Source: Chloroherpetonaceae bacterium
GTDB lineage: Bacteria; Bacteroidota; Chlorobiia; Chlorobiales; Thermochlorobacteraceae
NCBI GenBank assembly: GCA_033763895.1
Contig: JANRJQ010000004.1
Location: 62,001-126,000, forward strand
Direction: 5' to 3'
DNA: 64,000 nt
Part shown: piece after piece, positions 1 through 64,000 of the stretch
Layout of the letters: the number at the start of each line of letters is the position of its first letter
Position numbering within the stretch: position 1 is the stretch's first letter
Notes under the pieces: model-generated
Seen by the model: only the letters and a program-made list of their open reading frames with translations
The model's database searches: none
What the model was told of the DNA's origin: nothing
Made by a program: the position numbers and the translations under genes

Positions 1-166
1 CGGGCAGTTTAATTGCAGAATGAGATGACGGTATTGTCGTTTGAACCATTTCCGGTGGTTTGAACTGCGTTGTTAACATAAAGAAGGTGAGCAGCAAAAA
101 GGCTGCATCAACCATCGGCGTCATGTCCAACGAAAATCCGACTCTTTTCTTTTTTATTTTAGCCAT
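1..166 (-). CDS. exbD: ExbD/TolR-type biopolymer transport protein (partial)
   Basis: Only the first 55 codons are inside the window; the gene runs off the left edge. The start is the ATG at 166. The N-terminus is a short basic stretch (MAKIKKKRVGFS) followed by DMTPMVDAAFLLLTFFMLTTQF, in which the Asp before the Thr-Pro and the Asp of PMVDAAF match the start of ExbD/TolR proteins, including the proton-path Asp and the single transmembrane helix. Family members pair with ExbB/TolQ in the inner membrane and use proton motive force to drive TonB or Tol. It lies 49 bp downstream of the ExbB-like gene on the same strand, so both are probably in one operon. A TonB gene is not visible. Identification is good; whether the system is Exb or Tol cannot be told. 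Confidence 0.85.
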   Translation of the reverse strand, partial: MAKIKKKRVGFSLDMTPMVDAAFLLLTFFMLTTQFKPPEMVQTTIPSSHSAIKLP

Positions 167-215
167 TTATTTCTCCAATCGTTCACTTAAGGTTTAACCC
201 AAGTGTAGGGTTTAC

Positions 216-1016
216 TTAAGAAGCTTGTTCGTCTTTAACCGAAAGCGTTTGAACAACATAATATGCGGATTCGTCAATTTGATATGTGAATCCGTCAATT
301 TTAGTCGTAAAGAAGTTATAAGCCATAATTGCTAAAATAGCTGCTAAGATTCCACCGGCTGTATTAAACAATGCCTCCGAAATTCCGCGTGAAAGACCAA
401 CGGCGTCTGGCGCACCACCAGTTGCAAGTGCGCTAAAAGCACGAATCATTCCGATAACCGTACCAAGCAACCCTACCATTGTTGAAATCGATGCAATTGT
501 TGAAATAGCGACAAGATTTTGCTCCAAAATGGGCATTTCCATTGAAGTGGCTTCTTCGATAGCTTTTTGAAGCTCAGCTCTCTTCTTATCGGGGTCAGTG
601 ACTTTTCGTGCACTTAAGGTTTTGTATTTATCCAAACCGGCACGGATAACAGCAGCTAAAGAACTTTGATGAGCATCGCAACGCTCAATCGCGGCATCAA
701 TTCGGCCCGCTTCAATTTCTTCTTCAAGTTCCTTAACAAAAGCAGTCATCAACCCTTTACCTTCAGCTTTCTTCAAAGCAATATTTCTTTCAATCACATA
801 GGCGACAACCATTATGAGTAATGAAATCAAAACAGCGACTAGCGGTCCGCCATCGTACATATCATGCCAAATGGTACCTTTTGGCTGGTTGCCCATATAA
901 AAGAAATAAAATAAAAACGAGAATGTGAGTGCTGAGACAAGCAACACAATATTGAAAGTGCTCTGCTTCATAACTTGCGGTATTGAATGATAGATTTGAA
1001 TAAAATGAAACTGCAA
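216..1016 (-). CDS. exbB: MotA/TolQ/ExbB proton channel family protein
   Basis: A 266-residue inner-membrane protein. Three hydrophobic segments are visible: near residues 20-40, 57-75 and a pair of helices around 165-235. The C-terminal half carries the family signature GLLGTVIGMIRAFSAL followed by GISEALFNTAGGILAAI, the two helices that line the proton channel. Between the first membrane segments and the channel helices is a charged cytoplasmic domain, as in ExbB/TolQ. The start at 1016 is in frame with a second ATG at 971 (MKQSTFN), which gives a more usual N-terminus; no clear ribosome-binding site favours either. It is followed at 49 bp by exbD. The pair probably energises outer-membrane transport or envelope constriction. 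Confidence 0.88.
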   Translation of the reverse strand: MQFHFIQIYHSIPQVMKQSTFNIVLLVSALTFSFLFYFFYMGNQPKGTIWHDMYDGGPLVAVLISLLIMVVAYVIERNIALKKAEGKGLMTAFVKELEEEIEAGRIDAAIERCDAHQSSLAAVIRAGLDKYKTLSARKVTDPDKKRAELQKAIEEATSMEMPILEQNLVAISTIASISTMVGLLGTVIGMIRAFSALATGGAPDAVGLSRGISEALFNTAGGILAAILAIMAYNFFTTKIDGFTYQIDESAYYVVQTLSVKDEQAS

Positions 1017-1275
1017 TTAACTTTTTTCAGAAACAACATGCGAAGGGTTTCGATTAAGTACCAATCACTGCGACAAAAGGAAAGGAATTGAACCATATCC
1101 AGATTGATGCATTGCTGTTTGCTGATGTGTCAAGTATAAGAAAAAAAAAGTGAAAGCAAAATGTTTTTACTGCCCCAACCTATGTTTTAATGGTATTTTG
1201 ACAAAACTTTGACAACTCTATGATTCAATGGGCGTACACAGACGCTCTTTCGTTACAAAAATTCAATCTTAAATT

Positions 1276-2670
1276 ATGAAAAAGTTAAATCCTCATTTAG
1301 CGATAAAAATAAAGCTGTCCGCGGTTTTCTTATTCACATTTACTTTTTTGGCTAACGCTCAAGAGGGTAAGCGAGAAAGCTTAAGTCTTACTATTTATAA
1401 CGATAACTTAGCATTAGTACGGGAATCAAGAAAAGTACAGCTCCCTTCCGGTAATACCTCCTATTCACTGACAGATATTCCGGAGCGAATTGATCCAACA
1501 TCGGTTCGAGTAAAGTTTAATGGATCGGTTTTTGAACAGAACTATCAATACGACCTTGTCAGTGCAGATAAAATTCTTCAGCGATACATTGATAAACCGG
1601 TAACACTCAAAAATTCTAAGGGTGACTTTATCTCGGGTTTACTTCTTTCCTCAAATGCAATGAATGCTGTGATACAAACAGAAAACAATGGGAAGAAAGG
1701 AATTACGATGATCCAAAATCTTCAAGATTATCAAGTTGTTGTTACTGAGCTTCCTTCGGGGTTTGTTACAAAACCAACACTTCAATGGCTTTTGAATTCT
1801 CAAAAAGCGGGTGAACAAACACTCGATGTTTCTTATCAAACAAGAGGGATGAGCTGGCATGCAGAATATGTCGCAACACTCAATAAAGATGAAACGATGC
1901 TTGATCTCGCGGCGTGGGTGAGCATCGAAAACAATTCAGGAACAACTTACCCCAATGCAAAAATCAAATTGATTGCCGGGGATATTAATCGTATCAAATC
2001 GAACGAAGACATAGGTTTTGGTGGAGCTCCTCCAACAGCCGTTATGGGGTATCAAAGAAAGGCAGAGCCTCAATTCAAGGAAGAGTCGTTTTTTGAATAT
2101 CACATTTATGAACTTCAACGCCCTTCCTCGCTTCAAAATAACGAAACTAAACAAATCTCTCTTTTTGATGTTTCTCCTTTTCCTTTTGAAAAAAAGTACC
2201 TTTTTTCAAGCGGAAGAAATGATGAGAAGATTAAAGTTGTGGTTGAATTTCAAAATGCCAAAAAATTTAACTTAGGAATCCCTTTTCCGAAAGGTAAAGT
2301 TCGAGTGAATAAAGCAAGAGATAACGGTGTCGAGTTTATTGGGGAAGACCAGATTGATCATACCCCAACGGATGAGCGAATAAAATTAAACATTGGAAAT
2401 GCGTTTGATTTGGTTGGACAGGAAGAAATGAAGGAATCGGAACAGGTTTCGAATCGGGTTACAGAGCAAACATACAAGGTGACGCTGAAGAACCGAAAGC
2501 CCAATGAGGATGTGGTAATCGAAGTGGAAAAGAATTTTTATGGGAACTGGAAGATTCTTTCATCAACTCTTGAGTATGAAAAGATTAATGCCACCACCAT
2601 TCGTTTTAAGCCAAAGGTCTCAAGGGGAAAGGAACTCTCCTTTGAGTATAAAGTGAGATTAGGATATTGA
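1276..2670 (+). CDS. DUF4139 domain exported protein
   Basis: 464 residues with a typical signal peptide: MKK plus a hydrophobic stretch ending in the likely cleavage site ANA-QEGK near residue 28. The mature protein opens with LSLTIYNDNLALVRESR, the beginning characteristic of proteins carrying DUF4139, a beta-rich domain. The C-terminal 250 residues keep the pattern of that domain (for example VTEQTYKVTLKNRKPNEDVVIEVEKN and a final basic beta-strand KVRLGY). It should act in the periplasm or on the outer membrane; its biochemical role is unknown. It ends 25 bp before mtnA on the same strand, but no functional link is evident. Confidence 0.75.
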   Translation: MKKLNPHLAIKIKLSAVFLFTFTFLANAQEGKRESLSLTIYNDNLALVRESRKVQLPSGNTSYSLTDIPERIDPTSVRVKFNGSVFEQNYQYDLVSADKILQRYIDKPVTLKNSKGDFISGLLLSSNAMNAVIQTENNGKKGITMIQNLQDYQVVVTELPSGFVTKPTLQWLLNSQKAGEQTLDVSYQTRGMSWHAEYVATLNKDETMLDLAAWVSIENNSGTTYPNAKIKLIAGDINRIKSNEDIGFGGAPPTAVMGYQRKAEPQFKEESFFEYHIYELQRPSSLQNNETKQISLFDVSPFPFEKKYLFSSGRNDEKIKVVVEFQNAKKFNLGIPFPKGKVRVNKARDNGVEFIGEDQIDHTPTDERIKLNIGNAFDLVGQEEMKESEQVSNRVTEQTYKVTLKNRKPNEDVVIEVEKNFYGNWKILSSTLEYEKINATTIRFKPKVSRGKELSFEYKVRLGY

Positions 2671-2695
2671 AATTAAACTATGACTGAAGTGATTT

Positions 2696-3787
2696 ATGAT
2701 TGAAGTCATTCGATATGCCCATCAGCGGCTTTCTTGGATTGATCAAAGATTTTTGCCGCTTAAGGAAATGTGGGTTGAAACCAACGATTACCGAAGGGTA
2801 ATAGATGCCATAAAAACACTCGCGATACGCGGCGCGCCCTTGATTGGTGTCGCGGCTGCATACACGGCTGCATTAGGGGCTTATTCCTTTAAGGGTCGAA
2901 AAAAGGAATTCGGGAGATATTTCTATAAAATGATTCAAGAATTAGAGAGCTCACGCCCAACGGCAGTAAATCTTTTTTATGCTTCAAACCTGATTCGAAA
3001 AGCATACGAAGAGCTTTCGGAAACGCATTCGGTGCTTGAAGTGGCGCAAGCCTTTGAGTCAATTGCAGAAGGGCTGCATCGTAAAGAAATTGAAAATTGC
3101 GATCGGATGTCCGATTGCGGAGCTGAATATCTTGAACGGCGATTTCGTGAAAAGGGGAAAAGGAAACTTTCAATTCTCACTCACTGTAACACCGGAGCTT
3201 TGGCAACAGGAGGAAATGGAACGGCTTTAGGTGTCATTAAAGAAGCCTATTTAAGAGGAATCGTTGATAAGGTTTACACTACTGAAACCCGCCCTTTAGG
3301 TCAAGGGTTGCGGCTCACAGCTTGGGAGCTTTTGAAAGAAAAAATCCCTTTTTATTCAATCTCCGATTCTTCAGCTGCCTTTCTTATGCAAAAGGGACTT
3401 ATTGACTGTGCGATTACTGGAGCAGATCGAATTGCAAAGAATGGGGACACGGCCAATAAAATTGGAACATACTCTCATGCTCTTTGTGCGGTTCATCATC
3501 AAATTCCATTTTTTATCGCAGCACCAATCTCAACTTTTGATTTCACGATTTCAGATGGAAGCGAAATCGTCATTGAAGAGCGTGATGGTGAGGAACTTCG
3601 GCGATTTAAGCACACGCGACTTGCATTAGAACGAACACCCGTTTTGAATTATGCATTTGATGTAACCCCTGTCCGTTTTATAGAGGCATTTTTTACTGAA
3701 GAGGGAGTTATTTTACCCAAAAATCTAAACGAACTTTCTATTAGGTATGATCAATCGAATTCTTTCGAAAAATATGCACCAGTTTAA
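2696..3787 (+). CDS. mtnA: S-methyl-5-thioribose-1-phosphate isomerase
   Basis: This cytosolic enzyme of the methionine salvage pathway converts methylthioribose-1-phosphate to methylthioribulose-1-phosphate. The 363-residue length is usual. Visible signatures are IRGAPLIGVAAAY near residue 44, THCNTGALATGGNGTALG with the catalytic Cys164, the ETRPLGQGLRLTAWEL segment, and GADRIAKNGDTANKIGTY containing the catalytic Asp. The C-terminal APISTFDFTISDG is also typical. No other methionine-salvage gene is in the window, so it appears isolated. No strong ribosome-binding site precedes the ATG. It is followed 56 bp later by the gas-vesicle genes on the same strand. Confidence 0.95.
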   Translation: MIEVIRYAHQRLSWIDQRFLPLKEMWVETNDYRRVIDAIKTLAIRGAPLIGVAAAYTAALGAYSFKGRKKEFGRYFYKMIQELESSRPTAVNLFYASNLIRKAYEELSETHSVLEVAQAFESIAEGLHRKEIENCDRMSDCGAEYLERRFREKGKRKLSILTHCNTGALATGGNGTALGVIKEAYLRGIVDKVYTTETRPLGQGLRLTAWELLKEKIPFYSISDSSAAFLMQKGLIDCAITGADRIAKNGDTANKIGTYSHALCAVHHQIPFFIAAPISTFDFTISDGSEIVIEERDGEELRRFKHTRLALERTPVLNYAFDVTPVRFIEAFFTEEGVILPKNLNELSIRYDQSNSFEKYAPV

Positions 3788-3843
3788 GTGAGACCTATTT
3801 GTAAATTTGAAATTCATTTCACCATTCATTTTTTCATTAAGAA

Positions 3844-4611
3844 ATGATTTCTCAAGGACGATACATTTACGCCATTGTCGAGCTCTGGAAAAAAAATTCA
3901 AATGAACGACCCAAATCTTATGGAAACATCGGAATTGGAGATTCACACCCAGAGGTTTATCTGATTGAAAATGGTAAGATTGGCGCATTTGTGAGCGACT
4001 CTCCTGTCGTAACCTATCAACTTTCGCGTGAAAACATGCTGACTCACGAGCGCATTATCGAGAAAATCATGAATGATTATACGATACTCCCAATGCAATT
4101 TTCAACCGTTTCAGAGAATGATGCAATGATTCACGCTTTGATAGAAAAGGAACGCGAAGTTTTTTCAACAGAATTGGAAAAACTTCTTGGAAAACGTGAA
4201 ATGGGGCTCAAGGCCATTTTTCATGAAAAAATTTATGATGACATTGCTTCAACCGACAATGCCGTCATCAAACTAAAGGCTGAGGCGCAAAGATATGGCG
4301 CATCGCAGGCTTTATTGATTGAAGTTGGAAAGGCCGTTGAAAGTGCTTTAATCAATGAAAAAAACCGTTGTAAAGAAGATATTTTAGCGACTCTTTCACC
4401 CCTTGCAATAGAAACGGTTGAAGGAAAATTAATTGGCGAACGGATGCTCCTTAATGCTGCATTTCTTATTGATGATTTGAAAGAATCGGATTTTGATGAC
4501 GCGGTAAACCTAGTTGGGAATCGCTATTCTGAAAGAATGAAATTTAAATATGTAGGAAATGCTCCTGCCTATAATTTTGTGAGGCTTACGATAAAATTAA
4601 ACTCGAATTGA
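3844..4611 (+). CDS. Gas vesicle protein GvpL/GvpF family (first copy)
   Basis: 255 residues. The family pattern is visible: an N-terminal YIYAIVE strand, the central motif ENMLTHERIIEKIMNDYTILPMQFSTV (the region that in GvpF/L is written as HE.V...... .VLP..FGT), a helical middle part with many Lys and Glu, and a C-terminal YVGNAPAYNFVRL close to the standard SGPWPPYNFV ending. GvpF and GvpL are minor assembly proteins thought to contact GvpA monomers during gas-vesicle nucleation. It begins a five-gene run with gaps of 3 to 11 bp, which implies one transcript. Calling it GvpF rather than GvpL is not justified by the sequence alone. Confidence 0.9.
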   Translation: MISQGRYIYAIVELWKKNSNERPKSYGNIGIGDSHPEVYLIENGKIGAFVSDSPVVTYQLSRENMLTHERIIEKIMNDYTILPMQFSTVSENDAMIHALIEKEREVFSTELEKLLGKREMGLKAIFHEKIYDDIASTDNAVIKLKAEAQRYGASQALLIEVGKAVESALINEKNRCKEDILATLSPLAIETVEGKLIGERMLLNAAFLIDDLKESDFDDAVNLVGNRYSERMKFKYVGNAPAYNFVRLTIKLNSN

Positions 4612-4614
4612 GCG

Positions 4615-4848
4615 ATGTTTATTATTGATGATATACTTCTTTCACCAATTTATGCCGTTGTGGCAATTGCCGAAACCATTGACGATCAAATTAAAAAAGA
4701 GCGTGCGGATGTTGCAAAAATTCAAGCAAAGTTAATGGAGATTCAATTTAAGTTTGAGATGGATGAACTTGAGGAATCAGATTTTTTACGCCAAGAACAG
4801 GAATTGCTTCGTCAGCTTGAAGAGGCAAGAATTCAAAGCCAACAATAA
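4615..4848 (+). CDS. gvpG: Gas vesicle protein GvpG
   Basis: A 77-residue protein starting 3 bp after the first gvpL/F gene. The N-terminus MFIIDDILLSPIYAVVAIAETI matches the GvpG hydrophobic start, and the rest is a highly charged helix (QIKKERADVAKIQAKLMEIQFKFEMDE) ending in a Glu/Gln-rich coiled coil. Length and layout agree with GvpG, a small accessory protein that interacts with GvpF/L during vesicle assembly. Its place between two GvpL/F-type genes is the common arrangement in gas-vesicle clusters, which supports the call. Confidence 0.88.
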   Translation: MFIIDDILLSPIYAVVAIAETIDDQIKKERADVAKIQAKLMEIQFKFEMDELEESDFLRQEQELLRQLEEARIQSQQ

Positions 4849-4859
4849 TTTTTGTACCG

Positions 4860-5627
4860 ATGCCTCACTTAATATACTTGTATGCCCTTTCCGATTTCCC
4901 AGAACAAATCAATCAAGCCCCAGTCTTTAAGGCCTATCCACATTTATACATGTATTCAACCACAGTTCCCGAAGATGAATTTGGTGAAGAGGCATTAAAG
5001 AAGAATTTAACCGATACAGTTTGGGTTGAACGCGTCATTCGAGATCATGAGCGGGTTGTCTCTTCAGCACTTGAACGCGGCACAGTCATTCCGTTTCGAT
5101 TTCCAACCCTATTTGCTACCGAACAAAATTATCTTTCGTTTCTTCTAAAGAATGAGAAGAATCTTCGCTTTCTTCACGATCGATTAAAGGGGTGTACCGA
5201 GTGGGGCTTAAAAGTATATGCCAATACCCAAGCCATCGAAAATGCAATTTTGAAAGATTCACGAATGATTGAAATTTCGGAGGAAATTTCTCGTTCAAAT
5301 TCAGGAAAAGCATTTCTACTCACCAAGAAAAAAATGGATTTGCAAAAGGACATCTTAAAGGAAAAAATTAATCAAGCCTTAGGCGATATGCTGGGAGAGC
5401 TCCGAATTTCTTCAAGAGATTTCAAAGCAAATGGCGTTCATCCTAAAGAAGCGACCGGAAGAGAAGACGAAATGGTGATGAACCTTGCCTTTCTAATTCA
5501 TAAAGATCAACGTCAAGAGTATGTTTCAAAAGTGTTCCACTGGAAAGAAAAACTTGAGATGAACGGTATTCACTTAGAACCAAGCGGACCTTGGGCACCA
5601 TATAACTTTTGCGATATCCAACAGTAA
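4860..5627 (+). CDS. Gas vesicle protein GvpL/GvpF family (second copy)
   Basis: 255 residues, the same length as the first copy but clearly diverged. It has the family N-terminus (PHLIYLYALSDF), the motif VERVIRDHERVVSSALERGTVIPFRFPTLFA near residue 58, a Lys-rich helical section, and the diagnostic C-terminal PSGPWAPYNFCDI. This copy keeps the standard ending better than the first one. GvpF and GvpL paralogues act together as vesicle assembly factors. It starts 11 bp after gvpG and is followed after 4 bp by the gvpJ/S-like gene. Confidence 0.92.
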   Translation: MPHLIYLYALSDFPEQINQAPVFKAYPHLYMYSTTVPEDEFGEEALKKNLTDTVWVERVIRDHERVVSSALERGTVIPFRFPTLFATEQNYLSFLLKNEKNLRFLHDRLKGCTEWGLKVYANTQAIENAILKDSRMIEISEEISRSNSGKAFLLTKKKMDLQKDILKEKINQALGDMLGELRISSRDFKANGVHPKEATGREDEMVMNLAFLIHKDQRQEYVSKVFHWKEKLEMNGIHLEPSGPWAPYNFCDIQQ

Positions 5628-5631
5628 TTTT

Positions 5632-5847
5632 ATGTTAAAAGAAAAACCCGAAAACAATGCAAAGCTCATCGATTTACTTGATCGTGTATTGGATAAAGGC
5701 GTTGTGATTTCCGGTGATATTGTTGTTTCTGTGGCAGGCGTAGATTTGTTGTATTTGGATATTCGAATTTTAGCCGGCTCTTTAGATACCATCCTTCGAC
5801 TTCAAAATTCATTTGCACAATCCGCTCTTCCTCCAAAAAATAATTAA
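5632..5847 (+). CDS. GvpA-superfamily protein, GvpJ/GvpS-like
   Basis: 71 residues. The core LIDLLDRVLDKGVVISGDIVVSVAGVDLLYLDIR matches the GvpA/J/M/S superfamily: an LxDRVLDKG helix turn followed by two beta strands and a second helix (LAGSLDTILRLQ). The words GDIVVSVAGVDLLYLDIR, instead of DAWVRVSLVGIELL found in GvpA shells, point to the minor proteins GvpJ, GvpM or GvpS rather than the major shell protein. Those minor proteins are thought to seed or cap the vesicle tip. No separate GvpA gene is visible in the window, so if vesicles are made the shell gene must be elsewhere. Confidence 0.85.
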   Translation: MLKEKPENNAKLIDLLDRVLDKGVVISGDIVVSVAGVDLLYLDIRILAGSLDTILRLQNSFAQSALPPKNN

Positions 5848-5856
5848 CTATTCGTT

Positions 5857-6258
5857 ATGACATCATTCAAAGCCGGTGACGGTATTCGATTTGGAAGTTT
5901 TGAAGGGACTTTCGGTATGGCTAAAATTCTAAGAATAGATCAAGCGGTCATCGATTTACCCACACCCGAACCGGTTTATCACCTTCTTGTTTACTCACTA
6001 CGCTCGATTATTCCTCCGAGTGAAGCCCACTTCGCGGAAGGTAAACCATTCATAGGTCACCTTCCCCTCCTTGAAAGCGCATTTCAAAAATCAAACCCGG
6101 AAAAAATCGCTGAGACGTTTGTTTCTCAAGATGAATTGGTAGCGTATGAACGATGGGAAGAAGCGTTCTACTCAGGTGAATCCGGAATATTTGATATTCC
6201 ATTGTTAGAAGCTGTTACAATCATCGTTGAAAGTTTAGGCATCGAAAAAAGGTCATAG
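5857..6258 (+). CDS. Unknown protein at the end of the gas-vesicle cluster
   Basis: 133 residues with no family I recognise. It starts 9 bp after the GvpJ/S-like gene, so it is almost certainly co-transcribed. The N-terminal 50 residues look beta-rich (KAGDGIRFGSFEGTFGMAKILRID), while the C-terminal half is acidic and probably helical (QDELVAYERWEEAF, PLLEAVTIIVESLGIE). There is no signal peptide, membrane segment or cysteine. By position it may be an accessory or regulatory partner of the gas-vesicle proteins; this is inference only. Confidence 0.6.
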   Translation: MTSFKAGDGIRFGSFEGTFGMAKILRIDQAVIDLPTPEPVYHLLVYSLRSIIPPSEAHFAEGKPFIGHLPLLESAFQKSNPEKIAETFVSQDELVAYERWEEAFYSGESGIFDIPLLEAVTIIVESLGIEKRS

Positions 6259-6321
6259 GATTCATCTTACTTTTCTTGGACTTCTTGTACCAAATCAGCA
6301 GAGAATCTTTATATTGAAAAA

Positions 6322-6403
6322 CACATCTTCGGGGTGCAAAATAATTGCTGAGATTAAACCCGCAGAACTTGACGCAGTTTGTACTGCCGTAAGGAATAGA
6401 TGA
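6322..6403 (+). promoter_or_regulatory. TPP riboswitch (THI element)
   Basis: The leader of thiC contains the conserved thiamine-pyrophosphate aptamer pieces in order: CATCT at 6324-6328 pairing with AGATG at 6398-6402 (stem P1), TCGGGGTGC at 6329-6337, GCTGAGA at 6347-6353, AACCCG at 6357-6362, GAACTTGA at 6365-6372 and CGTAAGGAA at 6388-6396. These match the universal THI-box layout. The distance to the thiC start codon is about 65 bp and no strong terminator hairpin is seen there, so control of translation is likely, with TPP lowering thiC expression. Confidence 0.93.
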
Positions 6404-6464
6404 CTTACTTTGGGTTCATTTTATTTTGCCTTCGGATGTGAGTTTATTAATCAATCCGAATTGA

Positions 6465-8339
<1,875 letters not shown>

Positions 8340-8366
8340 TTTTGTTTTGTTTCGATTTACACAATC

Positions 8367-8395
8367 AAAAAAGCGGCTTCAAGAGCCGCTTTTTT
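8367..8395. terminator. Bidirectional intrinsic terminator between thiC and dxs
   Basis: GCGGCT (8373-8378) and AGCCGC (8384-8389) form a stem with a 5-base loop, flanked by A6 on the left and T6 on the right. The symmetry suits the two convergent genes on either side. Confidence 0.88.
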
Positions 8396-8426
8396 GCTAA
8401 CCATATTGATAAGTTTTCGAGTATTG

Positions 8427-10382
8427 TTATGAAAGCGCAACACTTTCTGCTAAAACAAACTGTTTGATTCGTCGCGCAATGCTTTCCGGGTCTAATTCAA
8501 CTTCTTTATGAAGTTCTGCCGGTGTTCCGTGATCTATGAAACGATCGGGTAAGCCTATAACCAACGCTTTATTGTTGTAGCCTTTTTCGTGGAAATACTC
8601 TAATACGGCACTTCCAAAACCACCCTTTACTGTATTTTCTTCAATTGTTACGATTCGGTCAAACCTCGAGGCGATTTCATCAAGAAGATATGTATCCAGA
8701 GGTTTTACAAATCGCATATTGGCAATCAAGGGAGAAAGGCCACTTTCTTCTAAAAGTGAAACCGCCTTCATCGCATTATTCCCCATCACACCGATGGTTA
8801 GAATGGCGACATCGTTTCCCTCGCGAATCACTTCACCTTTTCCAATTTGTACTTTTTTAAACTCTTTACGCATCGGCATACCAGTTGCGTTTCCACGTGG
8901 GTAACGAATCGCAACCGGTCCGAAATCAGAGTCGATTGCAGTAAAGAGCATATCCCGAAGTTCTTGCTCATTCATCGGTGCCATTATCGTCATTGTGGGA
9001 ATTAATCTTAAATACGATAAATCAAATGCTCCGTGATGAGTCGGACCATCTGCACCGGCCAACCCGCCGCGATCCATTGCGAATACCACGCTGAGATTTT
9101 GCAACGCGATGTCATGAATAATTTGATCGTAAGCACGCTGCAAAAAAGTTGAGTAAATAGCAACAACAGGTTTCATTCCCTGAGTTGCAAGACCTGCGCC
9201 AAAAGTGACGGCGTGCTGCTCCGCGATTCCAACATCATAAAACTGATCGGGCAAAGCGTTTCCAAGAATCTTAAGCGAAGTTCCTGAAGGCATTGCAGCA
9301 GTAATACCAACAACGCGTTTGTTTTCACGAGCAATTTCTGTGATTGCATTTCCAAACACATCTTGATAAAGCGGTGGAGGTGGTGTTGCAGGTGCTTTCG
9401 CTAGTGATTTTCCGGTGATTTTATCAAAAGCGGTGCTTTGCGCATGCCACTTTAATTGATCTTCCTCTGCAAGCTTAAATCCTTTTCCCTTAACCGTTAC
9501 AATGTGCAAAAGTTTTGGATGCGGCAAGTCTCGAAGTTCCTTAAGTACTTTGGCTAGCTTTTTTACATCATGCCCATCGATTGGGCCGAAATAGCGGAAG
9601 CCTAAAGCTTCAAAAAAGGCCCCCGGCGTCATTGCCGCTTTTATTCCCTGTTCGATTCCCAGAACAAATTTTTTGGCTTTTTCTCCAAATTCATTGTTAC
9701 CGATTCGATCTAAAAAGTCGGCGAATTCGTGCCTAATTTTGTTATAGGTTGAATTGGTCGTGATCGCGGTTAAGTGCTCTTTCAACCCGCCAACATTGGG
9801 GTCAATGGACATGCAATTATCATTCAAAACAACAAGCACATCTGTTTTAAGATGACCGATATGATTTAATGCTTCAAACGCCATTCCTCCTGTCATTGCG
9901 CCATCCCCGATAATCGCAGCAATTTTATAGTCTTCCTTTTTCAAATCACGAGCAATTGCCATTCCCGCTGCGGCTGAAATTGAAGTTGATGCATGACCAA
10001 CGCCAAAGGTGTCGTATTCGCTTTCACTGCGTTTCGGAAATCCAGCGACGCCTTTGTATTGGCGGTTTGTATAGAAAATATTTTTTCTACCGGTAAGGAT
10101 TTTATGAACATAGGCTTGATGACCGACATCCCACACAATTTGATCTTTGGGTGTATTGTAAATGTAGTGCAGGGCGACAGAGATATCGGTTGCGCCTAAA
10201 CTTGCAGCAAAATGCCCTCCATACTTTGAAACAATTTCAATCACGAAGTCTCGACACTCCTGTGCAATTTCAGGAAGTTCATCGATGCTGAATTTTTTTA
10301 GATCGTCGGGAGTTCGAATCTGACTAAGATACTTGCCGAATCGGGCGAGTTCTTCGGATTCCTTGATATGACTTGTGCTCAT
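8427..10382 (-). CDS. dxs: 1-deoxy-D-xylulose-5-phosphate synthase
   Basis: The first enzyme of the MEP isoprenoid pathway joins pyruvate and glyceraldehyde-3-phosphate with thiamine diphosphate as cofactor. Seen in order: DVGHQAYVHKILTGR (active-site His), GVGHASTSISAAAGMAIA, the ThDP-binding GDGAMTGGMAFEALNHIG and NDNCMSIDPNVGG, GFRYFGPIDGHD, IAEQHAVTFGAGLA with the catalytic Glu, and the C-terminal transketolase domain. From the ATG at 10382 (MSTSHIKE) it has 651 residues, close to the family norm. The frame is open to another ATG at 10436, which adds 18 residues of unlike composition. It is convergent with thiC and appears to be transcribed alone. Confidence 0.97.
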   Translation of the reverse strand: MSTSHIKESEELARFGKYLSQIRTPDDLKKFSIDELPEIAQECRDFVIEIVSKYGGHFAASLGATDISVALHYIYNTPKDQIVWDVGHQAYVHKILTGRKNIFYTNRQYKGVAGFPKRSESEYDTFGVGHASTSISAAAGMAIARDLKKEDYKIAAIIGDGAMTGGMAFEALNHIGHLKTDVLVVLNDNCMSIDPNVGGLKEHLTAITTNSTYNKIRHEFADFLDRIGNNEFGEKAKKFVLGIEQGIKAAMTPGAFFEALGFRYFGPIDGHDVKKLAKVLKELRDLPHPKLLHIVTVKGKGFKLAEEDQLKWHAQSTAFDKITGKSLAKAPATPPPPLYQDVFGNAITEIARENKRVVGITAAMPSGTSLKILGNALPDQFYDVGIAEQHAVTFGAGLATQGMKPVVAIYSTFLQRAYDQIIHDIALQNLSVVFAMDRGGLAGADGPTHHGAFDLSYLRLIPTMTIMAPMNEQELRDMLFTAIDSDFGPVAIRYPRGNATGMPMRKEFKKVQIGKGEVIREGNDVAILTIGVMGNNAMKAVSLLEESGLSPLIANMRFVKPLDTYLLDEIASRFDRIVTIEENTVKGGFGSAVLEYFHEKGYNNKALVIGLPDRFIDHGTPAELHKEVELDPESIARRIKQFVLAESVALS

Positions 10383-10620
10383 AAGTGACAGAAATTTAAA
10401 TTGGCTGCAAAGTTCATTTAATGACCGATTTACCACATGTAGCGATCAAACCTTGAAATACTGAAAACCTTGCGATGCCTTGTAAAGTTTTTGATGGCTT
10501 TTCTTTTCCGTAAAGAACTTCATAAATATATCAAAAAAGGAAGGGGGTCGAGGGTAGAAAATTATCCATTTGCAGGGGTTTTTATCATCAATCGAAATTC
10601 TTTAGATCCTCGTAAAAGCT

Positions 10621-11439
10621 TTACGGGACAAGACCTTTGAGCGATTTAAAGAAGGATTCGGCTATTTCGACCGCTGAATTTGAACTTGTTGCGTTTTTAA
10701 GTGCCCTCAAATAAGCCGAACCAATTACCGCTCCATCGGCATATTTGAAAATCAACTCTAAATCATTTCGATTTGAAATTCCGAAACCAGCCACGAATTT
10801 CTTTTTTGAATTTTCTTTGACCCGACCCAAATAATCTTTTATCTCACCTTCTTTTGTTCCTGAAAGTTTATTGCTGCCTGTAACGGCATTCACAGTGAGG
10901 CAGTAAGAAAAATCGGTAGAAAGCGAATCAATCTTAGAAATCCGATTATTTGAACTGACCGGTGAAATTAAGAATGTAAGGGAAAGAGAATGTTCCTTAC
11001 ATAATTCAAGAATCTGCTCAGATTCTTCCGGTGGAATGTCAGGGAAAATAAATCCGTCTGCTCCGGATTCTTTAGCATCTTTAAAGAACCGTACTAACCC
11101 GTATTGAACGACTGGATTAATATACCCCATTAATATTACCGGTACATTCAAACCCTTCATTCTTGCTTCCTTTAAGAGCGAAAATATTAGAGGTAGATTC
11201 ACTCCGTTCTGAATGGCTAATTGAGCCGCTTCTTGAATAATCGGACCGTCTGCTAAAGGATCGCTGTGGGGCATCCCAAGTTCGATTATTGAAACACCAG
11301 AATTTTCAAGTGAAAAAAGCAACGGAATTGTTGAATCTTTGCAGGGAAATTCTGGCATTTGATAGGCAACAAGTAATTTTTGGTTTAATTTTAGGGTTCT
11401 TTGGAGCCGTGTATCTTGAGCAAAATCTTGAGAAATCAC
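10621..11439 (-). CDS. trpA: Tryptophan synthase alpha subunit
   Basis: Cleaves indole-3-glycerol phosphate to indole and glyceraldehyde-3-phosphate inside the alpha2beta2 tryptophan synthase. 272 residues, full length. The catalytic Glu is in SIIELGMPHSDPLADGP and the second acid is the Asp of ADGP; MGYINPVVQYG, FPDIPPEES, VNAVTGSNKLSG and FVAGFGISNRND complete the TIM-barrel phosphate-binding motifs. It is not next to trpB or any other trp gene in the window, so its operon is broken up. It diverges from ftsY with a 63-bp gap and has 184 bp of non-coding DNA downstream, in which I see no clear element. Confidence 0.95.
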   Translation of the reverse strand: MISQDFAQDTRLQRTLKLNQKLLVAYQMPEFPCKDSTIPLLFSLENSGVSIIELGMPHSDPLADGPIIQEAAQLAIQNGVNLPLIFSLLKEARMKGLNVPVILMGYINPVVQYGLVRFFKDAKESGADGFIFPDIPPEESEQILELCKEHSLSLTFLISPVSSNNRISKIDSLSTDFSYCLTVNAVTGSNKLSGTKEGEIKDYLGRVKENSKKKFVAGFGISNRNDLELIFKYADGAVIGSAYLRALKNATSSNSAVEIAESFFKSLKGLVP

Positions 11440-11502
11440 AGGTTTGATAAAACAGATTGAAAAAAAATTAATTGAAAGTTCGATTAAAAATAGGGAATAA
11501 AA

Positions 11503-12459
11503 ATGGGCTTTTTCGACGCATTTAAAATCTCACGCCTCAAAGAAGGTCTTCAAAAAACAAGAGAAAATCTTTTTGGAAAAATTTCTCGCTTGGTTAAGGG
11601 AAAAACGAAAGTCGATGAAGCGTTTCTTGAAGACTTGGAACAGATTTTGATTTCAGCTGATGTTGGGGTACAAACCACTTTGAAAATCGTTGAAGCGATT
11701 TCCACTCGTGCAAAAAAGGAGCGGTACATGAATGATACCGAACTCGATGCAATGCTTCGAGATGAAATTCAAAAAATGGTTTCAGCATCCAAAATCGAGG
11801 GCATTCCAACCGAATTTGATTCTGCTTTACCCGAGAAGCCTTATGTTATCTTGATTGTAGGGGTCAATGGTGCCGGTAAAACAACTACCATTGGAAAGCT
11901 GGCTTACAATTATAAATCAGCTGGGAAAAAAGTTTTGATTGCAGCGGCAGATACATTTCGTGCTGCGGCAACAGAGCAATTAGAAATTTGGGCGGAGCGA
12001 GCCGGTGTTCCAATCGTTTCACAGGGGCAAGGTTTCGACCCGAGCGCGGTTGTGTTTGATGCGGTAAGTTCCGCCGTTGCAAAAGAAGTGGATGTGGTAT
12101 TAATTGATACGGCAGGAAGGCTTCATAACAAAACTCACTTGATGGAAGAGCTTTCGAAAATCAAGCGCGTGATTAAAAAGAAGTTGCCAAATTCCCCGAA
12201 CGAGGTTCTTTTGGTGCTTGATGGCTCAACAGGTCAAAACGCATTGAATCAAGCGAGAGAATTTACGAAGGCCGTTGAGGTTACTGGGTTAATCGTAACG
12301 AAGCTTGATGGCACAGCAAAAGGGGGGATTGTCATTGCAATTTCAAATGAACTTAATATTCCTGTTAAGTATATCGGAGTGGGTGAGAAAATCGAAGACC
12401 TGCAGATTTTTGACCGTGAAAAATTCGTCGAAGCGCTTTTTGCTGAGAAAAACATTTAA
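11503..12459 (+). CDS. ftsY: Signal recognition particle receptor FtsY
   Basis: SRP-type GTPase that docks ribosome-SRP complexes at the membrane. 318 residues: a short N domain (first ~95 residues) and the NG GTPase domain. Motifs are [15 protein letters not shown] (P-loop), the [12 protein letters not shown]-box insertion, [23 protein letters not shown] and the C-terminal [22 protein letters not shown]. The long acidic A domain of E. coli FtsY is missing, as in many bacteria. The ATG follows a weak purine stretch (AGGGAATAAAA). The gene downstream is on the opposite strand. Confidence 0.97.
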
Positions 12460-12474
12460 CCCTATCAAACGATT

Positions 12475-12816
12475 TTATTTGCTGAACATGAAATAGACGG
12501 CACCAATTAAACAGAGCCCCGCCCAAATATAATTGGTTCGAAAAGGCTCATTCATATATAGCATTGCAAATGGGATGAATACGGAAAGTGAAATGACTTC
12601 TTGCATGATTTTCAATTGAGAAAGATTAAGTTCCGAATATCCGATTCGATTGGCGGGTACTTGGAGCAGGTATTCAATAAAAGCTATTCCCCAACTCACA
12701 AAAGCAGCATATAACCACGGTTTCGATTTTAATTCTTTCAAATGTGCATACCAAGCGAAAGTCATAAAGACATTTGAAAGTGTAAGAAGGAGAATCGTTT
12801 TTGCTATCGTTGGCAT
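12475..12816 (-). CDS. DUF486 / DMT-superfamily small membrane protein
   Basis: 113 residues with four predicted transmembrane segments (about 7-25, 36-52, 70-90 and 94-112). The words TLSNVFMTFAWYAHLK, WGIAFIEYLLQVPANRIGY and QLKIMQEVISLSVFIPFAMLYMNEPFRTNYIWAGLCLIGAVYFMF are those of the DUF486 family, small proteins related to drug/metabolite transporters. The substrate is unknown. It begins 11 bp after the stop of the RND adaptor gene on the same strand, so the two are probably co-transcribed, which leaves open a role in export. Confidence 0.85.
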   Translation of the reverse strand: MPTIAKTILLLTLSNVFMTFAWYAHLKELKSKPWLYAAFVSWGIAFIEYLLQVPANRIGYSELNLSQLKIMQEVISLSVFIPFAMLYMNEPFRTNYIWAGLCLIGAVYFMFSK

Positions 12817-12827
12817 TATAGAAAAAC

Positions 12828-13928
12828 TTAGTTGAACGATATAACGGATACAGGTAAATCTTCTCTCATTTGCAAAATCCCTGAGGTGAACACAGTATCT
12901 CCAACTTCTACACCTTCCACAATTTGTACTTCGGTTTCTGTCCGAATGTCGGTTTTAACCTTTCGAACTTTTGCTTTGCCGCTTTTTAGCACAAAAACCT
13001 TTTGCCCTTGCAACTCTTGAACGAGCGCTTCAGCGGGAATCATTTTGGCGTTTTTAATTTGTGAGAGCGTGAGTTCTATCTCCGCAAAAGCGCCGGGGAA
13101 TAAGGTTTGACTTCGATTCGCGGCAATTGCTCGCAGTTGAATTGAGCGTGTATTGGATTCAATTTTTGGTTCGATTGCATAGACAGAACCTTGATATTGC
13201 TTTTCACTTCCGGCAATTTTGAATTTAATTTCATCCCCTTTCTGAATGATGGAAGAATATTTTTCAGGAATTGCAAAATCAATTTTAACTGATTCAATAT
13301 TTTGAAGTACTGCAATTCTCGTAGAAGGCGTAATGAAACTTCCTTCACTTACATATCTCAGACCAATTGATCCGCTAAACGGCGCACGAATCTCTGTCTT
13401 TAACAGCTGCGCTTTCAAGATTTCAAGATCTGCTTTAACAACATTGAGTTCATTGAGGGTCAGATTGTATTCCTCTTCAGAAATCAGTTTATCGGCAAAG
13501 AGTTTTTTTTGTCTCTTTTCTCGGTCTTCAGCAAGTTCGAGGCGGAATTCGTTTCGTTTTACTTGTGCTTGCAACTCCGCATCATCAATTTTAAGAAGCA
13601 TTTGACCTTTTTGTACCAAACCGCCTTCTTTAAAGTAAATTTTTAGCACGCGTCCGTTGATTTCGCTTCTTAACTCGACTTCTTCATTGGCGATAATTGT
13701 TCCGGTAGAAACCACTTTGTTATCAAGTGTTTTGGGTTCTATAATTCGTGCTGAAACCTGAAGTACTCCTCCATTTCCTCGTGAAGAAGCAGAATTTTGC
13801 AAGGAAGTTTTATTTTCTTGAGAGCATGAGGCAAAAGCAACACAAATGGCAAAGGCAACAAATACCTGAGGAAAAGAGAATCTTATGGGAATCAATTGTG
13901 CTGGTTTGACTTTTAGCTTTATTGTCAT
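12828..13928 (-). CDS. RND efflux periplasmic adaptor (membrane fusion) lipoprotein
   Basis: 366 residues. A signal peptide ends in the lipobox-like AFASC-SQENK, so Cys is probably lipidated. The rest has the adaptor layout: a first lipoyl half (VSTGTIIANEEVELRSEINGRVLKIYFKEGGLVQKGQMLLKID), a helical hairpin around residues 110-160, the second lipoyl half (IRAPFSGSIGLRYVSEGSFITPSTRIAVLQ), a beta-barrel and a membrane-proximal domain. These proteins link an inner-membrane RND pump with an outer-membrane channel. Neither pump nor channel gene lies next to it; thrC is upstream and the DUF486 gene downstream, so it is an orphan adaptor in this window. Confidence 0.9.
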   Translation of the reverse strand: MTIKLKVKPAQLIPIRFSFPQVFVAFAICVAFASCSQENKTSLQNSASSRGNGGVLQVSARIIEPKTLDNKVVSTGTIIANEEVELRSEINGRVLKIYFKEGGLVQKGQMLLKIDDAELQAQVKRNEFRLELAEDREKRQKKLFADKLISEEEYNLTLNELNVVKADLEILKAQLLKTEIRAPFSGSIGLRYVSEGSFITPSTRIAVLQNIESVKIDFAIPEKYSSIIQKGDEIKFKIAGSEKQYQGSVYAIEPKIESNTRSIQLRAIAANRSQTLFPGAFAEIELTLSQIKNAKMIPAEALVQELQGQKVFVLKSGKAKVRKVKTDIRTETEVQIVEGVEVGDTVFTSGILQMREDLPVSVISFN

Positions 13929-14015
13929 TTTCTTATTGAATTCTTTATCAAAAAGTGAATTGCATTCGTAATCAAACTTTCTTTTTACGAGTGTAGCTGA
14001 TATTGGTTACAACCC

Positions 14016-15374
14016 TCAAGTACTTTTATCAAGCAGAAACCTCTTAAGCTCCTCAAACTCATTTTGTAATTGAATCGGAGGCTTTCTTTTTTCGATTGCT
14101 TCCTTTAAGCGATTTGGAAGTTCAATATTAATCCCTAACACCTCTTCAACGGTTGCTTTAAATTTAGCTGGATGGGCTGTGGATAAAATAACCTGATTTG
14201 AATCTAGATTATTATTCAACATTTCCCTTAAATAGGCACTAAAACCCACAGCCGTATGGGGACAAGCAATGTATTGATACTTTTCAAACAAAATTTTCAT
14301 TGCATTTTTAGTATCTCGTTCTGTCACAGAAAAGGCAGAAAGATATTCCTTTAGTTTGATAAGCACCTGTTTTCTTTCCCATACATTTAAGAGTGCAAAC
14401 CCCTTTTTTTCTTCAAGCGAAATAATCCGATCAAAATTGGAGGGATTTCCAACATCCATTGCGTTTGAGAGGGTTTGAATGGTCGGTTTAGGTGAAAAAA
14501 TTTCTGTTTCAAAAAATGCTGGGACTATCCGGTTATCGTTTGACGCTGAAATAAACCGCTCTATTGGTAAACCAAGCTTTCGAGCAATAAGCCCTGCGGT
14601 TAAATTCCCAAAATTTCCGCTTGGTACAGTAAACGCTATCGGCTGCGATTGCCAAGTCGCTCTCTTCATTATTTCCCCTACTGCTGCAAAATAATAGACA
14701 GTTTGTGGAAGAAGCCGGGCAATGTTTATCGAATTGGCTGACGAAAGAAAAAATGACTCTCGCAAGTCACGATCTGTAAAGGCCCTCTTTACCATTGCTT
14801 GACAATCGTCAAAAGTGCCCTCTATTTGAATGGGAGTAATATTTTCACCTAAGGAAGTTAATTGAGCCTCCTGAAGTTCACTCACCTTTCCTTTTGGAAA
14901 GAGAAGTACAACTTTTATTCCTTCCTTTTGATAAAAAGCGTTTGCAACAGCACTCCCCGTATCGCCTGAGGTTGCAACTAAAATCAAAACTTCTTTAGTT
15001 ATTTGAGGCAAAATCTTTTGAATTATTTCAGCAAGAAATCGAGCGCCAAAATCTTTGAATGCTAAAGTTTCTCCGTGAAAAAGCTCTAAAATATTAAGGG
15101 TTTCGGAAAGTGCCCTTAAAGGGACAGGAAAGTTAAATGCTTTTTGCGCGATGTGTGCAAGCTCTTGCTTTGTAAACTCGGGGGCGAGCAAATGATAAAA
15201 CAATTCAGATGCAATTTCGGGCAAATTAAGGTGAGGCAGTACTTTTAATAATTCATTATCAATTCGCTTAATTTGTTCAGGGACATAAAGACCGCCGTCC
15301 GGTGCTAATCCATTTAATACTGCATCCTTAAATCCAACAATAGGTGCTTTAAGATGAGTACTGTAAAAACGCAT
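14016..15374 (-). CDS. thrC: Threonine synthase
   Basis: PLP enzyme that converts O-phosphohomoserine to threonine. 452 residues, the longer class with an N-terminal domain (MRFYSTHLKAPIVGFKDAVLNGLAPDGGLYVP). The PLP-binding Lys is in GETLAFKDFGARFLAE, and ATSGDTGSAVANAF and TVPSGNFGNLTAGLIA bind the cofactor phosphate. The gene starts 14 bp after the thrB stop codon on the same strand, so the two terminal steps of threonine synthesis are co-expressed. The upstream aspartate kinase or homoserine dehydrogenase genes are not in the window. Confidence 0.97.
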   Translation of the reverse strand: MRFYSTHLKAPIVGFKDAVLNGLAPDGGLYVPEQIKRIDNELLKVLPHLNLPEIASELFYHLLAPEFTKQELAHIAQKAFNFPVPLRALSETLNILELFHGETLAFKDFGARFLAEIIQKILPQITKEVLILVATSGDTGSAVANAFYQKEGIKVVLLFPKGKVSELQEAQLTSLGENITPIQIEGTFDDCQAMVKRAFTDRDLRESFFLSSANSINIARLLPQTVYYFAAVGEIMKRATWQSQPIAFTVPSGNFGNLTAGLIARKLGLPIERFISASNDNRIVPAFFETEIFSPKPTIQTLSNAMDVGNPSNFDRIISLEEKKGFALLNVWERKQVLIKLKEYLSAFSVTERDTKNAMKILFEKYQYIACPHTAVGFSAYLREMLNNNLDSNQVILSTAHPAKFKATVEEVLGINIELPNRLKEAIEKRKPPIQLQNEFEELKRFLLDKST

Positions 15375-15388
15375 TTCAATAAGGCGGA

Positions 15389-16327
15389 TTATTTGGCCGA
15401 AAGAATTTTCGGACCGGTTTGATTGATTGAAGAAATGTAGCTATCACACCCAATCTGAATATGAATAAACACTTTACACATTTCATGTGCAACTTTTTCG
15501 GCAACTTCTTTCGAACTTGATAACGCAAAGAGAGATGGTCCTGAGCCGGAAATACTGCAACCCAAGGCACCGGCCTGCATTGCTGCGGCCTTTACTTCAT
15601 AAAACTTTGGTATTAATATCGCTCTCATTGGTTCAACTATTTGATCTTGAAGTGACCGTGAAATCAAATTCAGATCATTCATAAAAAAACCTGCGACTAC
15701 GCCTCCGACATTTCCCCATTGGACAATGGCATCAGAAAGTGGTATCATTCTCCTTAGAATACTTCGTGCGTCTTTGGTTTGAATTTGAATATGAGGATGA
15801 ATCACCGTAGCATAAAGAAAATCCGGAACCGGAATTTGAATTACATCAAGCGGTGTGTAACTGCGAATTAGTGTAAATCCTCCAAGCAACGCAGGAGCAA
15901 CATTATCGGCATGTGCAGCACCACAAGCAATTCTTTCACCTTCGATTGCAAATGCAAGGAGTTCTTTTGTCGTTAAAGGAGAACCTAGAAGGTAATTCGC
16001 TGCGAAAACCCCGGCCGCCGCACTTGCAGCGCTTGATCCTAATCCACTTCCAAGCGGCATTTGCTTATGAAGTTTCATCGTGAACCCTCGCTTTTGTCCT
16101 AAATAATCCAGTAATGCCAAAACCGCCACGCCCGCTGTATTAATTTTAGGATCTCTAGAGAGCAAACCGCTATCACCCGTAATTTCAATAATTTCCAATT
16201 GACCTGAATCGGAAGAACTTAATTCCACGACATCGCCGGGGTGATTTAAGGCAAAGCCAAAAACATCAAACCCACATGCGACATTGGCTACAGTTGCCGG
16301 TGCAAAAACTGAAACTTGGTGCTTCAC
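15389..16327 (-). CDS. thrB: Homoserine kinase
   Basis: GHMP kinase that phosphorylates homoserine for ThrC. The call uses the GTG at 16327, giving MKHQVSVFAPATVANVACGFDVFGFAL, the normal ThrB N-terminus, and 312 residues. A longer reading upstream would overlap the kinase gene and add unlike residues. The ATP-binding GHMP motif is PLGSGLGSSAASAAAG; the third GHMP motif is GALGCSISGSGPSLFAL. The GTG lies 2 bp after the stop of the histidine-kinase gene, which suggests translational coupling between a sensor kinase and a biosynthetic gene. Confidence 0.94.
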   Translation of the reverse strand: MKHQVSVFAPATVANVACGFDVFGFALNHPGDVVELSSSDSGQLEIIEITGDSGLLSRDPKINTAGVAVLALLDYLGQKRGFTMKLHKQMPLGSGLGSSAASAAAGVFAANYLLGSPLTTKELLAFAIEGERIACGAAHADNVAPALLGGFTLIRSYTPLDVIQIPVPDFLYATVIHPHIQIQTKDARSILRRMIPLSDAIVQWGNVGGVVAGFFMNDLNLISRSLQDQIVEPMRAILIPKFYEVKAAAMQAGALGCSISGSGPSLFALSSSKEVAEKVAHEMCKVFIHIQIGCDSYISSINQTGPKILSAK

Positions 16328-16329
16328 AT

Positions 16330-18390
16330 TTATTCTTTCTTTTGAGGCACAATCAAAGGAAACGCAACCGTAAATGTTGACCCCGTTTCCTTTCCTGCAG
16401 AAAAAGCCCAAACGGTTCCTTCGTGCAATTCGGCAAACTTTTTGACAATTGACAGCCCAAGCCCGGTTGAAGTTTCTCCACCTGTAGGCTGTGCGGAAAG
16501 TTTCTGAAATTTGCCGTAAAGTTTTACTTCTTCTTCCTTTGTAAATCCGAGACCTTCATCGCGAACAGAAAACAGAATCCAATCATTGACTTGCTTCTTT
16601 GGTATCGCCCATTCTCTAAAGCTTGTAAATTCCATTAGCTCATCCAAAGTCCTTCGCTCCACCTTACACCACACATTTTTTTCGGGCTGAGAATACTTAA
16701 TGGCATTTGATAAAAGATTATCAAATATTTCTCGAACCCTTAATTCATCGGCAAGTGTAATGCACTCCAGTGAGCCCTGAAAAAAAATATTCTGATTTTT
16801 TCGAGAAGCAATTACACGATTTTCTTGAACCACTTCAAAGGCAACCTCAGAGAGATCGAGTAATGTTTTTGCGAGGATTAGTTGTCCCGATTCAGCATAA
16901 GACATCTGCAAGAGGTCGCTAATTATCTTCAGCATCTTAGCTGCATTTCGGCGAATTGCCCCGGCCATTAAGGAATTCTCGCTCGCTTCCTCATTCTTTT
17001 CAATCATTAAATCTGCAAAGCCGCTTATGGATTGAAGGGGATTTTTTAGATCATGCGCAGCTAACGAAAGCAGTTCTGATTTAATTTTATTGGCACTTTC
17101 AAGTTTTTCGTTTAAGGCCGCGAGTTCGTGATTTTTGTTTCGGTATATTTCAGACTCACGCTCTTTCGATTCAACCTCGAACAATACCCGCAATTTTGAA
17201 ATCCTTTCATTGGATTGTAAACTAAAAACCTCTTCCTCAGCTCGATGAAATGCTTCAAAATGAAAGAGTGCCAACTCAAACATCTTCAAAGATTTATAAC
17301 ATTCTGAAAGATGCCGATGAGCCTCGTAAATACTTTCTTTAGAGCCAATTTCCTCAGCAATACTTAAACTGTGTTGATAATGTTCTATGGCTGTATCAAA
17401 TGCTCCGGCAATTTCCGCGCTTTTTCCAAGCCCCTCATAAAGCGAGCAAAGAATATATCGATCTGTTGATTTTATCGCGAGTTTAAGACCTTCATTAAAA
17501 AAATCAACAGCGACATCATTTTGATTTAACTGTTGATGAATTAACCCCAAGTGATAGAGCGGGTATGAATTTCCACGAATGTCGCCGGATTGATGATGCA
17601 GCTCTATGCTTCGCTCAAAGTATCGAAGAGCCAATTCCAAATTGGCACTTTTTCGATAGAGAACACCGATGTTATTGTGAATTTTAGCTAACTCGTTCAG
17701 GTTTTTTTCTGCTTCAAAAAGTTGAAGCGCTTCGAGATAGTGTGCTATAGCGGTGGTGAAATCGCCTTGATGCAAAAAAACCGTCCCGATTTGAGAAGAA
17801 ATAATTCCCAGTGAATTCTGAGATCTTCCGTCTTTGAGGGTTTCATACGCTTGGTGCAAGTAATCAAGGGCTCGCGAATAGTCGCCTAATCTATCGTACG
17901 AACGCGCGAGGAACGAACAAATCTCCCAAATTTCAGAATGTAATTCTTCTGCCAATGCCATCGATTCTTGCAGTGCTGAAATAGACTCTTTGTATCGTGA
18001 AAGTCCATAAGCTGCAATTCCGTTTAGAAGTAGATATTTGCAGCGAATTTCAGAAATAACTTCTCTTTCTTCGACTAAATCAGATTCTATTTCATCATCA
18101 TCCGTCGTTCTAACGGTTGAATGTAAAAAGGCATTTGTAAGAGCGTCTAGTTCCGATTCGAGGAGAGGATTTGATTTATCACCGATCTTGCTTTCCTTCG
18201 ATTTACTCTGTTCTGTTTCAGAAAAATGTATGGGCGGTTGACCATTTCTCTGAAGGGTGAGATTTTCCAACAAACGTTTGGTTTCTTCAAACACTTCAAG
18301 TGGAGACACATCAACTTTCTGACGAAACTCAATGATGCGGTCGTAGTCCTCTTTATATAAAATTGAAGTGTGCGTTGAAATAACGCCCAT
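16330..18390 (-). CDS. Cytosolic TPR-repeat sensor histidine kinase
   Basis: 686 residues without any signal peptide or membrane segment. Residues about 110-390 are a run of tetratricopeptide repeats (for example HNNIGVLYRKSANLELALRYFERSI and SSQIGTVFLHQGDFTTAIAHYLEAL), followed by a coiled coil at about 400-440, a HisKA domain with the phospho-acceptor His in LAAHDLKNPLQSISG near residue 450, and a HATPase_c domain (N box DNLLSNAIKY, G1 DEGLGF, G2 GGETSTGLGLSIV). There is no receiver domain and no response-regulator gene beside it. It overlaps functionally with thrB only through position: the next start codon is 2 bp away. The TPRs probably sense a protein partner. Confidence 0.9.
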   Translation of the reverse strand: MGVISTHTSILYKEDYDRIIEFRQKVDVSPLEVFEETKRLLENLTLQRNGQPPIHFSETEQSKSKESKIGDKSNPLLESELDALTNAFLHSTVRTTDDDEIESDLVEEREVISEIRCKYLLLNGIAAYGLSRYKESISALQESMALAEELHSEIWEICSFLARSYDRLGDYSRALDYLHQAYETLKDGRSQNSLGIISSQIGTVFLHQGDFTTAIAHYLEALQLFEAEKNLNELAKIHNNIGVLYRKSANLELALRYFERSIELHHQSGDIRGNSYPLYHLGLIHQQLNQNDVAVDFFNEGLKLAIKSTDRYILCSLYEGLGKSAEIAGAFDTAIEHYQHSLSIAEEIGSKESIYEAHRHLSECYKSLKMFELALFHFEAFHRAEEEVFSLQSNERISKLRVLFEVESKERESEIYRNKNHELAALNEKLESANKIKSELLSLAAHDLKNPLQSISGFADLMIEKNEEASENSLMAGAIRRNAAKMLKIISDLLQMSYAESGQLILAKTLLDLSEVAFEVVQENRVIASRKNQNIFFQGSLECITLADELRVREIFDNLLSNAIKYSQPEKNVWCKVERRTLDELMEFTSFREWAIPKKQVNDWILFSVRDEGLGFTKEEEVKLYGKFQKLSAQPTGGETSTGLGLSIVKKFAELHEGTVWAFSAGKETGSTFTVAFPLIVPQKKE

Positions 18391-18531
18391 TGATATTTTG
18401 TTCCTGTTGTTATTAATTCGTTCTTACCAACAAAATACAACTCTCAGATAAGAAATTTTTTAAAATACCATTTCAATCATGTCTTGTGATTAAAAACTAT
18501 TTTCATTGGACAAGGTGATTTAAATGCAAAA

Positions 18532-18563
18532 GGCTACCTCAATCGGTTAAGAAAAAGGTAGCC
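18532..18563 (-). terminator. Probable terminator of the cold-shock gene
   Basis: GGCTACCT (18532-18539) and AGGTAGCC (18556-18563) form an 8-bp stem with a 16-base loop. On the minus strand it is followed by TTTTGCATTT. It lies 37 bp beyond the stop codon of the cold-shock gene. Confidence 0.65.
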
Positions 18564-18600
18564 AAAATTCACCTACGAATTCTGAGAAAAATTCGGTGTG

Positions 18601-18852
18601 TTACGCAGTTACATTACTTGGCTCTACAACTGCATCAAGCGATGTTTCTTGGATAACATTATGGGCTTGTAACCCTTTGTCCGTCGTAATTAAGTCAAAC
18701 TCAACAGGCGCACCTTGATCGAGCAACTTATATTTTTTATCGGACTTAATGGCTGAATAATGTACAAAAATATCTTCTCCGCCATTAGGATTGACGATAA
18801 ATCCATAGCCCTTTTTCCCGTCAAACCATTTTACTGAACTCTTGTGTGCCAT
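18601..18852 (-). CDS. Cold-shock domain protein
   Basis: Nucleic-acid chaperone of the CspA family. The start used is the ATG at 18852 (MAHKSSVKWFDG), which has a GGAG ribosome-binding sequence 7-11 bases upstream; a frame-open ATG at 18885 would add a non-homologous dozen residues. The 83-residue product carries RNP1 KGYGFI, RNP2 DIFVHYSAI and the KSDKKYKLLDQGAPVEFDL strand. The C-terminal ~15 residues (ETSLDAVVEPSNVTA) extend past the usual end of the fold. The mRNA leader has unusual base-pairing possibilities, described separately. It is monocistronic. Confidence 0.95.
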   Translation of the reverse strand: MAHKSSVKWFDGKKGYGFIVNPNGGEDIFVHYSAIKSDKKYKLLDQGAPVEFDLITTDKGLQAHNVIQETSLDAVVEPSNVTA

Positions 18853-18895
18853 TGCTAGTACTCCGTTTAAGTTAAGAAAGCGCAATGAGGAGTAC
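18850..18895 (-). promoter_or_regulatory. Possible structural switch in the cold-shock mRNA leader
   Basis: In the mRNA sense, an upstream GTACTCC (plus-strand positions 18889-18895) is complementary to GGAGTAC (18858-18864), which contains the ribosome-binding site. Immediately beside the first, CATTGC (18882-18887) is complementary to GCAATG (18850-18855), which contains the start codon. The order A-B-A'-B' means that the two pairings either exclude each other or form a pseudoknot. Both would hide translation signals. Seen directly in the sequence; the regulatory role is inferred from known cold-shock mRNA leaders. Confidence 0.5.
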
Positions 18896-19128
18896 CCACC
18901 GCTCTTTATTTTAATTACATTGTTACATCTCTTTCTTCAAGCCTCGAAGAGGAGAGTCATCGCGCACACCACTTATACAGCCTACTAATCATGATAGAAT
19001 TCGTTCACTCTTTCTCTTTCAAGCACTCACAAGATAGAGCGTCTGTTGCCCTGCTTCAAGAAATAAGTTGTGTTTTAGGCGGTTTGCACAGCCGATTAAG
19101 TCGATTGATACAATAAATTTTGCGCTTG
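18896..19128. other. Intergenic region between the cold-shock and phosphohexomutase genes
   Basis: The divergent intergenic region contains the rest of the cold-shock leader and presumably the promoters of both genes. I see no open reading frame of credible composition, no tRNA-like fold and no strong repeat. The only recognisable element on the right side is the TATATTTG box listed next. Confidence 0.4.
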
Positions 19129-19136
19129 TATATTTG
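19105..19136 (+). promoter_or_regulatory. Candidate Bacteroidota-type promoter for the phosphohexomutase gene
   Basis: TATATTTG at 19129-19136 fits the -7 box TAnnTTTG. A weak -33 candidate TTGA (19105-19108) lies 20 bases upstream. The start codon is 105 bases downstream. Confidence 0.35.
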
Positions 19137-19241
19137 ATTTAACGCCTCAAATTGTAAGTGTGTGCATTGATTTTCAGGCCTTATGCGTATTATTGCATTC
19201 CTTTTCAACCGCGACAGGTAAAAATTATTTTTCGAGCTTCA

Positions 19242-20627
19242 ATGCAAATCAAATTTGGAACTGATGGCTGGCGTGCCATCATCGCAAAAGAATACACCTT
19301 TGAGAATCTCAAGATTGCAACCCTTGCCACAGCCCGCTATTTTCTTAAACATCCTAATCTTAAAAATGGGGTTGCAGTTGGATATGATACGCGCTTTATG
19401 TCAAAATCATTTGCGCATTTTGTAGCAGATATTCTAACTTCTCAAGGGATTAAGGTTTTTTTATCGAATCGATTTCTTCCAACACCAGCCGTCTCGCTTT
19501 TTGTAAAACAGAAATCTCTTGCGGGCGGAGTCATGATAACGGCTTCTCATAATCCAGCAAATTATAATGGGTTTAAGGTTAAGGCCGAATACGGAGGCTC
19601 AGCACACCCGGAAACGATAGCGGAAATCGAAAACAATATTCCATTGGTTAACCCCAAAGAAGAAATCAAGGTTAACGCCGATCTTCTTGAAGTTTCAGAC
19701 CTTCGCCAGTTTTATAAAGATTATCTCACTTCTGAACTTAATCTCACCTCGATCGAAAAATCGGGCTATCGCATAGGACATCATGCAATGTATGGTGCGG
19801 GTCAGGGAATCGTTTCTGAATTATTGCCAAAGTTAGCTGTTCACAACTTTCACTCTACTGAAGACCCAACATTCGGAGGCATAAATCCAGAACCATTACC
19901 CAAAAATACCGAAGGCTTTCGCAATTATTTACTTGAACAGAAGCTGAATGTCGGGATCATCAACGATGGCGACGCCGATCGAATTGGAATGATGGACGAA
20001 AAGGGAAACTTTATCGATTCACACAAAATTTTTGCTGTTATTCTTAAATACTTGGTTGAAGTTAAAAAAATCAGCGGCGAGGTGGCACGAACATATGCCC
20101 TTACACAAGTCATTAACAAGATTTGTGAGAAGCATCGCCTAATCTGTCATAATCTTCCAATTGGGTTTAAGCATGTTGGGAAAATGATGACGACGAACAA
20201 CATTTTGATGGGTGGCGAAGAATCCGGAGGGATTGGAATTACTTCACATTTACCTGAGCGTGATGGCGTTTATATCGGCTTATTGGTTTTGGAGATTATG
20301 GCTGAGAGAAAAAAGTTGCTCTCTGAACTTGTTGACGAACTCTATGCCGAGTATGGATTTTTTACTTACGATCGTATCGATGCTCATTTAACAGAAGAAG
20401 AAAAACAGCGAGCGATTTTGAAAGCTTCATCCGGCAGTTTTAATAGCATTGAGGATATGAAGGTCACGAAATTTGAAAATCTTGACGGATATAAATATTT
20501 CTTTGAAGGAGGATGGTTATTGATTCGGCCGTCTGGAACTGAACCTGTCCTTCGTCTATACTGTGAGGCAATATCAGAAGACCACGTGCAAAAAGCACTT
20601 CGTTTTGCGGTTAACCTTTCTCAATAA
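19242..20627 (+). CDS. Phosphoglucomutase/phosphomannomutase family protein
   Basis: 461 residues from the ATG at 19242 (MQIKFGTDGWRAII), which is the normal family start; an upstream in-frame extension to 19158 reads as unlike sequence and is left out. The phosphoserine loop is MITASHNPANYNGFKVK, the metal-binding loop INDGDADRIG, the sugar-binding loop GGEESGGIG, and the phosphate-binding loop IRPSGTEPVLRLY. These are the four alpha-D-phosphohexomutase signatures. The enzyme interconverts hexose-1- and -6-phosphates; which sugar it prefers cannot be read off. It is followed after 72 bp by sucD on the same strand. Confidence 0.93.
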   Translation: MQIKFGTDGWRAIIAKEYTFENLKIATLATARYFLKHPNLKNGVAVGYDTRFMSKSFAHFVADILTSQGIKVFLSNRFLPTPAVSLFVKQKSLAGGVMITASHNPANYNGFKVKAEYGGSAHPETIAEIENNIPLVNPKEEIKVNADLLEVSDLRQFYKDYLTSELNLTSIEKSGYRIGHHAMYGAGQGIVSELLPKLAVHNFHSTEDPTFGGINPEPLPKNTEGFRNYLLEQKLNVGIINDGDADRIGMMDEKGNFIDSHKIFAVILKYLVEVKKISGEVARTYALTQVINKICEKHRLICHNLPIGFKHVGKMMTTNNILMGGEESGGIGITSHLPERDGVYIGLLVLEIMAERKKLLSELVDELYAEYGFFTYDRIDAHLTEEEKQRAILKASSGSFNSIEDMKVTKFENLDGYKYFFEGGWLLIRPSGTEPVLRLYCEAISEDHVQKALRFAVNLSQ

Positions 20628-20699
20628 GCACTTTCAAGTGTACATTGTTGTAAAAAATCATTTGTAAATCGTTTTCTCAATCTCGATCAAAAAATCATC

Positions 20700-21599
20700 A
20701 TGAGTATTTTAGTTGATAAAAACACCCGGCTTGTAGTACAAGGAATTACCGGCGGAGAAGGTACATTTCATACCTCCCAAATGCTTGAATACGGAACGAA
20801 TGTCGTTGCAGGTGTTACTCCCGGCAAAGGCGGCATGCAATACGAGGGTAACGAAAAAGACAAATTTATTCGACCGGTTTCGATTTTTAATTCCGTCAGC
20901 GATGCAGTTCACAAAGAAAAAGCCAATACCTCCATCATTTTTGTTCCTGCTTCTTTTGCCTCTGATGCCATTATGGAATCAGCTGCTGCAGGAATTAAAG
21001 TCATTATTTGCATTACGGAAGGAATCCCGATTGCCGATATGATGCGAGCATTTGCTTATGTTCAAGAAACTGGTGCGGTGCTAATCGGGCCAAATTGTCC
21101 GGGAGTTATGACCCCAAAACAAGCTAAAGTTGGAATTATGCCCGGTATGATTTTTTCGGAAGGGAAAATAGGCGTTATCTCAAGAAGTGGGACATTAACT
21201 TATGAAGCGGTTGCGCAATTAACCAAACTTGGATTGGGACAATCAACTGCTGTGGGTATCGGCGGCGACCCGATTATCGGTACCAAATTCATCGATGCCG
21301 TAAAAATGTTTGCGAAAGACCCCGATACTGAAGGCCTTGTTATGATAGGCGAAATCGGTGGAAGTGCCGAAGAGGAAGCCGCTGCTTATATCAAGAAGAG
21401 TTTCAAAAAGCCGGTTGTGGGCTTTATCGCAGGTAAAACAGCACCGCCCGGAAGAAGAATGGGTCATGCAGGAGCGATTGTTTCAGGAGGAAAGGGTACC
21501 GCAGACGAAAAATTCGCTGCAATGAAACGCGCAGGCATTCATGTTGTTGAAAACCCGGCCGATATTGGCGCAACGATGTTAAAAGCGCTTGGCAGATAA
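20700..21599 (+). CDS. sucD: Succinate-CoA ligase alpha subunit
   Basis: Succinyl-CoA synthetase subunit of the TCA or reductive TCA cycle. 299 residues. The CoA-binding fold starts with [21 protein letters not shown] and VTPGKGG; the phosphohistidine is in [10 protein letters not shown] near the C-terminus; [21 protein letters not shown] and [10 protein letters not shown] are also typical. The beta subunit gene sucC is not next to it, so the two subunits are coded apart. A perfect hairpin terminator follows within 3 bp of the stop. Confidence 0.97.
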
Positions 21600-21601
21600 A
21601 G

Positions 21602-21629
21602 AAAAAAGCGGCTCTAAGCCGCTTTTTTT
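21602..21629. terminator. Terminator shared by sucD and tRNA-Val
   Basis: AGCGGCT (21607-21613) and AGCCGCT (21617-21623) pair with a 3-base loop, with A5-6 before and T7 after, so it can act on both strands. The convergent tRNA gene begins 2 bases later. Confidence 0.88.
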
Positions 21630-21630
21630 G

Positions 21631-21704
21631 TGGGCGGTACAAGATTCGAACTTGTGACCTCCACCGTGTCAAGGTGGCGCTCTAACCAACTGAGCTAACC
21701 GCCC
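21631..21704 (-). tRNA. tRNA-Val (anticodon GAC)
   Basis: The cloverleaf is complete. Acceptor arms GGGCGGT (21704-21698) and ACCGCCC (21638-21632) pair fully, with A as discriminator. The D-arm has AGCTCAGTTGGTTAGAGCGC, the anticodon stem CCACC/GGTGG encloses the 7-base loop TTGACAC with anticodon GAC, and the T-arm has the invariant TTCGAAT. CCA is not encoded. The gene stands alone, convergent to sucD. Confidence 0.97.
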
Positions 21705-21750
21705 TTTATTGACAATAAATGCACTAAGTGACATTTCAAATAAAGGGTTG

Positions 21751-21781
21751 CAAATATACAACCGTGAATCAAACTTTCAAG
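21751..21781 (-). promoter_or_regulatory. Candidate promoter of tRNA-Val
   Basis: On the minus strand TATATTTG (21758-21751) matches TAnnTTTG, and CTTG (21781-21778) lies 19 bases upstream, close to the -33 box TTTG. The tRNA starts 46 bases downstream. Confidence 0.4.
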
Positions 21782-21845
21782 GTATCATTTAGAGAAATTT
21801 TTTATCTATCTCAAAGAACATTTAATCCAATTTATTGTATCAATT

Positions 21846-22718
21846 ATGACGACTTCACAACAAGATTTAATTATTGGCGTAATCGGAGCAGGAACTATGG
21901 GCAATGGCATTGCGCACACCTTTGCTCAGTTCGGATATTCAGTTACACTTCTTGATATCAAGCAAGAATTTTTAGAGAAAGCCATTTCAACCATTTCAAA
22001 AAATATAGACAGGCAGGTCAAAAAGGGGGAACTGAGCGAAGAGCAAAAAGAACTCATCTTGAAAAAAATTCAACTTCAAACCTCTCTTGAAACCGGTGCT
22101 GCACTGTGCGATGTCATTATTGAGGCAGTCAACGAGAACCTTGACTTAAAACTCTCAATTTTCAAAACACTGGATCGTGTTGCGAAACCATCTGCGATAC
22201 TTGCGTCAAACACCAGTTCAATTTCTCTCACAAAAATTGCTGCCTCTACCTCCCGACCTTCGAATGTAATTGGTATGCATTTTATGAATCCGGTGCCCGT
22301 TATGAAACTTGTTGAGGTCATTCGTGCATTGCAAACCTCGGTAGAGACTTTCAAAACAATTGAAACACTTTCGCGATCAATCGGTAAAATTCCCGTCTCT
22401 TGCAATGATTACCCCGGTTTCATTTCTAACCGTGTCTTAATGCCAATGATTAACGAGGCCATTCAATGTGTTTATGAAAATGTGGGAACTCCAGAAGCTA
22501 TTGATGAAATCATGAAACTTGGAATGGCGCATCCTATGGGGCCTTTGACTTTAGCTGATTTTATTGGTCTTGATGTCTGCCTTGCAATAATGAATGTGCT
22601 ACATGAAGGATTCAATGATTCAAAATATCGGCCGTCCCCACTTCTTAAAAATATGGTAGCTGCCGGTTATTTAGGAAGAAAAACCGGAAGAGGTTTTTAT
22701 CGATACGATTCAAAATAA
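21846..22718 (+). CDS. 3-hydroxyacyl-CoA dehydrogenase (3-hydroxybutyryl-CoA type)
   Basis: 290 residues, single-domain NAD enzyme. The Rossmann motif is GVIGAGTMGNGIAHTFAQFG; the catalytic region is ASNTSSISLTKIA, GMHFMNPVPVMKLVEVI (catalytic His and the conserved Asn-Pro), and NDYPGFISNRVLMPMINEAI; the C-terminal helical domain has GMAHPMGPLTLADFIGLD. It oxidises or reduces 3-hydroxyacyl-CoA in fatty-acid or butanoate metabolism. The enoyl-CoA hydratase at 54782-55561 could act in the preceding step. It stands alone between tRNA-Val and the converging ddl gene. Confidence 0.94.
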   Translation: MTTSQQDLIIGVIGAGTMGNGIAHTFAQFGYSVTLLDIKQEFLEKAISTISKNIDRQVKKGELSEEQKELILKKIQLQTSLETGAALCDVIIEAVNENLDLKLSIFKTLDRVAKPSAILASNTSSISLTKIAASTSRPSNVIGMHFMNPVPVMKLVEVIRALQTSVETFKTIETLSRSIGKIPVSCNDYPGFISNRVLMPMINEAIQCVYENVGTPEAIDEIMKLGMAHPMGPLTLADFIGLDVCLAIMNVLHEGFNDSKYRPSPLLKNMVAAGYLGRKTGRGFYRYDSK

Positions 22719-22756
22719 GTTCATCTCAAATCGACTGACGATTTTCTAACCAAAAA

Positions 22757-22780
22757 GGGAGAGCTTAACTCTCCCTTCCA
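22757..22780 (-). terminator. Terminator of ddl, possibly shared with the hydroxyacyl-CoA dehydrogenase gene
   Basis: GGGAGAG (22757-22763) and CTCTCCC (22769-22775) form a 7-bp stem with loop CTTAA. On the minus strand the stem is followed by TTTTTGG; on the plus strand the T tract is poorer (TTCCATTTT). Confidence 0.75.
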
Positions 22781-22791
22781 TTTTCCGATAC

Positions 22792-23880
22792 TCAAACTTT
22801 ATTCTTTTTAATATCGGCGAATCTTTCAAACGCAAGTGTTAAAAGACGATCTACTAACTCCGCATATGAAATCCCGGCCGCAGCAAACATTTTCGGATAC
22901 ATACTAATTGAAGTAAACCCGGGGATTGTATTAATTTCATTGATATAAAGTTTACCCGAGGTTTTATCCATAAAGAAATCGACTCTTGCCATTCCCTCGC
23001 AATTGGTTGCTTGGAAAGCGATTATCGCCATTTTTGAAATTTCTTTTGCAACCTTGGTTGAGATACGAGCGGGAATAAATAGCTCAGAGGTGCCTTTGAT
23101 GTACTTGGCATCGTAGTCATAAAATTCGTTGCAAGGCACGATTTCGCCGACAACCGAAGTCATAGGATTTTCATTTCCCAGAACAGAAATTTCTAATTCT
23201 CTCGCATTTACGCCTGCCTCAATCACAATTTTTCGATCGTAATTGCAGGCTAAGGCCATCGCTTCGTTCAAGTCCTTTCTGGACTTCGCTTTTGAAATCC
23301 CCACCGAAGATCCCATATTGGCGGGCTTTACAAACATTGGATATCCTAGTTTTTTTTCTGCTTCTGAGATAATTTTTTTAGGATGTGAGAGCCACTCGTT
23401 TCTTGTTGCTACAACATAAGGTGCTAAAAGTAGCCCTGCCCGCTCAAAATGAATTTTTGACATCGCCTTATCCATCGTTAAGGATGAGGCTAAAACTCCG
23501 CAGCCGACAAAGGGGATTTGAAGCATTTCTAAAAACCCTTGTACAGTTCCATCTTCACCAAAGGTTCCGTGCATAACCGGAAATGCCACATCAACTTTAG
23601 AAAAATCAAATTTGAATCGACTTTTCTCGGCCCATTGCTCAATTTTTTTGTGCATGTCGGCAAGTTCATCCGGCTTTTTGATCAACTTTTCAAAATCAGT
23701 TTTAAGAATTTTTGCAGATACCGATTCTGAAAGCCATTTACCATCACGCGTAATATAAATTGGAAGGAGATCGTACTTCTGTGCACTCACCGCTGTTGAG
23801 ACTGAGCGCGCCGATATAATCGAAATTTCGTGTTCGCCTGAGCGACCACCAAAAATAAGAGCAAGTTTCTTTTTGGACAT
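22792..23880 (-). CDS. ddl: D-alanine--D-alanine ligase
   Basis: ATP-grasp enzyme that makes the D-Ala-D-Ala dipeptide for peptidoglycan. 362 residues. Signatures are LIFGGRSGEHEISIISA at the N-terminus, HGTFGEDGTVQGFLEMLQIPFVGCG, the ATP-grasp loop MFVKPANMGSSVGISKAKS, and the C-terminal ARVDFFMDKTSGKLYINEINTIPGFTSISMYPKM with metal ligands. The length puts it in the D-Ala-D-Ala (not lactate) form by general appearance, though the specificity residue is not decisive. It starts 32 bp after coaBC ends, on the same strand, and probably shares its transcript. Confidence 0.96.
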   Translation of the reverse strand: MSKKKLALIFGGRSGEHEISIISARSVSTAVSAQKYDLLPIYITRDGKWLSESVSAKILKTDFEKLIKKPDELADMHKKIEQWAEKSRFKFDFSKVDVAFPVMHGTFGEDGTVQGFLEMLQIPFVGCGVLASSLTMDKAMSKIHFERAGLLLAPYVVATRNEWLSHPKKIISEAEKKLGYPMFVKPANMGSSVGISKAKSRKDLNEAMALACNYDRKIVIEAGVNARELEISVLGNENPMTSVVGEIVPCNEFYDYDAKYIKGTSELFIPARISTKVAKEISKMAIIAFQATNCEGMARVDFFMDKTSGKLYINEINTIPGFTSISMYPKMFAAAGISYAELVDRLLTLAFERFADIKKNKV

Positions 23881-23912
23881 TGGTGATTAATTCAAAATTG
23901 TCAAAGGCACTT

Positions 23913-25238
23913 TTATGCTTTTGGTAAAATGGTTTTAGATGATGTTAGATAAGTTTCAATGAATGTCTCTATTATTAATTCTGCGACTTTTCTTTTCGTC
24001 ATTAGTGGATGTTGAATTTCTTGTGGTTCGCTTCTTAACAAATTCGGAAGAAAGATGGTTACACGATTGGTATCCGTTTCAAAACCTGAATCCGCTTCAT
24101 TGGCTCGATTTAAAACCATCATATCCGTATTTTTCCGATGCAATTTATCAACGGCATTTTCCTTTGCATTGGTATCTTCAAGCGCAAATCCGATTGAATA
24201 CTGACCAGCTTTTTTCACCTTTCCGAATTCGCCTAAAATATCCGTAGTCTTTACCAATTTCAGTTCAAGAACATCACTTGATTTTTTTATTTTATCACTT
24301 GAAACTGTTTCAGGGCGGTAATCTGCCACAGCTGCCGCGCCGATAAACAAATCGCAATCGTGAAAATGATTTTTTGATTGCATTAGCATCTCCTCGGCAC
24401 TATCAGCAAAGATAAATCGGGCACCATTTGGGGTTGGCAATTTTTTGGTCGCACTGATAAGAAATACCTCAGCGCCGTGTTTCAAAGCGGCTTCGGCTAA
24501 AGCGAAACCCATTTTTCCAGATGAATAATTTGAAATAAATCGGACACGATCAATTCTTTCACGAGTTCCGCCGGCCGTGACAACCACTTTTTTTCCAGCT
24601 AAAGCACCCGACTTCGCTTTTATTTTCAATCCTAAACGGAAATGTTCACCAATGAACTCAGCCAGCACTTCTGGCTCAGGCATTCGACCTACCCCAAATA
24701 ATCCGCTCGCCAATTCTCCTATCTCTGGTTGAATGACTTCAAATCCATAGTCTACCAATTTCTTTAAATTATTTTGTAATGAGGGTGCAGCAAACATTTC
24801 GCCATCCATTGCCGGTACAATAATCTTTTTTCGATCGGGGCGAATGGTAAGCGCACAAAGTGAAATCATGTCATCCGAAAATCCACCGGCGATTTTTGCA
24901 ATGATATTGGCAGTTGCCGGAGCAATCATATAAATATCTGCCCATTCCCCTAATTTGATATGAGAAACCCAGTCAGAAGGTGAATCAGATTCGGATGACT
25001 CATGAAAAATGCTGGTAAGCACTTTTCGTTTCGAAAGCACTTCAAGGGTTTGAAGAGCAACGAATTCAGAGGCATTTTTTGTCGCTAAAACTTGAACTTC
25101 CGCGCCTTGCCTCATCAGCAATCGAACGAGAATCGGAATTTTATAAGCAGCGATTCCGCCTGAAACACCCAATAGAATCCGCCTTCCTTTTAAGGTCTCT
25201 GATTTCTGATCGTCAATAAATTGAATACTTTCTGCCAC
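23913..25238 (-). CDS. coaBC: Bifunctional phosphopantothenoylcysteine decarboxylase/synthetase
   Basis: CoaBC carries out two successive steps to 4'-phosphopantetheine, the precursor of coenzyme A. 441 residues. The N-terminal flavoprotein half has GVSGGIAAYK, WVSHIKLGEWAD with the catalytic His, IAPATANIIAKIAGG and PAMDGEMF. The C-terminal CoaB half has VVTAGGTRERIDRVRFISNYSSGKMG, GAAAVADYRP and KIKKSSD. In the flexible flap the usual ACG (active-site Cys) is ASG: ELASGLFGVGRM. The Cys-to-Ser form occurs in other lineages as far as I recall. Upstream of ddl, probably in one transcript. Confidence 0.95.
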   Translation of the reverse strand: MAESIQFIDDQKSETLKGRRILLGVSGGIAAYKIPILVRLLMRQGAEVQVLATKNASEFVALQTLEVLSKRKVLTSIFHESSESDSPSDWVSHIKLGEWADIYMIAPATANIIAKIAGGFSDDMISLCALTIRPDRKKIIVPAMDGEMFAAPSLQNNLKKLVDYGFEVIQPEIGELASGLFGVGRMPEPEVLAEFIGEHFRLGLKIKAKSGALAGKKVVVTAGGTRERIDRVRFISNYSSGKMGFALAEAALKHGAEVFLISATKKLPTPNGARFIFADSAEEMLMQSKNHFHDCDLFIGAAAVADYRPETVSSDKIKKSSDVLELKLVKTTDILGEFGKVKKAGQYSIGFALEDTNAKENAVDKLHRKNTDMMVLNRANEADSGFETDTNRVTIFLPNLLRSEPQEIQHPLMTKRKVAELIIETFIETYLTSSKTILPKA

Positions 25239-25374
25239 AAAATTTTTGGTAAGTGAATGTTATCACGTTAAAACTACAATATCCTTCTGTTATTCATCAA
25301 ATAAACTCTTTTCTTTAAAATCATTCATAAAAAAATCAAGGAATGAATAGAGTTGAATTCCCGTTAAAAACAGT

Positions 25375-25398
25375 AAATTAGAATTAATCTAAATTAGA
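25375..25398. promoter_or_regulatory. Candidate operator upstream of feoAB
   Basis: AAATTAGA occurs at 25375-25382 and 25391-25398, and TCTAA lies between them, so TTAGA, TCTAA and TTAGA alternate as inverted and everted arms. This is 47 bp before feoA, a fitting place for an iron-responsive repressor (Fur or DtxR type). The match to either consensus is only partial. Confidence 0.3.
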
Positions 25399-25445
25399 CT
25401 TTACCAAAAATTAATTTCATTACCTGTACCGAAACGCATTTGCCA

Positions 25446-25685
25446 ATGTCAAGCACTGAAACGGTTACACTGAACCAGATTAAAAAAGGAATGAAATTCC
25501 GTGTGAAACGAATTGCAGACCCAAGTGTGCGGACACAGCTTATTCGTTTTGGCGTCGGGGAGGGAAGCACAGCGCACTGTTTTGAACGGATTCCCTTTGG
25601 GCCAATCATTATTAAACACGGGCGTCAAGAAGTCGCTTTGGGTAGAGACCTAACCTATCATATTTGGGTCGAAGTACTGAATTAA
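25446..25685 (+). CDS. feoA: Ferrous iron transport protein A
   Basis: 79 residues from the ATG at 25446 (a TTG two codons earlier is also possible). The SH3-like FeoA fold is shown by VTLNQIKKGMKFRVKRI, the conserved FGVGEGSTAHCFERIPFGPIIIKHGRQEVALG and the terminal strand. FeoA is a cytosolic partner of FeoB. Its stop codon is one base from the feoB start, so the two are translationally linked. The upstream sequence lacks a good ribosome-binding site but has a short alternating repeat, listed separately. Confidence 0.93.
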   Translation: MSSTETVTLNQIKKGMKFRVKRIADPSVRTQLIRFGVGEGSTAHCFERIPFGPIIIKHGRQEVALGRDLTYHIWVEVLN

Positions 25686-25686
25686 A

Positions 25687-27780
25687 ATGAACCATACGTT
25701 AGATACAACCATTGATTCTCCAATAATTGAGAATCCTACTCCAAAAAAGGTCAATAAAGTGGTCCTTGTCGGCAATCCGAATGTTGGCAAATCAGCTTTC
25801 TTTAATCACTTCAGCGGCCTATATGTTGATGTTTCAAACTTTCCCGGAACAACCGTTGACATTTCGCGAGCAAAATTCAAATCCTCCGACACTTTAAGTA
25901 AAAACGAATTTAAGGACACAGAGATTTCTGATACTCCCGGCATCTATGGGGTTAGTTCATTTAATGATGAAGAGCGCGTTGCACGAGATGAAGTCTTGAC
26001 CGCAGATGTCGTTCTCAATGTTGTTGACGGGACAAACCTCGAAAGAGATTTATTTCTGACTTTACAATTAATTGATATGCAATTTCCAATGGTGGTTGCT
26101 GTCAATATGCTTGATGCCGTTGCGGAGGAAGGATTAAAGCTTAACCTTGAAGAACTTGAGCAATTATTAGGCGTGCCAGTTGTGGGCGTCACAGCAATCA
26201 AAAATCAAGGTTTTGATGAAATTGAATCCGCTTTACTTCGGGCAAAAAAGGGAAACGAAGATTTTGAATTAAAGACGGAGATACGTTCGATTCTCGATCG
26301 GGTTAGTTCAGCAAAGAATCCCACCGCTGAAGCACTTATGATTTTAGAAGGAGATGAAACCATCTCTTTGCGCCACGGGGTCGAACCAATGGACAAACGA
26401 GAAGAAATTTATTTAAAACGCAGAAACAGAGTCAATCTGATTGCCTTAGAGGTATGCCGAGAAACTAATTCTAAAGGATTTGCCTCTAAAATTAGTGAGC
26501 AGTTGGGGCGGTGGACAACCAACCCGTTAACCGGAATCCCGATCCTTTTATTTTCTCTTTGGCTGATTTACCAAGTTGTTGGCGTTTTGGTCGCGCAGCG
26601 TGTGGTTGGTCATACAGAAGTGGAATATGGCAATAAACTGTGGGAGCCTTTTGCCAAACATCTTTTTGCAACCTTTACCCCCGTTACCATTACCGTTGAT
26701 CGGCTTTCGAAAGATGACACCGGAGAAGATATTGTTGTTGAGTTTCGCGATTTCACATTTCCTGAAGGAACCCAAGCCTCACCGGAGAAATTAGAGGCAT
26801 TAAAAAACTTTGCCAAGAATCACGATGTGCTGCAAAATTTTCAATTTTCAACCCAAACTCTACGGGGGAAAATTGTGACAATGCTTGCCGGCGAATTCGG
26901 CGCGGTAACGATGACCGTCACTTATCTTTTATTTTTACTTTTGCCGCTGATTATAGGTTTTTATTTATTCCTTGCCATTCTCGAAGATTGCGGCTATTTA
27001 CCTCGATTAGCAACGATGGTCGACCGATTATTAACCGGAATCGGCCTCAATGGGCGTGCCGTAATTCCGATCATCTTGGGTTTTGGCTGCGTTACAATGG
27101 CAACCATTACCACGCGACTATTAAACACTTCCCGTGAGAAAACGATTGCCGCTTCGATTTTGAATTTTGCGATTCCGTGTTCGGCACAACTTGCCGTCAT
27201 CACTGCGTTACTGACCAAAGCAGGCGGCGAATACACTTTAATATTTGCAGCTATCATCCTTTCTTGTCTTATTGGCGTTGGAACAGCAGTCGATCGCATC
27301 TTACCCGGAAAATCCTCTGCTTTACTTATCGACCTTCCGCCGATGCGGCTTCCAAGACCGACCAATGTTTTACGAAAAACTTGGATTAAATCATACAGTT
27401 TTATGAAAGAAGCAAGCCCTTGGTTTTTCTTTGGTGCCTTGCTCGTTTCATTTATGCAAGTTACCGGTTTGCTTGAGGGGTGGATTTCACTCTTTAAGCC
27501 AATTACAACCGGTATTCTGAATTTACCCGCTGATACGGCCAAGGCGTTTGTGATGGGAATGGTTCGCCGTGATTTCGGTGCCGCAGGGCTTTATGAACTA
27601 TCGTTATCACCTGCCCAAATTGTCGTTTCTTTAACTGTGATTACCTTATTTGTGCCCTGTATTGCCAGTTTAATGGTTCTTATCAAAGAGCGAGGAATGA
27701 GGGAAGCGTTTACGATTTGGTTCGGCAGTTGGTTTTTTGCTTTTGCCGTCGGTGGTTTTGTCGCACTATTTGTCAAATAA
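25687..27780 (+). CDS. feoB: Ferrous iron transport protein B
   Basis: 697-residue GTPase-linked Fe(II) transporter in the inner membrane. The N-terminal G domain has GNPNVGKS (from residue 29), FPGTTVD, DTPGIYG and NMLD, and the C-terminal half has the Gate repeats, with FAIPCSAQLAVI in the second. The first Gate core reads GFGCVTMATITTR instead of GCNVPA, which marks a different FeoB subclass. Between the first two membrane segments is a polar stretch of about 90 residues (roughly 305-395). The stop codon is 11 bases before the zinc-ribbon gene, which has its own strong ribosome-binding site. Confidence 0.96.
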   Translation: MNHTLDTTIDSPIIENPTPKKVNKVVLVGNPNVGKSAFFNHFSGLYVDVSNFPGTTVDISRAKFKSSDTLSKNEFKDTEISDTPGIYGVSSFNDEERVARDEVLTADVVLNVVDGTNLERDLFLTLQLIDMQFPMVVAVNMLDAVAEEGLKLNLEELEQLLGVPVVGVTAIKNQGFDEIESALLRAKKGNEDFELKTEIRSILDRVSSAKNPTAEALMILEGDETISLRHGVEPMDKREEIYLKRRNRVNLIALEVCRETNSKGFASKISEQLGRWTTNPLTGIPILLFSLWLIYQVVGVLVAQRVVGHTEVEYGNKLWEPFAKHLFATFTPVTITVDRLSKDDTGEDIVVEFRDFTFPEGTQASPEKLEALKNFAKNHDVLQNFQFSTQTLRGKIVTMLAGEFGAVTMTVTYLLFLLLPLIIGFYLFLAILEDCGYLPRLATMVDRLLTGIGLNGRAVIPIILGFGCVTMATITTRLLNTSREKTIAASILNFAIPCSAQLAVITALLTKAGGEYTLIFAAIILSCLIGVGTAVDRILPGKSSALLIDLPPMRLPRPTNVLRKTWIKSYSFMKEASPWFFFGALLVSFMQVTGLLEGWISLFKPITTGILNLPADTAKAFVMGMVRRDFGAAGLYELSLSPAQIVVSLTVITLFVPCIASLMVLIKERGMREAFTIWFGSWFFAFAVGGFVALFVK

Positions 27781-27791
27781 AGGGAGTGATT

Positions 27792-28052
27792 ATGTCGGCG
27801 TGTCAAGTTCAAATCAAGGAGGGAGTGCCGCAAAAAAACTTTACCCGAAGCTGCCCAACTTGCAGTTTAAAAATTGAAAACCAATTTTTAACAAAGTGCC
27901 CTCGATGCGGAACTTCATTAAGCCTTGCTGAACTCTGCACAGGCTGCTTTCAAAATGGGGCATGCCACACAGAAATGATAAAACCAGCCAAAGCCCCTAA
28001 AGCCAGTTTCTCCTTCACTTCCCTATTCAATTTGACAGGAAAAATCAAATAA
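27792..28052 (+). CDS. Small zinc-ribbon protein encoded with feoAB
   Basis: 86 residues from the ATG at 27792, chosen because GGGAG stands 8-12 bases upstream; a longer reading from 27717 would overlap feoB in another frame. Four Cys form a zinc-ribbon pattern, Cys21-x2-Cys24 and Cys36-x2-Cys39, and three more follow (Cys49, Cys52, Cys58). There is no membrane segment, so it differs from the FeoB-associated Cys-rich membrane proteins and from winged-helix FeoC. Its place right behind feoB suggests an iron-sensing or accessory role; this is inference. Confidence 0.8.
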   Translation: MSACQVQIKEGVPQKNFTRSCPTCSLKIENQFLTKCPRCGTSLSLAELCTGCFQNGACHTEMIKPAKAPKASFSFTSLFNLTGKIK

Positions 28053-28079
28053 ACACTCACAAGAGAACACAATTTTCAG

Positions 28080-28108
28080 CCGATTAGCATCGGTAAGCTC
28101 TTTTCTTT
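28080..28108 (+). terminator. Weak possible terminator after the feo operon
   Basis: CCGAT (28080-28084) and ATCGG (28089-28093) pair with loop TAGC, followed by a T-rich run (CTCTTTTCTTTT). The 5-bp stem is short, so this is tentative. Confidence 0.3.
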
Positions 28109-28116
28109 TAAAGGGT

Positions 28117-28124
28117 TATATTTG
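28117..28124 (+). promoter_or_regulatory. Candidate -7 box of the inositol-phosphatase gene
   Basis: TATATTTG fits TAnnTTTG and ends 26 bases before the start codon. No convincing -33 box is visible. Confidence 0.35.
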
Positions 28125-28150
28125 ATTCAATAAGTAATGCACTTGGAGTT

Positions 28151-28957
28151 ATGACAAAAGATCTCATTGCCGCAATTGATGCTGCCAAAGCAGCCGGAAA
28201 GCATGCGAAAAGAAATTTCGGGAAGCTTCGAGAAGCGCATATCAGCATGAAAGACCGAAATGACTTTGTAACGACAGTTGATAAAAAGTGTGAGGAATTA
28301 GCGGCTCGTGCCATAAGAAAAAAATTCCCTGAAGATTCGATTCAAGGAGAAGAGGGAACATTAGAAACGGGTTCCTCGGGAAGAAAATGGGTCATTGATC
28401 CTCTTGACGGAACCACTAACTTTATTCACTCTCTACCCACCTTTTCTGTTAGTATCGCGCTTATTGATTCTGACAATGATATTCGTGTAGGCGCTATTTA
28501 TCATCCTTCCGCAAAGGAACTCTTTACAGCCGAGCGAGGCAAGGGCGCTTATTTAAACAATCGCAGAATCAAGGTGACAAGAAATTTCAGAACCTTCAAT
28601 CTTCTTTTGGCTACAGGCTTCCCTTATAAGATTCAAGAACAAGTGGATCAGTACTTAGCATTGTTTAAGGATTTTCTATTAGATTCATCAGGTATCCGTC
28701 GTCCCGGCTCGGCTGCAATAGACTTGGCTTATACTGCTTGCGGCCGTTTCGATGGATTTTGGGAGCTTGGGCTAAACGCTTGGGATATGGCAGCGGGCGC
28801 TTTGATGGTTCGCGAAGCCGGCGGGCTTGTTACAGACTTTGATGGAAACAATCATTATCTCTCCAAAGGTCACATTGTTGCTAGCAACGGGAAAATCCAC
28901 CCTTGGATGCTTGAAAAAGTGCAACGACATTTTCCTTTGGAACCAAACAATTCTTAA
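28151..28957 (+). CDS. Inositol monophosphatase family protein (SuhB-like)
   Basis: 268 residues, Mg-dependent phosphatase of the IMPase fold. Metal ligands are visible in IQGEEGT (Glu) and WVIDPLDGTTNFIHSLPTFSVSIAL (Asp, Asp), and the second motif is ELGLNAWDMAAGALMVREAGG. The lack of specificity residues prevents a choice between inositol-1-phosphatase, histidinol-phosphatase and similar activities. In many bacteria SuhB also works with NusA in rRNA transcription. It starts a plus-strand group that continues with the binding-protein-like gene 21 bp later. Confidence 0.92.
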   Translation: MTKDLIAAIDAAKAAGKHAKRNFGKLREAHISMKDRNDFVTTVDKKCEELAARAIRKKFPEDSIQGEEGTLETGSSGRKWVIDPLDGTTNFIHSLPTFSVSIALIDSDNDIRVGAIYHPSAKELFTAERGKGAYLNNRRIKVTRNFRTFNLLLATGFPYKIQEQVDQYLALFKDFLLDSSGIRRPGSAAIDLAYTACGRFDGFWELGLNAWDMAAGALMVREAGGLVTDFDGNNHYLSKGHIVASNGKIHPWMLEKVQRHFPLEPNNS

Positions 28958-28978
28958 ATCAATTAGCTGTTTTCACGA

Positions 28979-30904
28979 ATGACCAAAATAAAATTCAAGC
29001 TCTCCTTACTTCACCTTTTTGGATTCATTCTCCCTGCTTTGATTTCGATTTTATTCATCACTCCAAATGCCTCTCTGGCTCAGCGAAAAAAAACAAAAGC
29101 CGTTGAAACCTCCGGAAATTCTCAAGGTGGAGTGAATTACAATCCCAACAAGGAGCAATTGGAACGAGGGAAATTGAAAACGCCGATTCAGTTTTTTAAC
29201 GCAGCTAAAGGGAAATTTCGTGAAGAAAAATTTGCCCAAGCTGAAGAGCTTTTTACTCGGTATTTGCAAAAGATTGCTGGAGAGCCTCAATCGCGAATCG
29301 AGGCGGGGAAGCTTTTTTACGAAAAATCACTGATTGAACAAGCCAAGTACGAACAAGCATCAAAAGCTTGCAATCAAATCTATTTTTCTTCGGCTGGTGA
29401 TGCCGCCCGCCGCGAATCTCAATTCGACTTATCCATCATTTACGCTCGGCAATTGCAGTATGAATCAGCTGCAAAACAATTGGTTGAATTGATTGGCACT
29501 CCTTTCTCACCATTGGATAAGCTTCGGGCTAAAGCCCTACTTTATCTTAGGGTTCTCGCTGCGACAAGGCTCACCCCAACCGAGCTTCGCACCCTTTATT
29601 CGTTTTCAAAATCGAAAAATCATGACCTTTCCGCCCTATTCTTTCTTGAATCAAGCCAACGATTGTTTGGAAAAGATTCCACCGATTTCGATTTACTCTC
29701 GAATGAAATTCAAGCTTTTCTTTCGGAGAACCCTTCGGTCTCGGCTTATTATAAAACCGCCCTTCAAAACCTCAAGAACAAATGTTCACAAGCAAAGTCT
29801 GTAGGTTTTTTCAAGTTGAAGTATGCATTGGTACTTCCGGTCAAACTTGAAGTTTTTGATTCAGAAGCACCAGAGGCTCGGAGCATAGGCGTACAAATTT
29901 TAGAAGGAATCCTTCATGCCACCACATCAGCTAACCTCAATCCTCTAAATGGCAGCCGTCATATCTCACTTCATTTCCAAAATGAACTTTTGGATTCAAC
30001 AAGACTTCTTTCAGGTCTTAATGAACTGATTCAAAATGAACATATATCTCTCGTCATTGGGCCTATATTTAGCGAAAAAGCAAGGCTCATATCAAAGTTT
30101 CTTTCTTCAAAAGGAATTCCGATGATTACGCCAACTGCAACGGACGAATCCATCTCCAAGAATTCTACTTTCGCTTTTCAAATCAACCCAACTTATCGCA
30201 TGCGAGGTTCAATCATTGCCGATTACCTCATCCGTGAACAAAAAGCTGATACCGTTATCATTTTCGCTCAAGACAGCACTTATGGAAAGGAAATGGCCGA
30301 AGGATTTCGAGAAACGATGCTTAAAAACAAGAAGATTGTCAAGTTCTACGCCTTGCTTTCACCCAATTTTACTTCACTAAAAAAAGCCATAGAACCCTTG
30401 AGAATTGAGTTCAAGGAAGAGACTGGATATGCACCTACTAGTTCACAATTCATCTATCTTCCAATGACAACCTTAGAAGCTGCTGGTATTGCGGCCTCGC
30501 AATTGAAAGTTTTTAATTTTACCGGAAAATTTGTCGGATCTGGAGATTGGTTCAATCCATCCAAACTACAACTCTATAAAGATTTGGTTGATAGCGTTTT
30601 TTTTGCAATTGATAGCGATGTGCAGCCGGATCATCCCCTTGTACGAAGTACCGCCGAAACCTATCGAAATTATTGGCGAATGCCCATAGACGCTATGTTC
30701 TGGCGAGGTTATGATACCATCGATTATCTGACACAAGTCACTTCGGCAAAAAACTCAATCACTCCCAGCGATTTTGTTTCTTTACTCAAAGCTGCTCCAC
30801 CATTCCGAGGCGTTCATACTGAAGTTTATTTTCAAGGAGGCTCCGTCAATTCGAGAATGAATATCATGCGTTACCTTGGGGGCAAAATCAAAAGAGTTAA
30901 TTAA
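28979..30904 (+). CDS. Exported TPR plus type-1 periplasmic-binding-protein fusion
   Basis: 641 residues. An N-terminal signal peptide (hydrophobic 10-34, cleavage near SLAQ-RKK) is followed by a helical part with tetratricopeptide-like repeats (about 65-260: FFNAAKGKFREEKFAQAEELFTRYLQ) and then a type-1 periplasmic binding fold (about 275-640). The latter has LVIGPIFSEKARLISKFLSSKGIPMITPTATDESIS and AQDSTYGKEMAEGFRETML, typical of Leu/Ile/Val-binding proteins. No permease or ATPase is adjacent. The architecture resembles LpoA, an activator of penicillin-binding protein, but the Cys lipid anchor is missing. Function unknown. Confidence 0.8.
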   Translation: MTKIKFKLSLLHLFGFILPALISILFITPNASLAQRKKTKAVETSGNSQGGVNYNPNKEQLERGKLKTPIQFFNAAKGKFREEKFAQAEELFTRYLQKIAGEPQSRIEAGKLFYEKSLIEQAKYEQASKACNQIYFSSAGDAARRESQFDLSIIYARQLQYESAAKQLVELIGTPFSPLDKLRAKALLYLRVLAATRLTPTELRTLYSFSKSKNHDLSALFFLESSQRLFGKDSTDFDLLSNEIQAFLSENPSVSAYYKTALQNLKNKCSQAKSVGFFKLKYALVLPVKLEVFDSEAPEARSIGVQILEGILHATTSANLNPLNGSRHISLHFQNELLDSTRLLSGLNELIQNEHISLVIGPIFSEKARLISKFLSSKGIPMITPTATDESISKNSTFAFQINPTYRMRGSIIADYLIREQKADTVIIFAQDSTYGKEMAEGFRETMLKNKKIVKFYALLSPNFTSLKKAIEPLRIEFKEETGYAPTSSQFIYLPMTTLEAAGIAASQLKVFNFTGKFVGSGDWFNPSKLQLYKDLVDSVFFAIDSDVQPDHPLVRSTAETYRNYWRMPIDAMFWRGYDTIDYLTQVTSAKNSITPSDFVSLLKAAPPFRGVHTEVYFQGGSVNSRMNIMRYLGGKIKRVN

Positions 30905-30930
30905 TTCATCAAACCTAAATCAACATAAAC

Positions 30931-31611
30931 ATGAATCGTAACTTCTTCAAACATTCAATCACTGTGGCTGTTATAATTTCGGTATTATTTATTTTTGGCG
31001 GATGTAAATCGAATGATGAAGAAATTCTCATTTTAAAAAATGATAAGGCCCGATTGGAACAACAAGTTTCTCTTCAGATTAACTCTATCGATAGTTTGAA
31101 AAAGATGAATTCAACACTTCTTGGAGGTGCTGCCAATAAGGTGAGTGAATTGATTGAAAACAACACCAACTTAGAATCAATTATTCAACTTCGCCAAAAA
31201 ACCATTGATTCGCTCAGCGGTAAATTAGCCACAACTTACGGGGAACTTCGCTCAACCACCGAAACGCTTCAAAAAGAAAAATTAGAGACGGCAAAAAAAG
31301 ACAGTATCAATTCGAGACTAGAACGCTCACTTGGTCAACGAGAATCAGAAGCATCAACGCTAAAACAACAAAATGAAACTTTGCAAAATGCGAACAAAGA
31401 AATGAGTGAACGGATTGGGCGTCTTTCAACACAAGTAACCGAGATTCGGCAACGAACAGAAGGAATTTCAACAGACATCAATCAATCTCGAACCAATATT
31501 TCATCCTTTAGAGAAGAAGTTGGAAAGCAGCTTAATGCCATTCAAGAGAAGTTAGATCGGCAAAGAGCCCCGAAGTCTCAGCCGGCTGAAGTCGAATCTA
31601 AACCGCAGTAA
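30931..31611 (+). CDS. Coiled-coil lipoprotein (first of two)
   Basis: 226 residues. The signal peptide ends in the lipobox IFGGC-KSND, so the protein should be lipid-anchored. The rest is nearly all predicted coiled coil with heptads of Leu, Ile and many Gln, Glu, Lys, Ser (for example KNDKARLEQQVSLQINSIDSLKK and LQKEKLETAKKDSINSRLERSL), ending in a Pro-rich polar tail. No enzymatic motif is present. It is 26 bp downstream of the binding-protein fusion and 111 bp upstream of a second coiled-coil lipoprotein. It may be an envelope spacer or tether. Confidence 0.8.
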   Translation: MNRNFFKHSITVAVIISVLFIFGGCKSNDEEILILKNDKARLEQQVSLQINSIDSLKKMNSTLLGGAANKVSELIENNTNLESIIQLRQKTIDSLSGKLATTYGELRSTTETLQKEKLETAKKDSINSRLERSLGQRESEASTLKQQNETLQNANKEMSERIGRLSTQVTEIRQRTEGISTDINQSRTNISSFREEVGKQLNAIQEKLDRQRAPKSQPAEVESKPQ

Positions 31612-31722
31612 GATTAATAGATAGTTACGCCCTCATTTATTTTTATAAATGGGTGTATCTTGCCCAAGTTTATTAAAAGAATTTTTTCTAATATTTTTCA
31701 CTTAAACTACACGCAATACGAT

Positions 31723-32580
31723 ATGAAAAGAATCGTTTTATCAGTGTTAGTGCTACTCACTTTTGCACTAACTTCGTGTGATAATGGCACGAAAGAGCTT
31801 ACCCAATCAAAAGCTCAAATTGAAAGCCTTCAGCAAGAGCTAACTCAATACTCAACGCAATTTGAAGATGTCAACAAACAGAAACAAGCGCTTGAAGCCT
31901 CTGTTTCAGAACTTGCTACAAGTGCAAATCAATTGAAGTTGCTCCTTCCCAATGATCCTAAAAAGGCATATAGCAATGATATTACCGGAATGATTTCAGG
32001 GATTAAAGATAAAATTGAATCTCAAAACGCTACCATTTCAAAACTTCAAGGGGAAGTCAGCCGGTTGAAGTCGGTATTAGCAGAAAAAGAAAAAGCCTTA
32101 ACTACTGCATACAAAAAGATTGATTCCTTAACCTCGGCCAACGAATCGTTGAAAAAAGCAAACGAAAAACTGCTTTCGGATATTGCTGAAGTTCGGAAAA
32201 AGGCTGAAGCTGAAGTCGAAGCCGCACAGCAAAAAATTCGTGACCTCGAGGGTCAACTCTTTATTTTCTCTCGTGCTTTTTATGTAGTGAACAATGCCGG
32301 TGGACTTAGAAAGATTGGCGTTCTTGATGGAACAAAGTTAAATCCGGCTTTTAACTTGAATGAAAATCGCGATCAATTTGAAGTGGTTGATAAAAACAAA
32401 ACGACGGAGATTGTTGTCGCCACTACTGTGAAGGATGTCAAACTCTGGACACCTCACTTGAAAGGATCTTATGAAGTGGTGGCTGACCCGACCGATCCGA
32501 AAAAATCTATAATTAAAATTCTTCAAAACGAGGAATTTTGGATGATGACAAATTATCTCGTTGTCGGAAACGACGGCTAA
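31723..32580 (+). CDS. Coiled-coil lipoprotein with C-terminal beta domain (second of two)
   Basis: 285 residues from the ATG at 31723 (MKRIVLS), since the signal peptide and lipobox (FALTSC-DNG) begin there; an in-frame ATG at 31660 would put 21 residues ahead of it. Residues 25-190 are coiled coil (KAQIESLQQELTQYSTQFEDVNKQKQALE). The C-terminal ~100 residues form a beta-rich domain (FYVVNNAGGLRKIGVLDG, then VATTVKDVKLWTPHLKGSYEVV). Similar coiled-coil lipoproteins of Bacteroidota are sometimes annotated as Cbp1-type adhesins; that function is not shown here. A good terminator follows. Confidence 0.8.
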   Translation: MKRIVLSVLVLLTFALTSCDNGTKELTQSKAQIESLQQELTQYSTQFEDVNKQKQALEASVSELATSANQLKLLLPNDPKKAYSNDITGMISGIKDKIESQNATISKLQGEVSRLKSVLAEKEKALTTAYKKIDSLTSANESLKKANEKLLSDIAEVRKKAEAEVEAAQQKIRDLEGQLFIFSRAFYVVNNAGGLRKIGVLDGTKLNPAFNLNENRDQFEVVDKNKTTEIVVATTVKDVKLWTPHLKGSYEVVADPTDPKKSIIKILQNEEFWMMTNYLVVGNDG

Positions 32581-32608
32581 TTCTTCATCCACGTTTGAAA
32601 AGGATATA

Positions 32609-32637
32609 GGGGCGAGTCATCGCCCCTTATTTTTTTG
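32609..32637 (+). terminator. Intrinsic terminator after the lipoprotein genes
   Basis: GGGGCGA (32609-32615) and TCGCCCC (32620-32626) form a 7-bp stem with loop GTCA, followed by TTATTTTTTT. Confidence 0.9.
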
Positions 32638-32666
32638 AAAAAAAATGATTGGTCTCTTTATTCGGG

Positions 32667-32692
32667 TTTGTGAAGGAAGGGTTGTATTTTTG
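32667..32692 (+). promoter_or_regulatory. Candidate promoter of pgsA
   Basis: TATTTTTG at 32685-32692 fits TAnnTTTG and lies 26 bases before the start codon. A TTTG at 32667-32670 is nearer than expected (14-base spacer), so only the -7 box is suggestive. Confidence 0.3.
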
Positions 32693-32717
32693 GACGAGTT
32701 TGAAAATTGAACGATTT

Positions 32718-33341
32718 ATGATTTCGACACTGCCAAATCAGCTAACGACGCTGCGAATACTTTTAACCCCGCTTTTTGTTGGTCTTTTTGTCTCAGATTC
32801 ACCTAAGCTTAAGCTTTGGGGTGTTTTTGTATTTATTCTTGCCTCTTTAACCGACCTCTATGACGGCTATCACGCAAGAAAATATGGACAAATTACGCGG
32901 TGGGGTGCATTTATGGACCCTTTAGCGGATAAAATCCTCATTACTTCTGCATTTCTCATTTTCGTTTATGAAGGCTTTCTTCCTCTTTGGCTGGTTGTTA
33001 TTGTCGCACTTCGCGATATTGTGGTAACGCTCTTAAGACTTTACGCTGAAATTCAGAATAAACCCGTGGTAACGAGCAAATCGGCCAAAATTAAAACCCT
33101 TTTTCAAAATGTTTTGGCGTATGTTCTTTTACTTTTAGACACCCTTCGACAAAAGTCCTTCTTTGGAAGTTCAATAGCGGAGAATGCCCTTACTTGGTTG
33201 AAGTCTCCATCAGTTCTTTGGGCGATGATTTTTCTTACGATTTTTACCGTTTATACTGGGTTTTCCTACATTATTGAGAACTCGAAAACCTTAAGAGAAG
33301 CATATCTTGGCATTCGATCAAATATTAAGGCAATCGTATGA
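32718..33341 (+). CDS. pgsA: CDP-diacylglycerol--glycerol-3-phosphate phosphatidyltransferase
   Basis: 207 residues from the ATG at 32718 (MISTLPNQLTTLRIL), the family start; an upstream start at 32649 reads as unrelated sequence. The CDP-alcohol phosphotransferase motif DGYHARKYGQITRWGAFMDPLAD has the conserved Asp, Ala-Arg, Gly and the two final Asp residues. At least five membrane segments are visible. The enzyme makes phosphatidylglycerol-phosphate in the inner membrane. It ends 2 bp before the end of the converging ADP-ribosylglycohydrolase-like gene. Confidence 0.93.
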   Translation: MISTLPNQLTTLRILLTPLFVGLFVSDSPKLKLWGVFVFILASLTDLYDGYHARKYGQITRWGAFMDPLADKILITSAFLIFVYEGFLPLWLVVIVALRDIVVTLLRLYAEIQNKPVVTSKSAKIKTLFQNVLAYVLLLLDTLRQKSFFGSSIAENALTWLKSPSVLWAMIFLTIFTVYTGFSYIIENSKTLREAYLGIRSNIKAIV

Positions 33342-33343
33342 TT

Positions 33344-34039
33344 TCATTTTTCGTATTTTAGCTGAATTATTTTTATTATTTCCTCTGAGCTTTCTAATCC
33401 TTCAATCCACTCTTTTGGGATGTTATCAATACTTTTCCCCATTAATTCAATCCCGCCGGCTATTGAACCTGTAAAACCCGTAAGCCCTCCCATATTGATT
33501 GTTGAGAGTAAAAAGGTTTCATAATCGGCATTATTTCGTAAGAAAAAAGTGATTGAAAGTTCAATGGCATCATTTTCGGTCATCGCATTGCCATATTCAG
33601 TTATTAAATCAATCGGGTAGTAGCCTTCCGTTCGGCTCATTTTATTAATAAATTCTGCTCCAAAAACTTCTTCCGCAACTCGTTTGGCTTCACTTTTCAT
33701 TTCACTTTGTGCATAACTAAAGCAAATATTAGCGACCTTAAGCGCATTATCGGGTGAAATTCTTAATAATTCAACCAAGTATCTTGCGATTTCCGTTTCA
33801 GAAAGAGGAAGTGTTAATGATTTCAATAGCGGTATCGGATTTATGCTATTCTGCCCTTTTCTTAACCCAGTCTTGACCATCGTTGTGAAGTATTCATCGG
33901 TATAACCCTTAATTCCTTTGAAGAATTGGCGTAAAATATGATGTGGCTTTCCGTGTGCAGGTAATCCCAAGGCATTTCCAATTAGTGAACCCAATAGAAA
34001 TGCCCCACTTTGTTCACTTGTGAGCGATAAGTTCTTCAT
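33344..34039 (-). CDS. Degenerate ADP-ribosylglycohydrolase family protein
   Basis: 231 residues from the ATG at 34039 (MKNLSLTSEQSGAFLLGSLIGNALG); an ATG at 34123 is also open but would crowd the divergent transporter gene. The helical ADP-ribosylglycohydrolase fold is recognisable: GSLIGNALGLPAHG replaces G..xGDALG, TDEY (residues 47-50) replaces TDDT, and GGLTGFTGSIAGG (from residue 184) replaces the hallmark GGDTDT..AIAG. The Asp and Thr residues that bind the two Mg ions are thus mostly absent, so hydrolysis is unlikely. It could bind ADP-ribose or a modified protein. Not coupled to any obvious partner. Confidence 0.75.
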   Translation of the reverse strand: MKNLSLTSEQSGAFLLGSLIGNALGLPAHGKPHHILRQFFKGIKGYTDEYFTTMVKTGLRKGQNSINPIPLLKSLTLPLSETEIARYLVELLRISPDNALKVANICFSYAQSEMKSEAKRVAEEVFGAEFINKMSRTEGYYPIDLITEYGNAMTENDAIELSITFFLRNNADYETFLLSTINMGGLTGFTGSIAGGIELMGKSIDNIPKEWIEGLESSEEIIKIIQLKYEK

Positions 34040-34157
34040 AGCACAAGCTTGGTTGATTTCCAAAAGAAATTCTTCTCTTAAAATGTTTAAATTTGTAACA
34101 GTATCGCAGTTAACGCGACCCAAAATGAAGCTATCAAGTTATTAAAAAGGAGTTAAT

Positions 34158-35816
34158 ATGTTCGACTTTTTGCTCTCCTTCCTTTCACACAACCCGATTA
34201 TCCTTCTCTTTTTAACCATTGGTATCGGATTTTTTTTAAGTGAAATTAAAATAAAAGGCATCGGCTTAGGCGTCGTGGCCGTGCTATTTGTGGGTATTGG
34301 CTTAGGGGCTTGGGGGAAAGAGGCTTTCCGTATGCCTGAAATCATCAGCCAAATCGGTTTGCTGCTCTTTGTTTACACCATTGGCTTGCATGCCGGCCCG
34401 GCATTTTTTAGAATCTTAAAGAATAATGGGGTTCTGCTTTCAGTTCTTGCTTTGGTTGCCGTGCTTTCTGCTTCCGTAGCCGTGTGGCTGACGGTAAAAT
34501 ATGGGAACATCAATCCCGTTACTGCCGTCGGTCTTTTTTGCGGCGCATTAACAAATACGCCGGCTCTTGCAGCAGCCGGAGAAAGTTTAGGGAAATCGCC
34601 CGAAGCGGCCTTTCTCACTGTGGGTTATTCGGTAGCGTATCCGCTTGCGGTTGCAATCCCCATTCTCATTGCTCAATTTTACGCCCAATCAAGGAAACTC
34701 AATATTGCTGAGGAAACAAAGCGGGCGGAGATTTCATCGGGCGAAAACAATGAGCCGCCGGTCGCAAAAAATGTTGTGATCGAAAATGCGGCTTTAGAAG
34801 GCTTAACTATTAGTGAAGCGATTCCCCCGGACTTGATGATTAAGGTCAGCAGGTACGAAAGACGAAAAACCTCGCACGATGAAGAAACGGATGTTCAAAT
34901 TCCCACTCTGCAAACCACCTTAAAGCGTGGTGATATTTTGCATCTCGTAGGTTCTGCTGCTTCCCTATTGACCATTATTCCCACTCTAGGAACGGAAATT
35001 TCATCTGCCGGTCCAGAAACCCGCCGCGACCAAATTGACTACCGCCGAATTCTCATTACTAACTCTGAATTGGTTGGCCGCACAATCGAAGAAACCAAAT
35101 TCGAAGAAAAATATGGCGCGGTTATCACGCGTTTGCGACGAGGGGACACTGAATTTGTTCCATCCCCAAAAACCGTTTTAGAGCGTGGCGATCGAGTCCG
35201 TGTGGTGGCACCGGCAAGCAAAATGCCTGAAATCTCAAAGTACTTGGGCGATAGTTTCAGAGCGATTTCGGAAACTGATTTTTTCTCGTTTGCCGTCGGT
35301 ATTTTATTGGGCGCACTTTTGGGAAACATTGTCATCCCGATTGGAGAGCACTTTAGCATCAAATTAGGGCTCGCCGGTGGGCCGCTTATCGTTGCACTGA
35401 TTTTAGGGTACATCGGCCGCACAGGCCCGATTTTCTGGACACTCCCGCTGAATATCAACTTTACTTTCCGTCAGTTGGGGCTTGTGCTTTTCTTTTCTGC
35501 TGTCGGACTCAAAGCCGGCGGAAGTTTTGCAGAGGCTTTTGCGGATCAAGGGTTGCGATTGATCGGATTCGGCGCACTCATCACCACAATTTCAGCTTGC
35601 ATTTTATTTTTTGGTTCTTTGTGGATTATGAAATCGGATTGGGTAACCAGCACGGGGGCTTTGGCCGGAGGTCAAACTCAACCGGCAATTCTTTCCTTTG
35701 TCGGGAATATGGCCAAATCAGAAGCGCCAAATGTCGCTTATGTATCCATACTGCCGGCGGCAATGATTTTTAAGATTTTGGTCGCGCAAATTCTCTTGTG
35801 GTTTTTGACATTGTAA
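34158..35816 (+). CDS. AspT/YidE/YbjL-type membrane transporter
   Basis: 552 residues. Two membrane blocks of about five to six helices each (residues 15-180 and 375-552) surround a cytosolic part with two TrkA-C-like domains (roughly 210-285 and 295-370, seen in the paired strands VERG/TLKRGDILHLVGS and VLERGDRVRVVAP). The repeats GLFCGALTNTPALAAAGESLG and GALAGGQTQPAILSFVGN are the duplicated motifs of aspartate:alanine antiporter-related proteins. The substrate is not known. AAGGAG stands 6-11 bases before the ATG, one of the best ribosome-binding sites in the window. Confidence 0.9.
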   Translation: MFDFLLSFLSHNPIILLFLTIGIGFFLSEIKIKGIGLGVVAVLFVGIGLGAWGKEAFRMPEIISQIGLLLFVYTIGLHAGPAFFRILKNNGVLLSVLALVAVLSASVAVWLTVKYGNINPVTAVGLFCGALTNTPALAAAGESLGKSPEAAFLTVGYSVAYPLAVAIPILIAQFYAQSRKLNIAEETKRAEISSGENNEPPVAKNVVIENAALEGLTISEAIPPDLMIKVSRYERRKTSHDEETDVQIPTLQTTLKRGDILHLVGSAASLLTIIPTLGTEISSAGPETRRDQIDYRRILITNSELVGRTIEETKFEEKYGAVITRLRRGDTEFVPSPKTVLERGDRVRVVAPASKMPEISKYLGDSFRAISETDFFSFAVGILLGALLGNIVIPIGEHFSIKLGLAGGPLIVALILGYIGRTGPIFWTLPLNINFTFRQLGLVLFFSAVGLKAGGSFAEAFADQGLRLIGFGALITTISACILFFGSLWIMKSDWVTSTGALAGGQTQPAILSFVGNMAKSEAPNVAYVSILPAAMIFKILVAQILLWFLTL

Positions 35817-35844
35817 AACTCAGAGTTAGAATTCAAGGAAATTG

Positions 35845-36075
35845 AATTTAAGCTTTTGGGTAAAGAATTTACCGACATGTGTAATAAATTTTCATACATT
35901 TCTATCAAATTTTGTTGCTCGTGTTCTCTTTTTTCATACCCGTGTTATGAAATTTGCTACTCATGTATCAAATTTTATGTTTCATGTTATGAATTTTTAT
36001 ACTTGTGTTACAACTTTTATAGCTCCAGTAGGAAATTATCATACCCGAGTATTCATTATTGATACTGAAATTTTG
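35845..36075. repeat. Degenerate 21-bp tandem repeat (about 11 units)
   Basis: Eleven consecutive 21-base units, in phase from 35845, fit the loose consensus AATTTTCATACTCGTGTTATG. In one frame each unit reads like N-F-H-T-R-V-M: NFHTFLS, NFVARVL, FFHTRVM, KFATHVS, NFMFHVM, NFYTCVT, TFIAPVG and so on. The units differ at many positions but keep the phase, with no spacers. It fills the 360-bp gap between the transporter gene and the end of argS, where I see nothing else. Coding is uncertain: the frame has only a TTG start and runs into the antisense of argS. Confidence 0.75.
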
Positions 36076-36176
36076 ATATTCTATCTGATTGATTTGGATG
36101 AATGGTTGATTGGAAAATCCGAATTAAGATTCTGCTTTTTTTGTGGAAATGAACCTAAAACGATCGAAATCAATCA

Positions 36177-37868
36177 TCACATTTTTTCCGGAGCGGAAAT
36201 CCCAAGCATGTACAGCCCATTTTTCAAGACCTGCTTTGCAGCAAGTGCAAGACTGAGGCGCGCTTGCATAATCTCGTTCTCTTCTCCCACAATTCGACAT
36301 TCCTGATAAAACTTATGGAAGTCTTCGGCGACTTTATCCAAATATCCAATGAGCCGCTGAGGTTCAAGCCCATCTAAGGCACCGAGCACCGCATCGGGAA
36401 ATCGCATCAGGGTTTTGGCAAGGGTCATTTCTTCTTTCGCAGCAAGCGCCGTGAGATATTCACCCTTGATCTCCGTTTCTTTCACACCCGATTTTTCTTC
36501 CGCCGTGCGAAGAATCCCGCAAATTCTTGCGTGCGCATATTGCAAGTAAAAAACGGGGTTATCGGCGGATTGTTTGAGAGCAAGGTCAAGGTCGAAATTA
36601 AGGTGTGAGTCTTTTGATCGCATAATGAAGAAAAAGCGTGTTGCATCAGCACCCACCATATCAATGAGCGCATCGAGCGTATCGGCATTGCCTCGCCTTG
36701 TCGAAATCTTCACGGCCTTGCCCTCTTGCATTGTGGTGACAAATTGATTGATTGCCACTTTCACTCGGCTTTCATCATATCCCAAAACCTTCAAGGCACG
36801 CAGGACATCTGGGTACTCATCGATGTGATCGGCACCAAAGACATTAACCATCAAATCAAATTTTCGGTCAAATTTATCGGTGTGATACGCGATATCGGGA
36901 AGCCTATAGCTTGGCTCACCGTTCGACTTGATGAGAACTGTATCAACGGCCTTTGTTTCTTTGGTTTCTTTATCAACCATCGTCTTTCCAAGTTCCGAGG
37001 TCTTAAACCAAACCGCGCCATCTTTTTCATAAATAAATCCTTTTTGACGGAGCAAACGAATGACGACTTCGTTACGGCTTTCGCCGAGTGACGAATCAAC
37101 TTGATAGAGGGTGTTTTCATTGAAAAAGGAATCGTGGCGAATGTTTAATCGCTTCAAGGTTGCTTTGATTCCTTCAAAAATTTCTCCTTCCGCAATGTCT
37201 TTGAAATATGCGGTGTCCTCTGAATTCATCAAGGCGTTCCCGTGCTCCTCATAAATTTTTTCGGCGATGTCGCGAATATATTCTCCTTGATAATACTCTG
37301 CGGGATAATCTTCCTTAATGCCACAAAGCTCGCGGTAGCGAAGCCGCACGGAGTCGCCGAGAATTCTCATTTGCCGGCCGGCATTGTTGAAATAATACTC
37401 CCGCGTGACACTATAGCCTTGCGCGGCAAATAAATTGGCAATTGTATCTCCCAAAACGCCACCTCGGCCTCGTCCAATGGAAAGAGGGCCAGTCGGGTTA
37501 GCACTTAAATATTCAACTATGACACGTTTTCCCACGCCGCTCGTCCCTTTGCCGTAGTTTTCCTTTTCTAAAAGAATGGATTTGAGAGAAGCACGAATAA
37601 ACTGAGGGTCGAGGGTAAAATTGATAAAACCTGCTCCGGCAACTTCCATTTTTTGAATCGAGCCGCTTGGAAAATCAAAGGCTTTAATTAATTCCTCAGC
37701 CACTTGTCGAGGGTTCTTTTTCAAGTTTTTGGCTAGAACCATTGCGGCATTTGTCGAGACATCGCCAAATTTTTCATCAGCAGGTTTTTCAACTTGAAAA
37801 ACCGTATCCGGTGATGCCCCGATTCTTTCAATTCCTTTACGAATGACGGCAGAAAAAAAATCGCGCAT
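36177..37868 (-). CDS. argS: Arginyl-tRNA synthetase
   Basis: Class I synthetase, 563 residues. The HIGH-like signature is in VEYLSANPTGPLSIGRGRGGVLGDTIA (here the motif reads SIGR in place of HIGH/HVGH), the N-terminal Add-1 domain is present (VEKPADEKFGDVSTNAAM), and the C-terminal anticodon-binding domain has NPVFYLQYAHARICGIL. The AxxGN-type and KISTRRGNADTLDALID motifs fit ArgS, which often lacks KMSKS. It follows tex after 3 bp on the same strand. The end overlaps nothing but the 21-bp repeats begin about 100 bp beyond it. Confidence 0.97.
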   Translation of the reverse strand: MRDFFSAVIRKGIERIGASPDTVFQVEKPADEKFGDVSTNAAMVLAKNLKKNPRQVAEELIKAFDFPSGSIQKMEVAGAGFINFTLDPQFIRASLKSILLEKENYGKGTSGVGKRVIVEYLSANPTGPLSIGRGRGGVLGDTIANLFAAQGYSVTREYYFNNAGRQMRILGDSVRLRYRELCGIKEDYPAEYYQGEYIRDIAEKIYEEHGNALMNSEDTAYFKDIAEGEIFEGIKATLKRLNIRHDSFFNENTLYQVDSSLGESRNEVVIRLLRQKGFIYEKDGAVWFKTSELGKTMVDKETKETKAVDTVLIKSNGEPSYRLPDIAYHTDKFDRKFDLMVNVFGADHIDEYPDVLRALKVLGYDESRVKVAINQFVTTMQEGKAVKISTRRGNADTLDALIDMVGADATRFFFIMRSKDSHLNFDLDLALKQSADNPVFYLQYAHARICGILRTAEEKSGVKETEIKGEYLTALAAKEEMTLAKTLMRFPDAVLGALDGLEPQRLIGYLDKVAEDFHKFYQECRIVGEENEIMQARLSLALAAKQVLKNGLYMLGISAPEKM

Positions 37869-37871
37869 GAT

Positions 37872-40256
37872 TTAACGAGAATTAAACTTTGATTTCAAGT
37901 CTTCAATTGAAAAGGTTGGTGCAGGGCTGTGGTTTTTCCCCGCATTGTTTTTTCCGCTTCCATTGCGGTGATCTTTCGAGCGGGAATCTTGTTGCCTACC
38001 GCTTGATTTCTGCTCGCTTTTCTGAACCGGCTTTTGCTGAGCAAGCAATGGGTTTCGTCTTGAAAGTGAAATGCGCTTCAATGATTCATTGACTTCAAGA
38101 ACATATACTTTCACGATTTGACCGACCTTGATGACTTCGCGTGCATCTTTCACAAACCGATCGGCAAGTTGAGAGATATGAATGAGCCCATCTTGATGCA
38201 CGCCGATATCGACAAATGCGCCAAAGTCGGCGACATTCGTAACAACGCCTTCCAATTCCATTCCGGGTTTCAAGTCTTTAATTTCAGAAACACCTTCTTT
38301 GAATTCGGCATACTTAAATTCTGCACGCGGATCTCGGCCGGGCTTTTCTAATTCTGCCACAATATCTTTGAGTGTAAACTCACCGACATTCTCGCTCATG
38401 AATTTTTTAAGATCAACACTGCGAATTTTTTCCGGAACCTTGGTGATTTCAGTAAGCGAAATTCCGAGTTCCTTGACAATTGATTCTACCACATTGTAGC
38501 TTTCGGGGTGAACGGCGGTGTTATCAAGCGGATTTTCACCATCTCGGATTCGTAAAAATCCGGCGGCTTGTTCGAACGCTTTTGGCCCGAACTTGGGAAC
38601 TTCCAATAATTCTTTTCTGCTCTTGAACGCACCTTTTTCGTTTCGATATGTCACAATATTTTTTGCGGTTGTGCTATTCAACCCTGAGACATATGTAAGC
38701 AATTCTTTAGACGCGGTATTTAAATCGACTCCCACAAAATTGACGCAGCTTTCAACGGTTTCGTCAAGCTTGGTTTTCAAAAGCTTTTGATCGACATCGT
38801 GTTGATATTGACCAACGCCAATCGACTTTGGGTCAATTTTAACAAGTTCTGCCAATGGGTCTTGAAGTCTTCTGCCAATGCTGATTGCGCCGCGAACGGT
38901 TAAATCAAGCTCGGGGAATTCCTCACGCGCAACATCGCCGGCGGAGTAAATCGATGCGCCGGATTCATTCACCATCACTTTAATCGGTTTTGCTTTTCCT
39001 TCCGATTCGATTAACTGGAGCACTTCTGAAACAAATGCATCGGTTTCGCGGCCGGCTGTGCCATTGCCGATGGCAATTAATTCAATCGCATATTTTTCAA
39101 TCAATTGCTTGAGACTTGCCGCCGCTTGAAGCCGCTCTGTATTGGATTGGTGAGGAAATACGGTTTTGTATTCTAAAAATTTTCCTGTATTTGAAAGCGC
39201 AGCGACTTTGCAGCCGGTGCGAAATCCGGGATCAATGGCAAGTGTTGGTTTCATTCCTGCCGGTGAAGAAAGCAGAAGCTCTCGAAGGTTTTCAGCGAAT
39301 GTTTTAACCGCTGCGGTATCCGCTTCTTTTTTCTTTTCATAACGCATTTCACCGATAAGCGTAGTTTTCATCAATCGATCGAACGCGTCCTTCAGCATTG
39401 TTTTCAAATACTGAATTAATTCGGATGCATTGGTTTTAATTTCGAACTTTTCAATGGTGTTTTGTACCAATTCGGTATCAAATTCAAAATCAAGTACCAG
39501 CACGCCCTCTGTTTCTCCGCGTCTTAGGGCAAGCATATTGTGCGATGGAATTTCTTTTGCCTTGGCGCGGTAATTTCGGTACATCTCGAATTTGGTCGTT
39601 CCCTCCGGATGTTCATCTTTGATTTTCGAGGTAAAAAATCCGGTCTCCATAAGAATTTCACGCAGTCTTGCCCGAATCTCCGCCTTTTCTGAAACTTCTT
39701 CCGCCAAAATATCGGAAGCGCCTTGCATCGCCTCTTCAGCTGATTTCACGCCCTTTTCTTCCGAAACAAATTTCGCTGCCTCATCAGCCAATGAAATCAT
39801 TGGTTTCATATCGGCTTGGTTTAATGCCTTAATGAAAACGGCGAGCGGTTCAAGCCCTTTCTCTTTGGCAATTGTGGCTCTTGTTCGCTTTTTGGGTTTG
39901 TAAGGAAGGTATAAATCTTCGAGCTCCGTTTTTTGCATGCACGCTGAAATCCTTGATTTCAAGTCTTCGGTCAATTTACCTTGTTCTTCAATAGACTTTA
40001 AGATGGTTTGCTTTCGCTCTTCAAGTTCAGTAAGGTAATCGTGCCGTTCGAAAATATCGCGGAGTTGAACTTCATCGAGTCCGCCCGTTCGCTCTTTGCG
40101 GTATCGTGCGATAAAGGGAATGGTTCCACCTTCGCTTCTTAAATCAAGGGCATTTTGAACAAAGGCCGGATTGAGTTGCAACTCGGAGGTAATGACTTGT
40201 AATAAATTCAGCATTTCAAGATTTACAAATTGGTATAACGGATTTAAGAGCGCCAA
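37872..40256 (-). CDS. tex: Tex-family RNA-binding transcription accessory protein
   Basis: 794 residues. The N-terminal part has EGGTIPFIARYRKERTGGLDEVQLRDI and LYLPYKPKKRTRATIAKEKGLEPLA; the YqgF-like core has LAIDPGFRTGCKVAAL and IGNGTAGRETDAFV; helix-hairpin-helix motifs are at about 510-570; the C-terminal S1 domain is GMELEGVVTNVADFGAFVDIGVHQDGLIHISQLADRFV. A basic, Gln/Ser-rich tail follows. An in-frame ATG at 40214 (MLNLLQVI) would give a more usual N-terminus. Tex proteins bind RNA and affect transcription; argS follows 3 bp later. Confidence 0.96.
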   Translation of the reverse strand: MALLNPLYQFVNLEMLNLLQVITSELQLNPAFVQNALDLRSEGGTIPFIARYRKERTGGLDEVQLRDIFERHDYLTELEERKQTILKSIEEQGKLTEDLKSRISACMQKTELEDLYLPYKPKKRTRATIAKEKGLEPLAVFIKALNQADMKPMISLADEAAKFVSEEKGVKSAEEAMQGASDILAEEVSEKAEIRARLREILMETGFFTSKIKDEHPEGTTKFEMYRNYRAKAKEIPSHNMLALRRGETEGVLVLDFEFDTELVQNTIEKFEIKTNASELIQYLKTMLKDAFDRLMKTTLIGEMRYEKKKEADTAAVKTFAENLRELLLSSPAGMKPTLAIDPGFRTGCKVAALSNTGKFLEYKTVFPHQSNTERLQAAASLKQLIEKYAIELIAIGNGTAGRETDAFVSEVLQLIESEGKAKPIKVMVNESGASIYSAGDVAREEFPELDLTVRGAISIGRRLQDPLAELVKIDPKSIGVGQYQHDVDQKLLKTKLDETVESCVNFVGVDLNTASKELLTYVSGLNSTTAKNIVTYRNEKGAFKSRKELLEVPKFGPKAFEQAAGFLRIRDGENPLDNTAVHPESYNVVESIVKELGISLTEITKVPEKIRSVDLKKFMSENVGEFTLKDIVAELEKPGRDPRAEFKYAEFKEGVSEIKDLKPGMELEGVVTNVADFGAFVDIGVHQDGLIHISQLADRFVKDAREVIKVGQIVKVYVLEVNESLKRISLSRRNPLLAQQKPVQKSEQKSSGRQQDSRSKDHRNGSGKNNAGKNHSPAPTFSIEDLKSKFNSR

Positions 40257-40335
40257 AGATAACGGAGTGGGTAACGATTCACAATTGAATTCAGAAATTT
40301 TGATTCGGTTATGAGAGAAAACTTAAATAACTCGT

Positions 40336-40839
40336 TCAATACCCCTTCAAGGATTTCATCGCGATCAAACTCAAGTAAAGAAAAATGATCGATGCGCCCA
40401 ATTCAACCAAAGAAGCGAAAATGTCGAGCGCAAGTTGCGATGCACCACCCAAAGAATTGAACGAGAATATTTTCGGGAAATCTCCCAAAGCGGTTCGTAT
40501 CAATACGAGTGAATCTCCGGTTGAGAATGCCTTCCACTCTTCTTCTTTTTCAAACTGAATCGTTTTTGGCTCTCCAAGATTTTCAGGATTCAGATATAAT
40601 AATATGTACTCGACCTTTCGCTCGTCACCAACCAATTTTTTTCGAATTTGCTTATCGACAATCAGTGCCGTTACGGTTTTTTCTTCTCCAACCCACCCGC
40701 GAAGTTGAAGCGCTGAGAGAACTCGTGGAAATTGATAAAATCCTAAAAAATAGAGACAAATGACTGCTCCAAAGAGTGAAATGAGAAGCCCTTTGACCGC
40801 ATGCTTCTTTTGTCCGAAATACAAGCCTAAAGATTTCAA
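40336..40839 (-). CDS. Small membrane protein with DUF3592-like topology
   Basis: 167 residues. A first membrane helix (about 18-36) is followed by an exported beta-rich part (about 50-125, with VTALIVDKQIRKKLVGDERKVEYILLYLN) and a second hydrophobic segment (about 138-162). This helix-beta-helix layout recalls DUF3592 proteins, as does the gene at 48718-49242, although direct sequence similarity between the two is low. Function unknown. It lies upstream of tex on the same strand with an 80-bp gap and is divergent to gyrB. Confidence 0.6.
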   Translation of the reverse strand: MKSLGLYFGQKKHAVKGLLISLFGAVICLYFLGFYQFPRVLSALQLRGWVGEEKTVTALIVDKQIRKKLVGDERKVEYILLYLNPENLGEPKTIQFEKEEEWKAFSTGDSLVLIRTALGDFPKIFSFNSLGGASQLALDIFASLVELGASIIFLYLSLIAMKSLKGY

Positions 40840-40870
40840 TTCTATTCAAAATTTATTGGCAAAAAGTGAC

Positions 40871-40900
40871 TTTGAATCGCTCTAAAATACCTTATATTTG
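40871..40900 (+). promoter_or_regulatory. Bacteroidota-type promoter of gyrB
   Basis: TTTG at 40871-40874 and TATATTTG at 40893-40900 are 18 bases apart. These fit the -33 TTTG and -7 TAnnTTTG boxes. The gyrB start codon is 117 bases downstream. Confidence 0.5.
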
Positions 40901-40972
40901 GGTCTTTAAATTTACCGGAAAGCCTTATTTCATTTGGGTTTAGCGTTTATTTGAAACACGCAATGACGGTAA

Positions 40973-42973
<2,001 letters not shown>

Positions 42974-42992
42974 TTGTTTATTAATCATTGAC

Positions 42993-43023
42993 AAAAAAAC
43001 GCGGCAAAAGCCGCGTTTTTTTT
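42993..43023. terminator. Bidirectional terminator between gyrB and the SnoaL-like gene
   Basis: CGCGGC (43000-43005) and GCCGCG (43010-43015) form a stem with loop AAAA, preceded by A7 and followed by T8. Confidence 0.9.
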
Positions 43024-43033
43024 GAGTTCAATT

Positions 43034-43423
43034 TTATTGAGTAGAATTGCCTTGATTGAGGTAATCGCTAGGTATTTCCAAGCCCTGCTTTCTAAAAAAG
43101 GTAAGTTGATCAAAGTAACCTCGCTGAAACACAATTTTTTCATTTTGAATCTTGAAAAATCCACAACCGCGAAGTCCATTGGGGTCGCGCCATTCTAAAA
43201 TCGCCCAATCGCCACTTGGGTAAATCGCTTCTTTAATACAAACCATTTTCGCACGAGAGAATTCTATTTCAAACATTTCCCGAATAGCGGATATTCCAAT
43301 AAGTGGCTGCATAACCACTTGATGGTTTATTGCGTTTTCATCATAGAGTTCCGTCAACGCATTCAGGTCAGCATGATTAAAATGCTGAATCCACTCCTCA
43401 ACGACTTCAATCGGCGACTTCAT
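43034..43423 (-). CDS. SnoaL-like / NTF2-fold protein
   Basis: 129 residues. The opening SPIEVVEEWIQHFNHADLNALTELYDENAINH is the conserved start of the SnoaL-like polyketide-cyclase fold, with the alpha helix and the 'D-A-W-N-...-L-Y' pattern, and the beta-sheet part ends in FFKIQNEKIVFQRGYFD. Many members are hydrolases, isomerases or dehydratases, but the sequence does not choose among them. It starts 16 bp after the phosphatase gene ends, on the same strand. Confidence 0.8.
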   Translation of the reverse strand: MKSPIEVVEEWIQHFNHADLNALTELYDENAINHQVVMQPLIGISAIREMFEIEFSRAKMVCIKEAIYPSGDWAILEWRDPNGLRGCGFFKIQNEKIVFQRGYFDQLTFFRKQGLEIPSDYLNQGNSTQ

Positions 43424-43439
43424 TTACTGGACTACTTTG

Positions 43440-45221
43440 TTAGGGTTGTTTTTTTTTCTTTTTTGGGGGCGCTTTACTTTTCGGTGGTTTGTATTTATCG
43501 ATTAAGGCAAGCGATAAATCCGCCCCGTCGTATCCGACTTTTTTCTTGAGTGCAAGAATTTTGTGAATAGTCGCGGCTAAATCGAGCGGTGTGGTATCAA
43601 ATAAATGCTTTTTGGGTTTTACGCCAAAACCATAAAAGGCCATTGGCACAAATCGATCGTATTTTTGCAAGGTACCGTGGGTCGTTCCGGTTTGACCCTT
43701 AAAAAAGGAAAATGGCTTTAGTACAAAAAAGACATCCCCACTTCTGCTAGGATATAACGCGTTTTTGATAAAGAATCGACTTGAATCTGTACCGGTTTGC
43801 AATAGGTTGGGTTCATTGATTTCATCTCTTGAATAGGCCTCTTTGATGTAAGCGAATTGAAGCAAACCTTTTTTTACAGCATCGATTACTTTTTTTAGAT
43901 CGTACTTTTGTGAGGTTATGACTTTATGGTTCAAATAAACATCGTTATTCATTACCTCCAAAATGACATTGGGAAATTCTTTATGCACCCTAAGTTTCAG
44001 TGAATCTTCAAAATCTTTTTGATTTAAACGCTCACCACCGCGCCATTTCGAATAATTTTGTTCTGGTAAAGGTGCCACTCCGTGATCAGAAGAAAGGGTT
44101 GCAAGATATCTTCCACGCCCAATGGTTTCGTCAAGAAATTGAAAGAGATCGGAAAGGTCTTTATCCAATCGAATCATCATGTCTTGAATTTCTCGGCTAT
44201 TAGGGCCGAAGGTATGCCCACAAATGTCAAGTGACGAAAATGAAATCGCGAGGACATCGGTATGGTCTCTTTGGCCAAGCGATTCTTCTTCAATGACTAC
44301 TTTCGCAAAATCTTTTGTGAAGGTATTTCCTATCGGGAAAAAGGCAAAGGCATCAAAGCGCTTGTTGCCACGTAGGCGTGGGTCTTTAAGCGTGGAGAGA
44401 TCGCGAAGAACGTGTGGGAAGATTTCGGAGTCATCGCCGGGAATAACCCCTTCACCTTCGCCAAAATCAGCATCGAAATAATCTTCATCACGAAGCAAAG
44501 GCTCCCATTTTGAATTAAAATGAGATTCAGGAATTTTTCTTGCATTGAACGATTTCAGCCATTGAGGCGATTTAGCGTCCTTAAAGTAATAGGTACTTGA
44601 AACCCACTTTCCTGTTTCGTCATCAAACCAAAACGCAGCATTGGCCTGTTTTCCCGCGGGTAGTATCGCCGCTCGATTTTTCAACGCAATTCCTATGACA
44701 CGCGACTTGGGTCGCTCTGCTTTCAAGTATGAAAAAACATTTTCAACTTGAGCATTTTTTGGAGACATTTTACCCTGATTCTTTTTGGAATCGATTTCTA
44801 CACCGCTCACCGTTGAATCACTTACACAATACACTTGTTTGGCCGAATTCACATCAAACCAATCATTACCAATAATACCGTGTTTTGAAGGAAAGACCCC
44901 CGAATAAATCGACTGGTGACCTACTGCTGTTAATGTTGCGATAAATGGATAATGGGTTGATTTGAACCAAGCCCCTTTATTCATGAAGCGCTTGAAGCCT
45001 GCTTTATCGGGATCTTTGGATTTTGGTGATGAGGGTTCAATAAAAAACTTTGCGTAGCGATCAAGGTAATCGCCCCGAAGTTGATCAACGGTAATCGAGA
45101 CAATCAGCTTCGGATATCTTATTACTTCTGACTTTTTGGGTTTTTGCTTTTTTTGAGAATAGCCTGAAACCTGAAAAATGGTGAAGAATGTGATAAATAA
45201 GATAAAATACTTAAAGATCAT
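43440..45221 (-). CDS. PafA-type alkaline phosphatase family protein
   Basis: 593 residues with a signal peptide (MIFKYFILFITFFTIFQVSGYS-Q). The alkaline phosphatase/sulfatase fold begins with PKLIVSITVDQLRGDYLDRY; the nucleophile Thr is in FIATLTAVGHQSIYSGVFPSKHGIIGN; SSLDICGHTFGPNSREI and TLSSDHGVAPLPEQN hold the metal-binding Asp and His; GTTHGTLQKYDRFVPMAFYG holds the last His. The order matches PafA of Bacteroidota, a periplasmic calcium-independent phosphomonoesterase. A very basic C-terminal tail (PPKSKAPPKKKKKQP) is unusual. It probably frees phosphate from organic esters. Confidence 0.9.
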   Translation of the reverse strand: MIFKYFILFITFFTIFQVSGYSQKKQKPKKSEVIRYPKLIVSITVDQLRGDYLDRYAKFFIEPSSPKSKDPDKAGFKRFMNKGAWFKSTHYPFIATLTAVGHQSIYSGVFPSKHGIIGNDWFDVNSAKQVYCVSDSTVSGVEIDSKKNQGKMSPKNAQVENVFSYLKAERPKSRVIGIALKNRAAILPAGKQANAAFWFDDETGKWVSSTYYFKDAKSPQWLKSFNARKIPESHFNSKWEPLLRDEDYFDADFGEGEGVIPGDDSEIFPHVLRDLSTLKDPRLRGNKRFDAFAFFPIGNTFTKDFAKVVIEEESLGQRDHTDVLAISFSSLDICGHTFGPNSREIQDMMIRLDKDLSDLFQFLDETIGRGRYLATLSSDHGVAPLPEQNYSKWRGGERLNQKDFEDSLKLRVHKEFPNVILEVMNNDVYLNHKVITSQKYDLKKVIDAVKKGLLQFAYIKEAYSRDEINEPNLLQTGTDSSRFFIKNALYPSRSGDVFFVLKPFSFFKGQTGTTHGTLQKYDRFVPMAFYGFGVKPKKHLFDTTPLDLAATIHKILALKKKVGYDGADLSLALIDKYKPPKSKAPPKKKKKQP

Positions 45222-45371
45222 TCTAATTTCTATGCGTTACGAGTCTTATTCTTAACCTTATGAGGAAGTTAAACACACCTTGATTTAAGATTTCAAATGT
45301 ACTTCAATTGTGGAAAGCATTCAAATTAAATGTGACTGAATGTTCAATCATTCGATCAAGGCAGGAGCGCT

Positions 45372-46649
45372 TTAGTTTTTCCAAAATGGAATATAGTACT
45401 CTCGTCCATTGGTATTTCGACGAATATAAAGGAGATTATTCCCACGAAGCGAATCATGCAAGGGAATATAAGTGACTATTCCTGCGATTTCACGGTCGCC
45501 CCGAATTTGAGAGTAGAAGGTTAAGTTTAATAAGGGAGAATCATTTAATCGAATATCATAAAGGCTTTGAAGTGCTTTTATTGCTGCTTTACGGTTTTCA
45601 GATGTGGTCGTATCTATTCTTCCGATCATTATCCCTTCAGGGTTAAATGTTTTTATGTCTGGAAATCGCATTCGCAGTGAATCGTTATCAATTGAGCGGT
45701 AAGGTATAAATAGCCTTATGGCATTATCAGAAATAATATCCGATTGAATTGAAGGTGAAAGTGCGGTTTCATCGCGGGCATGCATATTTTCATAGTAATT
45801 TATTGTAGCACCAACATCAGAGGCGCTTGAGGGAAGAAAAATTGTTTTATCGATTCTAATGGACTCCAGATACACTAAAGGGGATACCGCCAAAATAATT
45901 GAATACAGAAATATAACAGCCATTAATTTTTTATAAGTCAGGGCGGCGGTAAATGTCAGTACAAATGGCCGAAATACTCGACTTAATGTAATCAAAGAAA
46001 AGAAATCATTGATTACGAAAATAATTTTTTCTAAGGTTTGATTATCATTCCAATGAAGAAATTTCTCTTTTTTCAGAAGATAATCAGTAAAATTAATGAG
46101 CACTGCAAATGAAATGAAAAACAACCCAACAATTAATGTGAAGATTGACCCTTTTGAAGCCACACTTGAAGATATACCACCGATAATGCTTCCAAAACCG
46201 GCTGTAATTAAAATCAAAAATGTAATACTGAATATCACACTACAAAAACGATCTATTTTCGCAATAAATACATCAAGTGAAGGGACTCTTAACTCCGCAT
46301 ATCGGTGAAAAAGTGGACTTTGATTCAATTGCTTCCAGTTATTTGCTTCGGGATATGCAGCACGAAGGCTAATCATCCCGACCCAAAGCCCCCTTGCTGT
46401 TAAATGTATTAGAAGGTTACCAATTACAATGCATGAAAGTGACCATCCTAAAATGGTGATAATTAATAAAGGCGAGCGTGGGTCTTCAATGAGAGTTCGA
46501 ATAATTTTTTCATCAAGAATTGCAGGTACGCGAAAGAGGGCCAAAAGGGAAATCCCTGAAATTAATAATTCAAGATTCCAAGATTGACGAATGAGATCTG
46601 TTCTTATTTCATTTGATTTTTGAGAATCTTGATCACTTTGATGAATCAT
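45372..46649 (-). CDS. Unknown multi-pass membrane protein
   Basis: 425 residues with no recognisable family. About five to six hydrophobic segments lie in the first 290 residues (around 27-45, 60-82, 133-157, 165-188, 230-250 and 255-272). The last ~150 residues are polar and probably exported (for example TINYYENMHARDETALSPSIQSDI and the strand pattern NLLYIRRNTNGREYYIPFW). There are no catalytic-looking motifs or cysteine pairs. It has no close neighbours on the same strand; the 150-bp gap downstream and the 127 bp upstream hold no clear element apart from the AT-hook gene terminator. Confidence 0.7.
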   Translation of the reverse strand: MIHQSDQDSQKSNEIRTDLIRQSWNLELLISGISLLALFRVPAILDEKIIRTLIEDPRSPLLIITILGWSLSCIVIGNLLIHLTARGLWVGMISLRAAYPEANNWKQLNQSPLFHRYAELRVPSLDVFIAKIDRFCSVIFSITFLILITAGFGSIIGGISSSVASKGSIFTLIVGLFFISFAVLINFTDYLLKKEKFLHWNDNQTLEKIIFVINDFFSLITLSRVFRPFVLTFTAALTYKKLMAVIFLYSIILAVSPLVYLESIRIDKTIFLPSSASDVGATINYYENMHARDETALSPSIQSDIISDNAIRLFIPYRSIDNDSLRMRFPDIKTFNPEGIMIGRIDTTTSENRKAAIKALQSLYDIRLNDSPLLNLTFYSQIRGDREIAGIVTYIPLHDSLRGNNLLYIRRNTNGREYYIPFWKN

Positions 46650-46737
46650 TCATCAATTTTACCTGATTAATAATTAAGGAAGAACAAGGAAATTCTTATT
46701 GGAGGGAAAGAAAAAAAACCAAACCAAACTTAAAATA

Positions 46738-46766
46738 AAAAGTGCCCTTGTAACGGGCACTTTTTT
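46738..46766 (-). terminator. Terminator of the AT-hook gene
   Basis: AGTGCCC (46741-46747) and GGGCACT (46755-46761) form a 7-bp stem with a 7-base loop. On the minus strand it is followed by TTTTTATTTTA. Confidence 0.8.
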
Positions 46767-46776
46767 CAAAAAATAA

Positions 46777-47124
46777 TTACATTTGAGGCTGTGATTCAAC
46801 AACCGGTGCAGCTGCTGGTTCAACAGGTGCTTCAACAGACTTGCGTGGACGTCCTCGACGCTTGCCTGTTCCACCTTCTACTTTTGCTGGACGGCCGGGT
46901 TTTCTTTTTCCGGGAGCTAATTTTGTGCCCGGTTTACGACCTCGTTTTTTTCCGGTTGGTGCAGGTACTGCTGGTTCTGGAGCCGGCGAACCCGGAACAA
47001 CTAAGTTCAAGCGGCGGAAAACGTATTCTACAACTGCGTTTCGAGATTGTGGGTTTAAATTTTCAAGCACGTTTGAAAGCGTTTTAATTGCTTCTGCTTC
47101 TAATTCAATGCTATGATTAGCCAT
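46777..47124 (-). CDS. Triple AT-hook DNA-binding protein
   Basis: 115 residues. The N-terminal 40 residues look like a small helical domain (LEAEAIKTLSNVLENLNPQSRNAVVEYVFRRLN), followed by a Pro/Ala linker, and three AT-hook-like clusters: KKRGRKP (59-65), KRKPGRP (73-79) and KRRGRPRK (88-95). AT hooks bind the minor groove of AT-rich DNA. The C-terminal 20 residues are Ala/Pro/Glu-rich. It is a good candidate for a nucleoid-associated or transcription-modulating protein. A strong terminator follows, so it is made from its own transcript. Confidence 0.85.
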   Translation of the reverse strand: MANHSIELEAEAIKTLSNVLENLNPQSRNAVVEYVFRRLNLVVPGSPAPEPAVPAPTGKKRGRKPGTKLAPGKRKPGRPAKVEGGTGKRRGRPRKSVEAPVEPAAAPVVESQPQM

Positions 47125-47261
47125 TTATTGTATGTTTGATTATTTATGAAATAACAGTATTGTTCCTAAATATAAAACATTTGGAAACCCCAAATGAAAT
47201 AATTGAACTAAAATAAAAATAAATTTCAATTTCCAAATAATTATTTTTTTAGAACAATTGA

Positions 47262-48638
47262 TTATCTCATATAGTATTTCAATGGATTTAAGCGGCAAGG
47301 GCATTCTTCAGCAATGAGGATGTTTTTAGAAATAAGCCCTTTATCCCTCACTTCATATAATTTGGGAACAACTTTATCACGAAGTTGAAGCGGTGTAATA
47401 GGATTAATATAAATATTTGTATTTCCTTCAAAACCGGCAGGTGTGTTTACTCGCCATTTTATTTGAACTGCCCACGGCATATTATACACTGAATCTATTG
47501 GTGTGTAATACCATTCTTCGTTACAAGAAATATGACTTCCCATTGCAGCATGACAAGCATGTACCATATCACTCATATCTCTCAATTCAGCCTCCGAGTG
47601 TTCTTGAGGCCTTGCGTGAATTGATTTTGAATAAATGGCTAATGTAGGAAATCGATTTCCTATTGCTGTAAATGCAATTGCATGTTCATTTTCAGCAAAT
47701 ACTAAATTATAATGAATCGCTAAATTGGGGCCATATTCGTTAAAAATATTTGGGTTATTTCGTAGCATCTGGGTTTGCGATTCAATCATCATCGACCAGC
47801 TATCAAGCCCAACGAGTTGTTTGTGTAAATGATCAAAAGAAGCCCCCGCGGGTTTTAACCAATTTTGAAATACACTCACATAACGCACATATCGATTATT
47901 GGTATAAATATCTTTCAAAGCTTGAACAGTGCTTCGAAAATATTCATAGTGCTCGTCGGTTGTCATTTCTCCCGAGCTAAATAAATGTGATTCGTTGGTG
48001 GCACTTTCACGAAAATGTCTTGACGCAATGATGAGTTCATGACTTCCTCCAAAAAATGCATCCGCCAACGAAAGCTTATCATCTATTGAAGTTAATTTTA
48101 TTTCTTCTGCCGATTTACCAGATTTTGACAGTTTATAATCAATAACTTTCAAAACATGCTTTAATCCATCCGCTTCGCTGAGATATCTCTCTTTCCACTC
48201 GAGTTGCGATTTCGTCATCCTAAAATTGTAATTCTTTCTCCAATAATCGAGTGAAAGAATTTCAAATAGGTTTGGTGTGCGTCGAAATTCTGCTTTTGAA
48301 TTAAAATACTCTGAGGCTGTAATTCCTTGTAAGTGTTGGTATTTTCCGCCAACTAAAACAGAGCGCATTTTTTCAGGTGGGGTTTCAAAATATCGGCTCT
48401 CACAAAATGAACAGATATCTTCTTTTTCCTTCTTAAAGACAGGAGGAAAAAAACTCACACTATCTTGGTCAAGCGGTTTATTGCCTCTTCCCGGAATTGC
48501 CCAAACCTCTGTTCCTGTAAATGGGTTGATTTGCTTAACAGTGCCATCAGGCATATGGGTGTAATACACATCATACCTCATCATCGGTAAATTCCCAACC
48601 GATTCTTCGAGGTAATTCTTACGAGACGGTGTAAGCAT
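47262..48638 (-). CDS. DUF4921 family protein, galactose-1-phosphate uridylyltransferase-like
   Basis: 458 residues. The HIT-superfamily fold of GalT is suggested by a zinc-type CxxC (Cys76, Cys79 in DICSFCESRY) and by FQNWLKPAGASFDHLHKQLVGLD, where HLHKQ takes the place of the active-site HPHGQ of GalT. A second CPCR motif is near the C-terminus (EECPCRLNPLKYY). The 'DHLHKQ' form is the one seen in DUF4921 proteins. The reaction is unknown; nucleotidyl transfer to a sugar phosphate is the family guess. It is the sole gene on its transcript as far as can be seen, with 137 bp of AT-rich DNA downstream. Confidence 0.8.
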   Translation of the reverse strand: MLTPSRKNYLEESVGNLPMMRYDVYYTHMPDGTVKQINPFTGTEVWAIPGRGNKPLDQDSVSFFPPVFKKEKEDICSFCESRYFETPPEKMRSVLVGGKYQHLQGITASEYFNSKAEFRRTPNLFEILSLDYWRKNYNFRMTKSQLEWKERYLSEADGLKHVLKVIDYKLSKSGKSAEEIKLTSIDDKLSLADAFFGGSHELIIASRHFRESATNESHLFSSGEMTTDEHYEYFRSTVQALKDIYTNNRYVRYVSVFQNWLKPAGASFDHLHKQLVGLDSWSMMIESQTQMLRNNPNIFNEYGPNLAIHYNLVFAENEHAIAFTAIGNRFPTLAIYSKSIHARPQEHSEAELRDMSDMVHACHAAMGSHISCNEEWYYTPIDSVYNMPWAVQIKWRVNTPAGFEGNTNIYINPITPLQLRDKVVPKLYEVRDKGLISKNILIAEECPCRLNPLKYYMR

Positions 48639-48717
48639 TACTTGTGTGTGTTTATGAAAAGTCTGACTTTATAGTTCCCTAAATCAAATGTGCGGCTAAT
48701 GTTAAAGTCATTCTATA

Positions 48718-49242
48718 CTATGGTTTGAAATATAACACTTTGAAAAACCACACACCGCATAAAAAAGCAAAAAGTGTTAGGATGAAAAGGACGATTTCGC
48801 CAATTTGAACGCCTCTTTCAATAACGGAAATCGTTGGATTCATCGGGTTTATAAATGCCATAACGGTTGACTTTCCTTCACACTTCTTTGTTAATTTTAA
48901 AGCATCTTCTTCAAAAAAAACTTCATCCGTTAGCCGAATTTGATCACTCACAAAAGTTTTCCCATCAAACTGAAAATTATATTCCATCACAATTTTATAC
49001 TTGCCTGCGCTTTTACCTTTTAATGCGATTGCTTCAAACCGCTGAATGTTCGCTTTTCGCTCAACCCAATTTTTAGAATCAATGCCGTAATAAATATTTA
49101 CTCCGGCTCCCATCATTCCGATTATCCCAATAACCACCAAGATCGAACCTGAAACAGTAAGGGTAATCAATTGCAAACGACTTAGTTGATGCCCAAAAAC
49201 CCAATAAGTTGTGCCACGAAATATCCAATTTTGTGAATTCAT
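48718..49242 (-). CDS. DUF3592-like membrane protein
   Basis: 174 residues. A hydrophobic segment at about 25-47 and one near the C-terminus (about 147-168) flank an exported beta-rich stretch (about 55-145: YKIVMEYNFQFDGKTFVSDQIRLTDEVFFEEDALKL followed by FINPMNPTISVIERG). This is the layout and wording of DUF3592 (a helix, then a strand with FDGKTF and the PxNPxxSVLE-like motif, then a helix). Function unknown. It starts 3 bp after ligA ends, on the same strand, and may be its last cistron. Confidence 0.75.
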   Translation of the reverse strand: MNSQNWIFRGTTYWVFGHQLSRLQLITLTVSGSILVVIGIIGMMGAGVNIYYGIDSKNWVERKANIQRFEAIALKGKSAGKYKIVMEYNFQFDGKTFVSDQIRLTDEVFFEEDALKLTKKCEGKSTVMAFINPMNPTISVIERGVQIGEIVLFILTLFAFLCGVWFFKVLYFKP

Positions 49243-49245
49243 CTT

Positions 49246-52160
<2,915 letters not shown>

Positions 52161-52192
52161 TGTGTGTTGTTCAATTGAAAGGAACCGATTTT

Positions 52193-53668
52193 TTACCGCT
52201 CAAATTTATTTCCGCCCACGCTTGACATAATCTTTCCGATCATATCGGAGTATGTTCGGGAGGCCTCCAACTCGTCTTTCCCGACCATTGAATGTTGGTA
52301 AAGTCCTTCCAAAATAAATTCCATTCCCGTAGCTAATTCGTCTTTGGTACGAGGCTTCAAGGTTGATTCCGTCACTTCTTTCAACCCTTTCACCTTTGAA
52401 AGTGCCGCGGCATAATCGTCAAACTTCATATCGTTGTAGATGTCAATCGTATTGCCTTGTGCAAACCAATTGGTGATGGAATGATACGCATTTTGACCTT
52501 GGACTTTTTTATTCGGGTCAGGACAATATTTTTTAAAGACTTGCAACACGGCTTTTCCAACGAGCATTTTAGCCACATTAATTGCGCCTTCTTGTTCACC
52601 TTCATAAACCAACTCAATTTTCCCAGTAATTGCAGGAATTGTTTGAAATAAGTCCGAAATTCGCGTTAATGTTGTGGCTTCTTCATTTAATATTGCCCGG
52701 CGCTCGGCATTGCTGACAAGATTTTCCATAGCGCTGATGGTAAGCCGTGCAGAGACACCGGATTTTTGATCAATGTACTCGCTCTTGCGTGCTTCAAAAG
52801 CAATATGCTCAATTAATTCACGGAAGTAATAAGGCACCTCAATTTTAACGCTTGGCCTTGAAGTCCACGATTCTTTCATCGTGATATCGATGCCGGATTC
52901 AATGGTTCTTGGGTAATGGGTGATGATTTGAGAATCGATACGGTCTTTCAAAGGGGTGATAATATTGCCGCGATTGGTATAATCTTCAGGATTGGCGGAA
53001 AAGATGATAAAAATATCCAGAGGAATTCGAACTTGAAATCCTCTAATTTGAATATCCTTTTCTTGCATGATGTTCAGTAAACCAACTTGAATTCGGGGTT
53101 GAAGGTCAGGTAATTCATTGATGGCAAAAATTCCACGGTTGGTTCGCGGAATAATTCCGTAGTGAATTACATTTTCATCGGCATAACTCAGGCGCTGTGT
53201 CGCAGCTTTAATCGGGTCGATATCGCCAATTAAGTCGGCGATTGTCACGTCAGGTGTGGCAAGTTTTTCACTATAGCGCTGCTCCCTTGGAATCCAAGCA
53301 ATTTCAGTTTCATCACCTTCATGTAAAACGCGTTCGCGTGCAAATTTTGAAAGTGGATTGAAGGGACTGTCATTAATTTCTGACCCTTTAACAATTGGAA
53401 TGACCTCGTCTAAGAGATTAGTCATCATCCGAATGAGCTTTGTTTTTGCTTGACCGCGAAGCCCAAGCAAAATGATATCATGACGCGATAGCAAGGCATT
53501 TTGAAGTTGCGGAATGACTGTACGTTCATAACCGACAATTCCGGGAAAAATTTCTTGACCCGACTTTAACTTTGCAATCAAGTTAGAGCGGATCTCTTCT
53601 TTCACCGAACGTGTTTTGTAGCCAGAGGCTTTCAATTCACCGAGTGTTCGGATTTTTTGATATTCCAT
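52193..53668 (-). CDS. ChlI/MoxR-like AAA ATPase
   Basis: 491 residues from the ATG at 53668 (MEYQKIRTLGELKASG); a frame-open ATG at 53716 adds 16 residues. It resembles the Mg-chelatase I subunit and MoxR AAA+ ATPases. The Walker A motif is the variant LLGLRGQAKTKLIRMM and the Walker B is IFAINELPDLQPRIQVGLLNIMQE, followed by sensor-1 IIFSANPEDYTNR and an arginine-finger-like SRPSVKIEV region. The ATP-binding Gly and the second Walker B acid are changed, as in a ChlI-like subgroup of Bacteroidota. No Mg-chelatase D or H or VWA partner is present here. Confidence 0.8.
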   Translation of the reverse strand: MEYQKIRTLGELKASGYKTRSVKEEIRSNLIAKLKSGQEIFPGIVGYERTVIPQLQNALLSRHDIILLGLRGQAKTKLIRMMTNLLDEVIPIVKGSEINDSPFNPLSKFARERVLHEGDETEIAWIPREQRYSEKLATPDVTIADLIGDIDPIKAATQRLSYADENVIHYGIIPRTNRGIFAINELPDLQPRIQVGLLNIMQEKDIQIRGFQVRIPLDIFIIFSANPEDYTNRGNIITPLKDRIDSQIITHYPRTIESGIDITMKESWTSRPSVKIEVPYYFRELIEHIAFEARKSEYIDQKSGVSARLTISAMENLVSNAERRAILNEEATTLTRISDLFQTIPAITGKIELVYEGEQEGAINVAKMLVGKAVLQVFKKYCPDPNKKVQGQNAYHSITNWFAQGNTIDIYNDMKFDDYAAALSKVKGLKEVTESTLKPRTKDELATGMEFILEGLYQHSMVGKDELEASRTYSDMIGKIMSSVGGNKFER

Positions 53669-53721
53669 AAGTTTAATTTTGTGTTCTTGAATAGAGAAAT
53701 TGATGAGTTTTTCCAATCGCT

Positions 53722-54780
53722 TTAAGTTTTTAATCGGCGCTTTGAAATTTCGCGCACAATATCGGCGGCGACTTCAAGTGCCTTTTTTCCGTCTGTTGAA
53801 CCAACGCGAATTGGCTTTTGATAAAGAATTGACTCGATAAAACTTTCCTGCTCCGCTTTTAATGCATTGATTTTAGGTGCTTCAAGAGAAAAATACTCGA
53901 TTGTATTTCCTTTTAGAACATCTTCAACCTCTCCAAACATCGTGAGTATTTTTTCCGTTGCAAATTCCTTTAAACTCCGTTTTCTTTCTTTTGTCTCAGC
54001 AATCGGGACAATTTTAAAGATTTCAGATTTACCCGAAGTAAGATCAAGCGAGGCATAAGCATTTGGGTTTTTACAAAATAGCCTCATCTTTCGAACCTTT
54101 GCACGGCTAATTCTACTTGACGTTACTGTAGCGACAGCGCCATTCTGAAACTCCAATCGCGCATTGGCGATATCCCATTCATCTGAAAAGACAGAAGCTC
54201 CCGTTGCTGAAACAGATGTCACAGGTGACTGGATGATTGACAAAATCAAATCAATGTCATGAATCATTAAATCGAGCACTACCGAAACATCGGTCGCTCG
54301 TTTTGTGAAGCCAGCCAACCTTTCCGCCGTTATAAATACGGGCTCTCCAAGATGCGGTTCTGCGGCAACCAGTGCCGGATTAAACCGCTCAATATGACCC
54401 ACTTGAATTTTTGCACTGTGTTCTGTTTCCAAACGAATAAGTTGCTCAGCCTCTTCAGGTGTAGCGGTTATCGGCTTTTCGATAAAAAGATGTTTTCCTT
54501 TTTTTAAGAGAGAAAGAGACACTTGAAAATGAAAACTTGTTGGCGTAGCAATAATGAGCGCATCGCATTCTTCCGAAAGATGTTCAATATTCTCAAAGGC
54601 TTTCGTATTATGCTTTTTCGCGACCGCTTTTAGGCGTTCCCGATTCTCATCAAAAACACCACTGAATATCATATCCTTTCTTTCGAGGGCAAGTTCCGCC
54701 AAAAGTTTAGAATGAAGTTCTCCAAGTTTCCCAACGCCTACAACGCCCACTCGGACGCTTTTCCCAAATTCTAAATTCAT
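53722..54780 (-). CDS. Gfo/Idh/MocA-type NAD(P) oxidoreductase
   Basis: 352 residues. The Rossmann motif is VGVVGVGKLGELHSKLLAEL; the EKP motif is FIEKPITATPEEAEQL; the dinucleotide half and the C-terminal beta-sheet domain (LDLMIHDIDLILSI, with the catalytic Lys/His type residues) follow. The family acts on sugars, inositols and similar alcohols, and the sequence does not tell which. It ends 53 bp before the AAA gene's most likely start, and begins 1 bp after the stop of the enoyl-CoA hydratase gene on the same strand, so the two are probably co-translated. Confidence 0.85.
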   Translation of the reverse strand: MNLEFGKSVRVGVVGVGKLGELHSKLLAELALERKDMIFSGVFDENRERLKAVAKKHNTKAFENIEHLSEECDALIIATPTSFHFQVSLSLLKKGKHLFIEKPITATPEEAEQLIRLETEHSAKIQVGHIERFNPALVAAEPHLGEPVFITAERLAGFTKRATDVSVVLDLMIHDIDLILSIIQSPVTSVSATGASVFSDEWDIANARLEFQNGAVATVTSSRISRAKVRKMRLFCKNPNAYASLDLTSGKSEIFKIVPIAETKERKRSLKEFATEKILTMFGEVEDVLKGNTIEYFSLEAPKINALKAEQESFIESILYQKPIRVGSTDGKKALEVAADIVREISKRRLKT

Positions 54781-54781
54781 T

Positions 54782-55561
54782 TTAATGTCCGTTCCAAACG
54801 GGTTTTCGCTTTTCGATAAAAGCCTTCATTCCTTCGCGCATATCAGAAGTTGAAAAGAGAATTGAAAATAGCCGACGCTCTAATTCGATGCCTGAATGAA
54901 TAAATGTACGATCAGAATTATGGACTGCCTCTTTTGCCATCCGTACTGCAAGCGGCGCTTTTGAAGCAATTTCAGCAGTTAATTTTTTTGCATCATCCAA
55001 GTAGGAAGATTGAGGATAAACATGATTAATCAGACCCATTCCATAAGCATCGGCAGCCGTTATTTGTTTGCCGGTAAGAATTAATTCCATCGCCTTTTTG
55101 GTGCCCACAATTCTCGAAAGCCGCTGGGTTCCGCCTGCGCCGGGAATCACGCCGATATTTACTTCGGGAAAACCAAATTTTGCTGTTTCGGATGCAACGA
55201 GAATATCACAAGCAAGTGCCAATTCAAACCCGCCGCCTAAAGCATACCCCGAAACTGCAGCTATCGTTGGTTTATGAATCGCAGCGACTGCATCCCACAT
55301 TTCCAAATACCCTTTTGAAAGCATTTCCATCGGAGTTGCTTCCACCATTTCTTTAATGTCTGCCCCAGCAGCGAAGGCTTTTTCGGAACCCGAAATTAGA
55401 ATAGCGCGAACAGCAGGATTTTGATCAAAGGTTGCAAGCGCATGATTCAACTCGGTCATCAGTTGGAAATTCAACGCATTCAGGGCTTCCGGCCGATTTA
55501 AGGTAATACTTGCCACATAAGTGGTTTCATCAATCGAAGTTAAAATACACTGATATGTCAT
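54782..55561 (-). CDS. Enoyl-CoA hydratase
   Basis: Crotonase-superfamily enzyme of fatty-acid degradation or a related path. The start at 55561 (MTYQCILTSID) gives the usual 259 residues; an ATG at 55606 is frame-open but less usual. FAAGADIKEM is the oxyanion-hole motif, GYALGGGFELALACDILVA holds the first catalytic Glu and FPEVNIGVIPGAGGTQRLSRIVG the second. The matching 3-hydroxyacyl-CoA dehydrogenase lies at 21846-22718. The upstream 230 bp up to the glutathione-peroxidase gene contain no obvious regulatory element that I can assign. Confidence 0.94.
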   Translation of the reverse strand: MTYQCILTSIDETTYVASITLNRPEALNALNFQLMTELNHALATFDQNPAVRAILISGSEKAFAAGADIKEMVEATPMEMLSKGYLEMWDAVAAIHKPTIAAVSGYALGGGFELALACDILVASETAKFGFPEVNIGVIPGAGGTQRLSRIVGTKKAMELILTGKQITAADAYGMGLINHVYPQSSYLDDAKKLTAEIASKAPLAVRMAKEAVHNSDRTFIHSGIELERRLFSILFSTSDMREGMKAFIEKRKPVWNGH

Positions 55562-55791
55562 CGTTTTTTGGATTCTTTTGAATGGTGATAAAAAATCAAA
55601 ATTCAATTTTGATTAAAGTTCTTTCAATTGGTTCTAAAGACTTTAATAATACTTGATTTTTTCGGATGTGCCTTAGAAATTTTCTCTAAAAAACGGGTTA
55701 AGGTGAAATGGGTGTTTACACAGTGTCTAACGATTCGTAATTAAGATTAAACAAACTGATTTAACTGTCTAACCAATAAATGTTTTTACCA

Positions 55792-56265
55792 ATGACTCAA
55801 AATTTTTCATTCAAAAAAATTACGGGAGAAGAAACATCACTCTCGAACTACTCGGGTAAGGCCGTGTTGATTGTGAATGTCGCATCGAAGTGCGGTTATA
55901 CGCCTCAATACACCGGATTAGAAAAACTTCATGAAACATTTTCAGAAAAGGGACTTGCTGTTGTCGGATTTCCCTGCAATCAATTTGGAGCGCAAGAGCC
56001 CGGAAGTGAAGAAGAGATTCAACGCTTTTGTACGAGTAACTACGGCGTTCAATTTGATATGATGTCGAAAATTGATGTGAAGGGTAGTGGTGCCCACCCG
56101 CTTTATCAATGGCTTACCTCGAACGCAGAACCGAAAGGGGATGTGAAATGGAACTTCGAAAAGTTTTTATTAGATAAAAAGGGAAATATTGTAGGTCGAT
56201 TTGAAAGCGGTGTTGCTCCTGAATCGGAAAAGTTGATAAGAGCGATTGAATCTGCTCTTGCCTAA
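55792..56265 (+). CDS. Glutathione peroxidase family protein (thiol type)
   Basis: 157 residues from the ATG at 55792 (MTQNFSFKK); an ATG at 55780 is also in frame. The catalytic position is Cys in NVASKCGYTPQYTGLEKLH (TGC codon, not the TGA of selenoproteins), the Gln is in FPCNQFGAQEPGSEEEI, and the Trp is in VKWNFEKFLLDKKG. Members of this class use thioredoxin rather than glutathione. It has no signal peptide and so acts in the cytosol. A perfect hairpin terminator follows. Confidence 0.94.
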   Translation: MTQNFSFKKITGEETSLSNYSGKAVLIVNVASKCGYTPQYTGLEKLHETFSEKGLAVVGFPCNQFGAQEPGSEEEIQRFCTSNYGVQFDMMSKIDVKGSGAHPLYQWLTSNAEPKGDVKWNFEKFLLDKKGNIVGRFESGVAPESEKLIRAIESALA

Positions 56266-56283
56266 TCACTAAGATTCTTTAAA

Positions 56284-56310
56284 GACAAAAGCCCCAATTG
56301 GGGCTTTTGT
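56284..56310. terminator. Bidirectional terminator between the peroxidase gene and argG
   Basis: ACAAAAGCCCC (56285-56295) and GGGGCTTTTGT (56300-56310) are perfect complements with loop AATT, giving a long stem with A and T runs on each side. Confidence 0.9.
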
Positions 56311-56330
56311 CGTAAAGATCCAAGGGTATC

Positions 56331-57566
56331 TTATTTTGCAAGGACTTCTACTTTTTCATCTTGAAGCGGATTGCCGTTGATTCGGTAATAAGTTTTTAGA
56401 GGAAGGCTATAAATCTTGATGAATCCTTCGCTGGCCTTATGATCAAAAGTATCTTCTTCGGTGTAAGTGGCGAGACTTAAATCATAAAGCGAGTTTTTCG
56501 AATAGCGCCCGGCAATTTCCACATTTCCTTTATAAAGTTTAACCGTTACACTGCCGTTAACTACTTTTTGTGTTTCATTCATAAAAGCAGAAAGTGCAAA
56601 GCGCAAGGGTGAAAACCACAGTCCGTTATAGATTAAATCGGCAAAGTCGTGAGCGAGTTTCAGTTTGTAATGCATTGTGTCTTTATCGAGTGTGAGTCTT
56701 TCCAATTCGCGATGCGCAAAGTGAAGAATCGTAGCTGCGGGTGCTTCATAGATTTCTCTTGACTTAATCCCCACCAATCGATTTTCCACAAGATCAAGAC
56801 GGCCAATTGCATTTGCACCACCAATCGAATTTAGGCGATCGATGAGCACCACTGGGCTGAGCTTTTCACCATTCAATGAAATCGGAATACCGCCTTCAAA
56901 ATCAACGGTTACATATTCAGCTTTATCGGGCGCGTTTTCTGGCGAAACAGTTCGCTGATAAGCTTCAGCCGGTGCTGTTACGCGCGGATCTTCAAGCACA
57001 CCGCACTCAATGCTTGTTCCCCACATATTTTCATCAATCGAAAATGGATTTTCTTTTGTGGCTTTCACAGGTATATTATGCTTCTGAGCATAAGCAATTT
57101 CTTCTTCCCTTGATCGAAATTCCCAATCACGAAGCGGGGCAATAACTTTTACATCAGGAGCAAGTGCCGCAAGTGCTGCTTCAAACCTTACTTGGTCGTT
57201 TCCCTTTCCTGTACATCCGTGGGCAACCATATCACATCCTTCTGCAAGTGCCACTTGTGCTAACCCTTTTGCGAGTAACGGTCTCCCTAATGATGTGGCC
57301 ATCGGATAGGTATGTTCATATAGTGCACCGGCTTTGAGGGTAGGGAAAATAAAATCTGTTGCAAATTCATCTTGAAGGTTAAGCATAAAAGCTTTTTTTG
57401 CGCCAGTCTTATAGGCCTTTTCCTCTACGCCTATCAATTCCTTTTTTTGCCCAAGGTCCCCTGTTACGGTAATGATATCGGCATCATATTTTTCTTGCAA
57501 CCACTTGACCATTACGGAAGTATCAAGACCACCCGAGTAGGCGACGGCGATTTTATGCTTTTTCAT
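56331..57566 (-). CDS. argG: Argininosuccinate synthase
   Basis: Condenses citrulline and aspartate to argininosuccinate with ATP. 411 residues. The ATP pyrophosphatase P-loop is [19 protein letters not shown]; the citrulline/aspartate-binding motifs are [15 protein letters not shown], the Arg/Asn region [18 protein letters not shown] and the C-terminal [14 protein letters not shown]. This belongs to the longer class with an SLYD insertion near the end. The gene is last in the argB-argF-argR-argG group, starting 15 bp after argR. argH is not in the window. Confidence 0.97.
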
Positions 57567-57581
57567 AGTTTCTGTATTGAA

Positions 57582-58055
57582 TTAAGTTAAATTTTCTTTT
57601 GCGTCTTTTCTTGCTTGAGAAACAATTTTTCGGAGCGCTTCTTCTATTTGTTTGGTACGGCGAGTGTTTATTGGTGCAATAAAGATGACATTATCGCCTG
57701 CAAGCGTCGCCATTATGTCTGGCAAACCGATTGAATCCAAAATCTGTGCGACTCCACTCGCCCGGCCCGGCAACGTTTTAACAACAACAAGTGAATCATT
57801 TGATATGATTGATTCAATTTCATAGCTAATCAACATCCGAAGACGTTGATTCTCTCCTTCTGTGTGAAGCACATACCGTGTTCCGACAGCAGTATTCACT
57901 TTTGCGATGCCGAGTTCACGAAGGTCTCGTGAAAGGGTGGCTTGATTAACTTCATACCCCTTTTTTTGCAACGCTACGGCCAATTCCTCTTGATTTGCAA
58001 TGACCTCCGAAGTGATGACTTCTTTAATTGCCAGTTGCCTATCCTGTTTTTCCAT
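57582..58055 (-). CDS. argR: Arginine repressor
   Basis: 157 residues from the ATG at 58055 (MEKQDRQLAIKEVI). The N-terminal winged-helix DNA-binding domain is followed by SRDLRELGIAKV (the ArgR-type recognition helix context QATLSRDLRELG), and the C-terminal arginine-binding domain has VVVKTLPGRASGVAQILDSIGLPDIMATLAGDNVIFI with the conserved GxxxxVAxxLD pattern. ArgR is a hexamer that represses arg genes when arginine is present. It lies between argF and argG, and a paired palindrome upstream of the operon is its likely target. Confidence 0.95.
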   Translation of the reverse strand: MEKQDRQLAIKEVITSEVIANQEELAVALQKKGYEVNQATLSRDLRELGIAKVNTAVGTRYVLHTEGENQRLRMLISYEIESIISNDSLVVVKTLPGRASGVAQILDSIGLPDIMATLAGDNVIFIAPINTRRTKQIEEALRKIVSQARKDAKENLT

Positions 58056-58119
58056 TATGATTTCTCTGAATTCAACATTATGTTTCAACTTCGTTTGAAT
58101 TCTCACACAAAGCGCCTTG

Positions 58120-59037
58120 TCATGTCGCGTAGTATAGCATCGCCATTATTGCTTTCTGAACATGCAATCGGTTTTCAGCTTCCAAAAACACTTCTGAATT
58201 TGATCCATCCAAAACCTCGTCAGTAATTTCTTCGCCTCTCACAGCCGGTAAACAGTGTAAAACGAGGGCGTCTGCCTTGGCATTATTTAATAATTCTTGA
58301 TTGATTTGGTAGGTCGAAAATACCTTTTTTCGAATTTCGGTTTCCTTTTCTTGCCCCATACTAACCCAAACATCTGTATAAAGTGCATCAGCATAGCGAG
58401 CAGCTTGTATTGGATTTTCAATCCACTCAATTTTTCCTTTAGTATTTTTTACCGCGAGATTAAAAAGAGATTGATCTGGCTCGTATCCTTTTGGTGTTGA
58501 GATAACGAAATGAATCGGATAATTCATCGCGAATTCTAACCAAGAATGGACAATGTTATTTCCATCGCCAATAAAAACAATCTTCGAATCGGGCTTTAGT
58601 TTTCCCTTCATTCGAAGGGTAAAAGCATCGGCTAAAACCTGACAAGGATGCGAGAAGTTTGTCAGTGCATTAATTACGGGGATATCCGCCCATTTTGCTA
58701 AGTCAAGGAGCAAATTGTGGTCGAAAAGCCGTGCGATAATTAAATCGTTGTAACGTGAAAGAACTCTCGCGACATCTGCCACACTTTCGCGTGTACCTAA
58801 CCCAACAGATTCTTGACCCAAATAAACAGGATGACCACCAAGTTGAAAAACGCCGACTTCAAAAGAAACGCGGGTTCGGAGTGACGGTTTTTGAAATATC
58901 ATTGCCGCTGTTTTTCCAATTAATGGGCGTTCATTTTTATTGAATTTCAATTCTTCGGCTTTAATGAAAATCTCTTCAATTTTGTTGTAAGATAAATTTT
59001 CAAGTGAAAGCAAGTCATTCATTAATTCATGATTCAT
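58120..59037 (-). CDS. argF: Ornithine carbamoyltransferase
   Basis: Makes citrulline from ornithine and carbamoyl phosphate. 305 residues (an in-frame ATG at 59022 gives 300). The carbamoyl-phosphate-binding motif is KPSLRTRVSFEVGV (SxRTR), then FSHPCQVLADAFTL, and ALVLHCLPAVRGEEI near the C-terminus, all of which are classical OTCase motifs. The HCLP form agrees with ornithine rather than N-acetyl- or N-succinyl-ornithine use. It begins 2 bp after argB ends. Confidence 0.94.
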   Translation of the reverse strand: MNHELMNDLLSLENLSYNKIEEIFIKAEELKFNKNERPLIGKTAAMIFQKPSLRTRVSFEVGVFQLGGHPVYLGQESVGLGTRESVADVARVLSRYNDLIIARLFDHNLLLDLAKWADIPVINALTNFSHPCQVLADAFTLRMKGKLKPDSKIVFIGDGNNIVHSWLEFAMNYPIHFVISTPKGYEPDQSLFNLAVKNTKGKIEWIENPIQAARYADALYTDVWVSMGQEKETEIRKKVFSTYQINQELLNNAKADALVLHCLPAVRGEEITDEVLDGSNSEVFLEAENRLHVQKAIMAMLYYAT

Positions 59038-59039
59038 GA

Positions 59040-59933
59040 TTAAACGGGATAGGAATTTTCTATCTCAATATGAGTATTAAAGGAATTTTTTGGAGCGTTT
59101 TCTCGAATCATTTCAGTTCCAATTCCTTCACTTGTAAATATTTCTAGTAAGAGAGAATGTTTGATTCGACCATCAATAAAGTGAACTTTACCGACTCCGT
59201 TTCGCATTGCCTCAAAAGCTGAATTCACTTTTGGAATCATACCACCGTGAATTTTCCCACCTGCAATTAATTCTTTTGATCTTCCTTCAGAAAGTGAAGA
59301 AATTAGTGCCCCATCAACCATTACACCCTCGGTATCAGAGAGGTAAACGAGTTTTTCGGCATCCAATGCCACAGCAATTGCCGATGCAGCAAGGTCTGCA
59401 TTAATATTATAAGGTTGACCATTCTCTCCTTGCCCAATTGGAGCCACAACAGGAATCATCTCGTTCTTCATTAAAAGCATGAGCAAAGAAACATTCACGG
59501 CAGAAACTTCTCCAACATAGCCTAAATCAATTTCGCTTTGCAATGCCTTTGCCTTTAAAAGTGAGGCGTCCAATCCGGAAAGCCCGATTCCTGCACCACC
59601 ATTGAGTGAAATTAGCCCTGCAATTTCTTTATTTAAAGATGAAAGCCCATAAACCACACACTCAAGCATTTTGGAATCGGTGTAACGCATACCTTCGACA
59701 AACCTTGTTTCTACACCAAAAGCATTTGCAAGCGTTGTAATTTCTTTCCCTCCACCGTGAACGACAACGATATTAATTCCAAGTTTCTTGAGCATCGTAA
59801 CATCTTTAGCAAATGTTCTCATAAGCCCTTCATCGGTCATGACAGCACCACCAAATTTGATGACGAAAATTTTCCCTTCGTAGGTTTGAATGAATGGCAG
59901 GGCCTCAACCAAGACTTCTTCTTTTCTTTGCAT
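59040..59933 (-). CDS. argB: Acetylglutamate kinase
   Basis: Phosphorylates N-acetylglutamate, the committed step of arginine synthesis. 297 residues. The amino-acid-kinase signatures are FVIKFGGAVMTDEGLM, IVVVHGGGKEITTLANAFG, GLSGLDASLLKA and GKIHGGMIPKVNSAFEAM. The N-terminal helix before VIKFGG is of the length seen in arginine-sensitive enzymes, so feedback inhibition is likely. argC and argJ are not adjacent. Confidence 0.95.
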   Translation of the reverse strand: MQRKEEVLVEALPFIQTYEGKIFVIKFGGAVMTDEGLMRTFAKDVTMLKKLGINIVVVHGGGKEITTLANAFGVETRFVEGMRYTDSKMLECVVYGLSSLNKEIAGLISLNGGAGIGLSGLDASLLKAKALQSEIDLGYVGEVSAVNVSLLMLLMKNEMIPVVAPIGQGENGQPYNINADLAASAIAVALDAEKLVYLSDTEGVMVDGALISSLSEGRSKELIAGGKIHGGMIPKVNSAFEAMRNGVGKVHFIDGRIKHSLLLEIFTSEGIGTEMIRENAPKNSFNTHIEIENSYPV

Positions 59934-59992
59934 TGAATTTTAATCGAATAAAAATACGAGACGAAAGCGACGCCTTCTTCTTTTGATAGGGT

Positions 59993-60535
59993 TTACTTGA
60001 TTTCTTGAGCAATTGATAAAAGTTCAGCTTCCTTTTGATAAAGATTGGGTACAAAGATCTCCATCAGTTTTTCCGGAGACTTCGTTGTTACAAAGCCAAA
60101 TTGCTCATATAGACCGTGTGCATATGTCGTAACAAGCATCCACCGTCGTAACCCTTGCAAATCGGGATGCTTCATAATCACTCCCATCAATTTTTTTGAA
60201 AGATCAAGCCCTCGATACTCTTCGAGAATAAAAACATCGGAGAGATAAGCGAAAGTCGTGAAATCGGTTATCACTCGGGCAAATCCAACCTGCTTGAATT
60301 GATTCTCACTAAGACGCTCAAAAACACCAAAACACATTGAATGCTCAATAGACTTTGCGACAGTTTCCTTTGAAATGCCCTTAGCCCAATGCGAATGCGT
60401 TAAAAATTCATAAATCACTTCTAATTGAAGCATGTTTTTATCTGTACTGATCACAAAGGATTCTTCAATCCGATTTCCCGAAACTTCTACCGCTTTTAGG
60501 AGATCACTTTCCATTGATTTACTCGACGATTTCAT
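59993..60535 (-). CDS. GNAT N-acetyltransferase heading the arginine cluster
   Basis: 180 residues of the GNAT fold. The acetyl-CoA-binding region is YLSDVFILEEYRGLDLSKKLMGVIMKHPDL (in which the usual R-G-x-G-x-G/A reads RGLDLSKKL), followed by MLVTTYAHGLYEQFGFV, the common C-terminal Y-x-x-x-G-F motif. The N-terminal 45 residues are an unusual extension. It is not an ArgA-type N-acetylglutamate synthase by sequence. Its position, 60 bp before argB and directly behind the ARG-box-like palindromes, suggests control with the arginine genes and a possible role in that pathway. Confidence 0.8.
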   Translation of the reverse strand: MKSSSKSMESDLLKAVEVSGNRIEESFVISTDKNMLQLEVIYEFLTHSHWAKGISKETVAKSIEHSMCFGVFERLSENQFKQVGFARVITDFTTFAYLSDVFILEEYRGLDLSKKLMGVIMKHPDLQGLRRWMLVTTYAHGLYEQFGFVTTKSPEKLMEIFVPNLYQKEAELLSIAQEIK

Positions 60536-60568
60536 TTATAAAAATATGAATGCAATTATACGGGGAGC

Positions 60569-60602
60569 TGCATAATTATGCAATAATTCGCATAATTATT
60601 TT
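60569..60602 (-). promoter_or_regulatory. Candidate ArgR operator (two ARG-box-like palindromes)
   Basis: TGCATAATTATGCA (60569-60582) is a perfect 14-base palindrome. A related site CGCATAATTATTTT (60589-60602) starts 20 bases away, about two helical turns, which matches the usual paired arrangement of ARG boxes. It lies 34 bp upstream of the GNAT start codon at the head of the cluster that contains argR. The ArgR link is an inference. Confidence 0.55.
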
Positions 60603-60777
60603 TTCATAAATTTCGATTTTTTAACTCTTTCTTGCTTAGAGTTTAGTAATTAATCTGATCTACGGATCGTGGATTAATTTTTAAGGAAAACTTACTTCGA
60701 GGATTCGCAAGAAAGCAATGAAAAAAAGTAGATTCGATGGGTTTGAAGAGCTTGTTTTAAAGAACGAACGCTTGAAA

Positions 60778-61614
60778 TCAAAAGCTTGCTTGAAGCCGCA
60801 AATCGAAGCCTCTTGGAATTGGGGCTAATAAAGCCGTATGAGGGACGAATTCAATTTTTTCGATATGAAATCCTGTTTGATTTTCACGATTCCATTCTTT
60901 TGCAAGCCTTACACTATTGATGATACTGATTAACCGATTTAAAGCTAACCCCGCTACAAAATAATAGATATTTTGACCTGCTTCATCAGCATTGATTCTT
61001 TGCGCGCGGTAAAGCGAGCGGTTCTCTTCGCTATTCCAGTCCCAGTTATCTTGCTCGGAGTAACTTCTTCCAAAAAGCCTTTGGCGAGCCATCTCTTCAT
61101 TGTATTCGAGTCTCGAATTATATTGAAGTACATCGTCCCAATATTTGTCGTTTCTTTCACCGGGTAATATTCCTGCGTTGGCTTTCGCAAAGAGTCGTGC
61201 ATCGCTATTGAGTGACGACGCATAAAAAGCGGTTGTGACTAAACCAGCCCACAATAGTGCTTCGGCACCTAAAGAAAATCGTGCATAATCTCCTCTACCC
61301 AATTGTAATTCTCCCAATCCGGGGAGAAGAAAGGACGAAAATCCCGACCAAAAAATCGATCGTTGATTTTTTTCAGGCAATAAAACGGGTTCAACCAGCA
61401 TCAATGAATCATTTCTGCCGCCTAAAGGGATAACCGATATCAATCTATTTTGAGAGGGAGACTTGATTGCATTATTTGAACTTAAAAGCAATGAAGAAAT
61501 TTGATTAGGGTGATACTCTTGGCTGACAAGTATTTCTGAAAAAAGGAATAAGAAAGTAGTAAAAAAAAGAAGACGCATAATCGCGAGCGTTGAATATTTA
61601 TGCAATTTTAGCAA
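60778..61614 (-). CDS. Exported protein of unknown function (DUF5683-like)
   Basis: 278 residues. An N-terminal hydrophobic segment (about 8-30: IMRLLFFTTFLFLFSEILVSQE) is a likely signal peptide. A second hydrophobic stretch (about 115-130) follows the motif FLLPGLGELQLGRGDYARFSLGAEALLWAGL, which resembles the PGxGQxYxG signature of small membrane proteins such as DUF5683. A helical region with WDDVLQYNSRLEYNE and YYFVAGLALNRLISIINSVRLAKEW, and a beta-like end, follow. Alternative starts exist at the second Met, residue 13. No partner is obvious; it stands alone between two intergenic gaps. Confidence 0.65.
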   Translation of the reverse strand: MLKLHKYSTLAIMRLLFFTTFLFLFSEILVSQEYHPNQISSLLLSSNNAIKSPSQNRLISVIPLGGRNDSLMLVEPVLLPEKNQRSIFWSGFSSFLLPGLGELQLGRGDYARFSLGAEALLWAGLVTTAFYASSLNSDARLFAKANAGILPGERNDKYWDDVLQYNSRLEYNEEMARQRLFGRSYSEQDNWDWNSEENRSLYRAQRINADEAGQNIYYFVAGLALNRLISIINSVRLAKEWNRENQTGFHIEKIEFVPHTALLAPIPRGFDLRLQASF

Positions 61615-61655
61615 TAGGATGTTTTTTGTTCTTAAATCAAAAACCGAATATTTTA

Positions 61656-62192
61656 TCAGGTTTCTTCGCCTTTCATGAGTTGCTTTAAACCTTCAATTTG
61701 CTTGATATGGGTTTCGACATGAGACGCGTATCGCTTCACAAGGTCTAGTAATGTTAATTTTCCAACTTCTGAGTGAATACCGAACTTCTCAAAAACTTCT
61801 TTTGGAAGGTTCTTTAAGAGTGCGGTTTGGTGTTTTCTTAAATCACGGAAGGTTTGAAGAGCAAGCATTTCATCCATAGAATGATAAGCTGCTAAAATTG
61901 AAAGTTGATCTTGATCGTATGCCAGAAGTGCGGGCGGATTCGATTCACTTGTAGCAATAACTAAATTCATACGAGCAATTCCGATAATTTCGGAATCAAC
62001 TAAATGGAGAGCGATTTCACGAATCGACCACTTTTTAGGGTTTGGCTTCCAATTTAACTTTCCACCGGAGATCGTTCCGATTGCTTCATTTAATCGTTGA
62101 TATCCTTTCGAATACCGTTCGATCTCTTTTGTAATATCAGCGGAAAGATCATCTTTTTTAGATGAAAAAAACTCAGGAAACTGCTGCTTCAT
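61656..62192 (-). CDS. DinB-like four-helix protein
   Basis: 178 residues. The DinB/YfiT superfamily pattern is visible: an N-terminal helix with RLNEAIGTISGGKLNWKPNPKKWSIREIALHLVDSEIIGIARM (first metal His in REIALHLVDSE) and a C-terminal helix with VKRYASHVETHIKQI (two more His). The three His residues match the metal site of the superfamily. Members are metal-dependent transferases for low-molecular-weight thiols or hydrolases; the substrate here is unknown. It diverges from the esterase-like gene with 73 bp between them. Confidence 0.85.
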   Translation of the reverse strand: MKQQFPEFFSSKKDDLSADITKEIERYSKGYQRLNEAIGTISGGKLNWKPNPKKWSIREIALHLVDSEIIGIARMNLVIATSESNPPALLAYDQDQLSILAAYHSMDEMLALQTFRDLRKHQTALLKNLPKEVFEKFGIHSEVGKLTLLDLVKRYASHVETHIKQIEGLKQLMKGEET

Positions 62193-62265
62193 CTTGATTA
62201 AATTTGTTAATGAAAAAAAGCAATAAGGTCAAACGCTTTTATTCTTCAGCTCTGAGACAAATTTT

Positions 62266-63405
62266 TTGAAAAATTTGAGAACACGGCAAATTCTCTTCAC
62301 ACAAAACTTATTATTCATGATAATACAATTCATTCGGCAAATTCCATTTACCACTCTTCGCCCCTTGAATAATGAAAGTAAAATTCTGAAAACTCTTTGT
62401 GAAAAGAGTAAAGTCAAAACTCAAAATTTTAAGAGTGTATCAAAATCAAAATCTTTACTTCCTTTAGCGCTCCCTCTCTTATTTTTGATGTTGATTTCTT
62501 GTTCAAAAGATTCTCCAAAACCAAAGGAAATGGTTTCATTTCCCACTTCACCAACAAAGGTGATTTCGGAAGACACTGCTATAGGTTTGAAAGGCCAACT
62601 TCATGATTTTGAAAATTTTCCTTCAAAATTTGTTGAGGCAAGAACCATTTCGGTTTGGCTACCAAAAGATTACACCTCGCATCCTGAAAGAACCTATTCA
62701 GTTTGGTATATGCATGATGGTCAAAATTTGTTCATTCCTTCTCGCTCTTTTATCGGTGTAGATTGGGGTGTTGACGAAACAATGACTTCCTTAGTTGACT
62801 CAGGTAAAATTGATCCGGTTATTGTTGTGGGCATTTATAACACACCTAAGCGAACTGAAGAATATTCACCAAAAAAAGCATTTGATTTAGTTCCAGATGA
62901 AGTCAGAAGAGGTTTTATTGAGAGGTTTGGATTAAGGATGAAACCGATTTCGGATGAGTATCTCAAATTTTTGGTCAATGAGCTAAAACCATTTATTGAT
63001 TCTACTTATAGAACAAAACGTGATCCGGCAAATACTTTTGTTGCTGGTTCAAGTATGGGCGGGCTGATTTCCGCTTATGCGATTTGTGAGTACCCGTCTG
63101 TCTTTGGTGCAGCTGCTTGCATATCAACTCATTTTCCTGCTGGTGAGGGAATTATGATTGATTACTTAGAAAAATCATTACCGAGCCCTGAAAATCATAA
63201 AATCTACTTTGATTTTGGAACCAAAACACTGGACTCATCTTATGAGCCTTATCAAATGCGTGCAGATAGTGTGATGAAACGAAAAGGCTTTGAGGAAGGG
63301 CGCTCTTGGGTTACCAAAAAATTTGTTGGTGATGAACATTCGGAGCGCGCTTGGCGAAATCGCTTTTCTATTCCGGTTACATTTTTGATGTCAACACAAC
63401 CTTAA
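62266..63405 (+). CDS. Esterase-like alpha/beta-hydrolase lipoprotein
   Basis: 379 residues as read from the first ATG, but the real start is uncertain: the lipoprotein signal with lipobox LMLISC-SKDS ends only at about residue 83, and a normal signal peptide would start some 20 residues before it. No ATG, GTG or TTG is in that place, so the N-terminus may begin earlier or be non-canonical. The catalytic part has SVWYMHDGQNLF, GVDWGVDETM, the nucleophile in VAGSSMGGLISAYA, and a late DEHSERAW with the probable catalytic His. It belongs to the esterase D/IroE/Fes-like enterochelin esterase family. Confidence 0.75.
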   Translation: MKNLRTRQILFTQNLLFMIIQFIRQIPFTTLRPLNNESKILKTLCEKSKVKTQNFKSVSKSKSLLPLALPLLFLMLISCSKDSPKPKEMVSFPTSPTKVISEDTAIGLKGQLHDFENFPSKFVEARTISVWLPKDYTSHPERTYSVWYMHDGQNLFIPSRSFIGVDWGVDETMTSLVDSGKIDPVIVVGIYNTPKRTEEYSPKKAFDLVPDEVRRGFIERFGLRMKPISDEYLKFLVNELKPFIDSTYRTKRDPANTFVAGSSMGGLISAYAICEYPSVFGAAACISTHFPAGEGIMIDYLEKSLPSPENHKIYFDFGTKTLDSSYEPYQMRADSVMKRKGFEEGRSWVTKKFVGDEHSERAWRNRFSIPVTFLMSTQP

Positions 63406-63480
63406 GTTTTTACTAAGTACGATGGGATTAAGAGAATGTCTCCCTTTTTAACTGAACCCGCACCAAGTGCCATTGGTTTG

Positions 63481-64000
63481 TTAAGGAATAACCCAATTCG
63501 CTTGCATTTGGCCACTTTGCCAATCAAAAACTGCACGTTTATGTCCTGCAGAATCGAGGTAGAGCCAATCTAATTTCATTGCTTTAGTTACAACAACAGA
63601 AAAGTTTTCTCTTCCTTCTTCACTTTCATCGGCAGTTGGAATTCTTCCAATAAGATGCTTTTTCAAACCTGATACAGGTTCGCTGACAGGATATAACGGT
63701 GGATGCTCGGTGATGTAGCACCTTCGGCTTGTCAACTGCGTTTTTTGCCAATGTTCGTTTGCTCTTTCCCCTGAAAGATGAATTTCGGCTTTTGCTGTAA
63801 AGCGGAGTTGAATTTGTAATTCTGGATCATAAAACAACCAAGCCACATCAGGGCTTGATTTAATTTCAGAAATTTTAGAAGACCGAATATCAGTGTGAAA
63901 AATGATAAGCCGCTCTTCCGGTTCAACCTTTCTAAGCACGACTGTTCTTGCTGCGACGCCGTTCTCTGATTTCGTGCAAAATACACCAAGATGCATTGGG
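63481..64000 (-). CDS. FMN-binding pyridoxamine-phosphate-oxidase-like protein (partial)
   Basis: The gene enters from beyond the right edge, so the N-terminus is missing. The visible ~172 residues have VAARTVVLRKVEPEERLIIFHTDIRSSKISEIKSSPDVAWLFYDPELQIQLRFTAKAEI, the FMN-binding split-barrel of the PNPOx family (TVVLR and the SKISEI loop are typical), and the C-terminal WLYLDSAGHKRAVFDW. These features match the alr4036-type PPOX-class proteins better than PdxH, for which the C-terminal R-x-H/W motif would be expected. Function beyond FMN binding is not known. Confidence 0.75.
   Translation of the reverse strand, partial: PMHLGVFCTKSENGVAARTVVLRKVEPEERLIIFHTDIRSSKISEIKSSPDVAWLFYDPELQIQLRFTAKAEIHLSGERANEHWQKTQLTSRRCYITEHPPLYPVSEPVSGLKKHLIGRIPTADESEEGRENFSVVVTKAMKLDWLYLDSAGHKRAVFDWQSGQMQANWVIP

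Follow-up and report, generated by a model that had tools for sequence, protein, structure and literature searches.

The window, a 64,000-nucleotide stretch of the genome of a Chloroherpetonaceae bacterium, holds an arginine operon preceded by paired palindromes that resemble ARG boxes (Table 1). The host is related to Candidatus Thermochlorobacter, a bacterium of hot springs, and its family is Candidatus Thermochlorobacteriaceae. The operon lies on the minus strand and is transcribed in the order GNAT-argB-argF-argR-argG. A preliminary description of this DNA had named a GNAT acetyltransferase gene as the first gene past the sites and had seen an argR within the cluster; both statements hold, with the argR score only just above its model cut-off. 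The true start of the GNAT protein is uncertain; relatives begin about 20 residues later. Judged by family models, ArgF is of the ornithine type: the acetylornithine model NF003384 falls below its cut-off.

Table 1. Features of the GNAT-arg operon and its upstream region in the window
Feature	Positions	Strand	Basis
GNAT acetyltransferase gene, XCC2953-like, 180 aa	59993..60535	-	Pfam PF13508/PF00583 over cut-off; 2OZH E 5e-38
argB, acetylglutamate kinase	59040..59933	-	TIGR00761 222 bits, cut-off 151
argF, ornithine carbamoyltransferase	58120..59037	-	TIGR00658 347 bits, cut-off 281
argR, arginine repressor	57582..58106	-	TIGR01529 131.1 bits, cut-off 130.45; both Pfam domains
argG, argininosuccinate synthase	56331..57566	-	TIGR00032 492 bits, cut-off 268
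Promoter-like TTGCAT-N17-TATAAT overlapped by boxes	60555..60583	-	By eye
Central ARG box TGCATAATTATGCA, perfect palindrome	60569..60582	.	12/12 pattern positions; same 14-mer upstream of the GNAT gene in 7/8 relatives
Upstream partner box CGCATAATTATTTT, degenerate, 20 bases off	60589..60602	.	9/12 positions; recovered by genome-wide pair search at 3 mismatches
Possible third, weak box CGTATAATTGCATT (minus-strand reading), 20 bases toward gene	60549..60562	.	7/12 positions

Arginine genes in the family

GNAT is an arginine-operon gene in all 9 family genomes examined, and in all 9 it stands directly before argB. The 8 relatives share the order argC-argJ-GNAT-argB, with these genes as neighbors. 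The window's genome alone among the 9 has argC, argJ, and GNAT-argB scattered; GNAT is still accompanied by argB and the operator. Its argC lies at G000:C14:30750 and its argJ at G000:C11:36992-38146 (502 bits), both away from the window. The earlier remark that no argA or argJ was visible is correct for the ORFs annotated around GNAT and fails for the genome as a whole, and the idea of a missing argJ was rejected on the strength of that locus. The same description had named 2 findings that would together speak against it: an argJ, and another clear substrate for the GNAT protein. Half of this is found, because argJ is present, as it is in all 9 family genomes; no substrate surfaced for the GNAT family.

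Operator and promoter

The ARG-box pattern TGNATWWWWATNCA, with 12 fixed positions, comes from work on E. coli. The central box TGCATAATTATGCA satisfies every fixed position, and the start of CGCATAATTATTTT lies 20 bases from its own, about 2 turns away, so the pair at 60569-60602 is present as first described. The 3.55-Mb genome has a single instance of the strict pair CATAATTAT-N9..13-CATAATTAT (reversed control, 0), and the perfect 14-mer TGCATAATTATGCA likewise has one place there (reversed control, none). The CATAATTAT core alone, with one mismatch allowed, gives 18 matches in the window vs 23.6 expected, which is no enrichment; the signal therefore resides in the perfect palindrome, its spacing, and its conservation. 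A further perfect match, TGAATATTTATGCA, is found at window positions 61591-61604, at the start of ORF 60778-61614; this ORF has no family match, no arg gene adjoins the box, and the match is likely due to chance.

The boxes overlap a promoter-like sequence that agrees by eye with the promoter consensus at 6/6 positions of the -10 and 3/6 of the -35. A promoter scan does not report it, because the -35 reaches only 3/6, and we count this weak match against our explanation. TTGCAT-N17-CATAAT is visible by eye in G003, G005, G007, and G008, and a promoter scan of L033 likewise does not report it. In these 4 genomes and the window's, the central box is flanked on both sides by a weaker box at 20 bases, and TTGCAT-N17-(T/C)ATAAT passes through the boxes (by eye). 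At the offset of the window's partner box the 4 relatives score 9-10/12, and at that of its third box 7-8/12, a level that is frequent by chance. G002, G004, and G006 have a strong pair before argC and a single box, with no evident promoter, before GNAT.

Genus g4 carries a terminator-like hairpin of 11 pairs with a T run in the interval from the boxes to the GNAT start (L033:9145-9172; also L035, L037, and L038). In L037, one stem pair is altered on both sides and the next pair is broken (by eye); the fold z-scores are -2.9 for L033, -3.3 for L035, and -1.1 for L037. An Rfam search of L033 and L037 returned nothing at gathering scores, and the folded window segment has no such hairpin. The element could be an attenuator or the end of a small RNA.

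Distribution of the boxes across the order

The TGCATAATTATGCA 14-mer is present in 1 to 2 copies in each of the 9 family genomes, 12 places in total, and in 0/10 genomes of the order's other families (reversed control, none). Eleven of the 12 places are part of an arg cluster; the last, G002:C3:172503, is upstream of an unrelated ORF. Seven of the 8 relatives have one copy in the gap between argJ and GNAT. In the eighth, G001, the GNAT ATG follows about 4 bases past the argJ stop and the box instead heads the cluster, where it is followed by a Na+/H+ exchanger gene and then argC. This exchanger gene (PF00999; L202:3494-4762) sits between paired ARG boxes and argC.

Perfect boxes also mark arginine clusters outside the family. 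All 10 clusters studied from the order's 3 other families have one before argC, and all 11 of these boxes fall within about 170 bases upstream of that gene. Across 21 stretches (322 kb) chosen around arg genes, 24 of 26 perfect boxes lie at the head of an arg cluster or in the argJ-GNAT gap; the exceptions are one within argJ of G001 and the one at window 61591-61604.

A search of 19 whole genomes for box pairs at 20-base spacing, with up to 3 mismatches, found 23 places, spread over 15 genomes, against a single control place, in G012. Seventeen are at arg operons of the 15 genomes (2 genomes have 2 overlapping places each) and 6 are elsewhere: 4 are the same genus g3 site, a fifth is in G009, and the sixth, G000:C14:180975, is a second pair in the window's genome, where no arg gene adjoins it. 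G011, G013, G015, and G017 have no pair, and each has a single perfect box before argC. The preliminary description had proposed looking for the pair at other arg promoters. It recurs at the arg operons of relatives, at sites that resemble ArgR operators, and does not recur at argC or argJ, the 2 other arg promoters covered in the window's own genome, where the best box within 400 bases scores 9/12, like background.

The genus g3 site (3 genomes; L201:2984-3017, L219:2143-2176, L220:2306-2339, and L221:2245-2278) precedes a conserved ORF of 208-210 aa (MHWMEWNPGLNND...), whose L220 copy has no Pfam match; it is a possible further ArgR target. G006:C10 (L220) and G006:C57 (L221) carry the same stretch, and G006 is listed at 13% contamination; the duplication is probably a doubled or mixed assembly.

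These counts bear on whether the boxes are chance AT-rich palindromes with no regulatory role. The core shows no enrichment in the window, and both the box at 61591-61604 and the pair at G000:C14:180975 lack an adjoining arg gene, as that view would have it. Set against this are the exact conservation upstream of the same gene in 7/8 relatives, the 20-base pairing, and the perfect boxes before argC in every cluster from the other families; chance is a highly improbable explanation. The 2 boxes are almost certainly an ArgR operator, a prediction that is well supported at the level of sequence.

The GNAT protein and its homologues

The protein belongs to the GNAT superfamily by fold and Pfam match. 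Its model (pLDDT 90.6) has a normal GNAT fold and resembles XCC2953 (PDB 2OZH) at 49% identity, Z 22.3, and rmsd 1.1 over 141 residues. Known NAGS structures rank no better against the model than many other GNATs, and this counts against a synthase role; ArgA (5YGE, Z 13.5) ties with many of them, and fold ranking was dropped as evidence for NAGS. Family, structure, and literature searches gave no substrate or function for the XCC2953-type family. The name XCC2953 was not found in the literature searched, and no title or abstract start described this GNAT, NAGS, or ArgR in this group (subscription papers fell mostly outside the scope).

Homologues occur in many phyla: 60/296 genomes of the phylum have one at E 1e-20, 7 of the 60 from this family. 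Within the order, the gene is present in 9/9 family genomes vs 0/52 others. Outside the family, arg genes adjoin homologues at 0/97 loci, which counts against a NAGS role; 74 of these loci had flanks of up to 5 kb (some cut by contig ends) and 23 about 1.5 kb, and the queries were argB, F, R, G, J, and C of the window's genome at E 1e-6, a setting that may overlook distant arg genes. In a tree whose bootstrap had not settled, the family rows group as one clade (support 100/96); a single origin is compatible with this tree and not proved. Values of dN/dS from 0.08 to 0.20 indicate purifying selection and, together with this one clade and the argJ-GNAT-argB order in 8/8 relatives, count for a NAGS role. 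Counting against it, GNAT exceeds argB in dN/dS in 8/8 comparable pairs and is the less constrained of the two (values with dS > 1 approach saturation and are approximate).

In all 9 family genomes the acetyl-CoA loop is R-G-x-D-L-S/A, which departs from the usual motif, Q/R-x-x-G-x-G/A. All family rows (22 rows, 9 genomes) have Asp111 and His49, vs Gly in 93/97 and Tyr in 92/97 homologues; in the remaining 4 homologues the loop Gly is replaced by Asn, Arg, Arg, and Glu. The Asp in all 9 genomes counts in part against a synthase. Because the loop is altered, a regulatory role stays in play: the protein would no longer be an ordinary acetyltransferase and would serve as a dedicated regulator of ArgB or ArgJ, a separate-chain counterpart of the classical NAGS proteins that combine kinase and GNAT. 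Such a role would suit the 2 substitutions, as well as the purifying selection on a gene that directly precedes argB throughout the family. It is harder to reconcile with a normal GNAT fold, with the invariance within the family of Arg108 and of Tyr143, which we take to be the usual catalytic Tyr of GNATs, and with human GNA1, an active GNAT that has Gln at the position of the loop Gly. Since GNA1 has Gln there, this Gly is not essential and activity of the window GNAT is possible; we regard a purely regulatory protein as unlikely.

N-acetylglutamate synthases in the order

Classical ArgA, which joins a kinase to a GNAT domain, is over the TIGR01890 cut-off in 0/19 genomes; in each family genome the best TIGR01890 match is argB, aligned over the kinase part. 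The short NAGS (NF005840) is over cut-off in 48/49 genomes of the sister family f4 (7/7 and 41/42), in 0/9 family genomes, and in 0/3 genomes of f2 and f3. The lack of any ArgA over cut-off and the distribution of the short NAGS between f4 and the family count for the window GNAT as a synthase. The window GNAT matches no NCBIfam NAGS model. Window-type GNAT and short NAGS never co-occur in the 61 genomes searched, and their opposite patterns fit a replacement.

Precedent also counts in favor. Single-domain GNAT NAGS enzymes are known, including ArgO of C. jejuni (PMC4490483), and several unlike proteins are able to make N-acetylglutamate, as described in PMC4490483 and PMC3827942; homology alone therefore misses new ones.

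Two further observations count against the synthase role. Six of the 9 family genomes, the window's included, have other GNAT genes that match the short-NAGS model weakly, below cut-off, and one of these could be the NAGS. In f2 and f3 (3 genomes), argJ is present, no NAGS is over cut-off, and window-type GNAT is absent; because neither enzyme is there, ArgJ alone may suffice. Alternatively, the window GNAT might acetylate another arginine-linked target (a pathway intermediate, a polyamine, or a protein), with acetylglutamate supplied by a bifunctional ArgJ alone or by another GNAT. The argJ of all 9 family genomes and the further GNAT genes among them accord with this, as does the statement in PMC1382215 that bifunctional and monofunctional ArgJ cannot be told apart in silico. 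A gene that lies between argJ and argB and is apparently controlled by arginine fits a biosynthetic step better, and the sister family retains short NAGS in nearly all of its genomes despite having ArgJ; we consider acetylation of another target somewhat unlikely.

A proposed recruited, arginine-controlled acetyltransferase

The explanation that we favor, tentatively and with not quite even confidence, is that GNAT is a recruited N-acetylglutamate synthase under ArgR control. ArgR binding, promoter, and NAGS activity are each predictions; we infer the enzymatic role from context, distribution, and precedent. The boxes would be the ArgR operator for the unit GNAT-argB-argF-argR-argG: arginine-bound ArgR, made from the operon's own gene, would occupy the boxes, spaced at 20 bases, and shut off a promoter that has its -35 and -10 within them, so that the operon would run under arginine shortage. 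In the family's ancestor, probably in a single event, an XCC2953-type single-domain GNAT would have come to lie between argJ and argB. It would make N-acetylglutamate from acetyl-CoA and glutamate, replacing the sister family's short NAGS and priming the cycle that ArgJ then sustains.

In broader terms, the family may have added to its arginine operon a GNAT from a widespread orphan group, placed it under ArgR control, and changed its loop Gly to Asp, to act beside ArgJ as either a new, unrelated NAGS class or a separate protein that regulates acetylglutamate kinase as its partner; for this wider statement we see the chances as evenly balanced. With its settled place between argJ and argB and a predicted ArgR operator ahead of it, this GNAT clearly qualifies as a candidate for an additional class of NAGS. 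That activity, if true, would supply the step that the operon lacks and be the first assigned to the GNAT family, and the Gly-to-Asp change bears on the extent to which a GNAT depends on its acetyl-CoA loop.

Comparison with known systems

The predicted operator resembles that of E. coli ArgR in its pairs of semi-palindromic boxes on one face of the DNA; the promoter elements that the boxes overlap are putative in the window. According to PMC6640053, the E. coli arginine operators overlap the promoter and their 18-base boxes lie 3 bases apart. The 2 systems differ in spacing, 20 bases in the window and 21 bases center to center in E. coli, and in position: the window operator precedes the GNAT gene, which interrupts the argC-argJ-argB order seen in the other families.

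Like the short NAGS (S-NAGS, NF005840/PRK07757), the window protein is a single-domain GNAT of similar size, and the sister family has its short NAGS together with ArgJ. Unlike it, the window GNAT goes unrecognized by the NCBIfam NAGS models, and at the 2 f4 loci viewed, the gene for the short NAGS comes after an ORF for an Obg-like GTPase (by eye) rather than after arg genes. ArgO (O-NAGS) of Campylobacter jejuni is likewise a small GNAT-related NAGS from an arg cluster, a likeness drawn from its description in PMC4490483, where the phrase "argcobd cluster" appears in the title of a quoted reference. The protein XCC2953, an uncharacterised GNAT, shares the fold of the window GNAT and about half of its residues; the window GNAT differs in its Asp111 and His49, its location in an arg operon, and its ArgR boxes.
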